Shown: in pieces, positions 1 to 64,000 of the stretch
How positions within the stretch are numbered: the stretch's first letter is position 1
Layout of the letters: the number at the start of each line of letters is the position of its first letter
Assembly: GCF_045679555.1 (NCBI RefSeq)
Contig: NC_092092.1
Location: forward strand, 22,806,969 to 22,870,968
Direction: 5' to 3'
DNA: 64,000 nucleotides
From: Salvelinus alpinus
Lineage: Eukaryota > Chordata > Actinopteri > Salmoniformes > Salmonidae
Position numbers and translations under genes: made by a program
Notes under the pieces: model-generated
What the model was told of the DNA's origin: nothing
Database searches by the model: none
Seen by the model: only the letters and a program-made list of their open reading frames with translations

Positions 1-413
1 TTTTAATGTTTTTTTTAAATATTTTGTTTGTAATCATTTGGATATTAAATTGCAATAGGAATAGGCATTTTGTATCACCAGCTAATTATTATAGAACATA
101 TTAAAGCTCCAACATTACCTTAAACAATCTTATCATAAAATGGATGCAGACTTTTAACACAAATTAAATAATATGAGTGATATTTTTATAGAAAAAGTAA
201 TGATATTTTCTCATATTTAGGTCAACAAGAAAAATAGCATTGCACCATAAAAGTACCCTGACAAATATCCAACATAAATGGGAATGAGAGTTTGTTCTCA
301 CCGGAGATATAAAAGAGCCCTGTGTGCTTTCAAGCCCCTCCATCACACTTTACTAATTGTGGTTGCTGTTGTAGTCTACTATCTTGGTATGAGGGCTTCA
401 GTGCCAGTGGACA

Positions 414-620
414 GGTCATGTCTAGATGGGATACAGCTTTTGTCAAATTGATGGTAAAAATTGCCTTTTTTAATTTTATTTTCGCTAACCCTAACCCTTT
501 TCCTAACCATAACCTAATTTTCCTAACCTGTTAAGTTAATTATCCTAACCTGCTGCGTAAGTTCTCCTAACCTGCTACAAAACATATTTTGACAAAAGCT
601 GTATCCCTTCTAGACAAAAT
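414..620. mobile_element. 207 bp MITE with about 33 bp inverted ends and 10 bp target duplication
   Basis: The left end (418-450, with GGGATACAGCTTTTGTCAAA) is matched inverted at 588-618. The element is flanked by perfect CCAGTGGACA direct repeats at 404-413 and 621-630. The interior carries several CTAACC-type motifs and no reading frame. A 9-10 bp duplication suggests a Mutator-like origin, but the superfamily is an inference. Confidence 0.8.
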
Positions 621-959
621 CCAGTGGACATTGCAGTTTCACCTTGTGAGAGATGGGAAGTGCAACAAATGTTTGCTCTAATCCTCCACTGGGAGGCATC
701 AAAACCATGTTGCCTTCTAATTCCCGATGACTACAATGGGTAAATAAATCATGCCTATTGTTAAATGGAGGGCAATATAAATTATATTCTGAAAATTCAT
801 GGTGTTACTGTATAATGTGATAGTAGTGACTCATTAAAAGTATAGCCTATTTATTTTGTACAACTCGAAGAGTAAATTATAGAGGCATTACCATATTATA
901 GAATACATTTATAAGGCCTAATGTAGGCTAATCAATACAGGGGTTAAGTAACAGTGAAT

Positions 960-1450
960 GTCTTTTCATTATGCCCAGTGGCATAAGAACATCAAAGAAT
1001 TAGCCAACCTCTCCCAAACTGAGGCAACCTTCCACAAAGAGGGTCTTAGACCAGACGATAGACATGGTACAGCAAATGAAATGATCAAAGCACTATCAAA
1101 AGTAGCACAGTCCCTACCACCCAGCTCTGCTGCCCTCCTTTTTACCAGCATGCCCTGCTCCAACAGTCCAAGCCTGGGAAGTCTACAGAAAGCTACAGAA
1201 GGTGAAAACCCATAAGGCAGCGGGCCCAGATGAAATCCCAGGCAGACTAATAAGGAGTTTGCATATGAGCTGAGCACAGACCACTGGCTGACATTCTTAA
1301 TTTACCACTACAAGAGGACATCGTTCCTGCTGGATGGAAAGAAACTATAGTGGTCCACTTACCTAAAACCAAGTCACCCTCCATCAGTGAAGGCCTATCT
1401 CACTAACCTCTCTTCTGAGCAAAGCAGCTGAGCGCTTTATCACTGAATGG
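960..1450 (+). pseudogene. Decayed LINE reverse-transcriptase fragment
   Basis: Reading across frames gives an RT-like order: an AAGPDEIPGRL block at about 1218-1250, then ADILNLPLQEDIVPAGWKETIVVHLPK at about 1287-1370 and TKSPSISE. This resembles the K-A-A/S-G-P-D and P-x-x-W-K blocks of fish L2/CR1/Rex LINEs. Frameshifts separate the blocks and neither an endonuclease nor a catalytic motif remains. The longest open stretch (958-1215) is only the degenerate upstream part. Confidence 0.6.
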
Positions 1451-1512
1451 ACTCTTACTGATATCCTACCCCAGATTGACACCCAGCAGTGAGGATGTCT
1501 TGGGTAGTTCAA

Positions 1513-1756
1513 TCTGTGCCACTGACTTAGTCTGGCTTTAATTCCAGTTTGTCTACAAATTACTAATTGATATGTTGGATTCACATCTCCATCTCAACCA
1601 AAAATCTAAGTTAGAGAATAGGACTAAATAAAAACACTTTACTTAGAGTGCTATTAAAGTTTGATTTGATTTAGTCATATTCTTTATTAACTTAGATTTC
1701 AATTATTAATTTGTAGCAAAACTGGAATTAAAGCCAGACTAAGTCAGTAGCACAGG
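1513..1756. repeat. Imperfect inverted repeat (hairpin), about 48 bp arms
   Basis: The left arm, about 1513-1563 (CTGACTTAGTCTGGCTTTAA), recurs inverted at about 1707-1756. Inner matches continue (AAATCTAAGTTA near 1600 against TAACTTAGATTT near 1688). It has no coding capacity and looks like a foldback or MITE relic. Confidence 0.65.
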
Positions 1757-1870
1757 TGGAACCATCCAAGCTTAAACTAAATCCCCCTCTACATGTTGAT
1801 ATTTGGTTGTGTTGACAACCAAACACAATTCATTATCATTTTTGAAATACAATAAATAGCCTATTAACTT
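1565..1870 (+). repeat. Left unit of a direct repeat flanking a Tc1-like insertion
   Basis: The TATGTTGGATTCA...CATCTCC block and the TGTTGATATTTGGTTRTG...CAACCAAACACAATTCA block occur here and again at 3493-3690 in the same order and orientation. The Tc1-like element 1891-3492 lies between the two units. Related but weaker AACCAAAC/TTTGGTTGTG segments continue to about 4130. Confidence 0.7.
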
Positions 1871-1890
1871 ATTGGCAAGTTAACAAATTA

Positions 1891-3492
<1,602 letters not shown>

Positions 3493-3690
3493 TATATGTT
3501 GGATTCATGTCTCCAACTCTAAATTAAAGAATGGGAATCTAAATTAAAGAATGGGATTAAGCCAGTGGCTGAGATGGAACTATACAAGCAGTAGATACAT
3601 CTCCTTTAAATGTTGATATTTGGTTATGCTGTCAACCAAACACAATTCAACATGACCTTTGTAATACAGTAAATAGGTTACTGTAACTAT
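3493..3690 (+). repeat. Right unit of the direct repeat flanking the Tc1-like insertion
   Basis: It shares TATGTTGGATTCATGTCTCC, GTTGATATTTGGTTATGCTG and CAACCAAACACAATTCAACA with 1565-1870 at clear similarity. It probably represents a tandem unit of an older dispersed repeat that the transposon entered. Confidence 0.65.
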
Positions 3691-4130
3691 ACATTTCTTC
3701 TTATGTAATCATATAAAGCGTGCATAGGTTGTTGCAGTTCTGTTGAGATCTTCACAATTGCAGAATCTTGAACGGCGTTGATCACTTGCACCATGTACTT
3801 TTAATGTTATCTCAACTGCAAACCAGGTCATTTGGTTCTGCTGTTAGATGAAGCACAGTGATAACATATTAATCTGTGGTATAAATAAACAAAATATCTG
3901 ACTGTTTGTATTCCTGTTTGAACTTGTCTGTGCTTTTAAATAGTTGAGTGCGCAGTGATAGACATTTACGTTAGGTGACAACAACCAAACAACAGACATT
4001 GTTTTTCCATTGGAATTTGGTTGTGCTTTTAGATGGTTGAAAGCATAGTGATGACACATTATAAATTCAAATAACTTTTGGCTGTCTTTTTGAGTGGGTG
4101 ACAATAGGTTGTAATCTCATTGATCAACGT

Positions 4131-5340
4131 CACGACCAAATATTAACAAATTACCCACATTGAAATGACGAGATGTGCCCAGTGGGTAGTGCTCTTACAG
4201 ACACTCCACTTTGAAACCCTTCTATATTTTTCACAGCATGTTGCTGACTTGTGCAATGTTAAAACAACAGTAAAAAAACATTCTATCTCTCTCTTTTTAT
4301 TATATGATCACTTGACCTACATGATGTGTTTACTTGGGTGTAGACACAATATGATCCAAGGCCCAACATGACCCAGCAATAATGTGCATCGTTACCTTCA
4401 AAATATGTCTAAGCTCTGAATGCTTTCTTGTCTTGTCATCTACTGTATTTGACATAATCAGATCATAGAAAGTAATATGTTTAAGACTGATTCAGCATGA
4501 AAATTAATAAACTACAACAATATAAGGTTTAGTCGGCTTTGATATTTACTGTAAAGGTTGGGACATTAATATTAAAGACCGACAGACATCTGCTTCTCGA
4601 CAATAACAATGTAATTTTTAACATCCGTATAATAATATAATATTCCAGTCCAAAACACTACTTCACACCAACACACCTCCCAGTGTTGGCACTAGCTACA
4701 CCTGATCAACCTTGGGCACTACCGGAACAACCAGCAGTAGGCCACCATGCTGGGGCTGTAGCCGCAGCCTTCCATCTATCAATGACCTCTGCCTCTGCCA
4801 CCTCATTCCTCCAATCTAGTTTCCTCCAATCCAGCCTCTGCCCCAGGCTCCTCCTCCAGCCTATCCTCAGCCTGTAGTGCCCCCAGCATGTGGTGTATCC
4901 AATCCAACCACCCTACTAGGCAGAAGACCATACAGAACAACAGAGGGTCCAACATTCCCACAGCTAACCAGAGAGGACGAATTTTGAGTACTTGTATTCA
5001 ATTATTAGCAATGGAACCTTGAATCGAGTACTCGTGTACTCATGCCAATCCCTACCTTCAAGGAGATCAAGGCAATGGACCTTCCACCTATCAGGTCAGG
5101 ATATAGCCACGCATTTGATGACTTCGTCTTCCGTGTTCAAACACTGGTTGGGCTCCTGAAAATCATGGGCTATCAAGGTTAAACTGAACTCCTGTGTGGC
5201 TCCCATGATGAGCTTGTATTGTTCAGCTAAATCAAACATTTCATCTGTAGATCCAGCACAAGTGCTATATCCTATAACCTGCCAGACTTTTCCGCCCGGC
5301 TCTTTTTTTCAAATACAATACATTTTCCACGTTGATTCAA
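4131..5340. other. No gene recognised
   Basis: Short open frames here (for example 4683-4877, rich in Pro/Ala/Ser) show no recognisable domain, and no splice-bounded exon could be supported. Nothing convincing was seen. Confidence 0.5.
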
Positions 5341-5349
5341 CGTCATCAC

Positions 5350-5689
5350 TAGGGCTGGGAATTGTTAGGGACATCATGATATGATATTATTACGATACTA
5401 TGATATGTATTGCGATGATCATGATTCTACAGTAAGTGTATTGCGATTCGATACTGTAATTTTATTGCAATTCCATGCTGCAGAGGGACGGAAATAAAAG
5501 TAAAAATAACAAATTGGCTCTATTTAAAAAGAAGATGGAGAAAAAGCTATGAAGGAAAAATACTGGAGTTTTGGTGCAGGTACAGCCAACTAGTGCAAAA
5601 ATAATTTTGCGATATTGTCAAAACTATTCGACATGTCTTCCTAAATAATATCCCGATATGTAACTGTATCAATTTTTACCCCATCACTA
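5350..5689 (+). mobile_element. hAT-type MITE, 340 bp
   Basis: The ends TAGGGCTGGGAA and TAGTGATGGGG (inverted) bound an AT-rich interior full of CGATA/TATCG motifs. The flanks GTCATCAC (5342-5349) and GTCATCTC (5690-5697) match at 7 of 8 positions, as expected for a hAT 8 bp duplication. A second copy lies inverted at 40000-40384. No coding sequence. Confidence 0.75.
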
Positions 5690-6350
5690 GTCATCTCATT
5701 TAATAATTGGGTTGAAATGGCGTGGAAACAACGTTGATTCAAACAGATTTTGCCCAGAGGGAAGTCAAACTCATTCTAGACCATTCTAGATCAGCCAAGA
5801 CCCCCAAGTCAATGACCCTTTCAAAAAGGTGGCTGTTGTGTCATCACCCCTAACCTTTGGCCACATATTCTCCAACAAATAAAGGTATTCACTTTGTCAG
5901 TAACGCACAACATGGAAAGGAAAAACAGAATAGCCGCCCCATGCATTCACCAACAGGATAAGGAATGCTGGAGGGAAAACTGCTGCTTATGAGCAGAGTG
6001 GGAACTGGTCTGGTGAGTGGCAAGAGAGGGATGTTGCCAGAGGTTGGGGTGAAGACATAAACCTTCACAACAAAAACATTGTCTAGTGTAACCAGAGAAT
6101 GAAGAGGAAGTGAGTCCCCACTCCCTGTTTTTTCCGATTCAATGAAAGTCAATGAACTAAGAAGACCAGACCCAGCTGCTATTGCATTGGTGTCTATGGG
6201 AAACCCACCCCGTGAAATAGACCGGAACTGACAATTTTATTTCAATGGTAAATGCCTGAGTGAAATATCTTCATTTATCCACCATCTTTGGTGTAACTCA
6301 TAGACAGTGGGGTAAAGTACTTAAGTAAAAATACTTTAAAGTACTACTTA

Positions 6351-7957
6351 CAATTGAAGTCGGAAGATTACATACACCTTAGCCAAATACATTTAAACTC
6401 AGTTTTTCACAATTCCTGACATTTAATCCTTGTAAAAATCCCAGTATTAGGTCGGTTAGGATCATCACTTCATTTTAAGAATGTGAAATGTCAGAATAAT
6501 AGTAGAGAGAATGATTTATTTCAGCTTTTATTTCTTTCATCATATTCCCAGTGGGTCAGAAGTTTACATACACTCAATTAGTATTTGGTAACATTGCCTT
6601 TAAATTGTTTAACTTGGGTCAAACGTTCCGAGTAGCCTTCCACACGCTTCCCACAATAAGTTGGGTGAATTTTGGACCATTCCTCCTGACAGAGCTGGTG
6701 TAACTGAGTCAGGTTTGTAGGCCTCCTTGCTCGCACACGCTTTTTCAGTTCTGCCCACAAATGTTCTATAGGATTGAGGTCAAGGCTTTGTGATGGCCTC
6801 TCCAATACCTTGACTTTGTTGTCCTTTAGCCATTTTGCCACAACTTTGGAAGTTTGCTTGGGGTCATTGTCCATTTGGAAGACCCATTTGCGACCAAGCT
6901 TTAACTTCCTGACTGATGTCTTGAGATGTTGCTTCAATATATCCTCATAATTTTCCTTCTCATGAAGCCATCTATTTTGTGAAGTGCACCAGTCTTTCCT
7001 GCAGCAAAGTACCCCCACATAATGATACTGCCACCCCGTGCTTCACGGTTGGGATGGTGTTCTTTGGCTTGCAAGCCTCCCCCTTTTTCCTTCAAATGTA
7101 ACGATGGTCATTATGGCCAAACAATTCTATTTTTGTTTCATCAGACCAGAGGACATTTCTCCAAAAGTATGAACTTTGTCCCCATGTGCAGTTGCAAACC
7201 GTAGTCTGGCTTTTTTATGGCAGTTTAGGAGCAGTGGCTTCTTCCTTGCTGAGTGGCCTTTCAGTTTACGTCTATATATGACTCATTTTACTGTGGATAT
7301 AGATACCTTTGTACCTGTTTCCTCCAGCATCTTCACAAGGTCCTTTGCTGTTGTTCTGGGATTGATCTGCACTATTCGCACCAAAGTATGTTCATCTCTA
7401 GGAGACAGAACGTGTCTCCTTCCTGAGCGGTATGACGGCTGCGTGGTCCCATGGTGTTTATGCTTGCGTACTATTGTTTGTACAGATGAACGTGGTACCT
7501 TCAGGCATTGGAAATTGCTCCCAAGGATGAACCAGACTTGTGGAGGTCAAATATATTTTTTCATGATTTCTTTTGATTTTCTCATGATGTCAAGCAGAGA
7601 CACTGAGATTGAAGGTAGGCCTTGAAATACATCCACAGGTACACCTCCATTTGACTCAAATTATGTCAATTAGCCTATCAGAAGTTTCTAAAGCCATGAC
7701 ATCATTTTCTGGAATTTTCCAAGCTGTTTAAAGGCACAGTCAAACTTCTGACCCACTGGAATTGTGATACAGTGAATTATAAGTGAAATAATCTATCTGT
7801 AAACAATTGTTGGAAAAATGACTTGTGTCATGCACAAAGTAGATGTCCTAACCAACTTGCCAAAACTATAGTTTGTTAACAAGAAATTTGTGGAGTGGCT
7901 GAAAAACGAGTTTTAATGACTCCAACCTAAGTGTATGTAAACTTCCGACTTCAACTG
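6351..7957 (-). mobile_element. Sleeping-Beauty/Tss-type Tc1-like transposon
   Basis: The element is 1607 bp with TA duplications at 6349-6350 and 7958-7959. Outer ends carry the GAAGTCGGAAG...ACATACAC direct-repeat type, and inner copies (CAGTGGGTCAGAAGTTTACA at 6549, inverted near 7742-7760) give the IR/DR layout characteristic of the salmonid Tc1 group. The minus-strand transposase is broken. Confidence 0.92.
6578..7620 (-). pseudogene. Sleeping-Beauty-like transposase pseudogene
   Basis: The C-terminal half is open over 6578-7018 (146 codons), with the catalytic Asp in FQMDNDPKQTSK and the Glu in LDLNPIEHLWAELKK, ending at the family-typical TKY. Upstream, translation in other frames recovers [12 protein letters not shown] near 7135-7165, so the first Asp is retained. 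The N-terminus (MRKSKEI near 7575-7600) has a deletion and a stop just inside the helix-turn-helix. All three catalytic acids are present but frameshifts and an early stop separate them. Confidence 0.88.
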
Positions 7958-8624
7958 TAAGTCGATTTTTGGGGTATCTGTACTTTACTCTTTATATTTT
8001 TGACTACTTTTACTTTTACTTCACTACATTCCTAAAGAAAATAATGTACTTTTTACTCCATACATTTTCCCTGACACCCAAAAGTACTCGTTACATTTTG
8101 AATGCTTAGTATGACAGAAAATGGTCCAATTCACACACTTATCAAGAGAACAACCCTGGTCATCGCTACTGACTCTGATCTGGCAGACTCACTAAACACA
8201 AACGCTTCATTTGTAAATTATGTCTGAGTGTTTGCAGTGTGCCCCTGGCTATCCGTAAATATAAAAAAACATTAAAATTGTGCCGTCTGGTTTGCTTAAT
8301 ATAAGGAATGTTTTATTATTCATACTTTTACTTTTAATACTTAAGTATATTTAAGCAATTACATTTATTTTGATTACTTAAGTATATTTAAAACCAAATA
8401 CTTTTAGACTTTTTCTCACTTCTACTTGAGTTATTTTCTATTAAGGTTTCTTTACTTTTACTCAAGTATGACAATTGGGTACTTTTTCCACCACTGCTCA
8501 TACAGATCCTATTAAATTAATAGTATTATAATTCCTAATTCTATTTTGTAACTAACTAATAAATCGATACCCTAGGAACGATGCATGATGTTTCTGATTG
8601 TCATAATTAAATGGATTTGATTGA

Positions 8625-8674
8625 TTGGACTGGCCTGAAATGACCTTTGATGGACTAGCCTGAAATGACCTTTT
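8625..8674 (+). repeat. Two tandem 25 bp units
   Basis: TGGACTGGCCTGAAATGACC is followed immediately by TGGACTAGCCTGAAATGACC with matching flanks. This is a simple local duplication in non-coding DNA. Confidence 0.75.
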
Positions 8675-8689
8675 AATGAGACAAGAACC

Positions 8690-8965
8690 ATAAGCCACGA
8701 AGGTGGTTTGGAACAACGCCTGCGTGATAAGTAACCTTGCTTCATCACACGAGCAGGTGCTCAGGAGACCGGGGTTCAACCTGGCTTTAAAAAAGGTTTG
8801 TGCCGTGACTGGAATGGGTCAAATGACCACAAGGTCAAAGGAGAGTGAAGTGTAACGAAGTCGGATTGGAATCACGCTTGCATGATGAGTAACCTTGTCT
8901 GAGAACTGAAGACCTACATTATTAGCTCCACAAGCTAGGCTTTATCTCCTAACACAGTTTTGTGG
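8690..8965 (+). repeat. Two diverged tandem units, possibly SINE-like
   Basis: An ACGAAG-x-GGTTTGGAACAACGCCTGCGTGATAAGTAACCTTG block near 8695-8740 recurs, diverged, near 8852-8898. A GGGGTTCAACC segment near 8771 resembles a polymerase III B box. No A box is clear, so the tRNA link is only a suggestion. Confidence 0.4.
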
Positions 8966-8999
8966 TGCAGAGGAGATACAGGTTTAAATGACTGGTCGG

Positions 9000-11130
9000 T
9001 TTCCATTTGGCATATCTGACTATAACTCTATCCTCCTGATTCCTGCTTACAAGCAAAAACTCAAACAGGAAGTACCCGTGATGCGCTGAATACGGAAGTG
9101 GTCCGATGAAGCGGATGCTAAGCTACAGGACTGTTTCGCTAGAACAGAATGGAATATGTTCCGGGATTCATCGGATGACATTGACGAGTTTACCACATCA
9201 GTCACCGGCTTCATTAATAAGTGCATCAACGATATCGTCCCCACAGTGACTGTACGTACCTATCCCAACCAGAAGCCATGGATTACAGGCAACATTGTCA
9301 CTGAGTTAAAGGCTGGAGCTGCCGCTTTCAAGGAGTGGGACACTAATCAGGACGCTTATAAGAAATCCCGCTATCCACAACGAACCATCAAACAGGCAAA
9401 GCATCAATACAGGACTAAGATAGAATCCTACTACACTGGCTCTGATGCTCGTCAGATGTGTCAGGGCTTGCAAACTATCACAGATTACAAAGGAAAACCC
9501 AGCTGCGAGCTGCCCAGTAACGCAAGCCTACCAGAAGAGCTAAATGCCTTCTATGCTCGCTTCGAGGCTAACAACACTGAACCATACATGAGAGTTCCCG
9601 CTCAGCCCAGTCAAAACTGTTCGCTGCTCTGGCACCCCAATGGTGGAACAAACTCCCTCACGACGCCAGGACAGCGGAGTCAATCACCACCTTCCGGAGA
9701 CACCTGAAACCCCACCTCTTCAAGGAATACCTAGGATAGGATAAAGTAATCCTTCTGACCCCCCCCCCCCCCTTAAAAGATTTAGATGCACTATTGTAAA
9801 GTGGCTGTTCCACTGGATGTCATAAGGTGAATGCACCAATTTGTAAGTCGCTCTGGATAAGAGCGTCTGCTAAATGACTTAAATGTAAAATGTAAATGAG
9901 AGCACCAGGTGTTCTGGACAACTGTGTGATCCCGCTCTCCGTAGAAGATGTGAGTAAGACCTTTAAACAGGTTAACATTCTCAAGGCCGCAGGGCCATAT
10001 GGATTACCAGGATGCATACTCAGAGCATGTGCTGACCAGCTGGTACTTGTTTTCACTGACATTTTCAACCTCTCCCTGACCCAGTCTGTAATACCTACAT
10101 TTTTCAAGCAGACCACCATAGTCCCTGTGCTCAAGAATGTCTAAATGACTATCGCCCCGTAGCACTCACATCTGTAGCCATGAAATGCTTTGAAAGGCTG
10201 GTCATGGCTCACATCAACACCATCATTCCAGACACCCTGGACCAACTCCAATTTGTATACCGCCCCAACAGATCCACAGACGACGCAATCTCTATTGCAC
10301 TCCACACTGCCCTTTCCCCCTGGACAAAAGGAACACCTACTTGAGAATGCTGTTTATTGACTACAGCTCAGCGTTCAACACCATAGTGCCCTCCAAGCTC
10401 ATCACTAAGCTAAGGACCCTGGGGCTGAACACCTCCCTCTGCAACTGGATCCTGGACTTCCTGACGGGCCGCCCCCAGGTGTTGAGGGTAGGCAACAACA
10501 CATCCGACATGCTGATCCTCAACACGGGAGTCCCTCAGGGGTGCATTCTTAGTTCCCTTCAGTACTCCATGTTCACCCACGACTGTGTGGCCGTGCACGA
10601 CTCCAACACCATTATTAAGTTTGCCAACGACACGACGGTGGCAAACAGCCTATAGGGAAGAGGTCAGAGACCTGGCAGTGTGGTGCTAGGACAACAACCT
10701 TTCCCTCAACGTCAATAAGACAAAGGAACTGATTGTGGACCATAGAAAACGGAGGGCAGAGCACACCCCATTCACATTGATAGGGCTGTAATGGAGCGGG
10801 TCAAGAGCTTTAAGTTCTTCGGTTCCCACATCACTAAGGACCTATCATGGTTCAAACACACCAACACAGTTGGGAAGAGGGCACGACAACTCCCCTTCCC
10901 ACTCAGGAGACTGAAAAGATTTGTCAGAGGCCCTCAGATCTTCAAAAAGTTCTACAGCTACACCATTGAGAGCATCTTTACCGGCTGCATCACCGCTTGG
11001 TATGGCAGCTGCTTAGCATCCAACCGTAAGGGGCTAGAGAGGTTAGTGCGTAGGCCACGCCCCAGCACATCACTGGGGCTGGGCTCCCTGCCATCCAGGA
11101 TCTCTATACCAGGCAGTGTAAGAGGAAGGC
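9000..11130 (+). pseudogene. LINE (L2/CR1/Rex-type) retrotransposon relic, endonuclease-linker and RT
   Basis: The product would copy its own RNA into DNA at a nicked target. The linker and pre-RT region is open at 9156-9707 (SVTGFINKCIND...KPWITGNI...YKKSRYPQRTIKQAKHQYRTKIESYY). RT palm blocks follow: KAAGPYGLPG and [12 protein letters not shown] (9896-10144), [20 protein letters not shown] and [13 protein letters not shown] (10140-10300), and [19 protein letters not shown] to LNTGVPQGC (10341-10550). The catalytic box reads FAND instead of FADD (10620-10631), so an essential Asp is lost. A thumb/C-terminal segment (10791-11135) follows. There are stops and frameshifts throughout. The frame is further split by a LINE tail at 9595-9895. 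Confidence 0.85.
9595..9895 (+). mobile_element. 5'-truncated LINE 3' end inserted in the LINE
   Basis: It holds the last codons of another LINE (WWNKLPHDARTAESITTFRRHLKPHLFKEYLG-type) followed by a C-rich tract at about 9761-9774. A 3' hairpin tail follows (GTAAGTCGCTCTGGATAAGA, then AAATGT repeats) of the type shared by fish L2 LINEs and their SINEs. ATGAGAG duplications at 9588-9594 and 9896-9902 mark it as a separate retrotransposition. Confidence 0.82.
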
Positions 11131-11154
11131 CCTAAAAATTGTTAAAGCAGGCAG

Positions 11155-11752
11155 TCATGTGCCTTTTACTGAGGAATGGCTTCCGCCTGGCCACTCTACC
11201 ATAAAGGCCTGATTGGTGGAGTGCTGCAGAGATGGTTGTCCTTCTGGAAGGTTCTCCCATCACCACAGAGGAACTCTAGAGCTCTGTCAGAGTAACCATC
11301 GAGTTCTTGGTCACCTCCCTGACCAAGGCCCTTCTCCCCCGATTTCTCAGTTTAGCCAGGCGGCCTGCTCTAGGAAGAGTCTTAGTGGTTCCAAACTTCT
11401 TCCATTTAAAAATGATGGAGGCCACTGTGTTCTTGGTGACCTTCAATGCTGCAGACATTTTTTGGTACAGTTCCCCAGATCTGTGCCTCGAGACAATCCT
11501 GTCTCGGAGCTCTACGGACAATTCCTTCGACCTCATGGCTTGGTTTTGCTCTGACATGCACTGTCAGCTGTTGGACCTTATATAGACAGGTGTGTGCCTT
11601 TCCAAATCATGTCCAAACAATTGAATATACCTCAGGTGGACTCCAATCAAGTTGTAAAAACATCTCAAGGATGATCAATGGAAACAGGATGCATCTGAGC
11701 TCAATTTCGAGACTCATATCAAAAGGTCTGAATACTAATGTAAATAAGGTAA
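11155..11752 (-). mobile_element. Truncated Tc1-like transposon (N-terminal part)
   Basis: It keeps one end region (GGTCTGAATACTAATGTAAA near 11728) and the first part of the minus-strand transposase. The other terminal repeat and the catalytic region are absent. It follows the LINE end almost directly. Confidence 0.8.
11276..11557 (-). pseudogene. Tc1-like transposase N-terminal fragment
   Basis: The 93-codon open frame MSEQNQAMRSKELSVELRDRIV...KMSAALKVTKNTVASIIFKWKKFGTTKTLPRAGRLAK is the bipartite paired-like helix-turn-helix plus basic linker that binds the terminal repeats. It ends before the DDE domain. The reading frame is still clean over this part. Confidence 0.85.
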
Positions 11753-11889
11753 GAAATTAAGAAATGCTAGCAGCTATGAGTAAATTCAAATGTGAGTTGG
11801 TTTCAGGGTGTGGTTTGATGTGGGTGTCTTGTGTGTGTGTTAATAGGTGGGAAGAGTTAGCCAAATTATTTAGCCAATTAGCTTCAGCT

Positions 11890-12200
11890 GGCTGGTGTGC
11901 GACCTGACTTTGACTTTAGATTGCCTATCTCTGGGGCTAGTTAGGGACCGTTAATAAATACATGTAAATGAGACAATATTTTCATGTTGCACACCTTTAA
12001 GTTTTCTCATTAAATGCTTTCAATATATGAATTTCTACAAGTCATAGTTGGTTTGAGGTTTTTAAGTAATTTAAATTTAGAGCTATTGGAATTTTAACAT
12101 ATTGTCCCATGTACATTGTGTAATTTGCCTATGGTCCCTAACTAGCCCCAAAGGGATATTCAAAGTCAACCCAAATTTACCACAGGCATTACAATTGTGT
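11890..12200. repeat. Palindromic repeat (GGGGCTAGTTAGGGACC arms)
   Basis: TTGACTTTGA...GGGGCTAGTTAGGGACC around 11908-11951 recurs inverted at about 12130-12175. The match continues inward (GAGACAATATTTT near 11970 against its complement near 12100). It probably is a MITE without coding sequence. Confidence 0.65.
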
Positions 12201-13365
12201 TGCATGTAGCTGCACTCTGAATTGATATTTACTTGCATGTTGCCAGCTGTGGGCATGTGGGCAGGATTGAAACACACCCAACCTTCATTTATGTTGTGAT
12301 GCAGTCACAACCACAAGTCTCACACAACTCAGTTTTGGAGAAGACTGACTGCATGACTGAAATTGTACTATTTACACTTTGTAGTCAATTTTGATACTAG
12401 AATAAATGTTTCTGACTCATATCGATGCCACATTGACATCTAACCGGTGCTGTAGGGGTGGGTGAGGGGTCAAGGGATGGGAGCGGTCCACTGTGTTGTG
12501 AAATCTCAACTAATCACAGCAGACACCTCGTCACTCCAGGGGCTTCTTGCAATGCCAGCTACTGCCTAGCGCAGTATATTGTAGTGTTTATTTTTGTCAT
12601 AAAAATGTGTCAGTAAAACGTAAGTGATTTTTGGTTATTTAATCTCATATCAGACTGAAATGTAAAAAAACATTTGATCAAAAGGTTCGGGACGAATGAC
12701 GCCACTGGTTAAGGCACAAAGGAGCAAATGGGAGGTTGCAAAATGTGTTTCACTACATTGTCATGGTGTCATGTAGTGAACTTGTTTGCTACACAATAAT
12801 AAATAAATATGAAAAACAAAGTGCTGGTGCCCTCGAATTAGAAAAAACTATAAGGTTATGATGACTTGTTATAGATGCTATTCGAAAAAGGTAATCTATG
12901 GACTGGCTGGCATTAAAACACAGGCCACCACTCAGTAAACAAAAAATGTAGAAAGATTAATAATGGAGCTTACTTTTCTTCTTTAGTCAAAACAGAAACT
13001 TGTAATTAAAGAGAATAAAAATTCAGAATAGTTTTTTAGTTATGCAATATTCAGCATTTACTTAGTTTGCAAGCAGCTATTTTTCCTTTTTAATCATTGT
13101 ATTCAGAAAAAATGTATTACTCTCCCCAATGCTGCGGAATTATTATGCTGCTCTAAGAGAAAGAATCGCTGAAAGAAAGTATTGAAATTACACAAGTAAA
13201 TTCAAAGAACAAAACTTTCCTTCAGTGAGTCTGAGTCATTGAAAAATTGTTAAAGATGATGGACTGAGGGTATGATGTCACAAGTGACTTTGAATGTCCT
13301 TGAATGTCCTTGTCAGGATGCTCTCATGCAGAATCACAAAAAAGTGTTCAGATCAGGGAGGGACC
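12201..13365. other. No gene recognised
   Basis: AT-rich sequence with only short random open frames. One GC-richer patch at 12440-12560 shows no domain in translation. Confidence 0.5.
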
Positions 13366-13690
13366 ATCGTTAATGTCAGGCAATCTGAAGTTCACACATT
13401 AACAGAGCGTACATCTCGCCACTGTTTTAGTAAACAGCTGAGGGTTGGGGCTGGAGAAATGTAACCACTCTCAAATTCATAGGCAGAGGTATGATTCATA
13501 GGCAGAGCCATTTATGATACTGTATCAAAATTATAGTTTTAACCATGTTTGAGGCTGTACAGTGTTGGTTTAAAATTACATTGTTTGCAAACAAGCTTGT
13601 TTTAACAAGTTTTGGGTTCTGACAGTTGAACTAAGCTCATGAGGCATTTATAAGTTATATTCTTCAAGAATAAATAGGTGTATATCATAA
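13366..13690 (+). repeat. Dispersed non-coding repeat, second copy near 37 kb
   Basis: The block CACTGTTTTAGTAAACAGCTGAGG...GAAATGTAACCACTCTCAAATTCAT (13415-13485) recurs in the same orientation at about 37085-37150. The class is unknown and no reading frame is present. Confidence 0.6.
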
Positions 13691-14406
13691 ATTAAAAAGT
13701 AAAAAAATTGTAGCAATCTCAGATTGCCATTTGTGCAATGCATAATCCATAATGTGCTGTCACTTTAATCTACATGAAGCAGCAAGTAAGACAATATGAC
13801 ATTTTTTGGGGGAAAACCATTATTATTTTAATTTCTTTCTTTGAACACATTATCCTATTTCCTCAAGGTGAAAAATAATCCCTGGGGACATTTGCTGTGC
13901 TGCATTGTACATTTGTGAAAGTATTGCAAAGTACAGGGATGTTGGTGTGTACAGTGGAGTGCATTTGGATATTCCAAGTGAAGCTTTAGGGAAATAAAAG
14001 TTTGATTTCAATAAAATCCATTTAGTGCTATAATGGATCAACAATTAGGTTTTCAGTTTTGTGGAGCTGTTTATATGGTAATGAGTGGGCCTTAGGTGCC
14101 AGCGTCGTCAAGGTGACAGCTTCATCAGACTGAAATTAATGTGAGATGTTCATGAAGGAATAGCCACAGCAAAATGCATTAATTTTCTTACTTAGAAATC
14201 AGAGGTATCTTATATTTCTTTAGAGAGTTGAAAGATAATTAAAATGCTGCTTGCTAATTGCATTGTTAAAGGCAATGAAGGTGACTTATGTTTTCGTTTA
14301 CTAAGCTTACTTAATATTCTTTGTTTATAGACTTCAAACATATTCATACTTTATTCCTCTTTAATTGAGAGTACTTACCAGTTATGTGATCTATTTGGAG
14401 CATCAA

Positions 14407-14745
14407 TTATATTGTACAATATTTGCACATTATTCTTTTTAGAATTCTTCAAGCTCTGTCAAGTGGGTTGATGATCATTTCTAGACAACCATTTTCAAGT
14501 CTTGCCATAGATTTTGATGTCAAAACTGGAGCTTTGCCAATCAGGAACATTCAATGTTGTCTTGGTAAGCAACACCAGTATATATTTGGCCTTGTGTTTT
14601 ATGTTATTATCCTGCTGAAAGGTGAATTGGTCTCCAAGTGTCTGTTGGAAAGCAGACTGAAACAGGTTTTCCTCTAGGATTTTGCCTGTGCTTAGCTCGA
14701 TTCAGTTTTTTTTCATGATCAAATATTACATTATTATGTAATGTA
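14407..14745 (-). mobile_element. Internal fragment of a Tc1-like transposon
   Basis: The segment with CAAGCTCTGTCAAGTGGGTT and CAATGTTGTCTTGGTAAGCA matches the antisense of a Tc1 transposase. Its 5' portion is shared with the deleted element at 16016-16790. Neither terminal repeat is present. Confidence 0.7.
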
Positions 14746-14749
14746 TTGT

Positions 14750-15895
14750 GGATGCAACAAAGTGAGTAAATGTTTAACAGCTTGACATGAACTATCACAT
14801 CTTTAGTCTAAGTTTCACACACTACAGAGCCTGTCTTGAATAGGATTCATACCCTTGTAACTGAATGGAATGTTTGATCCAGGGCAAATTGAATAGTTAC
14901 CAATAGGCTATACCTTTGATTTGATTTCCACCTCTAAATATGCTGTAGTCAATTCACACAGCAAGGGAGCAGGCTTAGCTGATTTATAGAGGGTAGCGAT
15001 TAAAATGAAGGCCTAGAATCTTGTTCAGTGTCCAAGGATAACAAGGTTTGCTTGCAGTTTCATGCTTTCAAACATAATGATAGGCTCAGAATCCCCCAGA
15101 TGAAATCATCCCTCTCTCTTATCCACTTGACATTTCATACGGAATACAGATATCGCCGAAAAACAGGGGCAAAATATTATGTTTAATGGCTCCTCAGGAA
15201 ATGCCAATGCTAAGATAAATTGACTCAATAAAAATATAAAGTATCGGGGTGTGAGCAAAATGCTGATGAGATGTCTGTCACACACTATGGTACTGAATCT
15301 ATTTTGACATCCACAGCCTATGGACAAAGATACGGCATGAAAGGTATTAATGACATGAAAGATGAACTGCAATATGACATCTTGAACCAAAGCAGGGCAG
15401 CTTCCTACTTACAGAAATTGGCATAAAGTAGTTCAATCTGCCTAATCTGACACTATTGGCCCTTCCCAAATGTGAACAGAGATGTTAAAAAAATCTATTT
15501 GTTTTAAGGTTACAACAAAACCAAAGCAATCAAATGCATTGCCTTTATAATATACTGTCCCTCTATGGCAACTCAATTAACTCACTTTTAAATGTCCTTG
15601 TGTAAACAAAAGATTTGTCCTTAGGCATTGATCCTCATCATTTGCTTGTGGATATCAGGTCTGGGCAGTCATTCTCTTCCTCATTCAAGCAAATAAATTA
15701 AAACCATACAGATGCATTCCAAAGCCATTGTTCTTAGCAATCAGGGGAAATGCAGAATAAGCTTCAAATTAGAAAAGAAAATCCCCCAACAAAAACAAAA
15801 CCTCACTTCTCACCTCAAGGCACCCATGCTTTCACAAAAACTAGAAAACAATCTGGCATTTGGAATCCCTTTCGGAAGAGAGAGAGAAAGGGCAT
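14750..15895. other. No gene recognised
   Basis: Non-coding sequence with no domain seen in translated open frames (for example 15106-15390 minus). Confidence 0.5.
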
Positions 15896-15899
15896 AAAG

Positions 15900-16012
15900 C
15901 CATGTACTATTGAAAAGCCATGCACTATTAGAAAAAAGGGTTATTTGGGGTATATAGAACCTTATGATTCTTTGGATGAGATTAAAGAACCCTTTACTGA
16001 AAAATTTTATAT
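15900..16012 (+). repeat. Fragment of the AGAACCCTTT MITE family
   Basis: AAAAAAGGGTTATTTGGGGT, TATAGAACC and AAAGAACCCTTTACT resemble the ends of the palindromic MITE at 60119-60313. It is degenerate and lacks clear duplications. Confidence 0.45.
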
Positions 16013-16015
16013 ATA

Positions 16016-16790
16016 CAGTACCTTCAGAAAGTATTCATACCCCTTGACTTATTCCACATTTTGTTGTGTTACAGCCTGAATTTATAAAAAAAATTAAATA
16101 CAGATATATCTCATTTACATAAGTATTCACACCCTTGTGTCAATACTTTGTAGAAGCACATTTGGCTGTGATTACAGCTGTGAGTCTTTTGGGGTAAGCC
16201 TCTAAGAGCTTTGCACACCTGGATTGTACAATACTTGCCCATTATTCTTGAGAAAAAAAATCTTCAAGCTCTGTCAAGTTGATTAATGATCATTGCTAGA
16301 CAGCCATTTTCAAGTCTTGCCAGTGACTGGTGTATTGATACACTATCCAAAGCCTAATTAATAACTTCACCATGCTCAAAAGGGATATTCAGCATCTACC
16401 AATCGGTGCCCTTCTTTGCGAGGCATTGAAAAACCTCCCTGGACTTTGTGTTTGAATCTGGACTTGAAATTCACTATTTGATTAAGATACCTTACAGATA
16501 ATTGTATGTGATGTATAGAGATGGGGTAGTCATTCAAAAATCCTGTTACTGAACACAGAATGAGTCAATGCAAGTTATTATGCGATTTGTTAAGCACATT
16601 TGTGCTCCTGAACTTTAGGCTTGCCATAACAAAGGAGTTGAATACAGACAAACAAAATTCCACTTTGACATTATGGGGTATTGTATGTAGATCAGTGTGA
16701 CACAAAATCTAAATGTAATACATATTAAATTCATGCTGTAACACAACAACATGTGGATAAAGTAAAGGTGTATGCTGTATACCCAGTGAA
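16016..16790 (-). mobile_element. Internally deleted Tc1-like transposon
   Basis: The left end CAGTACCTTCAGAAAGTATT follows TA at 16014-16015. The degraded right side includes GACATTATGGGGTATTGTAT and AACACAACAACATGTGGATA near 16668-16760. The transposase is almost wholly removed, with a junction after CAAGTCTTGCCAG near 16321, leaving a non-autonomous relic. Confidence 0.75.
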
Positions 16791-17164
16791 GGCAAACAAC
16801 CTTGAGGATGATGTCCCTACCCCCGAGTGTAAAGGGGATTTTAGACAACAGATAACAAAAGCTAAGCCGTTCACATCAAATTCTGAAATGACAGCTGAAT
16901 AGCTCTGTTTTCATTTGTTTTAGCTGTTTTGCATTTACATTTATATTCATATTAACGATTCTGCTGTATTATTTCGCTTGGTCAGAAAAATGGCTAGCTG
17001 ATGTCTGATACCATTAGCTCTGGCAGAGGGGGAGATGGAATTCATAGTTTGCAACATTGTTGCCGAGGTCTGAGTGGCAAAAGCAAGGTTCATAGAAACA
17101 TGTGATGTTGCAAACTAAATGCCAGCTAGAAGCAAGAGGAAATCATTTGTTTAATAAAAGCATA

Positions 17165-17290
17165 GACTCTTAGGGTGTGTTCAAAGAACCCTATGAAATG
17201 GTTCTGTATAGAACTTTTAGGGGTTCCATATATGAAGCAAGCGATATAACCTTTTTGGTTCTTTAAGGAACCTTTTTTTCTAAGTTTGTG
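17165..17290 (+). repeat. Degenerate copy of the AGAACC MITE family
   Basis: Repeated AGAACC/GGTTCT words (AAAGAACCCTATGAAATGGT, GGTTCTTTAAGGAACC) resemble 60119-60313. The arms are incomplete. Confidence 0.45.
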
Positions 17291-17575
17291 AGAAACCTGT
17301 TGAAATTAGCTGTCAGTGGACTGACATGGTGTATGCTCCCAGGAGGCCAGACCCACTCTGGTTTGGCCATAATCATAGCCACTTGCTAAATAATTTTATC
17401 AGGAAAAGACTTGTTTTGGGAATTTTCTAAATACTTTCAATATTGTGTATTTCCATTTCGGCTCTATGCTTAGAAATGCCCGTCTGGAGTAAAAGATCCC
17501 AATTTCAAATGCTCCAAAACAGTGTATAAAATTCTAAAAACAGGAAATTATGGATAACTGGAAATGTATCTTTAA

Positions 17576-17859
17576 TGTGACTAGGGGGGGCATTCTAGCT
17601 TCTTTATTTCTATGTTTTGTATTTCTATGTTTTGGCCGGGTATGGTTCTCAATCAGGGACAGCTGTCTATCGTTGTCTCTGATTGGGAATCATAGTTAGG
17701 CAGCCTTTTTCCCTTTGGTGTTTGTGGGTAGTTGACTTTGTTAGTGGCACTATAGCCCTAGTAAGCTTCACGGTCGTTTCTTTGTTTCTTGTTTTGTTGG
17801 CGACATTCTAAATAAAATAAAATGGTCCGGTCATTTCCACCTAGACGACGGCCGTGACA
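17576..17859 (+). mobile_element. Solo LTR (TGTSACG family), 284 bp, internally shortened
   Basis: It begins TGTGAC and ends GGCCGTGACA with perfect 5 bp duplications TTTAA (17571-17575, 17860-17864). It contains the GGTTCTCAATCAGGGACAGC hairpin segment shared with the LTRs at 17987, 19075 and 58321, and an AATAAAATAAAA signal near the 3' end. Its 5' portion is shorter than in the other copies. Confidence 0.8.
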
Positions 17860-17986
17860 TTTAATGAAAATGTATCTCAAAACAGTGATTTCTAAAAGAT
17901 GTCCGGAAAGTTGGTCAACTCCGTCGGATTTGTCTAAAATCCTAAATTAATCAGGAATGAGTAGGGTCAGTTATACCATAAGGACC

Positions 17987-18344
17987 TGTAACGGGTGTCG
18001 TCGGAAGGAAGAGACCAAGGCGCAGCGTTCTTAGAGTTCCACATAATTTAATCACGAAGTGAAACTAAAACAGGACAAAACAATAAAGAATACAACGACC
18101 GAACAGCTTCGATGTGCAAACTCCCTGAACAAGATCCCACACAGACAGAGGGAAAAGGGCAGCCTAAGTATGATCCCCAATCAGAGACAACGATAGACAG
18201 CTGCCTCTGATTGGGAACCACACTCGGCCAGAAACAAAGAAATACAAAACATAGAATTACAGAACATAGAATGCCCACCCAAATCACAACCTGACCAAAA
18301 CAAAATAGAGACATAAAAAGGATCTCTAAGGTCAGGGCGTGACA
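17987..18344 (-). mobile_element. Solo LTR (TGTCACG family), 358 bp
   Basis: On the plus strand it runs from TGTAACGGG to GGGCGTGACA, flanked by perfect GGACC duplications at 17982-17986 and 18345-18349. The paralogous site in the second repeat copy (56061-56070, TAAGGACCCC) is empty, confirming the boundaries. No primer-binding site or internal region adjoins it. Confidence 0.9.
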
Positions 18345-19074
18345 GGACCCCCTATTCATGTCTTCATTGCATGTAGTGCAACAAAACCACTCATGGTCTG
18401 TAAAGTTCTATACTTTTGATAGATTTAAACAAACAATATTGGAAGCACCATGGTATGGTCACAGTCACAACCATTAACTGCCAAATCCATCTGCCTGATA
18501 GATTACAATAGAATATACATTTTGGTTCAAATATGTTACATTTAATTAGGGTTTAGAGTTATAAAGCAATTTAGGACAATCTAGATTGCTACTGTGTATA
18601 ACACTTGAATGAAGAAGAAAAATGCAATTTTTGTAAACTTTGTAAAACATCAACTCCGTCATATTTGTGTCTAACATCAACTCCGTCAGAGTGCTGAAAG
18701 ATCTGATAGAATTTATGTTTTTATTAGGGATTTTCAAATGAATAATTTTCTATATTTTGCAAATGTTTGTATTGAACTTTTATTTTTAGAGGCAAAAATA
18801 TGTCTGTTTTGAATATCTGTTAACAACTCCGTCAATGGCTTGTCAACTTCGTCACTGATAGCTAATACTCTTAAAGTCACGTTTTTTTGGTCAAAATTCG
18901 GAACAAATATTTTATTAACTTATCTGCAACATATGCTTAAACAATTGAAGCATTTGCTGTCCTAAACCTAGGGGATAATGTTTATTTTAGAAATTTTGTT
19001 TTATATTCTAAATCTAGTACAACATGCCAAAATGTTAACAAAATTAGCTCTGGAGCACTTAATAGGGCTATAAA

Positions 19075-19570
19075 TGTAACGGCGTTCTAGATCTTCCTCC
19101 TCCTCAGACGAGGAGAGGAGAGAAGGATCGGAGGACCAATACGCAGCGAGGTATGATGACATAATGTAATTTATTGAAAGACGAACACGAAAACACTTGG
19201 AAAATTACAAAATAAGAAAACGACGTAGACGAAACCTGAACATGGAACTTACATAACTACACGCAGAACTCACGGACAGGAACAGACTACATCAAACGAA
19301 TGAACAGCCAAAACAGTCCCGTGTGGTGCACATACACAGACACGAAAGACACAGGAGACAATCACCCACAAACAAACAGTGTGAACAGCCAACCTATATA
19401 TGGTTCTCAATCAGAGGAAAACGTCAAACACCTGTCTCTGATTGAGAACCATATAAGGCTGATTACAAGACCTAAACATAGAAACACAAAACATAGAAAT
19501 GCCCACCCACACTCACGCCCTGACCGACTAACACATACAAAACAACAGAAAATAGGTCAGGAACGTGACA
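19075..19570 (-). mobile_element. Solo LTR (TGTCACG family), 496 bp
   Basis: It runs from TGTAACGGCG to GAACGTGACA with perfect ATAAA duplications at 19070-19074 and 19571-19575. The second repeat copy shows the uninterrupted site near 58210 (GCTATAAAACAAAAC). The open frame 19300-19596 inside it is incidental. Confidence 0.9.
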
Positions 19571-20123
19571 ATAAAACTAAACAAAAAGATGTTTAGAAAT
19601 TTGTATGACATATTTAAATAATCTAATGTTAGAATTAAACAAGCAAGGCCTTCAAACACTTGTTGAACAATAATTGTACAAATAAAATGCCTTTTATGGT
19701 GTCTGAAGTTCACATAAATCCAGTTAGTTGTATTTTATGAAGAAAAATACATTTAGGTTGTTTCTTTAAATGCTGTGATAGCTGATACTTTGGTCTTTGT
19801 GGGGGAATTTAAAAAAAATTGCATGAGATTAGCTATAAAACTACACATTTTTCTCTCTGCCCCATGGAAAAAAGGGCCGGCCCTTGCTCGGACCTTGCTG
19901 GATCACTGGATCAGCATTATCACAATATGTAATTACCAACTGGATTTAATAGGTAATTGAAATGACCAATAGCAAAAGTGCAGCAAACACTCATTAAGAG
20001 AGCTCTACATAATTACATTACACAAAACAAGCAAGGATTAAAAACCATAACATCCCTCAGTAGAGAAAATTGCTCCCCTCAGTGTCTAATTTACATTTAC
20101 TGCTACTTAACACTGGCTGTATA

Positions 20124-20310
20124 TGACACAGGTAATGTTATGGAAACTCCAATCCCAGCAGATGTATTACATAATACATACAGTACACTCTTAATACACT
20201 CACACTAACAGTGTTAGTGTTCATGTGAGTGTATTAAGAGTGGACTGTATGTGCTAGTATTATGTAATACATCTGCTGGGATTGGAGTTTACATAACATT
20301 ACCTGTCTCA
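20124..20310. repeat. 187 bp near-perfect foldback palindrome
   Basis: The left half (ACAGGTAATGTTATGGAAAC...ATTACATAATAC...ACTCTTAATACACTCAC) returns inverted in the right half to 20310. There are only scattered mismatches and two 6 nt bulges on the right arm. The centre is near 20210 (ACACTAACA/GTGTTAGTGT). Loop length is close to zero, so the single strand would form a hairpin with roughly 85-90 paired bases. No target duplication was identified. Confidence 0.9.
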
Positions 20311-20319
20311 CATTCACCA

Positions 20320-21558
20320 ATTAACCTTCTCTAACCCAGAAACTGTTCATGATGAAACAATTAACACGACAAACTGAGTTCTTCTTTATTTCCATCATAC
20401 ATTCTTCATTTAAATAATTAATAACCAAAGTGTGTTTAAAATTGGACATTGGTCAAATTGGGTACTGCAGTCCAATGTTAGACACGTGTGTGCCTTTATT
20501 GCATCCCATAATACTTCTGGAATCAAGAATGCTGCTGCCTTTTAAATGGAATTTTTTTGGAACATTTTGTTCAAGTTAAATATTGCCCACCACCGTATCC
20601 TGTCTTCCCAACAGATTAGACGGGATCGATTCAGCTCTATTAAAGTGTGTTCCTTGCACAAGAAGCTATAGAAACACTGCATCAGCTACCAGAGGAAATC
20701 ACTGTTGGGCTATTAGGCTCCACTGGTCTAATCAATCACACCTATAGAGTCTCAGTTCCATTTATACCATTAATTAACCTTGGCTTCAATCAAAAACAGT
20801 GGTACATTGCCCATTAAATAAATGTTAATTAATCTTCAAAGAACACACACAAATACAAAAAAACATAAGAATAATGCAAAAGGCAAGTGCATACAAGTGA
20901 GAATAACAGCGATGACTGGAAAAAGCTAAGCCTTACTTGAACATGGAATTAATGGAATGTTTGAGTAGGTCTATGAGTCAGTAATAATAGCTTCCTGGAA
21001 AGCGGGCTTCTGGAAAGTCACTTGTGGATATGTCCAATAGACACTAATTGAGCTGATAGTATAGTCTATTACGGCAGATGAGATTGTCCTTCTCCTGGGA
21101 ATTTAGGAAATGGGTGTTTATCAAGGCACAATTACAGGCCTGACAGCTCTAATGGGGGAGAGAACTCTTCAGTAACTTGTTTTTACTTAGTCACAGCGAA
21201 CATTGGATATTATTCAGTTTGGTTTCTTTTTAAATTCCTAAAATCCTTCACATGAAATGAGTGGACCATGATTAATTTACATACTTCTAGAAATAGGGAT
21301 GAACTAACTATATATTCTCTAGTCTAAATACATATAGGTATACTACAAGAAGATGTATAAATGCAAATGCTTCTACAAATGCTCTGTTGTCGGTCCTCTG
21401 TAATCACTCATAGGTAGATACTGTACATCTCTGTTGCTGAGATTAGTCCTCTAGCATTTCTCAGAAGTAGGTAACACTATTATCTTAGCTTCTATCAAAT
21501 TATTGTATAAATTCCTCATCAATCATGTTGGCAAACACAGAACTGCATCTGAAGGACT
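20320..21558. other. No gene recognised
   Basis: Apparently single-copy, AT-rich non-coding sequence. No domain or element end was identified. Confidence 0.5.
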
Positions 21559-21616
21559 ATGACAGCCAGTGGAGGAAAAAGTGCTAAAGGTAAAGGTAAA
21601 GGTTAAGGTAAAGATA

Positions 21617-23444
21617 GCTTAAAACTTCTTCTTAATAGGGGGCGCCATTTCCACTTTGGGAAAAAATAGTGCCCAAATTAAATGGCCTCGTACTCTGTTC
21701 TAGATCATATGATATACATATTATTATTACTATTGGATAGAAAACACTCTGAAATTTCTAAAACTGTTTGAATTATATCTGTGAGTAAAACAGAACTCAT
21801 TTGGCAGGCAAACTTCCAAACAGGAAGTGAAAATTCTGAAATGGGTCTCTGTGAAGGGCTGCTCCTATTCAATTGCCTTGTATTTATGGATATGAATGCA
21901 CTTCATACGTCTTCCACTAGATGTCAACAGGCAGTAGAACGTTGAATGAGGTGTCTAGCCTGATGTGGGACCAAATGAGAGCTTTTGGAGTGACAGGTCA
22001 GCCATATTGGCAGTATTTTGCTGCGCACCTGGGAGCACCATATCATTTTCTGCAATGCGTTAGGTAGACACGAAGAAATGCTCCGTCTGGGACGTTATTG
22101 GATACATATGAGAAAAACATCCTAAAGATGGATTTTGAACTGAGTTTGACCAGTTTATTCGACTTTTATTATGACTTTTGGAATTTTTCGTTCCATACGC
22201 CAAACTTTCATGGACACGTGAGCACCATTATGCTAGCCAAAGTTGCTAATTCGACAGAAGAAATGGACATTCTAAAACAACGACAAAACAACGATTTATT
22301 GTGGAACTAGGCCTCCTGGCACTGCATTCTGATGAAAGTTCATCAAAGGTAAGAGAATATTTATGATGTTATTTCGTATTTTTGTTGAATATGTTGACTC
22401 CAACATGGCGGAGAATGGCTGAGCGCTGTCTCAGATTATTGTATGCTGTGCTTTTTACTAAAGTTATTTTTTTAAATCTAACGCAGCGGTTGCATTAAGA
22501 ACCAGTGTATCTTTAATTATATGTCCAACATGTATTTTTCAGCATAGTTTATGATGAGTTTTTCTGTTAGATTACGTGACTCTCCAAAATTTCTCCGGAC
22601 AATTTGGAGCATTTTTGCGCCATGTTCACAATGTAAAACCAGGATTTGTAGCTATAAATATGCACATTTTCGAACAAAACATAAATGTATTGTATAACAT
22701 GATGTTATAAGACTGTCATCTGATGAAGTTGTTCAAAGGTTAGTGATTAATTTTATCTCTATTTGTGGGTTTTGTGAAAGCTATCTTTGCGGTGAAAAAA
22801 TGGCGTTGTGTTTTGGGCTATTGTGGTGAGCTAACATAAATATATGTTGTGTTTTCGCTGTAAAACATTTTAAAAATCAGACATTTTGGCTGGATTCACA
22901 AGATGTTTATCTTTCATTTGCTGTACAACATGTATTTTTCATAAATGTTTTATGATGAGTATTTATGTATTTCACGTTGCTCTCTGTAATTATTCTGTCT
23001 GTTTTGGTGCCATTTATGATCATGGCACCAATGTAAAACCAGGATTTGTAGCTATAAATATGCACATTTTCGAACAAAACATAAATGTATTGTATAACAT
23101 GATGTTATAAGACTGTCATCTGATGAAGTTGTTCAAAGGTTAGTGATTATTTTTATCTCTATTTGTGGGTTTTGTGAAAGCTATCTTTGGTGTTGTGTGT
23201 TGCGCTATTGTGGTGAGCTAACATAAATATATGTTGTGTTTTCGCTGTAAAACATTTTAAAAATCGGACATGTTGGCTGGATTCACAAGATGTTTATCTT
23301 TCATTTATTATACTATATACTGTATACTGGACTTGTGATTTCATGAAATTATATTATATGATATTCCCTGTGGCGCTAGGCTAGGCTATGCTAGTCAGCG
23401 TTTCTGATGAGGAGGATCCCGGATCCGGGAGGATGATTCGGTAA
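21617..23444 (+). repeat. Unclassified 1.8 kb repeat inserted in the MITE, with a 400 bp internal duplication
   Basis: It starts near TTAAAACTTCTTCTTAATAG and GGGGGCGCCATTTCCACTTT and ends near GATCCCGGATCCGGGAGGAT. The MITE resumes directly on each side. The junction words TTAA (left) and GTAA (right) could be a decayed 4 bp duplication. Open frames inside (22098-22310, 22886-23110) show no domain. Confidence 0.7.
22521..23320 (+). repeat. Two tandem 400 bp units
   Basis: AACATGTATTTTTCA, ATGTAAAACCAGGATTTGTA and GACTGTCATCTGATGAAGTT each recur almost exactly 400 bases later (for example 22631 and 23031). The first part of the units has diverged, the rest is nearly identical, suggesting recent duplication or conversion. 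Confidence 0.88.
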
Positions 23445-23702
23445 TAGAAAATGACTCAAGTAAAAGTGAGTCACCCAGTAAAATACTACTTGAGTAAAAG
23501 TCTAAAAGGATTTGGTTTTGGTTGATACTTAAGTATCAAAAGTAAATGGAATTGCTAAAATGTACTTAAGTATCAAAAGTCAAAGTAAAAGTATAAACCA
23601 TTTCAAATTCCTTACCAGACGGCACAATTTTTTATTTGACGGATATCCAGGGGCACACTACAACACTCATACATAATTTACAAACAAAGCATTTGTGTTT
23701 AC

Positions 23703-24104
23703 GCTGACAGACACAGCAAACCTTCTTGCCACAGCTCGCATTGATGTGCCATCCTGGATGAGCTGCACTACCTGAGCCACTTGTGTGGGTTGTAGACTCC
23801 GTCTCATGCTACCACTAGAGTGAGAGCACCGCCAGCTTTCAAAAGTGACCAAAACATCAGCCAGGAAGCATAGGAACTGAGAAGTGGTCTTTGGTCACCA
23901 CTTGCAGAATCACTCCTTTATTGGGGGTGTCTTGCTAATTGCCTATAATTTCCACCTTTTGTCTATTCCATTTGCACAACAGCATGTGCAATTTATTGTC
24001 AATCAGTGTTGCTTCCTAAGTGGACAGTTTGATTTCACAGAAGTGTGATTGACTTGGAGTTACATTGTGTTGTTTAAGTGTTCCCTTTATTTTTTTGAGC
24101 AGTG
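23703..24104 (-). mobile_element. Truncated Tc1/mariner-like element, N-terminal and right end
   Basis: The right terminal repeat (inverse of CACTGCTCAAAAAAATAAAG) ends at 24104, followed by TA. The minus-strand frame gives [35 protein letters not shown] (to about 23702), a helix-turn-helix of the Tc1/mariner type. The catalytic region and other end are gone. Confidence 0.75.
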
Positions 24105-24106
24105 TA

Positions 24107-25207
<1,101 letters not shown>

Positions 25208-25215
25208 GACTACTG

Positions 25216-27720
25216 CAGTGCTTCTCAATTATTTTCTGTTACAACCCCCCTAGGAAGAAGTAAACATTTCGCGCCCCCCAACTCTCCGCCGCGACTGTAA
25301 ATAGTATCATTTGTCTATAAAATTGTTATAAGTACACCTCTGCATAACATTGTATCCTTATTAACATTAAAGAAAACAAAAAAAGAAAAAAGAAAGAAAT
25401 ATAGATCAACTTACAACAAAGAATAACTTTATTAACACTGTTTTTTAGTCTGTAACAGAAAAGACTTAAAGTGCATCAATTTGCCTGAAATGTTAAAAAA
25501 AAATTAAATCCTTATTTAAACTGTAAACGTTTTTTGACCATTTGATACTGAAAAATAAAATTAAATATAATCAATAAATAATAATAAATTCAAATTGATC
25601 AGCAACATTAACTCAGGAGCACAATATATGAAACACTTTGACCTATAAAACAAAAATGAATAAAACAATTTGTGCTGATTTTTTAAAATCAAAATGAGGA
25701 AGTCAGGATTAATGGCAACAATGAGCACGTTTTGCAGAGCACAGCTTTTCGAAGCGGGGTTTGAAGCATGATACTGCAACTCTCAGCTCCTGCTCAATGT
25801 TTAGCTGGGACCTGTACTTGGTCTTCAGTGCAGCAACAGCAGAGAAGCCAGTCTCACAAAGATAAGATGTTGCAAAAGGAAGAAGAATACCCATGGCCCT
25901 CTGCCCTAAGAGTGGATACTGCCTCTCTACACTCAGCCAGAATTCACTCAGTGTCTGTGATGTGAACCTCAGTCTCAATGTGGAGTCAGACGTCATATCA
26001 ATGAACTGGTCCTCCTCTGCAGAGCTGAAACCAGTTGGAGCTGGTGCATTGAAAGGATCTCTCACCCAGTCATATTGGGAACTGTTTTCAGGGAAGTACT
26101 TTTTAAAGAATCCCATCAGTGATGACATATGCTCCTTAATATATGGAATCACTGAGGTGGCATCATAGTCAGTAGTGTCAACAAATTCATGCAGGTTCTC
26201 GAATGAATCAGTATTTCCTTCATCAAGTCGCCTGCCCCACATTGCAAGCTTTCGAATGAAAGAGCTGATCTTGTCTGTGACCTGAGGGAGGTGTTTATCT
26301 TTCCCTTGAAGCTGTAGATTTAGTTCATTTAGCTTTCCAAATATGTCACTCAGGTAGGCCAGTTTTGCCAGGAAGTTCTCATCACAAAATTTCTCTGCGA
26401 GGTCATACTTGTGCTCCTGCTCCGAAAACATTCTTATCTGCTCAAAAACTCAGGACAAGACTTTTCCTCGTGACAGCGACCTTGCTTCACTGTGAAACAG
26501 CACAGCTTGATGTTCAGCTCCCATCTCCTCACAGATAGCAGAGAAGACTCTTGTTTTTAGTGGTCTTTATAAAATTGACTACACCTACAATGTCAGTCAT
26601 AACCTCACTTAATTCAGAGGAAAGGTGCCTTGATGCCAGTGCTTCTCTGTGTATAACACAGTGTGTCCACTCAGCATTAGGTGAGGCCTTCTTGAGGAGT
26701 GCCCGAAGTCCTTTTCTCATCCCTGCCATGGTCTGTGCACCATCACTGTAAACACCAATGCAGTTCTCCCACTTTAGCCCATTCTCAGTCAGGAAGCAGT
26801 CCAGCATTTTGAATAGCTCTTCAGCTGTGGCTCTGTCTCTGACATATTTACAAAAAAGTAGATCCTCACACAGGGAGTTTGTCATGTCAAAACGTACATA
26901 AGCAATAAACAAACAGTCTTTGTTGCTGTCAGTTGCTTCATCGAACTGTAAGGCAAAACGTTTGTCTTTGAGTTTATCTACCAGCTGTTCTTTAAGATCG
27001 TTAGCAATGTCATTTATACGTCTGTGGACAGTGTCATTGGACAGAGGGATAGTTTTTATTTTTGCAGCACTTGCGTCATCCAGCATGACAGAGACCATGT
27101 CTAATGCTGCAGGCAGTATCAGCTCCTCTGCTATGGAGTGTTTTTTTTTGCACTGAGCAATTTGGTACGCCACCTTATATGATGCTAACAGTGCTCGCTG
27201 GTTTACTGAAGTAGCATTCACAAAGCGGGACGATTGTTGGCAATGTTCGGCACGTTTTCGCAGAAAAAACTCAAGCGGCTTATCAGCGTGATTGGGGTGT
27301 AATGTCTTTAAGTGACGCCTTCATTTATTTGGCTTCATGCTGTCCGCTGCCAAAATTTTTAGACACAGCAAACATACCGGTCTTTCCTCGTCTCCCACCG
27401 TAATCACAGTGAAGCCAAGCGCTACATACGCTTCGTCATATTTCCTCGTCTTAGCTTTCGGGAGACTTACGTTTGTTTCATTATCTCCGTCTCTCTCCGC
27501 CTTTCTTTTCATCCCTGTTAAATATTTTTCCATGGTGTCTCTTAAGGGTTTGTTATCTGCACTTCATATCTCCTGCTCTGTTCTGTGTGCTCTTGTTCGG
27601 TGCAAAAAAAAACTACTCCCTGCGGCAAAAAAAAGCATGTTCCCCGGGGTCACACGCACCCCCCCTGGCATCGCTCCGAGCCCCCCCGGGGGGGCGCACC
27701 CCACTATTTGAGAAGGACTG
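25216..27720 (-). mobile_element. hAT DNA transposon (Charlie/ZBED-type), 2505 bp, inactive
   Basis: The ends are CAGTGCTTCTCAATTATTTT and, inverted, CAGTCCTTCTCAAATAGTGG. Perfect 8 bp duplications GACTACTG lie at 25208-25215 and 27721-27728. Removing the element rejoins the LINE codons for LDYCNALL. GC-rich runs near 27650-27700 form a subterminal block. The transposase is on the minus strand. Confidence 0.95.
25709..27533 (-). pseudogene. hAT transposase pseudogene with BED zinc finger (ZBED/SCAND3-like)
   Basis: Reading from 27533: a basic N-terminus (MEKYLTGMKRKAERD), then a BED-type finger with C54-x2-C57 and HLKTLH. A TGA at about 27318-27320 interrupts it just before the histidines. 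The frame continues to 26529 with hAT RNase-H-like motifs QFDEATD, YSDGAQTMAG and THCVIHREALA. A frameshift near 26545 and a stop near 26450 follow. The last part (25709-26431) has LCETGFSAVAALKTKYRSQL, the C-terminal hAT dimerisation region with its conserved Glu. It resembles domesticated ZBED genes, but the disruptions and flanking element ends show it is a dead transposon. Confidence 0.9.
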
Positions 27721-27728
27721 GACTACTG

Positions 27729-28167
27729 CAATGCTCTACTTTCCGGCTACCCGGATAAAGCACTAAATAAACTTCAGTTAGTGCTAAATACGTCTGCTAG
27801 AATCCTGACTAGAACCAATTTTTTTGATCATATTACTCCAGTGCTAGCCTCCCTACACTGGCATCCTGTTAAGGCAAGGGCTGATTTCAAGGTTTTACTG
27901 CTAACCTACAAAGCATTACATGGGCTAGCTCCTACCTATCTTTCCGATTTGGTCCTGCCGTACATACCTACACGTACGCTACGGTCACAAGACGCAGGCC
28001 TCCTAATTGTCCCTAGAATTTCTAAGCAAACAGCTGGAGGCAGGGCTTTCTCCTATAGAGCTCAATTTTTATGGAATGGTCTCCCTACCCATGTGAGAGA
28101 CGCAGACTCGGTCTCAACCTTTAAGTCTTTACTGAAGACTCATCTATTCAATAGGTCATATGATTGA
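27729..28167 (+). pseudogene. LINE C-terminal segment (continues 24107-25207)
   Basis: After the hAT insertion the LINE resumes with YCNALLSGYPDKALNKLQLVLNTSARILTRT, then a 128-codon open frame (27781-28167) with HITPVLASLHWHPVKARADFKVLLLTYKALHGLAPTYLSDLV and RAFSYRAQFLWNGLP...STFKSLLKTHLFN, ending at a natural-looking TGA. This is the conserved C-terminal region of L2-like RT proteins. Confidence 0.88.
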
Positions 28168-29052
28168 GTGTAGTCTGGCCCAGGAGTGTGAAGGTGAACG
28201 GAAAGACTCTGGAGCAACGAACCGCCCTTGCTGTCTCTGCCTGGCCGGTTCCCCTCTCTCCACTGGGATTCTCTGCCTCTAACCCTATTACAGGGGCTGA
28301 GTCACTGGCTTAGTGGTGCTCTTCCATGCCGTCCCTAGGAGGGGCGCGTCACTTGAGTGGGTTGAGTCGCTGATGTGGTCTTCCTGTCTGGGTTGGCGTC
28401 CCCCCTTGGGTTGTGCCGTGGCGGAGATCTTTGTGGGCTATACTCGGCCTTGTCTTAGGATGGTAAATTGGTGGTTGAAGATATCCCTCTAGTGGTGTGG
28501 GGGCTGTGCTTTGGCAAAGTGGGTGGGGTTATATCCTGCCTGTTTGGCCCTGTCTGGGGGTATCATCGGATGGGGCCACAGTGTCTCCTGACCCCTCCCG
28601 TCTCAGCCTCCAGTATTTATGCTGCAGTAGATTGTGTCGGGGGGCTAGGGTCAGTCTGTTATATCTGGAGTATTTCTCCTGTCTTATCCGGTGTCCTGTG
28701 TGAATTTAAGTATGCTCTCTCTAATTCTCTCTTTATTTCTCTCTCTCGGAGGACCTGAGCCCTAGGACCATGCCTCAGGACTACCTGGCTTGATCACTCC
28801 GTGCTGTCCCCAGTCCACCTGGCCGTGCTGCTGCTCCAGTTTCAACTGTTCTGCCTGCGGCTATGGAACCCGGACCTGTTCACCGGACGTGCTACCTGTT
28901 TTCAACTCTCTAGAGACAGCAGGAGCGGTAGAGATACTCTCAATGATCGGCTATGAAAAGCCAACTGACATTTACTCCTGAGGTGCTGACTTGTTGCACC
29001 CTCGACAACTACTGTGATTATTATTATTTGACCATGCTGGTCATTTATCAAC
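28168..29052 (+). other. LINE 3' untranslated region, proximal part
   Basis: G/T- and C-rich sequence continuous with the LINE stop codon, ending at the ATTTGAAC duplication (29053-29060) of the next insertion. It resumes at 31446. Short open frames here are incidental. Confidence 0.75.
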
Positions 29053-29171
29053 ATTTGAACTAGAGGTCGACTGATTAATCGGAATGGCCGATTAATTAGG
29101 GCCGATTTCAAGTTTTCATAACAATCGGGAATTGGTATTTTTGGACACAGATTTGGCCGTTTAAAAAAAAT

Positions 29172-29835
29172 ATATTTTTTTTATTACACCTTTATTTAAC
29201 TAGGCAAGTCAGTTAAGAACACATTCTTGCCTCCCGGGTGGCGCAGTGGTCTAGAGCACTGCGTCGCAGCGCTAGCTGTGCCACCAGAGACTGGGTTCGC
29301 GCCCAGGCTCTGTCGCAGCCAGCCGCGACCGGGAGGTCCGTGGGGCGACGCACAATTGGCCTAGCGTCGTCCGGGTTAGGGAGGGTTTGGCCGGTAGGGA
29401 TATCCTTGTCTCATCGTGCACCAGCGACTCCTGTGGCGGGCCGGGCGCAGTGCGCGCTAGCCTGGTAGCCAGGTGCACGGTGTTTCCTCCGACACATTGG
29501 TGCAGCTGTCTTCCGGGTTGGAGGTGCGCTGTGTTAAGAAGCAGTGCGGCTTGGTTGGTTGTGTTTCGGAGGACGCATGGCTTTCGACCTTCGTCTCTCC
29601 CGAGCCCGTACGGGAGTTGTAGCGATGAGACAAGATAGTGATTACTAACAATTGGATACCACGAGATTGGGGAGAAAAAAGGGGGTAAAATGTTTTTTTA
29701 TTTTTTTCAATGACGGCCTAGGAACGGTGGGTTAACTGCCTTGTTCAGGGGCAGAACGACAGATTTTTACCTTGTCAGCTGGGGATTCATTTTTGCAACC
29801 TTCCGGTTACTAGTCCAACGCTCTAACCACCTGCC
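29172..29835 (-). mobile_element. tRNA-derived SINE interrupted by a second SINE
   Basis: On the minus strand the head (GGCAGGTGGTTAGAGCGTTGG, complement near 29835) carries tRNA-like A/B-box sequence. The tail reads GTTCTTAACTGACTTGCCTA then TTAAATAAAGG (complement at 29186-29225). The two halves are separated by the SINE at 29230-29700. Confidence 0.75.
29230..29700 (+). mobile_element. tRNA-derived SINE, second family
   Basis: The head CCTCCCGGGTGGCGCAGTGG holds an A-box-like TGGCGCAGTGG, and GGGTTCGCGCCC near 29293 is a degraded B box. The body includes ACACATTGGTGCAGCTG and TTCGGAGGACGCATGGC, ending in a short A/G-rich tail. A diverged inverted copy lies at 53761-54125. Confidence 0.8.
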
Positions 29836-31445
29836 TTACATTGCACTCCACGAGGAGCCTGCGTGGCAGGCTGACTACCTGTTACGTGAGGGCAGCAAGA
29901 AGCCAAGGTAAGTTGCTAGCTAGCATTAAACTTATAAAAAACAACAATCTTCACATAATCACTAGTTAACTACACATGGTTGATGATATTACTAGTTTAT
30001 CTAGCGTGTCCTGCGTAGCATATAATCGATGCGGTGCCTGTTAATTTCTCATCGAATCACAGCCTACTTCGCCAAACGGGTGATGATTTAGCACTGTCGT
30101 TGCACCAAACCTAAACATAAATATCAATGCCTTTCTTTAAAATCAATACACAAGTATATATTTTGAAACCTGCATATTTAGTTAATATTGCCTGCTAACA
30201 TGAATTCCTTATAATTAGGGAAATTGTGTCACTTCTCTTGCGTTCTGTGCAAGCAGTCAGGGTATATGCAGCAGTTTGGGCCGCCTGGCTCGTTGCGAAC
30301 TGTGTGAAGTCCATTTATTCCTAACAAAGACCGTAATTAATTTGCCAGAATTGTACATAATTATGACATAACATTGAAGGTTGTACAATGTAACAGCAAT
30401 ATTGAGACTTAGGGATGTCACGCGTTAGCTAAAATACGGAACGGTTCCGTATTTCACTGAAAGAATAAACGTTTTGTTTTCGAAATGATAGTTTCCGGAT
30501 TCGACCATATTAATGACCAAAGGCTCGTATTTCTGTGTGTTATTATGTTATAATTAAGTCTATGATTTGATAGAGCAGTCTGACTGAGCGATGGTAGGCT
30601 GCAGCAGGCTCGTACGCATTCATTCAAACAGCACTTTCGTGCGTTTTGCCAGCAGCTCTTCGCAATGCTTCAAGCATTGAGCTGTTTATGACTTCAAGCC
30701 TATCAACTCCCGAGATTAGGCTGGTGTAACCGATGTGAAATGGCTAGCTAGTTAGCGGGGTGCGCACTAATAACGTTTCAATCGGTGATGTCACTCGCTC
30801 TGAGACTTGGAGTAATTGTTCCCCTTGCTCTGCAAGGGCCGCGGCTTTTGTGGAGCGATGGGTAACGATGCTTCGAGGGTGGCTGTTGTCGATGTGTCCC
30901 TGGTTCGAGCCCAGGTAGGGGCGAGGAGAGGGACGGAAGCTATACTCTGTTACAATGGCAATACTAAAGTGCCTATAAGAACATCCAATAGTCAAAGGTA
31001 TATGAAATACAAATCGATAGAGAGAAATAGTCCTATAATTCCTATAATAACTACAAGCCAAAACTTCTTATCTGGGAATATTGAAGACTCATGTTAAAAG
31101 GAACCACCAGTTTTCATATGTTCTCATGTTCTGAGCAAGGAACTTAAACGTTAGCTTTTTTACATGGCACATATTGCACTTTTACTTTCTTCTCCAACAC
31201 TTTGTTTTTGCATTATTTAAACCAAATTGAACATGTTTCATTATTCATTTGAGGCTAAATAGATTTTATTGATGTATTATATTAAGTTAAAATAAGTGTT
31301 CATTCAGTATTGTTGTAATTGTCATTATCACAAATACATTTTAAAAAATCGTCCTATTAATCGGTATCGGCTTTTTTTGGTCCTCCAATAATCGGTAACG
31401 GTATCGGGGTTGAAAAATCATAATCGGTCGACCTCTAATTTGAAC

Positions 31446-31682
31446 ATCTTGGCCATGTTCTGTTATAATCTCCACCCGGCACAGCCAGAAGAGGACTGGC
31501 CACCCCTCATAGCCTAGTTCCTCTCTAGGTTTCTTCCTAGGTTTTGGTCTTTCTAGGGAGTTTTTCCTAGCCACCGTGCTTCTACACCTGCATTGCTTGC
31601 TGTTTGGGGTTTTAGGCTGGGTTTCTGTACAGCACTTTGATATATCAGCTGATGTAAGAAGGGCTATATAAATACATTTGAT
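31446..31682 (+). other. LINE 3' end with TTTGAT tail
   Basis: It continues the LINE 3' region after the hAT-type insertion and ends in CTATATAAATACATTTGATT with TTTGAT repeats, the 3' tail seen on other copies (for example about 63019-63036). The MITE sequence CAGAGGCAGTAGGGATGACC resumes directly afterwards. Confidence 0.8.
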
Positions 31683-31742
31683 TTGATTTGATCAGAGGCA
31701 GTAGGGATGACCAGGGATGTTCTCTTGATAAGTGTGTGAATT

Positions 31743-32019
31743 TGTAACGTATACGCTGGGAGGCAGAAAGCAAGTGCAGTTGGTGAGTTTAATAATAAAC
31801 GGAGCATCAAACAATATAACCAACACGAGTAGCAATACTGACTGGGGAAAGAACCTAAGGGAGTGCCAGATATAGGGGAGGTAATAAGTGAGGTAATGGA
31901 GTCCAGGTGTGTCTGATGATGACATGCAGGAGCGCAATGATTGATACCAGGTGTGCATAATGATGGATCCCAGGACCAGTGTCAAACGCCGGAGGGGAGG
32001 AGCGGGAGTAGACGTGACA
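31743..32019 (-). mobile_element. Solo LTR (TGTCACGTCTACTCC family), 277 bp
   Basis: On the plus strand it runs from TGTAACG to GTAGACGTGACA, flanked by perfect GAATT duplications (31738-31742, 32020-32024), and it interrupts the MITE word GTGTGAATT/GACCATTTT. It belongs to the same family as 38634-38935. Confidence 0.92.
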
Positions 32020-32213
32020 GAATTAGACCATTTTGCGAATACTTTTTGGGTATCAGGGAAAATGTAAGGAGTAAAAAGTACATTATTTTCTTTAGGAATA
32101 TTGGGAAGTAAAAGTAAAGTTTAGCAAAAATATAAATAGTAAAGTACAGATACCACAAAAAACAACCAAAGTAGTACTTTAAAGTATTTTTACTTAAGTA
32201 CTTTACACCATTG

Positions 32214-32740
32214 ATGATATCAGAATTGACATTATGTATCTGAATGCTACAAATCTATTGCCTGATGACCCAACCTGAATTTAATTCCGCTGCTCTATTC
32301 ATCGCTACATACATTCAGTCTGAATTTGCCATCATAGTTGTTTTTGTGACGTTAAAACGAGGGGCATTGTACAAAACAAATGTATCAGCAATTGGGTTGT
32401 CTAACAAATCTAACCAATCAAAGTATCAAAGTTGATAACGTCATCATGTAGGCTGGCTCTTCCCCAGGCCATCAGTTTCTGGGACCAATCAGAACGGTCG
32501 GAATGTGTTCGCATTCCAGAAGTCGTCGGGGAGGGAGTCAAATCCAGACTCACGGTTGAAAAGAAACGTTCGTGGGCGTGGCGTTTGGCTGGAGCGATGT
32601 GGATGTGTAGCCAGGCAAACGAACTTAGAGAAATGGCTCAGAAATTATATTTTTTCACAATGCTAGATTCAGTCAACAGAACGCTTCTTATGATGCTGCT
32701 ACTCCCTTGGTAAAGTCAGACGGTAACCTTCCATAAAATA
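32214..32740. other. Non-coding, GC-richer patch
   Basis: It contains two CCAAT-type words (32410, 32482) and GTGGGCGTGG near 32572, which can occur in promoters. There is no adjacent gene and no recognised exon, so a repeat origin is equally possible. Confidence 0.35.
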
Positions 32741-32741
32741 C

Positions 32742-32843
32742 ACTGCATTCCAAATGGCACCCTATTCCCTATGTAGGGCACTACTTTTGACAGGGCACTG
32801 GAAAAAATGAATACACTATATAGGGAATAGGGTACTGCCGCAG
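32742..32843. repeat. Small palindromic MITE
   Basis: CACCCTATTCCCTATGTAG near 32758 recurs inverted as CTATATAGGGAATAGGGT near 32816. The arms flank a short centre with ACTACTTTTGACAGGGCAC. It has the look of a 100 bp foldback MITE. Confidence 0.7.
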
Positions 32844-32844
32844 G

Positions 32845-33271
32845 TGTGACTGATTGCCTCGCTAACTCTCAAAGCAATCTCATTGGTTAATATGTTTCCT
32901 GACCTACAGTATATAAAACCCCTGTTTCTTTCTGTTTGAGGGGCGGCTGCTCACGGGAGGTGATGCAGTCCAGAGGTAAGGTGGTTTCCGGGAGTATGGG
33001 GGAAATAGATTCTCGTTAGTTTGAGGAGGGTAACAAGATGGATGCTTACCTCCTGGGCTGCACCGCCTCCTGTGCCATTTTGTTACTTTGATTGTTTGTT
33101 GCATGGTTTGTGAATGTTCCTGGGCCAGTGAGAATGGCCACTGCTATAAAGGTGAACTTGTAAACCATTCCCTATTATTTATTAAATGCTGAAACTGGTC
33201 CTTGGTTTCTACTTCACTCTGCCTGCTCAACTCAAATCCAAAAGAACCTGTCACTTTTCCACCTCTTGGCA
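32845..33271 (+). mobile_element. 5' LTR of a retrotransposon relic
   Basis: It contains a TATA-like CAGTATATAAAACC (32906) and an ATTATTTATTAAATG polyadenylation-type region (about 33174). It ends ...TCTTGGCA two bases before a primer-binding site. The left edge (TGTGACTG at 32845) is tentative. Confidence 0.6.
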
Positions 33272-33273
33272 TT

Positions 33274-33291
33274 TGGCGTAGTCGGCAGGAT
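33274..33291 (+). other. Primer-binding site complementary to tRNA-Ser
   Basis: TGGCGTAGTCGGCAGGAT is complementary to the CCA-bearing 3' end of vertebrate tRNA-Ser (ATCCTGCCGACTACG-CCA), based on recalled tRNA sequence. Its position two bases after a CA LTR end is the expected arrangement for priming minus-strand DNA synthesis. Confidence 0.75.
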
Positions 33292-33850
33292 CTGGGCCAC
33301 TGACTGGGCAGTTGTGGAGTAGAGTAGTTTGTTTGCTTTTGACATTTGTTTCCCTACAGGATGACCTATGTAGTCTGGTAGTCCTGGGAGTGGCAGGGCT
33401 GAAGATGGAGCTTTCCCCTATTGTTCTCTATGAAGACCCAGCATGTCCGAACTGTCCTTGAGCATTTTGAGGTGCCCTACGGATGAAGGCGCAGCAGTCC
33501 TGAGACATGGTGTACATTGTGTTGTGGTGATGCTAAGGGGGTTAAGAGTCCAAGACAGCACTGCCATGTGGGCCATGACTGCCAGACGGGGTAGTCCACT
33601 CAAGTGGGTGATGGGTGTGGCTGTGATTATGGGGGGGGAAGAGTTCAGGAAGCACCCTCCGGTACACAGATGATTTAGGCGGCAATAAGGGGCTGAGGAA
33701 ATTCTGGATCTATCCCCTACGGCATTTCCATGGTTTGCTCAAACTCTTACCTAATCTATGCATCACTGGGAGTCCAACCATACAGATGAACATGTCCTCA
33801 TAGAATAGTAACAATATTATATATACAAGTCCGACTTCCAAGACCAACCG
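33292..33850 (+). pseudogene. Remnant internal region of the tRNA-Ser-primed retrotransposon
   Basis: Downstream of the primer-binding site there is a 76-codon open frame (33443-33673) and nothing recognisable as gag, protease, RT or integrase. No second LTR was seen, so the element is truncated. The right limit is arbitrary. Confidence 0.35.
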
Positions 33851-36800
33851 CAGCACCCACCTCCTCTGTTCGACATGCCAGCACTGAGAGATACAAGAAA
33901 TCCCCCATAATACTCTTTGAGTCTTCTCATCTAAGTTGTGTGTAATTGTTGTATGTAATTTTGTATTTATTGATGTTAGTCCATACCTATGTATTTCAGT
34001 GTCTTACTGCCATGTGGGTATATTAAAAAATGTCAAACTTGAATGGACCCATGGAATAGAATACTGATCGAACTCATAACAATGTCTTTCTGAGAATCCT
34101 GCACACACACACACACGGTAAAGCGGCAGTGTAGCGCCGCTGAATGGAGAGCGTGTTTTGGGGTTAAGTGCCTTGCCCAAGTGCCCAACGGTAGGGGATG
34201 TTTCATTGGCTGGTGTTTCTCTGTCAAGGAAAAACGATTACTCATTGAGATTCATTGAGTGAGACCATAGTCAGCTTTCTGAGGACATCAGGACAGGTCT
34301 TAATTGTCTCCCCCTGGTGGATAGATCAAGATGCTCCATCCTCAATCTCAAGTCTCCTCTTCAAAGTTATAGGTTCCCTCACAAATTGACAGTTTGACAG
34401 TTTACAAGGGACAACTTCACCAGTCAGACTGTCTAATTGAGTGCCTCATCTGTTGAAGTGTGTGCAGGAGACCTATTGTAAAGTTACTACTAGACCATCT
34501 GCTACCCATTACATGCATTTGTCTTCATAAGGATGCTTCCTAGAAAGCATGAAACGCTTTATTATACTCATCTTATTTACATTTCAAATGTATTTACATG
34601 AGTGCAATGAACTGCAGTGTTTCCATGGTGATAAAACCAGACGAACCTGGGGGCTCTTAAATTGCTGAGCAATGTGTAATTGATGGGGAGGCTAATTTCC
34701 ATGTATATAATCCCATTTGCCAAAAAAATGGTCCGTACAGCATGGTAGATGTGATTGGATCCCTGTATCATTACATAATACTTAACCTAACGTAGCAGGC
34801 GTAAAATAAGCATGGGCTGAGTCCACACATCCGTTTTTCAGGGGAAAGGGAAGTTAGGTTGAAAATACTGTATCCTTGAAAACCGGAAACACCCGCTTTC
34901 TACCAATGCTGCTAAGGGTGGGTGCATTATACTAAGTCCGAATCTAGAAGCCTAGGAGGGAACACTGGAGAGGCCCAAATATTGTTATGGTGTGTAATTC
35001 TATACTTTTCCCCCTTTTATCCTTCTTGTTCAACAGACTATGGCTTCCCCCAAATGTATTCAGATTATTCAGTGCTGAGAAAGAAAAACACAGTGCAGGC
35101 CTTTTAATTGGGAAGTGCAAGTGCTGATATTTTTAATGAGGAGTAATAGACTGTTCCATTCGCTTTGTTTGTTATTCCCAACTGAAATATTAGGGGCAAA
35201 CTTTGCTCGAATGAAAATGCTTATTAGTGAAACTATCCTGAATTCTAAAGGGTCGCACTTTATAATCTTAACGCTGCAGTCTGTAATTCAAACAACAACA
35301 AAACAGTCGCCCAGTCACTTTATTTTGGTAAACATACCTCGAAGACTGTTAAAGGGCTCACCATTTGAGGACAATGTGATATTCTGTACATGCAGTTGCA
35401 ACAAGTAGCAAAAGGTTTAGCCAGTCAAACGCACCCAAGGTGATCTTGATGGTGTATTTAAGTGTCTCTCCCATTTCTCTCATTGGCCTTGAAAAGGGCT
35501 TCTTGCTTGAGGCCTCCCTGTGTCACTGGAGAAATGAGAGCGTGACTGATTAGTGCATCATCACTTTTTTTCTGATTTCCTCTTTCATTTAAATTTCAGA
35601 ATCCATGCTAAATACTCAAGATGGAGCCTTGGGTTTTTATTTAACCATTCATTTCAAATCCAATAGTGCAACACAGAAAAATCCCAGAGGCTGAATCCAA
35701 GTATTACACAACTACTGTAGTCTAATTATCAGTATAAAAAAAGACACAAAGAAATATAAATTAGAAATGTTGTGCTCTCTGCTTTACAACAGCAGAATCC
35801 TCTGAGAGCAGCTTGATCTCACAAGCTCTTGACAATATTCTTTTTTTTAAATGTAGAAATGTAACATTCTTTATGGGAGACATGCCTTGTAAAAATAATC
35901 ACATTCACTCAACAAAATTAGGACTTCAAGGATGCAAGAACCGTGTAGGGTTAAGGTTAGATAATATACCCTGTGTGGTTATGGTCAAGGTATGGGTTAG
36001 GTACAGGTTAATGAAACAGAAATAACACATTTTGAAACCAAAACCAAAACTAAAACATGTGCATGGTTGTTGCTTCATGATGTAGAACAACCTTGGACAA
36101 CAAAAATGTTTTAACTGTCAGAAGCTAACAACCTGCTTGCCTTGCCACATCACCCCTTTTACCTTCTGCAGACATGGCCTTAAACTGACAAAGACTTCAT
36201 TTTTTGTTAGCGCTGTAAAAAAAAAAATGGTTGCATTTGCATGGATTTTCTGTAAATCTGTTCAACTCAGAATCTAACAGACTCCAATGACACATATCAA
36301 TGAGTGACGTTGTATTTGTGTGAGTGTGTGTGTGCATGCGTGCCATGTGTTCATTACTTGAGTTACAAATATCCTCCATCTTCATTACTCTAATCACTGT
36401 GCCATTACTGGAAGTCCCCCCCCCCCCCCCAAAACACACACACACTTTCCATTCATATGGTTTTGTGATATATAGCTAACTTAAAAAATGAAATAATAAC
36501 TTGCTATTTTTGTGATATATACTGTAGCTAAATGTAAGAAATAAACAAGAACTCATCGTTCATAAATTGCTTCTGAGCAGGGTGAACAATGTTTTACAAC
36601 GGCCAACCAGAACAACACTATCATCACTCATCTGATTGTTGTGATAGGAAAAATTACATATGTGAGTTTAGTCTAAGGCTGGCAGGCTGATCAGGGACCC
36701 AATCCACGTAATCTAATTGGTACAGTTGGCCAGATTAGGTTGCCAGTTCCCTTTGATTTGGATCTGTGCTGTGGTTACTGTCCATAATATTGCCTACAGA

Positions 36801-38628
36801 TTTCATTCTGTGTTGCTGAATAACTTAACTCTCTGTATTACTGTAATCTTAAATAATGAATAATAATCCCAAAACGTCATTTTAATTAATATCCTCTTCT
36901 CTGGGATCAAGCGGTATCTCAAAGGCATGAGATTAATTAATATGACATTGAGCTAAAGATTGAAATAATCAGACTAAGACGCATTTAGCCGTTGTGCAAG
37001 TCATGAATGCATAATGTCAATACTGTAATAACCATCTATCATTAAAAGGGTAATATGCAGGTCAAACAACAGCAAAACGACCATCCCACCACTGTTTTGG
37101 TAAACACTGAGGCATTGGGTTGAAGAAATGTAACCGCACTCAAATTCATCGACACGGCTATGGATGGAAGGACTGACCATCCATTAGATCAAAATGATTG
37201 TTTCTCTAAGCAGTGCAGAGTGTGAAGTCTCTTCTGCACATCGAACACTCTGAAGTGCAGCGTCCTCTTTCCCTGGTCTGTCTGTTTTAGATGAGCTCTG
37301 GATTGAATATTTTCAACCAGGCAGCACAGCAGTGACAAAAGAGAGCACTGAAGACTGATGCACCCGCTAGGGAAAAACACTTCAATTTGTCTACCACTGC
37401 ACCAAGGCAGTGTCCTATACATACTGACCTATGGTTATACTATACAGTATCCTACATGTAAAGGAAGCGTTCTGAAGTGCTGGTTCCCATTACTGTCCAA
37501 TATTATACTGTAGGTGGGGAAGCATGACAGCATATGAATCCAGCAATAAAAATAGCAACAAAACTTTTGCAGCACCATTTAGTTGGTTAAAATAGAGCAA
37601 GAATAGAGTTTAAAAACAAGGAAGTTCAGGAGATTTTATGCAAGGTCATTGCAGGTCTGTTAGTCTGTTGTCTGAAATGTTTGACAGTATTTAGACACTG
37701 AACATGAAAAATAATCTAGTCACTACGCCAGCCTTTCTTTTGTGTAATTGAGTGTGTTTGAGAGCTAAATATTTACTTCAACGGAAAGGCGTATGTCCAA
37801 GATGAGCAAACTCAGAACATAGTCTGCAGATTGTTTGGAGCAATGTGGAATGGAAGAATGTCAAGCTGTTATCTGTCACTCTTGTCACGTTCACAGGGGA
37901 AACTAAAGAAATGGCACCAGAATTAATTTAGCATCTAATTGGTCATCCAACCAATTTCAAAATGCATTCACCTCAAAGGGTTTTAAAAGCAGGTGAGCGA
38001 ATCAATGTGGCAACGAGGGCATTGTGCTGTGTTTTCTGTGAACCGTAAACATGGAAAGTCTGTTAGCACTAACACGTTAGCACTAACACGTATCCAGGAC
38101 TGCTGCTCCTGCTGAACTTAACCTGTGAAATCAATGACAGTGGTAATAATGAGAACCCAGGGCAGAATATTACCAAAGGGGTTGTGTGATGCATGGTAAA
38201 GCTATAACACAGCAGACCGACAAACAGTAGCTATCATCCATTGTAGTTTAAAACTGTAGTGTCCCAATTGGTGAATAATCAAGAAGTAATCACAGATAGA
38301 TTGTAAATCTTGTCTACATGGTTGAAGACCAACTTTTTAAGATAGCTTTTTCTATAACTTGGGCAAAGTGATCATTTAATTTGTGGACCTTGAAAATAGA
38401 TTTAATTTACTTTAAATGTTCAGACATAACAGCTCAGTATATAATACTGTAATGAGAATAACATAAGAACCCTAATAGCTTTGTTCAAAGTATGTGTGCT
38501 GAATATCTAGTATTAAAAAGTTCAAAAGAATTGTGGAGAGAAGATGAAACTGGGTGGGTGTCAACAACAAAAGACACTATGTTTCATGAGCACACATTCT
38601 ATTATTCATGGTTGACTAGGACCCATTA
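33851..38628. other. Long stretch without a recognised gene
   Basis: Mostly single-copy-looking non-coding DNA. It holds a C15 run followed by CA repeats at 36416-36445, a short CA run near 34105, a partial dispersed repeat at 37055-37200 (matching 13366-13690), and a duplicated TTAGCACTAACACG word near 38070-38090. No exon is supportable. Confidence 0.5.
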
Positions 38629-38633
38629 GACTT

Positions 38634-38935
38634 TGTCACGTCTACTCCCGCTCCTCTCCTCCATTCGACGTCGCCGGTATACTAACTACCGGTCCTGGGG
38701 TCCATCATTACACACACCTGGCATCCATCATTACGCGCACCTGCAGATCATCATGATACGCACCTGGACTCCATTACCTTCCTCATTACCTCCCCTATAT
38801 CTTTAACTCCCTTGGGTTCCTTCCTCAGTCAGTATTGTGCCTGTGTTCATGGGTAAATGCCGCTGGTATGGTGTCTCGGTTCATATTTTTATTAAAAGGT
38901 TCACCTGCTTCTCGAGTCACAGCGTCTCTGTTACA
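38634..38935 (+). mobile_element. Solo LTR (TGTCACGTCTACTCC family), 302 bp
   Basis: It begins TGTCACGTCTACTCCCGCTC and ends TCTCTGTTACA, with perfect GACTT duplications (38629-38633, 38936-38940). It contains CCTATATCTTTAACTC (promoter-like) and TTTTTATTAAAAGG (poly-A-like). No internal region follows. Confidence 0.92.
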
Positions 38936-39999
38936 GACTTTTACACTTTCTTTGTCTCAAGACACCTCCTCATACAATCAGTGCATATAAAAAACAAACT
39001 ATTGAATGCATTAACATGTCTAATTCTATTTTAATTGACTTTTTAGCATTTTTTTGGACAAAAGCAACAACAAAGGCAACAGCAAAGTTGTGTTTGAAGT
39101 ACTGCAGATCAGGTGAGAAAAAGATGACTGACTTTTAATGGTTAGGGCCACAGTACCATGTTGCATGGTTTGTAAGGAGATCTGTAAGACTTTGATTTAT
39201 GGATGACTAGCTACTTCACCAAGCCTCTCTATGCCAACAGCTGGTATGCAGAGTGAGCTCATAAGATGTAGAGTTATAGTCAACAACTCACAGGATGGCA
39301 AACAAAGGGCTACAGTGCGTGGAGCTCCAACAACCCTTTAATGTCATTCATGCAATGAATGACCCATGATTGTACCACCACACAAAATGGGTACTGCTGT
39401 GAATCTGCTCTGTTTTGTCATTGCACAGAGGGAGTAAAACACAGCATTTAAAATAATTAGCTTTGATTGACAGAGGCAGAACACATGAGCATTATTGCAG
39501 GTATGGAACCTTCCAACTGTTGCCTGGTAACAGTCCAAGTCCTCTGCCTGCAGGCCTAATAACTGAGGAACATGTTCGAGATAACACGTCACAGAATAAT
39601 ATCTGTAATTGACATTCATTTCAATTACACCACATGAACTATAGCCTGGTCAGGAGTCTCTTATGGTTGTCTAACTGGAAATGTTAAGTGCATATTTTGC
39701 TTCAGATTTTAAGTAATGTATTAGGCCTACATTCTATATATTTATAAGTACAGTACAGAATAGCTGATAACCAAGGTAGCATATACGAGAGTAACAATTG
39801 GGAATTGAAATGGTTTCAATTTAAGTATATAAACTGTAAAACCAAGTGTTTAGGATCTGAACACATAAATACTTTTGTTACACATTTCAAATGTGTCAAG
39901 GCATTTTGAATTTCAATGAAAAGACGTCAGTTTTTAGATTGTAAACACCAGAACATGTTTATTCACTAACACTTTTTAAACACATGAACACATTTATTC

Positions 40000-40384
40000 T
40001 AGTGATGGAAAAAATCGATAGTTACATATCGGGATATTGTTTTTGACGATATATCGTATTGTTTTGACAATATTGCAATATTATATTTGCGTTAGTTGGC
40101 AGTAACTGCACCAAAGCTCCAGTATTTTTCCTTCCATCTTCTTTTTAAATAGGGAGCCAATTTGTTTTCCACACTTTTATTTCCATGACTGATTTAAAAA
40201 AATCTCTTGTCCCTCCGCAGCAGACATATGGTGAGCAATATGTTTGGAACATCGAATCGCAATAAAATCCCAGTATTGAATCGAAATACATATAGAATCA
40301 TGAGAATCGCAGTACATATCCCATCGGCACCAAAGTGTTGTGATAATATCGTATTGTGAGATCCTTATCAATTTCCCAGCCCTA
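40000..40384 (-). mobile_element. hAT-type MITE, inverted copy of 5350-5689
   Basis: It starts TAGTGATGGAA and ends TTCCCAGCCCTA, with the interior rich in CGATATATCG-type words. The eight-base flanks (ATTTATTC and GTTTAAGG) agree poorly, so the duplication has decayed or one boundary is off. Confidence 0.7.
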
Positions 40385-40637
40385 GTTTAAGGCGTTTAGG
40401 TTTCAAACACTAAACACTGAGAGTGTTGTTTTAACACTGTAGGGTGTAAAGCCATATTTGCATATTTCCCAGCAAGCCTTTCAAGTAAATGTGAGATATA
40501 CACAACCATGACTATGTTTATTAGTGACAGAGACATGGTTGTTTCATTCAATTATTTACATTCCTGAAGCCTTCACCAAGTGACTGCGTAAGTGAATGCC
40601 TTTAAATTAAAAGTAAACCCTTCATGACCACACATAT

Positions 40638-41750
40638 AAACTGAACAAAAATTTAAACGCAACATGTAAAGTGTTGGTCCCATGTTTCATGAACTCAAAT
40701 AAAAGATTTAGTATATTTTCCATACTCACAAAAAACGTATTTCTCTCAAATGTTGTGCACAAATTTGTTTCCATCCCTGTTAATGAGCATTTCTCCTTTG
40801 CCAAGATAATCCATCCACCTGACAGGTGTGGCATATCACCTCGTGATGGGGACAATAAAAGGCCACTCTAAAATGTCCAGTTTTGTCACACAACCCATTA
40901 TGACAGATGTTTTAAGTTTTGAGGGCATGTGTAATTGGCATGCTGACTGCAGGAATGTCCACCAGAGCTGTTGCATGTTCATTTCTCTACCATAAGCTGC
41001 CTCCAACATCGTTTTAGAGAATTTGGCAGTACGTCCAACTGATCTCACAACGGAAGACCATGTGTAACCGCACCAGCCCAGGACCTCCACATCTGGCATC
41101 TTCACCTGTGGGATCATCTGAGACCAACCACCCGGACAGCTGATGAAGCTGGGGGTTTGCACAACCAAATAATTTCTGCACAAACTGTCAGAAACTGTCT
41201 CAGTGAAGTTAATCTGCGTGTTCGTCATCCTCACCAGGGTCTTGACTTGACTGCAGTTCTGCATCGTAACCGACTTCAGTGGGAAGATCTGTACACAATT
41301 CCTGGAAGCTGAAAATGTCCCAGTTCTTCCATTCCCTGCATACTCACCAGACATGTCATCCATTGAGCATGTTTGGGATGCTATGGATTGACGTGTACGA
41401 CAGGGTGCTCCAGTTCCCACAAATATCCAGCAACTTCACACAGCCACTGAAGAGGAGTGGGACAACATTCCAAAGGTCACAATCAACAACCTTATCAACC
41501 TTATGAAAATTAGATGTGTGGCGCTGCATGAGGCAAATGGTGGTTACACCAGATACTGACTGGTTTTCTGATCCACGCCCCTACCAGTTTTTAAAGGTAT
41601 CTGTGACTAACAGTCATGTAAAATCCATAGATTAGGGCCTAATTTATTTATTTTGATTGACTTATATGAACTGTAACACAGTAAAATCTTTGAAATTGTT
41701 GCATGTTGCGTTTATATATATTTTTAGTGTACATTTCATAAGGGCTTTAG
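40638..41750 (+). mobile_element. Internally deleted Tc1/mariner-like transposon
   Basis: The ends CTGAACAAAAATTTAAACGC and (inverted) near 41750 flank a plus-strand transposase relic. About half a kilobase is missing between CGACTTCAGTGGG and AAGATCTGTACACAATTCC at about 41284, judged against the expected 1.6 kb length. Confidence 0.8.
40900..41560 (+). pseudogene. Tc1/mariner-like transposase with core deletion
   Basis: The N-terminal blocks are scattered over frames with stops. After the deletion junction near 41284 a clean block reads KICTQFLEAENVPVLPFPAYSPDMSSIEHVWDAMD, with the third catalytic acid in SIEHVW, then EEEWDNIPKVTINNL and a natural end HEANGGYTRY. The deletion removed the first two catalytic Asp residues. 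Confidence 0.8.
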
Positions 41751-42024
41751 TTTTGGCCTAGTTATTCCTGACATCAGACCAGGTTCTGGCCTTTCTGCCA
41801 CCCTAGGCCCCCCCAATATCTCTGCCCTCCTCTTGTTCTCTGCAAAAATAGAATAGTCCCAGTAAGAAGAAATACGTTATTTATTTATATATTTTTCCAG
41901 ATGTTGAAGTTAGGTTCATTTTAGTTTCTGAATTCGGAATATTTAAAATATGTATTTTCCGGATATTGAAAAATATGTATTTTCAAGACATCAGGTTAAT
42001 TTTCGGTTTGGAATGAAAGTTGAA

Positions 42025-42195
42025 AATACATCACTTATAGACATCTATGTTTGGACCAAATCAAGGCTGGTCCAGACCGGACCAAATCTGAACCAAACAT
42101 AGATGTCTATGATTGGTTCAGATTTGGTCCAGCTCCTACCAAAAAATCTACGTCCTTGGACGTGGAAATCAAGGCCGGTCCGGACTACATCAAAA
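42025..42195. repeat. Palindromic GGTCC-rich repeat
   Basis: ATAGACATCTATGTTTGGACC near 42036 is mirrored by AACCAAACATAGATGTCTAT near 42091, and GGTCCRGACC words recur. The class is unknown. The 91-codon frame spanning it (42051-42326) is probably incidental. Confidence 0.55.
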
Positions 42196-42574
42196 TGAGA
42201 TGGCCGAAAGGAAAAAAATATGTTGGTGTCAGTCCGTACTTACTGGGATATAGCCTACAGTTTCAGCCTGCAATCAAATTTTATGAATGCCCATCCATGT
42301 GGTTTCTTGACTTGATCTGTTTGTAAAACAGGCAGTTGTATTGGATTTATTAGTCTTGATTCCTGTCACAATTTGGCTATTTAAGCACTGAATATCAGCT
42401 TACCAATATGAGCCTATGTGCAATGAGAATCAATTTGTTTACACAGTGGGAAATGCAGAAGGATTTTCTTTTTCGCAACGATCAGCTCATCAAAAATGTA
42501 CAGATACAAACCAATGACCATGACAATTTAGTCCACGGGGTGAAACTTCTAGACAACAGTTGTAAGTAACCTGA

Positions 42575-42740
42575 TTTTTATTTAACCTTTATTTAACTAG
42601 GCAAGTCAGCTAAGAACAAATTCTTATTTACAATGATAGCCTACCCTGGCCAAACCCGGACGACGCTGTGCCAATTGTGCACCGCCCTATGGGACTCCCA
42701 ATCACAGTCTGAGATGCAGTCCCTTAGAATGCTGCTCCAC
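42575..42740 (-). mobile_element. tRNA-derived SINE, partial
   Basis: The plus strand starts with the tail complement TTTATTTAACTAGGCAAGTC and continues through CCTGGCCAAACCCGGACGAC and CCCTATGGGACTCCCAATCA to the tRNA-like head complement near 42735. A deletion in the head has removed the usual B box. Confidence 0.7.
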
Positions 42741-42758
42741 TCGTGAGTCCAAGAGTAG

Positions 42759-42803
42759 TTCCCTGACCGGGAATCGAACCCGGGCCGCAAGAGTGCCGAA
42801 TCC
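42759..42803 (-). tRNA. tRNA-Glu 3' half, pseudogene fragment
   Basis: On the minus strand the segment has GGATTCGGC, then GCGGCCCGGGTTCGATTCCC and GGTCAGGGAA. This matches the variable loop, T-arm and acceptor strand of vertebrate tRNA-Glu(CTC) as I recall it. A perfect GGTTCGATTCC B box is retained. The anticodon loop is truncated and no 5' half is present, so it cannot be a working tRNA. Confidence 0.7.
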
Positions 42804-42819
42804 AGGGATTGTCCATTCC

Positions 42820-45280
42820 ATATTGTCCATTTTACCTTGAACTGTCATATTTTTAGTGTATGGTGTTTGTTAATATGTCAGCGCATTTTCTTATTTGATT
42901 GGGCGCCATTTAGGTAAGGCTATTTAATCGGAGAAACGCGCATGATGTTAAAAGTGTCCATCTCATTACGTTGTCATATATTTTATCTCCAGCCTGTAGA
43001 CTACAGAAAAGGCCACATAGTCTATTCCTTCTACCATCGGCTATATTTGCTACATGATTTATGTTGGATTATTATTTTCTTACTTTGGTGGAGCGCCGTA
43101 GTGATGCATCTCCAACAACACCCCGGAGAGGCGCATTGGGAATATGGTGAAAGATTTTGAGCCCCTGCCTTTGACAAAGTGGTCACTGCTTATCACAGGA
43201 CGGCATCAGAGCTCACCTAAAAAGCCTATATAAAACTGGTTGAGAGAAATTCTGCCCATTGTAGAATTATGTGCTGTTTCACTTGTTGATGGAGGTGCAT
43301 CTAGGTCAGTTTAGCTCATGCTGCCCTCACCAATCTGCCGCATAATTCTGCTTTATGGGCGGGCCGGCCCTGCTCGACATTGTGGTTGGAAAATCCTGGC
43401 TCATGAGCCACACCAAACCTGCAAGTCACAATACACTGTTTTGAGAAGTGATTAGTAATTCCTATTGAAATCCATCCAGGGAGAGGATATCCAATAATTT
43501 TAACATTTTATCATCTACAACCTGCACTCAGAATGACCGCTATGGTGAAGGGTGTAACAAACAAGACTACCTGTCATAATAGATCAAAACTAAAACAACC
43601 ATCTCAGTAACGGGTGAAATAAGTCAACCACTTACAGATTGAATTAGTTTAGAAAAATGTACGTTATTTATCTTTGTATAGTATAAGATCTATTAATCAA
43701 TCAATGTGCATAAGAAAACATATAGTAAAACAAACCGTTCTAAAAATCAACCTGCAACAAAACATGCTGGGAAATATGATAATGAGGCCCTCCCACATCT
43801 TTTTCACTCAGAGAGTTAATGAAATTAACTCAACACAGTCGAGGAACAACAACGCAATTGAAACAATTTATTGAATCAAATGTCCTGTTCAGTTGTGCTG
43901 AAATGTAGATAAGGTGACAGACATTCCTAACACTGATCTGAATAAAAGGTATGGAAAGTCACATACATTTCTAACGACTAAATGCACACTAAACAGGATG
44001 AAATTAAAGTAAGCACTAGTGTTTAAAATCAGAATACTTAGGAGATATACGTGTTCTCCTGGTTGGAATCTGACTGGACAAATTGACTGTCATGTTTAAT
44101 CTTGCATTTTAAATGCCTGTGTTTAAGATGAGACCACATATTGGCAAATCTAAATGCCTAATGTTTAAGTTTTAAACACTGACGTGTAGGTTATAAACTT
44201 GTCACATTTCATGGTTTTACAGTGTATTTAGCCTAGAGGATAGAGATCCCAAGTCCGAAGGGAAAATCTGGTGGGGAGTGTTTTGATGGCAATTGTATCT
44301 TAGATGCCATCTACCTTGAGCAAGGCACTTGTTTACAGTTTCATTAAATTTTCTTTTTTCTATTACAATGTTTGAACTGTATATTTTTGGGGAAAAGTCC
44401 CTAATATAGCTTGATTGCTGTCCACTGAGCTGAAGAGAAAAAATCCAATAAAGAAATAAAATTAACCTTGGCTTTCAACTGCTCAGGTTGTGTGTGTTTT
44501 TCAGGGAGTTGGGTTTAAAAGCCATTGTGATACAGTATGTGATTATCTCACCTACCTTTGATGAATGCACTGACTGTAAGTCGCTCTGGATGAGAGTGTC
44601 TGATAAATTAACAAAATATAAAATGTAAATGTAAAAAGAAAAAACACATTTCCATGATCTGAAAAGAAAATGGACAATAGTCTCCTTTTGATGTCTCAGA
44701 TATATCAAACATCAAACAGCAAATAATAAGAATGTATTACTAGACGATAGTTGAAATGTCAAGAGATCATTATGGTCTATGTTGTTAAGGGAGACCACAG
44801 TTCCAAGCTGATGCTTGAGGCATGTTTTTGAAGCTCCTAAAAGTACATCTCCATAAGAAATACAGTAATTACAATTTCAATGGATCTTCACTACAAGAGG
44901 GCTCTGTTTGACAGACCTGCGTTTAAATAGAATACATTTTATTTCATATACCTTCAGTGTTTGATGAAGCTTTTCTGGTGCAATGATATAGTCCCAAAAG
45001 TACATTTCCCGCCCATTTAGCACTCCTGGCTGGCTTCATCAAACCTTTTCAACGTTTTTGAAATATGTACTATTTGAACCCAGGTCGGACAGATTGAGCC
45101 CTCTTGTTGTGAAGATCCAGCTTTGGTTCCATTGCACCAGGCAAGCTCAATCAAATGCAGGTAAAGTATACACAATAAAACTCGAATCCTGGTCTGCACA
45201 GTAATGTTACAGAAAGTACCTCTTTATTCACCTCAAACACTAGTCATACTTACAACACAATCTCTTTAGACAGTATGGGG
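42820..45280. other. No gene recognised; scattered repeat pieces
   Basis: It includes a CATATTTCCCAGCATG-type word shared in inverse with 40465-40490, and a 3' tail GTAAGTCGCTCTGGATGAGA followed by AAATGTAAATG at about 44577-44633, typical of L2-tailed SINEs and LINEs. No exon is supportable. Confidence 0.5.
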
Positions 45281-45283
45281 AAA

Positions 45284-45473
45284 GGGAATACCTAGTCAGT
45301 TGCACAGTTGAATGCATTCAACCCAACCCCTCTGAATCAACATCTACAGCACCCAGGGAGTTTACTGCTTTCCTAAAGGCCAGAACATCAGATTTTTCCA
45401 CCTTGGGGATGTGAACCAGCAATCTTTTGGTTACTGGCCCAACACTCTTCACAGCTAGACTACGGCTATCCGA
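45284..45473 (-). mobile_element. tRNA-derived SINE
   Basis: Inverse of the GGCAGGTAGCCTAGCGGTTA-type head (near 45460) through a body with AGAGGGGTTGGGTTGAATGC (complement near 45312) and an end at AACTGACTAGGTATTCC (complement near 45290). It belongs to the same family as 49089-49288 and 62180-62330. Confidence 0.8.
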
Positions 45474-45689
45474 ACACATCCTTTGCCAGACCGTAATTGG
45501 AAATAAGAATTTGTTCTTCCCATAACAGGAATAAGTCAATAGTCCAGAACCAAAATATCTGTTAACTATAAGATGCCAGCTACTTGCCTGAATTCCACAC
45601 AATGTATAACCTTAATCAGATAGTAATATAATATGGGACAAAAATCTGCCCTTTACAGTACAGTACCTAACATGTACCTGATAAAATTT

Positions 45690-48385
45690 ATGTAGAATAT
45701 GATCTTGTTGCCATCTAATGCACATCCAAATGTCATAAATAAGCACTGCAGAGCTCTCCCTGTCCTCTGCCATGCCTTGATTGTGTTACTGCTGATGATA
45801 TCTGGAAATGTGCATGTACATCCTGGCCCATCTACTGTTGCTAGCCCCAATTCTGACTTGTGCTTTGATATCTGCTTCACTGATTTCTGCTCTCGTAAAA
45901 GCCTGGGTTTCTGCACGTTAACACTAGAAGCTTATTACCTAAAATGGATCAATTGAAAGTGTGGGTTCACAGCTCCAATCCAGATGTGTTGGTCATTACG
46001 GAGATGTGGTTAAGAAAGAGTGTTTTGAATACTGATGTTAACCTTTCAGGTTCTAACCTTTTTCGGCAAGACAGATCTTTCAAAGGTGGGGGAGTGGTAA
46101 TCTTTACCAAGGATTGCCTGCAGTGCTTGGTTGCCTCCACCAAGTCTGTCCCCAAACAATTTAATTTGCTGGTTTTAAGCATTAAGCTTTCAAATAACTC
46201 TTTGCTGACTGTTGCTGGGTGCTATAGTCCTCCATCAGCACCATCTGTACCTTACCTGCCCTAAGCTCTCTCATGACCCCTTACACTAAGTCTGAATTTG
46301 TCCTGCTAGGTGACCTAAACTGGGACATGCTTAAACCTCCTGACCAAGGCTCGGCACATGCATACTCAGGCTGACTGGCGTTCGATCAGGCAAATGAGAA
46401 ATAAGTGCTCAGGCTATCCGGAAGGCAAAAGTTAGTTACTTTAAGGAGCAGTTCTCTCTCTGTGTGGCTAACCCCAAAAAGTTCTATAAAACGGTTAAAG
46501 ACCTGGAGAATAAAACCTCCTCCCACCCATGTCCCTTAATGTTGATGATGTGGTTGTTACTGACAAGAAGGACATAGCTGAGCTCTTTAATCACCACTTC
46601 ATTAAGTCATGATTCCTATTTCACTCAGCCATGCCTCCTTGCCCGTCGAACATTTCCTCATCTCCCAACCCTTCTAATGTGACTAGCCCCGATGCTCCTT
46701 CCTCTTTTTCCCCTGCCCCAGTACAAAGTTTCTCCCTGCAGGCGGTCACTGAGTCCGAGGTGCTAAAGGAGCTCCTTAAACTTGACCCCCAAAAAACATC
46801 TGGGTCAGATGGTTTAGACCCTTTCTTCTTTAAGGTTGCTGCCCATATCATCGTCAAGCCTATCTCTGACCTTTTTAACCTGTCTCTCCTCTCTGGAAGG
46901 CAGCCACAGTTCGTCCTTTATTTAAAGTGGGAGATCAAGCTGATCCTAACTGTTATAGGTCTATTTCTAGTTTGCTCTGTTTATCAAAAGTGTTGGAAAA
47001 AGTTGTCAATAATCAACTGACTGGCTTTCTTGATGTCTATAGTATTCTCTCTGGTATACAATCTGGTTTCCGCTCAGGTTATGGATGTGTCACTATAACC
47101 TTAAAGGTCCTCAGTGATGTCACCATTGCCCTTGATTCTAAGCAATGTTGTGCTCCTATTTTTATTGACTTGGCCAAATCTTTTGATACGATAGACAATT
47201 CCATTCTTGTGGGCCGACTAAGGAGTATTGGTTTCTCTGAGGGGTCTTTGGCCTGGTTTGCTAACTACCTCTCTCAAAGAGTGCAGTGTATAAAGTTAGA
47301 ACATCTGCTGTCTTAGCCACTGCCTGTCACCAAGGGAGTACCCCAAGGCTCGATCCTAGGCCCCACCTCTTCTCAATTTACATCAACAACATAGCTCAAG
47401 CAGTAGGAAGCTCTCTCATCCATTTACATGCAGATGATACAGTCTTATACTCAGCTGGCCCCTCCCCGGATTTTGTGTTAAACACTCTACAACAAAGCTT
47501 TCTTAGTGTTCAACAAGCTTTCTCTGCCCTTAACCTTGTTCTGAACACCTTCAAGACAAATGTAATGTGGTTTGATAAGAAGAATGCCCCTCTCCCCACA
47601 GGTGTGATTACTACCTCTGAGGGTTTAGAGCTTGAGGTAGTCACCTCATACAAGTACTTGGGAAATCAGATAGGCTAATGTACAGGCAGGGTATAGGCAA
47701 AAGGCGTCATTAGTGCGGCAGGCAAAAACTATCATACACAGGACGATTAAATTACGGAAAAACAAAGCTCAGAATAAAAGTGTGTCACAAAACAAACAAT
47801 TGCTCACAATGATGGGGTGCAAGGACCTGAACTAAATAGTGTGTGACCATAAATTACATACAGGTGTGTGAACAGGTGATCAGAATTCAGGTGATTGGGA
47901 TCTGGAGAGTGAGCTGCGTTCAGGGGATCTATGTGTTTGAGAGTGTGAGTTGGAAGCAGACGTTACAAGGGTGCTCTCGAGCGCCTAGATGTTCTTTAGC
48001 ATTCGGCAATCAGATTTGCCACCAATGCTCCTTATAGGACACATCAGTGCACTCTATACTCCTCTGTAAACTGGTCATCTCTGTATACCAGTCGCAAGAC
48101 CCACTGGTTGATGCTTATAAAACCCTCTTAGGCCTCACTCCCCCCTATCTGAGATATCTACTGCAGTCCTCATCCTCCACATACAACATCCGTTCTGCCA
48201 GTCACATTCTGTTAAAAGTCCCCAAAGCACACACATCCCTGGGTCGCTCGTCTTTTCAGTTTGCTGCAGCTAGCGACTGGAACGAGCTGCAACAAACACT
48301 CAAATTGGACAGTTTTATCTCTTCACTCAAAGACTCAATCATGGACACTCTTACTGACAGTTGTGGCTGCTTTGCGTGATGTATT
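45690..48385 (+). pseudogene. LINE with endonuclease and reverse transcriptase (L2/CR1-like), interrupted
   Basis: The APE-type endonuclease region includes NVHVHPGPS, then KMDQLKVWVHSSNPDVLVITEMWLRKSV and GGGVVIFTKD (45944-46264), and KSEFVLLGDLNWDM (about 46290-46328). The RT region has VLKELLKLDPQKTSGSDGLDPFFFK (46631-46880), CYRSISSLLCLSKVLEKVV, IQSGFRSGYG, PIFIDLAKSFDTIDNSIL, VPQGSILGP and the catalytic box HADDTVLY (about 47427-47450). The last part resumes at about 47977 and ends in TPPYLRYLL...SFQFAAASDWNELQ. Frameshifts, stops and deletions are frequent. The catalytic pair is intact. Confidence 0.87.
47675..47975. mobile_element. Unclassified insertion within the LINE
   Basis: RT-linked sequence ends at KYLGNQIG (47670) and resumes at about 47977 (ALDVL...HQCTLYSSVNWSSLY). 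The intervening 300 bp, ending CAGACGTTACA, resembles the CA end of local LTRs, but no matching duplication was found. Confidence 0.5.
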
Positions 48386-48424
48386 GTTGTCTCTTACCTC
48401 AATAATTTATTGTTAAAACGAGAG

Positions 48425-48880
48425 GCTACCTGGATCTTTAATTTAAAGACCCTTGCTCCCTTCGGTCTCAACGTAGACTTTGATCTGAAGCCATTCTTGT
48501 GATTATTGTGACATTGCCATTGTAATTGTTTGTAGGCTTATGTAGTCTAAATTGAATCTATGATCGTATGCTATCCATTTGTTTTTTGTATGTTGTTCTT
48601 TGAATGTCATTTTAATATTTGAGAATTAACCAATGATATTAGGCCATACTTGGCCATGATTACAGACACCTGTGTGTATGTCTTTTGACACTATATAAAC
48701 GAGTCACCCTGCAGTGTTTGTGATTATACCGTGATGAAGACAGCTTGCCTGTCAAAACGTTGGACATTACATTTTTGCATCTGAGCTCTTAGAGTGTGCA
48801 GCTCTCCTTTATTTTCGGGTTTTCCGCTCCGCTGGCCAGCACCTCGCCTAAATAGGTGTGCGTTTCCTTTTCCTCTAGAT
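48425..48880 (+). mobile_element. Penelope-like or retrozyme-like segment inserted in the LINE 3' region
   Basis: The LINE 3' UTR (minisatellite below) is separated from the ORF end by about 450 bp that is not LINE-like. It contains a TATA box (CTATATAAAC, 48691-48700) followed by a hammerhead-ribozyme-like motif at 48732-48758. The assignment to Penelope pLTRs is from the known presence of such ribozymes in those elements. No Penelope RT or GIY-YIG domain is seen. Confidence 0.5.
48732..48758 (+). ncRNA. Degenerate hammerhead-ribozyme-like core
   Basis: TGATGA (48732-48737) is followed by a perfect 5 bp stem II (GACAG/CTGTC, 48739-48743 and 48749-48753, loop CTTGC) and then AAAAC in place of the consensus GAAAC. 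The base before TGATGA is G rather than C. Stem I pairing is not evident, so catalytic activity is unlikely in this copy. Confidence 0.45.
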
Positions 48881-49065
48881 ATGTCTCTTACTTGCCATTT
48901 GTGATGATGTCTGTGCTCAATAATGTTTATACCATGTTTTATGCTGCTACCATGTTGTGCTGCTGCCATGTTGTGTTGCTACCATGTGGTGTTATGTGTT
49001 GCTGCCTTGCTATGTTTGCAAATGACTCAAAAATAGGACTCACTGTAACAATTGTGGTAACTTAA
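48880..49065 (+). repeat. LINE 3' UTR with degenerate (RCCATGTTGTGYTGCT)n minisatellite
   Basis: About five diverged units of TACCATGTTGTG(C/T)TGC lie between 48925 and 49015, downstream of the LINE frame. This is probably the 3' untranslated region of the LINE ending at 48385. Confidence 0.65.
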
Positions 49066-49088
49066 AATATCTTAGGTGTCTCTTGGGA

Positions 49089-49288
49089 TGGCAGGTAGCC
49101 TAGCGGTTAGAGCGTTGGAACAGTAACTGGAAAGTTACATGATCGAATTCCTGAGTTGGAAAGATGGAAAAATTTGCTGTTCTGCCCAAAAGCAAGGTAG
49201 GACTCACTGTGGTTTGGTTAAATGCAGAAGACACATTTTTGTTGTTGAACACATTCAGTTGTGCAACTGACTAGGGATCCCCTTTCCA
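49089..49288 (+). mobile_element. tRNA-derived SINE
   Basis: The head GGCAGGTAGCCTAGCGGTTA holds a perfect A box (TAGCCTAGCGG). A degraded B box (TGATCGAATTCC) follows at about 49140. The 3' part reads AAATGCAGAAGACACATTTT and CAACTGACTAGGGATCC. Confidence 0.85.
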
Positions 49289-49889
49289 AGCTGCTTTGTT
49301 CTGTACCAAAGTTACTCGGCCTTCAATACATTTAACAAATAAATGTGATCCACTTAACTTTTCCCAGAAATAGTAGTGTAACACATGGTTGCTTTATCAT
49401 GATTAAAATCAATGACTATTGGATTATAGAACTGTGGAGACCAGACCTCTTTCACTTATAATGCAATTAAAATGCAACACAAAACATTGACTATAAGAAT
49501 ACCTCAAACTGCCCTCATCATCACCCCCACCACTACTACTACCCCCACATCTTTGTAGGCTATATCTTTCTGATATTGGTAGCTTACCAAGATAGCACAT
49601 AACGTTCTGAGAACCATATGTTTCTTAGAGCTTGGTGAGAAAGTGGTTGCCCTATGTTAACTTTGCATACAACCATCCCAAAACTTTTCCTACAGGTTTC
49701 CTCATGGTTCTATTTAAAGTCATGGTCTCAGAATATTACACAAGAAAACATTAGTAATGTTCAAAGAACATTCTAAGAACGTTATTTAAAAACATATACA
49801 TTCCGTTCTCAGAATCAACAAAACTCTATTCTCTATCTTGTTAAGTGTGTTCAGGTGTGTTGGCCACACCTGATCTTAATGAGTGCTTA

Positions 49890-50065
49890 ATGAGTGCACT
49901 GCAGAATAACTGCAGTTCGTATACTGCACTCTAACTGCAGTTACACTGCAAAATTACTGAAGTAAAAAAGACTGTGTTATTTTGGATCAGTATTTGCTCA
50001 TATTGCAGTTATATTGCACTCTAACTACAGTTATACTGCTGTGTACTGCAGTTATACTGCACTCT
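49890..50065 (+). repeat. CTGCAGTTATACTGCA minisatellite upstream of the opioid-receptor exon
   Basis: Diverged tandem words ACTGCAGTT(A/C)(T/G)(A/T)ACTGCACTCTAAC repeat at least six times, several including PstI-type CTGCAG. It lies 360-535 bases upstream of the start codon. Confidence 0.75.
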
Positions 50066-50212
50066 GATTTAAATATTTTTTCGTAAGGGCTGAGTTTGAA
50101 AATGTATGCAGTCTACTGTAGCGCAATATTGTTAAATAATTCTAAAGGCTAATGCTTCACTATAGGCAATTACCGCATTCTAACGCCAGTGCCTCGGGGT
50201 TGGTTCATGGAG

Positions 50213-50220
50213 TGACGTCA
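50213..50220. promoter_or_regulatory. Consensus cAMP-response element (CRE)
   Basis: A perfect palindromic TGACGTCA sits 205 bases before the ATG, in the only gene-proximal region of the window. CREB/ATF binding to this octamer is established. That it controls this gene is inferred from position. Confidence 0.6.
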
Positions 50221-50424
50221 TTTTGCTTGATAAATTGAGAAAACGCAATAGGGGGAACTGGTAATATGCATTTATGTTTCATCCACGTCCCATAACTCGT
50301 GCGTAAGGGTACTTGGTGTGACACAAAAACGTCTTAAAACTCACACCGTGCAGCCTTGAACGTGAGAGAATCGTTGCGAGATTTCTTGTCCTGAGCGCCT
50401 CAGCCGGGACAGCTTCAGCTGACC

Positions 50425-50669
50425 ATGGAAAGCGGTGGCAACACGTCGAACAATCCGTACCATTTCTCAAATTTGGCCATGATGAACAATAGTGTTTTTT
50501 GTCGGAACTTCAGCGATAACATGAGTTTGGATGCCAAATGTGAGAGAACAGACAACCTGGCCAAAGATTCGACACCAGTGATCATCGCGATTATAATCAC
50601 GACTCTTTACTCTATTGTGTGTGTGCTTGGTCTGGTGGGAAACGTGCTCGTCATGTATGTCATTATCAG
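50425..50669 (+). CDS. oprm1: Mu-type opioid receptor, coding exon 1 (partial gene)
   Basis: This encodes residues 1-81 plus two bases of codon 82 of a class A Gi/o-coupled opioid peptide receptor of the neuronal plasma membrane. The extracellular tail (1-51) has four N-glycosylation sequons (N6, N21, N28, N32). Helix 1 (about 53-79) reads LYSIVCVLGLVGNVLVMYVII, with N73 the conserved class A helix-1 Asn in GNVLV. The exon stops after VIIR at a phase-2 junction (AG|GTAAGA), the known exon 1/exon 2 position of opioid receptor genes. LYSIVCV and MYVIIR fit mu better than delta or kappa. The start is set by GACCATGG, a strong Kozak context. TM2-TM7 lie on later exons outside the window. A pseudogene cannot be excluded, but the exon is undamaged. 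Confidence 0.88.
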
Positions 50670-50675
50670 GTAAGA
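50670..50675 (+). other. oprm1: Splice donor of intron 1
   Basis: GTAAGA directly follows the helix-1 coding sequence and matches the U1 donor consensus. Translation beyond it gives a stop within a few codons after a loss of receptor similarity. Confidence 0.85.
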
Positions 50676-51518
50676 TATCAACAACTAATCCCAGGTTGTA
50701 TAGCCTAAACTGCCCTGACACTATTGTTCTGATGCATGGTAAATCCGATTCTAGGTTAGATTAGTAGTATGTGTACATTTCATAGTTTAATAGAAAAATT
50801 AACTGACAGTAACCCGCCATAAAAGGGGATACCATGAGGAACCATATTCTGTGGTAAATTGAAAGAAACGAACGTTGATAGACGAATATGGCACCATGCT
50901 CAATAATTATTCTGAACAGAGCACGTGAAAGAATTCCACCGGGAGTTAGGCGCACGTAAATCATGATATTGACCAGTAAATGGCTACATTATTCAGCCTG
51001 TAATTAAAGGGAATTCATTGCAACTACAGTATGTGCTGAAAGCCACCATAAAACAAATGTATTGCACACATTTTGTCAATAGGCTATCAGAGTATTGCAC
51101 CATGTGTAATTTTATATAGCCTAGTCACAACTGACTGCTGAAAAATATAGCATTTTATTGCAACCACAGACAACTGCAGTGCCTCGAACGGTCAGAAATG
51201 AACGCGTTTGGACTCGGCTATAACGCAATGGATTTCCAGACCCCGGTGGAGTCACCACAATAATATTAACTGTCATAGAAACCATTGATGTGGGACCATT
51301 GATTGGCGGACATTGGCTACATATGATTTTGACATAATTTGTTATTATTGGTACTTAACTCTCATAAACACTTTACTTTGAAAACATGTAAAGATATATT
51401 TTGAGGAGCATATGCATAGTATCGCAGATGTAGTTGCAGTGTACAGTGAAATACTTAAGCTCCGAGCTCCAACAGTTCAGGTGTGAATGAAACAATAAAA
51501 AAACAATAATAATATATA

Positions 51519-52858
51519 CAGTACCAGTCAAAAGTTTGGACACACCTACTCATTCAAGGGATTTTCTTTATTTTTATGATTTTCTACATTGTAGAATAAT
51601 AGTGAAGACATCAAAACTATGAAATAACATCTATGCAATAACATCTATGGAATCATGTAGTAACCAAAAAAGTGTTAAACAAAGTAAAATATATTTATAT
51701 TTGAGATTCATGAGGTACCTGGAGTTACCTGGAATGCATTTCAATTAACAGGTGTGCCTTGTTAAAAGTTAATTTGTGGAATTTCTTTCCTTCTTAATGC
51801 GTTTCAGCCAATCAGTTGTGTTGTGACAAGGTAGGGAAGGTATACAGAAGATAGCCCTATTTGGTAAAAGACCAAGTCCATATTATGGTAAGGACAGCTC
51901 AAATAAGCAACGAGAAATGACAGTCCATCATTACTTTAATACATGAAGGTCAGTCAATGCGGACAATTTCAAGAACTTTGAAAGTTTCTTCAAGTGCAGT
52001 CGTAAAAGCCATCAACCACTGATTAAACTGGCTCTCATGATGACCGCCACAGGAATGGAAGACCCAGAGATATCTCTGCTGCAGAGGATAAGTTCTTTAT
52101 AGTTAACAGCCTCTGAAATTGCAGCCCAAATCTCCTCACAGAGTTCAAGTAACAAACACATCTCAACATCAACTGTTCAGAGGAGACTGGGTCAATCAGG
52201 CCTACATGGTCGAATTGCTGAAAATAAACCACTAATAAAGGATACCAATAAGAAGAAGAGACTTGCTTGGGCCAAGAAACACGAGCAATGGACATTAGAC
52301 CAGTGAAAATCTGTCCTTTGGTCTGATGAATCCACATTTGAGATTTTGGGTTCCAACCGCCGTGTCTTTGTGAGATGCAGAGTAGGTGAACAGATGGTCT
52401 CTGCATGTGTGGTTCCCACCGTGAAGCATTGAGGAGGAGGTGTGATGGTGTGGGCGTGCTTTGCTGGTGACACTGTCAGTAATTTATTTAGAATTCAAGG
52501 CACACTTAACCAGCATGGCTACCAAAGCATTCTGCAGTGATAAGCCATCCCATCTGGTTTGCGCTTAGTGGGACTATAATTTGTTTTCAAAAGGACACAA
52601 CACACCTACAGGCTGTGTAAGGGCTATTTGACCAAGAAGGAGAGTGATGGAGTGCTGCATCAGATGACCTGGCCTCCACAATTACCCAACCTCAACCCAA
52701 TCGAGATGAGTTGGACTGCAGATTGAAGGAAAAGCAGCCAACAAGTGCTCAGCATATGTGGGAACTCCTTCAAGACTGTTGGAAAAGCATTCCAGGTGAA
52801 GCTGATTGAGAGAATGCCAAGAGTGAATGGGCAAGACAAAATATTTAAGTTCCTTTCA
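51519..52858 (+). mobile_element. Tc1-like transposon, right end lost
   Basis: The left end CAGTACCAGTCAAAAGTTTG follows TA at 51517-51518. The plus-strand transposase relic runs to about 52850, where an LTR begins, and no right terminal repeat is present. Confidence 0.82.
51880..52850 (+). pseudogene. Tc1-like transposase, heavily mutated
   Basis: In shifting frames it shows MVRTAQIS-like N-terminal sequence near 51893, SIITLIHEGQSM, then [20 protein letters not shown] near 52035-52095. Late blocks appear near 52680-52850 (ELLQDCWKSIPGEAD, ENAKSEWARQNI). Many stops and frameshifts, and no catalytic triad could be read continuously. Confidence 0.75.
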
Positions 52859-52863
52859 ACGGG

Positions 52864-53409
52864 TGTCACGAGAATTATGTTCTCAATGTTCATAACCCAA
52901 ATCAATTAACTACTCAGTCTGCAACCCAGAATTTGTAAGATACTGGTCGAATGAAACAGACGGAGGCCCCAGCTATGATAGTCAAAATGTTTATTCACGA
53001 GAGCGCTGGTTAGTTGTACAAAACCATTCATTTTATACTGGCTTCTTACACACATACTTTCACACACACAGACTCCTTACGCACATACTTCCACACAAAC
53101 AGTAGGTATCCTGCGCACATACTGTCTCCCTACCCAGCCGACATAGATTACAGAGACCGTGAGAAGCACTCCCCGTCCTCCCCCAAGATTGGGGAGGCCG
53201 TGAGACCAAATCTCTCAGTGGCCCCTAGCCAAGGTCGGCACCGAATTTTGCTTAGACAGTCTGTGTTTAAGATACTGTAGAGACATATTGTTTTACTGAC
53301 TAAAACTACACACATCATTAATTATAACTTTATGATTCTAATCAATTTCATACAATTAGGGTAGAGTATTCGAATCATTAATTTAAACATATAAATCCAA
53401 TTAACAACA
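52864..53409 (-). mobile_element. Solo LTR, third family, 546 bp
   Basis: On the minus strand it runs TGTTGTTAATTGGATTTATA to ATTCTCGTGACA. It contains GTATAAAATGAATGG (TATA-like, complement near 53030) and GAATAAACATTTT (poly-A-like, complement near 52990). The flanks (ACGGG, GGGTA) do not give a clean duplication, so the site was probably rearranged. Confidence 0.72.
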
Positions 53410-53545
53410 GGGTATGGTAGTAAGTGCCAAGCGGCATCGGTTTGAGTGTGTCAAGAACTGCAAAGATGCTTGGTTTTTCACGCTCAACTGTTTCGCTTGT
53501 GTATCAAGAATGGTCCACCACCCAAAGGACATCCAGCCAAGTCCA
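53410..53545 (+). mobile_element. Fragment of a transposon-like repeat
   Basis: It includes GTCAAGAACTGCAAAGATGC and GTATCAAGAATGGTCCACCA followed by CCCAAAGGACATCCAGCCAA. It is recognisable as a dispersed fish repeat but too short to classify. It is bounded by an LTR on the left and a LINE on the right. Confidence 0.4.
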
Positions 53546-54930
53546 GGGGGGGATTAGGCAGGAAGGGGTGGGAAGCAGGTAGCTGACTAGTGTTCTCTCG
53601 ATGGTGCTCCTGTTGAACACTGTGAGGGCCCTCTGGGACAGGCCAAATTTATTCAGCCTCCTGAGGTTAAAAAGTCGCTGTTGTGCCTTATTCACCACGT
53701 GTTTATGTGGTTTGACCATTTCAGCTCCTCGGAGATGTGTATGCCGAGGAACTTGACTCTTTTTTTTTTCACCCCAATTTCGTGGTATCCAATTGGTAGT
53801 TACAGTGTTGTCTCATCGCTGCAACTCCCGTTTGGACTCGTGAGAGCCAAAGGTTGAGAGCCGTGCGTCCTCCGAAACACAACCCAGCCGAGCCGCACTG
53901 CTTCTTGACACAATGCCCGCTTAACCTCGGAAGCCAACCGCACCAATGTGTCGGAGGAAACACTGTACACCTGGCGACCGTGTCAGCTTGCATTGCGCCC
54001 GGTCCGCCACAGAAGTCGCTAGAGCGCGATGGGACAAGGACATCCCTGCCGGCCAAATCCTGGACTTGAACCAGGATCTCTAGTGGCACAGCGGTGCCTT
54101 AGACCACTGCGCCACTCGGGAGGCCTAAACTTTACATTTTTGACCGTCTTCACGGCGGCCCCGTTGGTGAGTATGGGGGCGTGCTCAGCTGGTTCGTCCT
54201 GAAATCAACAATTAGTTCCTTTGTTTTGCTGATGTTGAGGGAGAGGTTGGTTACCTGGCACCAGTAGGCCTACCTGGCACCGGTAGGCCGTCTCGTCGTT
54301 GTTGGTAATCAGGCCTACTACTGTCGTGACGTCAGCGAACTTGATGATGAAGTTGGAACTGTGTGAGGCCATGTAGTCGTGGGTATACAGGGAGTACAGC
54401 AGGGGACTGGGGATGCACCTTTGTGGGGCCCCCATGTTGAGGATCAGTATGGAGGAGGTAATGTTGCCTACCTTCACTACCTGGGGGCGGCCCATCCGGA
54501 AGTCCAGGACCCAGTTGCATAGGAAGGAGTTCAGTCCCAGGGCTGTGAGTTTTGTGGTGAGCTTAGAGAGCACTATGGTATTGAAGGCAGAGCTGTAGTC
54601 GATGAAGAGCATCCTCACATATGCATCCCTATTGTCCAGGTGGGTGAGAGCAGTGTGCAAGGCAATGGCGATTGCGTCGTCCTTGGATCTGTTGGGGCAG
54701 TAGGCAAATTGGCGAGGGTCGAGTGTGTCAGGGAGGGAGAAGGTGATGTAGTCTTTGACTAGCCTTTCAAAGTACTTCATGATGACGGAAGTGAGTGCTA
54801 CGGGTCAGTAGTCATTCAGTTCAGTTACTTTCCCTTTCTTGGGCAGGGGATGATAGTTGACATCTTGAAGCAGGTGGGGATAACGGCCTGAGCTAGAGAG
54901 GGATGGAAAATGTCAGAAACACAACAAAGC
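53546..54930 (-). pseudogene. LINE (L2/CR1/Rex-type) RT relic on the minus strand, split by a SINE
   Basis: Reading from 54930: HPSLAQAVIPTCFK, then a 191-codon frame (54205-54780) with [29 protein letters not shown] and [28 protein letters not shown] and the catalytic box follow, the latter reading FADV instead of FADD (near 54328-54339). After the SINE the C-terminal VNKAQQRLFNLRRLNKFGLSQRALTVFNRSTIE block continues to 53546. It is the same general family as 9000-11130, in the opposite orientation to the receptor exon. Confidence 0.87.
53761..54125 (-). mobile_element. tRNA-derived SINE nested in the LINE
   Basis: On the minus strand the head GCCTCCCGAGTGGCGCAGTG has an A-box-like element and a GGTTCAAGTCC B box (complement near 54065). 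The 3' end is an A-rich tract (T10 at 53760-53769 on plus). LINE reading continues on both sides. Confidence 0.85.
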
Positions 54931-56214
54931 CTTGAATCATTGGAGCATCGCCATTCCCCAGCCACAATCCCAAAAGGTCAAGGTCAACCGTAAATCAACG
55001 ATGTTACTCAGAAATGTCTTCCTCAGCCGGGGGTTTTTGTAGTAGGTTTAGTAGTACATCAGCATTCGCCTGCTTCATTTATTCTTTGATGAATAAGAGG
55101 ATGTGATGACCAACTGATCTTTGCTGATGACATACAGTAGTCTAAGAGTCCTGGGTCGAGTTCAGTCTTATTCAGACGTACCTGAACTTGTTCAATAAGA
55201 ATACAGATATTAGTTATCCACAATACAAGTTTCGGTATGGTTTTCCCCCCATATTGCCACTCTTCACTGCTTCACTATGACCCTGAGGCATGTAAGCTAC
55301 TGTAAGCACAACCGCGAGAGTCAACTCCCTTGGGGAATTCAGAATACACTCACAAAGTCCTCCATCTAACCCAATGCACTGGTGTAGCCAATGATGTATA
55401 TTAACCCTGGATTGCTTAGAAGCCACCGGTCGGCCATATTGGCACTTACCAGTAGGAGCAGTCCTCCATAGGAATTATTAATGGGATTTTACAGTATTTC
55501 AATTAAATTTTTGAATTACATGTATTTAAGTATTGTTTTGTTGTAGTGGGGACAGTAACGTTAGTAATCTCTCAAAATTATACATTTAAAAATATATATT
55601 TGGGCTTTTCTTTTTTTTTATGTTTAGCTCACAAAATATAATTTAAATGTTTGCATTAAGGTTACATTAATAAATGCATTTCTATAGCTTCCAAAATATT
55701 TTTTACAATGGTGGCGGAGTGCCAAGATTGAGACACGGTGTCTCAGCTTCTCACAGCCTCATGGCAAAATGTGTAGAATAGCAGGAAATTAGCTCAGGTA
55801 TTCTTGAAAGTCGGGACAATCCTTTGTCTGGCATTGAAACCTTATTTTTATAGTTGACATTTTTTATTTTGTTGCATTATTTGAGCTTAACGTTTACATT
55901 TAGGGGCATTTTATAAAATAAAATATTTGTTTGGGGAATTTTCTAAATACTTTCACATACAAAATATTATTAATTTACATTTGATTCCTAAAAGTTGTGT
56001 TCAGAGATTTGATTTACTCTGTCAGATTGGTCTAAAATCCTAAATGAATCAGCTATACCATAAGGACCCCTTATTCATGTCCTCATTACATGTAGTGCGA
56101 CAGGACCACTCTTAGTCTGTGAAGTTTTCTACTTTTGACAAACAATATTGGAATCACCATGGTCACAACCATAAACTGTCACTCCATCTTCCAGATATAT
56201 TAAAATAGAATATA

Positions 56215-57775
<1,561 letters not shown>

Positions 57776-58320
57776 TACATTTTGGTTAAAATTTGTTACA
57801 TTTAATTAGGTTTTAGAGTTATAAAGCAAAAAAATTGAAAAAAGTTATAAAGCAAAAAATTGAATGAAGAAGAAAAAGCTATTTTTGTCAACTCCGTAAA
57901 ACATTAACTCCGTCAGATTTTTGGTTATGTTTTCATTTGGGGATTCTCAAAATAGTAATTTTCCATATTTTACAAATGTTTGTATTGAACTTTTATTTTT
58001 AGAGGCAAAAATATGTCTGCTTTGAGTATCTGTTGTCAACTCCATCACTGATGGCTAACCCCCGGTCTGCAATATATGCTTAAACAATTGTAGTATTTCC
58101 TGTGCTAGACCTAAGGGATAATGTTTGCTGTATAAATGTTGTTTTATGTTCTAAATGTAGAAAATTATGGCAAAATGCTAACGAAATTAGCCCTGGAGGA
58201 TTTAATAGTGCTATAAAACAAAACAAAACAAAAATAAGTTTGCACATTTGAATTTGTATTAAATAGCTCATGTTAGAATTAAACAATCAATGCCTTTAAA
58301 CATTTGTTGGACAATAATTG

Positions 58321-58781
58321 TGTCACGATCGTCGTAGTGAGGAGAAGAAGTGGACCAAGGCGCAGCGTGTGAGAAATACATCTTCCTTTTAATTTTGATG
58401 ACGAAGACGTAACACGAAAAGAAACACTCTTACAAAAAACAAACAAAACAAACAAACGTGAAGCTATGAACGTAGTGCACACACAGGCTACAAACGTATA
58501 ACATAGACAATTACCCACAAACACCTAAAGCCTATGGCTGCCTTAAATATGGCTCCCAATCAGAGACAACAATAACCAGCTGTCTCTGATTGAGAACCAA
58601 ATCAGGCAACCATAGACTTTTCTAAACACCTACACTGAACACAACCCCATACATACTACAAAAACCCCTAAACAATACACACACCCTAAACTAGACAAAA
58701 CACACAAACATCCCCCATGTCACACCCTGACCTAACTAAACTAATCAAGAAAATATATATAACAAAGGCCAGGGTGTGACA
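58321..58781 (-). mobile_element. Solo LTR (TGTCACG family), 461 bp
   Basis: It runs from TGTCACGATCGTCG to CAGGGTGTGACA with perfect AATTG duplications (58316-58320, 58782-58786). The first repeat copy shows the empty site (ACAATAATTGTACAAATAAA near 19667). It shares the CAATCAGAGACAAC/CAGCTGTCTCTGATTG hairpin with 17987-18344. Confidence 0.92.
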
Positions 58782-60118
58782 AATTGAAAAAATGAAATGC
58801 CGTTTAATGTGTCTGACGGAGTTGACATAAATCCAGTTAGTTGCAATTTATATATTTTTAAAGTTTTTCCTTTACATGGTGTGATAGCTGATACCTTGCT
58901 CGGACATTGCGGGGAGCCTTGCGAAACTGCACTAAGCCACTGCACCAATGAGCACTGCGTGTTGAACTGATATTCATTATGATAAAACATTTTTTTAAGA
59001 CAATTAGCTTTGCTCATAACTCGTGCAAATCTTGCATTGACATCAATGCATGATTTACGCAAAATCAAGCTAATCATTCCCATCTCAAAACTGGATCCTT
59101 CCTAAGTACAGACCAACCCAAACTATCTTAAATTAATATACCTTTTTAACCTTTCTTGGTCTTTGCTGAGTGTCAGCACCTACATGGTGGATAACGTTCA
59201 TGCCATTAGCAACGACACCTGACCCACCCACAAGCTTCCACCAGATCAGTGCTTACATCCAGGAACTCTCACAAGCACAAACAAATGACAAGTTGTGTCA
59301 CCCACAGAATGATATCTGCACGCTCATGTGATAAATCAATTCTAGAACTGCAGGAAACCGCAGGGGAAATAGTGCAGAGTGCTGTTTGTTGTCATGGAGA
59401 CACCCATGCGTTCTCTCCGACCATCCCTTCCCCCAGTCAGCCTACCTGCAAGAGCAGAGCGTGTTTCCTATCTTACAGTACAATAAATCATCACGTCTGA
59501 TCCATTCCCGTAATTGCTGTTAACACTTACATTTTTGGGTCACAAACAATGCATTCAAGATGGACCTGTACCCTTCATGGCCATATGTTTGTTCATTGAT
59601 TAACAAAAAGGTGGCTAGTGTCAGGCTAGTGCTTGTTTTTTATCATAATTTTGTACAATGTGCAAAGCTCGGTGAGATAAGGAAATTGATTCAGGGTACA
59701 ATTTCCCTCTATGCACAAACAAAATTATATTGATTAATAAAGATTTATCATTTTATTTGTCCTCTTATCACAGGCTGCCTAATACAGCAGGTCCAATTCA
59801 TTTATTATATAAAGGAGGGTTCTGAGCTAAGGGATACATAATAAATAAATAAAAACATTAGCTTTCTTTTTCTCTAAGTGTTCCCTGATCGATCACTCAA
59901 CATCATTCAACAACCCTTTAGTAATAAAATCTCTCCTTTCTTGTTTCATGATGTTATTAGGTTTCATAAGCCACTTCAAAGATTACTCGCCATGTGCTGG
60001 AGGTCCTGTGGGGATAACTACGGTTTTAGAAACGTGTTTGAATAGGCTCAACACAGTACTCTAAGCCAAACAGAATAATTTCAATGGGCAGAAAATACAG
60101 GTTAATACTACAATCCTA

Positions 60119-60313
60119 GAAAAAAAGTTATATCTAGAACCAACAAGGGTTCTTCGGCTGTCCCTATAGGAGAACCCATTGAAGAACCCTGTTTGGTTCC
60201 AGGTAGAACCCTTTTTAGTTCCATGTAGAACCCTTTCCACAGAGGGTTCTACATGGAACCAAAACGGTTCTCCAATGGGGACAGCCAAAGAACCCTTTTG
60301 GAATGCTTTTTTC
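60119..60313. mobile_element. Palindromic MITE (AGGGTTC family), about 195 bp
   Basis: The left arm (GGGTTCTTCGGCTGTCCC, 60148) mirrors the right arm (GGGGACAGCCAAAGAACCC, 60277), and the outer ends are GAAAAAAA/TTTTTTTC between TA dinucleotides. The interior repeats AGAACCCTTT words in both orientations. Fragments occur at 15900-16012 and 17165-17290. Confidence 0.8.
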
Positions 60314-60596
60314 TAAGAGTTTAGTAGTTCCATCCTCTCAAACTCCAGGAAATAACATGCATATGATTGATGTCCTTTGTAACTCAGCCTCCTATGGATC
60401 CCCAACAGGCAGTTTATGACACATTGTGTTACACTCAATATGTTGGCTCTCCTTATGATTAACTCCTGAGATCTATTGACAGGATGTAGCATGCTGTGTG
60501 ATTCCTTACACATTTGGTTTCCTGGGCACTGCCCTTATTCTCATACTCAATGACTTTCCATCTTTATTAAGGGAGATTAATAATATTGGTCTTGAA

Positions 60597-60778
60597 CAGT
60601 GCTTGACTTGATCTGAAATAGGTACCATTACTCATTTTGGGTGCCATTTGTATTTAGGTGCAGGAGCTTCATAATCCTTTTGAGATAATATTCTAGAAGC
60701 GGAACAGGAGATCAAGCAGTAGACAATTTGAGGTGTCAGTACTCAGCTCCGGTGAGATCCTGCCCAAGTCAAGCACTG
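60597..60778. mobile_element. hAT MITE, 182 bp, with perfect 8 bp duplication
   Basis: The ends CAGTGCTTGACTTG and, inverted, CAGTGCTTGACTTGGGC are flanked by identical GTCTTGAA at 60589-60596 and 60779-60786. It has no coding capacity. The CAGTG tip is typical of hAT elements. Confidence 0.92.
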
Positions 60779-62179
60779 GTCTTGAAAGGTCATCAGTGGT
60801 GAACAATTTTACGTCCACCATTGCCTCCCTCCCATAGGAATGTCTTTCTTCAAGGTAAGATGAGGACAAGAATAGGCCTGTTCCTGAACAGTAAACATTT
60901 ATTCACAGTATGATTGATAGTAGCTTTGTCAATGAATGCATTACTCATGTAGATATTTTTTTTGCCTCCACTCATTATATACTATTGTCTTTGTTCTATC
61001 TGCCACTCAAAGGATTATAATTCAGTGTAGGAGATGGAGCAAAACATGTCACACTACAGAAAAAAAAAAGTTTATAATCAGACTCATTACTGCTTTCTTT
61101 GGCTCCTATATTAACAGTGGCTTTAGTGATGATGTTTTTTGACAGAACATGTCTTTGACTGTTTGACATTTCCAACTGAATAACGTATTGTCCTTTTGAC
61201 AAAGATTTTCTGTTTTAAAATGCTGGATAAAGGAAAGACGTCAGAGTATACATTGCCCACTTTACATTTTAATATTCATTAGAAGTTTAACTTGTTTGTA
61301 CCAAAGGAACTCAACTCAAGTGTTTCCTGTACCATTATATAGGTGTGGTCCTATAGGCATTTGGGAAATTGATTTCAATTGAAATTATTAAAGAGGGCCA
61401 TGTTGAAAAACAATCTTGGAGAAACACTGTCTCGGCCTGAATGTAATGGAATGATGTATCAGGAGAAGATAATCACAAAGTCAGAGGACATGTTCTGGTT
61501 GTTCCTTAGCAACAAGCCTTCATTGCTATAGGCTACTCTGCTGCTCTGTTTCTGCGGTTATACTAGGTTACCATTCATGTCATTAATTTCCTAAAATCCT
61601 CATGTTTTGTATACAGGCTTACGATGCCATAGTGAGTTGCTGTGTATATTTATTGTCTATAAACACAATCTAGATGTTTTCATAGTGACGACATAAATTG
61701 TACTAGTGTGGCTCTGAGGATGGAGCTGTCCGTGAAAAGGCATGTTTACGCCTACTCTATGTCTACTGTCACTATGCATGTGCATTAGGCCTTACAACAC
61801 GCATGCACAAAAGCCTTGTGTCAGTGGTGAACATCCCAAAGTATTTGCGAATTTGTTCCACTAGACATCCTCTGCTGGCGCTGAGGAATCAGAAAAGACA
61901 GCCGGCTGCGCAGGGATATCTGCTCTATTTGATTCGAGGTAACTGCCACCTTTGTGATCATGTCTGCCAGCCAAGCGGACCATCACACTCAGTAATTCCA
62001 GAGGCAGCTGCCATGAGGCAGCTGAAGTGTTTTAGTGTTAAGCTGCTGTCTGTCTTTATCAGATGCTTTGATGACTGTGCTCCCTCTTTCATAGTGAACT
62101 AGTCTCTGCTAACTATAGACAGCGCTGATGGAGGAGGCCTCCTTCCCTTTACTCCCTCCTACACACTCCCCTACTGGAC

Positions 62180-62330
62180 GGCAGGTAGTCCAGCGGTTAA
62201 GAATGTTGGGCCAGTAACTGAAAGGTCGCTAGTTTGAATCCCTGAGCCAACTAGGTTAAAAACTGTTGTTGTTCCTTTGTACAAGGCACTTAACCCGAAT
62301 TGCTCCTGTAAGTTGCCAGTAGTGGTGCGT
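62180..62330 (+). mobile_element. tRNA-derived SINE, partial
   Basis: The head GGCAGGTAGTCCAGCGGTTA, B-box-like TAGTTTGAATCCC near 62229, then ACAAGGCACTTAACCCGAAT. The usual 3' tail is replaced after about 62320. Confidence 0.8.
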
Positions 62331-62832
62331 GGGTAAAATTACTGTGGAGGAAAAGCCGGGAAAAAAGCCATATTACAACCTATGTGTTGGGATAATAACC
62401 TGTCAGTTCATTTGCGACCATGATAGGTAGGCCTAAGGCAGAGACAATAAGAAGACAGTGGCAGAATAAATTCAACCACACCTTTTGTTTCATCACAAAA
62501 CCTGAGAGCAACATCTATCCGGTAGAGTCCACGAAGGATATTGCATGTAACAAACAGTTACATGACCTACCGCATGGTCAAGCAAGTTAATGTTTCGGAC
62601 ATTTTGGGGCGACTAAACAACTATTGATTTAGAACCACAGAGAGTTACCGCAAGTCACAAAGAAAACAGGAGCTGCCTCCACTATTCCAGCACCATTTCA
62701 ACTTCAACATTTCAACATCATCAAATCATCTATGCATAGTCTTTTACAGTGACAACTAAAAGATACCAAAAACAATGTAGTCCAATCAACGTAAGCTAAA
62801 TATGATGTGGCTGTCCATGGTTTTGATTTCTC

Positions 62833-62844
<12 letters not shown>

Positions 62845-62863
<19 letters not shown>

Positions 62864-62872
62864 TCGTGCAAG
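62845..62872 (+). repeat. (GT)n microsatellite
   Basis: About thirteen uninterrupted GT units plus flanking imperfect ones. Confidence 0.9.
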
Positions 62873-62984
62873 TAGAAAAAAACATGTTGACTCACCCTAC
62901 TTGTAGAGAAACGCCAATGCCGTCCTCCTCTCTTTCCTGTTGATGAAACGGTCTATGACTTTGTCATACAGTACACACTTGTAT

Positions 62985-63037
62985 TTGGAAGAAACCTGCT
63001 AAACATGTATGTGACCAATAAAATTTGATTTGATTTT
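62985..63037 (+). mobile_element. LINE 3' tail
   Basis: GTATGTGACCAATAAAATTTGATTTGATTTT is the 3' end plus TTTGAT tail typical of the L2/Rex-type LINEs seen elsewhere in the window. The LINE body is absent, so it is a very short 5'-truncated copy. Confidence 0.65.
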
Positions 63038-63059
63038 AAACCCTAAATCCTCAACTAAA

Positions 63060-63700
63060 TCTTGTAATGAATAATGTGGAAATTGAGCAAGTTGAGGAGA
63101 CTAAACTGCTTTGAGTAACTCTGGATGTTATGGTCTAAACATATTGATGCAACAGTAGCCGAGATCGGATAATAAAGCTCTACTCTTCTTTCTTGACATT
63201 GATATCAACAAAAAAACTCCTACAGGCCTGAGTTTTGTCACACCTGGACTACTGCCCAGGCATATGGTCAAGTGCCACAAAGAGGGACATAGGCTAATTA
63301 CAGTTGGCCCAGAACAGAGCAGCACAACTGGCCCTTAAATATACATGGAGAGCTAACATCAATGACATGCATGTCAATCTCTCCTGGCTCAATGTAGAGG
63401 ATAGATTGGCTGAATCACTACTTGTCTTTGTGAGGTATTGACATGTTGAAAGCACCGAGCTGTCTATTCAAACGACTAGAACACAGCTCAGACACCCATG
63501 CATACCCCACAAGACATGCCACAAGGTGTCTCTTCACAGTCCCCGAGTCCAGAACAGACTCTGGTAAACAAACAGTACTACACAGAGCCATGATTACATG
63601 GAACTCTATTCCACATCAAGTAACTCATGCATGCAGTAAAATCTGATTTAAAAAACAGATAAAACTACACCTTATGGAACAAAGATGACTGTGACGAGAC
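63060..63700 (+). pseudogene. LINE reverse-transcriptase C-terminal fragment
   Basis: The 67-codon frame at 63443-63646 (MLKAPSCLFKRLEHSSDTHAYPTRHATRCLFTVPESRTDSGKQTVLHRAMITWNSIP) is a LINE C-terminal block. Upstream, other frames give a CHTWTTAQAYG relic of the HLDYCxxxW motif. Catalytic RT blocks are absent. CA repeats follow near 63700. Confidence 0.78.
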
Positions 63701-64000
63701 ACACACAGGCACACACACACAATGCAGGAGACACATTTTGGTTGAGTGCAACTGACTAGGTGTCCTCCTTTCCCTTTCACATTGTAATATTGTTGTATGG
63801 TGGTATTATATATTTTATATTGTAGATATGTAGTGGCGTAATAAAGTTATGATGTGCTGTTTGATTTTTTTCAGTTTATCTCACTGGAACTGTTAGGTAA
63901 TCATAATTTTTTTGTCAGGGAGACTCAAGCTTCACAGAGAAGACAGACATGATCAGCAATTCACCCCAGCTGTGTTTTATGGTCTTGTTATAGACAGTGA

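What the first reader, a model, noticed from the sequence alone, without database searches (positions are those of the whole stretch)
21567..32213. A 0.56 kb MITE expanded to 10.6 kb by insertions nested up to five deep
Four colinear pieces of one hAT-type MITE bracket a 1.8 kb repeat, a Tc1 fragment, a LINE and a solo LTR. The LINE is itself split by a hAT (25216-27720, GACTACTG duplications) and a hAT-type element (29061-31437, ATTTGAAC duplications). The latter contains a SINE split by a second SINE. Nesting order: MITE > LINE > hAT-type element > SINE > SINE. It gives a relative clock for several families in one locus.
Basis: partly seen in the sequence, partly recalled or inferred. Interest (0 to 1): 0.8.

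Follow-up and report, generated by a model that had tools for sequence, protein, structure and literature searches.

The report
Dated nest of jumping genes
A short old mobile element in what appears to be a salmon-family genome has been stretched to 10.6 kb by younger mobile elements landing inside one another; a sister chromosome region still shows the empty site, and one nested layer arrived as cargo, so the pile-up can be read as a history but is otherwise ordinary for such a genome.

Summary
The nest is real. Four pieces of one hAT-type MITE align in order to the copy at 6305-8496. The nested insertions are confirmed by empty sites in other LINE copies: 29 of 29 for the hAT, 25 of 29 for the hAT-type element. 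A colinear sister region on contig C3 lacks the whole 10.6 kb and keeps one ATGATAGC target, so the MITE most likely inserted after the two regions diverged. Two corrections. (1) The SINE inside the hAT-type element is cargo: 28 of 28 examined near relatives carry it at the same place, while 40 of 40 scored matches to a joined-flank query lack it. It predates the element's arrival, so the local history has four levels, not five. (2) The Tc1 fragment lies inside the LINE; a later deletion fused it to the MITE. Divergence from relatives fits the nesting: MITE 6.8%, LTR 3.7%, LINE and hAT-type about 2%, and 0.5-1.3% for hAT, 1.8 kb repeat, Tc1 and inner SINE; LINE against hAT-type is unresolved. 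A well-resolved example of a common situation, with a modestly interesting SINE-carrying hAT-type subfamily.

The parts
21559..21566 (.). left target-site duplication of the MITE, ATGACAGC
   Evidence: sister region C3 has ATGATAGC once
21567..21618 (+). MITE piece 1 (terminal, begins CAGTGG)
   Evidence: global alignment to rc 6305-8496; weak alone by BLAST
21619..23441 (+). 1.8 kb repeat in a TTAA site of the MITE (left TTAA 21619-21622, right copy degenerate GTAA); internal ~405 bp direct duplication
   Evidence: 19 of 19 other MITE copies match the empty-site pattern here, 18 of 19 by one BLAST piece
23445..23702 (+). MITE piece 2
23703..24104 (.). one end of a Tc1-type element, about 1.2 kb lost; inserted at TA 24105-24106 inside the LINE; fused to the MITE by a deletion with 2-3 bp microhomology
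   Evidence: HTH_7 hit E 2.3e-5
24105..25215 (+). LINE, part 1 (reverse transcriptase with stops); ends with GACTACTG
   Evidence: RVT_1 E 2.4e-15 and 2.6e-8; LINE copies continue upstream of 24105
25216..27720 (-). hAT element, ends CAGTGCTTCTCAA / TTGAGAAGGACTG, duplications GACTACTG
   Evidence: 29 of 29 other LINE copies have the empty site; two of four fetched copies align end to end at 96%
27721..29060 (+). LINE, part 2; ends with ATTTGAAC
29061..31437 (+). hAT-type element (TAGAGGTCGAC ends) of the SINE-carrying subfamily, duplications ATTTGAAC
   Evidence: 25 of 29 LINE copies show the empty site; 8-bp duplications in other copies
29183..29840 (-). outer SINE (approximate limits), split by the inner SINE; cargo of the hAT-type element
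   Evidence: same place in 28 of 28 examined relatives; absent from 10 of 10 fetched SINE-less copies
29229..29697 (+). inner SINE (approximate right limit), inserted into the outer SINE at this locus
   Evidence: absent in 8 of 8 and 20 of 20 other copies; copies with target duplications elsewhere
31438..31689 (+). LINE, part 3 with TTTGA tail repeats
31690..31742 (+). MITE piece 3
   Evidence: 94% to 8128-8180
31743..32019 (+). solo LTR, TG...CA, GAATT duplications
32020..32213 (+). MITE piece 4 (terminal, ends CATTG); its first 5 bases are the right GAATT
32214..32221 (.). right target-site duplication of the MITE, ATGATATC
6305..8496 (-). second copy of the same MITE, split by a Tc1 element (TA duplication), used as reference

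Best explanation
After the two sister regions diverged, a hAT-type MITE inserted at ATGATAGC. It then served as landing ground. An LTR retrotransposon inserted and was reduced to one LTR, and a LINE inserted. Into the LINE went a hAT-type element that already carried a SINE, and (order among them not fixed) a hAT element and a Tc1. A second SINE landed in the carried SINE, and a 1.8 kb repeat landed in the MITE. A deletion then removed about 1.2 kb of the Tc1, the LINE's 5' end and about 12 bp of MITE, joining MITE to Tc1. Shown: the structure, empty sites, target duplications, absence in the sister region, cargo status of the outer SINE, and that no second copy of the deletion junction was among the scored matches. 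Inferred: LTR-LTR recombination, transposases acting in trans, the deletion as one event, the identity of the sister region as the Ss4R homeolog, and dates. No function for the nest is indicated; it is most likely neutral accumulation.
For: Colinear MITE pieces. Empty site in the colinear sister region C3. Empty LINE sites 29 of 29 and 25 of 29; MITE copies crossed by one BLAST piece at the 1.8 kb, LINE and LTR sites in 18, 18 and 16 of 19. LINE copies run through the Tc1 site. MITE/Tc1 junction spanned only by the window itself among 40 scored candidates of 1955. Outer SINE in 28 of 28 examined relatives, SINE-less family members in 40 of 40 scored joined-flank matches, a clean SINE target and a 0.988-supported split between the two forms. 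Divergence falls with depth: MITE over LINE in 100% of bootstraps, LINE over hAT 99.8%, LINE over Tc1 98.75%.
Against: LINE and hAT-type element are not separated by divergence (2.08 vs 1.98%, that order in 59% of bootstraps; 1.85 vs 2.12%, the reverse order, by three-point distances), so that step rests on structure alone. hAT-type over inner SINE has only 82%. MITE divergence moves from 3.9 to 7.9% with the consensus threshold. The LINE's own target duplication is lost in the deletion, so its clean insertion is inferred from the right junction. The inner SINE's target duplication is unclear in T-rich surroundings. By typed pattern 6 of 19 MITE copies missed at the LTR site and 2 of 19 at the LINE site; three and one of these remain uncrossed by BLAST. 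No sequence of another salmonid was available.
Confidence: 0.92

Rival explanations
1. All five levels are separate local insertions, the outer SINE having landed in the hAT-type element here.
For: The physical nesting is as described.
Against: 28 of 28 examined relatives at other loci carry the same SINE at the same place; the outer SINE of the window has 0 differences in 172 non-CpG sites (1 in 13 CpG sites) from the majority of those relatives.
Confidence: 0.03
2. The MITE predates the duplication of the region and was lost from the sister region by precise excision or deletion.
For: MITE divergence (6.8%, bootstrap 4.3-9.4) is about equal to the per-lineage divergence of the sister flanks (6.4%), so the insertion could lie close to the split.
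Against: The sister site holds exactly one target copy with no footprint and no remnant; hAT excision usually leaves a footprint (established knowledge, not tested here). All younger layers would still be local.
Confidence: 0.06
3. The nest is an assembly chimera of repeats.
For: All parts are high-copy repeats, the usual cause of misassembly.
Against: Target duplications match at three junction pairs exactly and at the MITE ends nearly, empty sites exist elsewhere, the flanks are colinear with C3, and the window has no N.
Confidence: 0.02

Closest known systems
Repeat-rich salmonid genomes after Ss4R (Lien et al. 2016, PMC8127823; passages seen)
   Same: 58-60% repeats in Atlantic salmon, a low-similarity class of homeologous blocks at about 87%, expansions of Tc1-mariner transposons after the duplication; the sister flanks here differ by K 12.8%.
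   Different: That paper is genome-wide and the passages concern Tc1; the word 'nested' does not occur in its main text. This is one resolved locus with an empty sister site.
MER6 MITE carrying a V-SINE domain (Luchetti et al. 2019, PMC6887750; abstract and outline seen)
   Same: A SINE piece spread as part of a DNA transposon family.
   Different: MER6 is mariner-derived and studied in mammals; here a hAT-type family with a SINE (HpaI-like, name recalled) in a fish genome, SINE-bearing and SINE-free forms side by side.
Nested transposon stacks of plant and animal genomes (recalled)
   Same: Insertions within insertions used as a relative clock.
   Different: Here the sister region also supplies the empty site and a local rate.

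Membership tests
hAT-type MITE (21567-32213 without the insertions) | 8-bp target duplication | tested here: met
   ATGACAGC/ATGATATC against single ATGATAGC in the sister region; exact 8-bp copies at other loci, e.g. rows 4, 5, 6, 74 and 81 of the 13 printed
hAT-type MITE (21567-32213 without the insertions) | short, many copies, inverted ends CAGTG | tested here: met
   ends CAGTGG...CCATTG, ~0.58 kb; 3314 first-look candidates
hAT-type MITE (21567-32213 without the insertions) | moved by a hAT transposase | not testable with these tools
   no autonomous partner was sought
hAT superfamily (25216-27720) | 8-bp duplication and inverted CAGTG ends | tested here: met
hAT superfamily (25216-27720) | transposase with hAT domain | tested here: inconclusive
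   Dimer_Tnp_hAT E 0.068 and DUF4371 E 0.079, both below cut-off; no PDB sequence match for the one piece tried
hAT-type element (29061-31437) | 8-bp duplication, inverted ends | tested here: met
   ATTTGAAC; of 8 other copies, 7 had both ends found: 5 exact, 1 with one mismatch, 1 without a duplication
hAT-type element (29061-31437) | hAT transposase or a link to an autonomous relative | tested here: inconclusive
   no coding match in the one ORF tried; the class rests on ends and duplication
non-LTR LINE | reverse transcriptase | tested here: met
   RVT_1 E 2.4e-15 and 2.6e-8
non-LTR LINE | target duplication of this copy | tested here: inconclusive
   5' junction removed by deletion
Tc1/mariner (fragment) | TA target and Tc1 ends | tested here: met
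   TA at 24105-24106; LINE copies have the uninterrupted site; a relative with both ends and TA in the sister region
solo LTR | TG...CA with 4-6 bp duplication and no internal region | tested here: met
   GAATT both sides; of 12 other copies looked at, 5-bp copies exact at L092 and L093 and 4 of 5 at L089
SINE (inner) | retroposition duplications at copies | tested here: met
   e.g. L098, L103, L105 of 12 printed
SINE (both) | tRNA-derived head | tested here: inconclusive
   ARAGORN and Rfam at gathering score found nothing over 21000-33000; diverged SINE heads can escape these. SINE family names are recalled only

The most novel reading that the evidence does not exclude
One SINE insertion founded a SINE-carrying hAT-type subfamily that then spread by cut-and-paste, so part of this genome's SINE copies were moved by a DNA transposase rather than by a LINE. 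With homeologous empty sites giving both presence/absence and a local rate, such nests can be turned from relative into calibrated clocks.
Probability: 0.8. Interest if true: 0.45.

Novelty: new member of a known kind. Interest (0 to 1): 0.35.

Why it matters
Nested insertions are common, but this one could be checked at nearly every junction: empty sites in copies elsewhere, an empty sister site with a single target, and divergences that mostly agree with the order. It also shows a trap for nested-insertion clocks: a layer can be inherited cargo and therefore older than its container's arrival. Empty homeologous sites in a duplicated genome give a built-in calibration for dating transposon families.

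Tried and rejected
No solved-structure match for the hAT piece tried. No tRNA or Rfam hit in 21000-33000. Literature searches listed, among the rows shown, no paper whose title or abstract start names this locus or a SINE-carrying hAT family in salmonids. Seen beyond the listings: passages of PMC8127823, PMC9778375 and PMC7599744, abstract and outline of PMC6887750. I considered whether the 1.8 kb repeat is piggyBac- or Kolobok-like because of TTAA; no inverted ends were seen by eye, so it stays unclassified. I considered a second copy of the nest elsewhere; none of the 40 scored candidates spans the junction. Other fish could not be compared: no fish genome besides the window's own is held.
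Full report
Setting. The window lies at G000:C7:22806969-22870968 of a 2.37 Gb genome of 928 contigs. The window has no N.

The MITE. The copy at 6305-8496, with its Tc1 insertion (TA duplication) left out, is a 583 bp element. About 12 bp are missing between pieces 2 and 3, and a further internal gap follows the LTR. Of 19 other copies, one BLAST piece crosses the 1.8 kb site in 18, the LINE site in 18 and the LTR site in 16; the rest are partial or interrupted matches. By typed pattern the numbers were 19, 17 and 13 of 19.

The sister region. The left flank was found at only two places in the genome, itself and C3. Left flank (21354-21567) and right flank (32214-32360) abut on C3 near 80061155, minus strand. 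Much of the right flank (about 32258-32618) also matches many other places, so it includes an older repeat present in both regions; the left flank and the first ~44 bases of the right flank do not. Eight segments between 15438 and 33759, picked from the hit list whose other rows I take for repeats, are in the same order and orientation. K2P is 12.8% over 2184 non-CpG sites, which fits the ~87% class of homeologous blocks in Atlantic salmon (PMC8127823, passages). C3 has ATGATAGC once; the window has ATGACAGC and ATGATATC at the MITE ends, each one change away. The whole nest is absent from the sister region, so the MITE most likely inserted after the two regions diverged. Calling it the Ss4R homeolog is an inference.

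The LINE and its contents. Two LINE pieces carry RVT_1. In 29 of 29 other LINE copies (from the 40 best of 2793 candidates) the hAT site reads as one GACTACTG, and in 25 of 29 the second site reads as one ATTTGAAC. LINE copies continue upstream of 24105, and the Tc1 fragment ends at a TA there, so the Tc1 was inside the LINE. A Tc1 in the sister region with both ends shows that about 1.2 kb of the window's Tc1 is gone. The MITE/Tc1 junction shares TA or TTA between the two partners; among 40 scored candidates of 1955 only the window itself spans it. One deletion after the Tc1 insertion explains the loss of the Tc1 part, the LINE 5' end and the 12 bp of MITE together; that it was one event is inferred.

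The cargo SINE. In 8 of 8 fetched full copies and 20 of 20 further left parts of the hAT-type element, all chosen from the 40 best of 5913 candidates, the outer SINE is present (one of the 20 only by its middle pattern) and the inner SINE is absent. A query joining the SINE's flanks gave 40 scored matches of 2233 candidates, and 40 of 40 run straight across the join. In 10 of 10 fetched ones there is no SINE; 8 of 10 read GGCCGATTACATTGCA, one has one base changed, and one lacks the TTACA part. In SINE-bearing copies TTACA stands right of the SINE in 8 of 8 and left of it in 5 of the 7 whose left side was located. A quick FastTree of 19 sequences (window, 8 SINE-bearing, 10 SINE-free, some rows partial) puts the 10 SINE-free copies apart with support 0.988. 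The simplest reading is that the SINE entered once, elsewhere, and travelled as cargo. MER6 in mammals is a precedent for a SINE piece spread by a DNA transposon (PMC6887750, abstract).

Order and dates. Differences from the majority of relatives at non-CpG sites, as K2P: MITE 6.78%, LINE 2.08%, hAT-type 1.98%, inner SINE 1.34%, hAT 0.99%, 1.8 kb repeat 0.81%, Tc1 0.76% (19, 28, 8, 12, 4, 5 and 11 relatives, 1 of 29 LINE copies dropped by the length filter). Three-point distances without any consensus, medians: MITE 7.9, LTR 3.7, LINE 1.85, hAT-type 2.1, hAT 0.9, 1.8 kb 0.8, Tc1 0.8, inner SINE 0.5. Bootstraps: MITE over LINE 100%, LINE over hAT 99.8%, LINE over Tc1 98.75%, hAT-type over inner SINE 82%, LINE over hAT-type 59%. 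Thus the parent-child pairs are compatible with the nesting within error, several are well supported, and LINE against hAT-type is not resolved. Values shift with the consensus threshold (MITE 3.9-7.9%), and relatives are the closest matches, not a random sample. Against 6.4% per lineage for the sister flanks, the MITE dates to around the split, the LINE to about a third of that time and the youngest layers to about an eighth. Absolute years are not claimed.

Verdict. The interpretation needs two repairs: the outer SINE is cargo, and the Tc1 belongs inside the LINE with a later deletion. Nests like this are expected in a genome rich in repeats, so interest is moderate.

Noticed in passing
21619-23442: The 1.8 kb repeat has 6340 first-look candidates; in 5 fetched copies TTAA stands at its left end (one with an extra A), the right end varies, and the window copy has a ~405 bp internal direct duplication. 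No inverted ends were seen by eye. Unclassified.
   Followed up: partly
6305-8496: Second MITE copy split by a ~1.6 kb Tc1 with ends CAGTTGAAGTCGGAAG (Sleeping Beauty type, recalled) and TA duplication.
   Followed up: partly
L011-L012 (C3:80062050-80063630): A Tc1 with both ends lies in the sister region about 0.9 kb from the empty site, its last ~408 bp 98% identical to the window's fragment: apparently independent young insertions of one family in both regions.
   Followed up: partly
L012 (C3:80066271-80066574): The sister region has its own short 3' piece of the same LINE, 95-96% identical, at the place matching window 15561; the window lacks it there, and the hAT-type site in that piece is empty.
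   Followed up: no
L055, L058: Two of four fetched hAT copies sit next to CGCTAGCGGAAC, a possible insertion-site preference.
   Followed up: no
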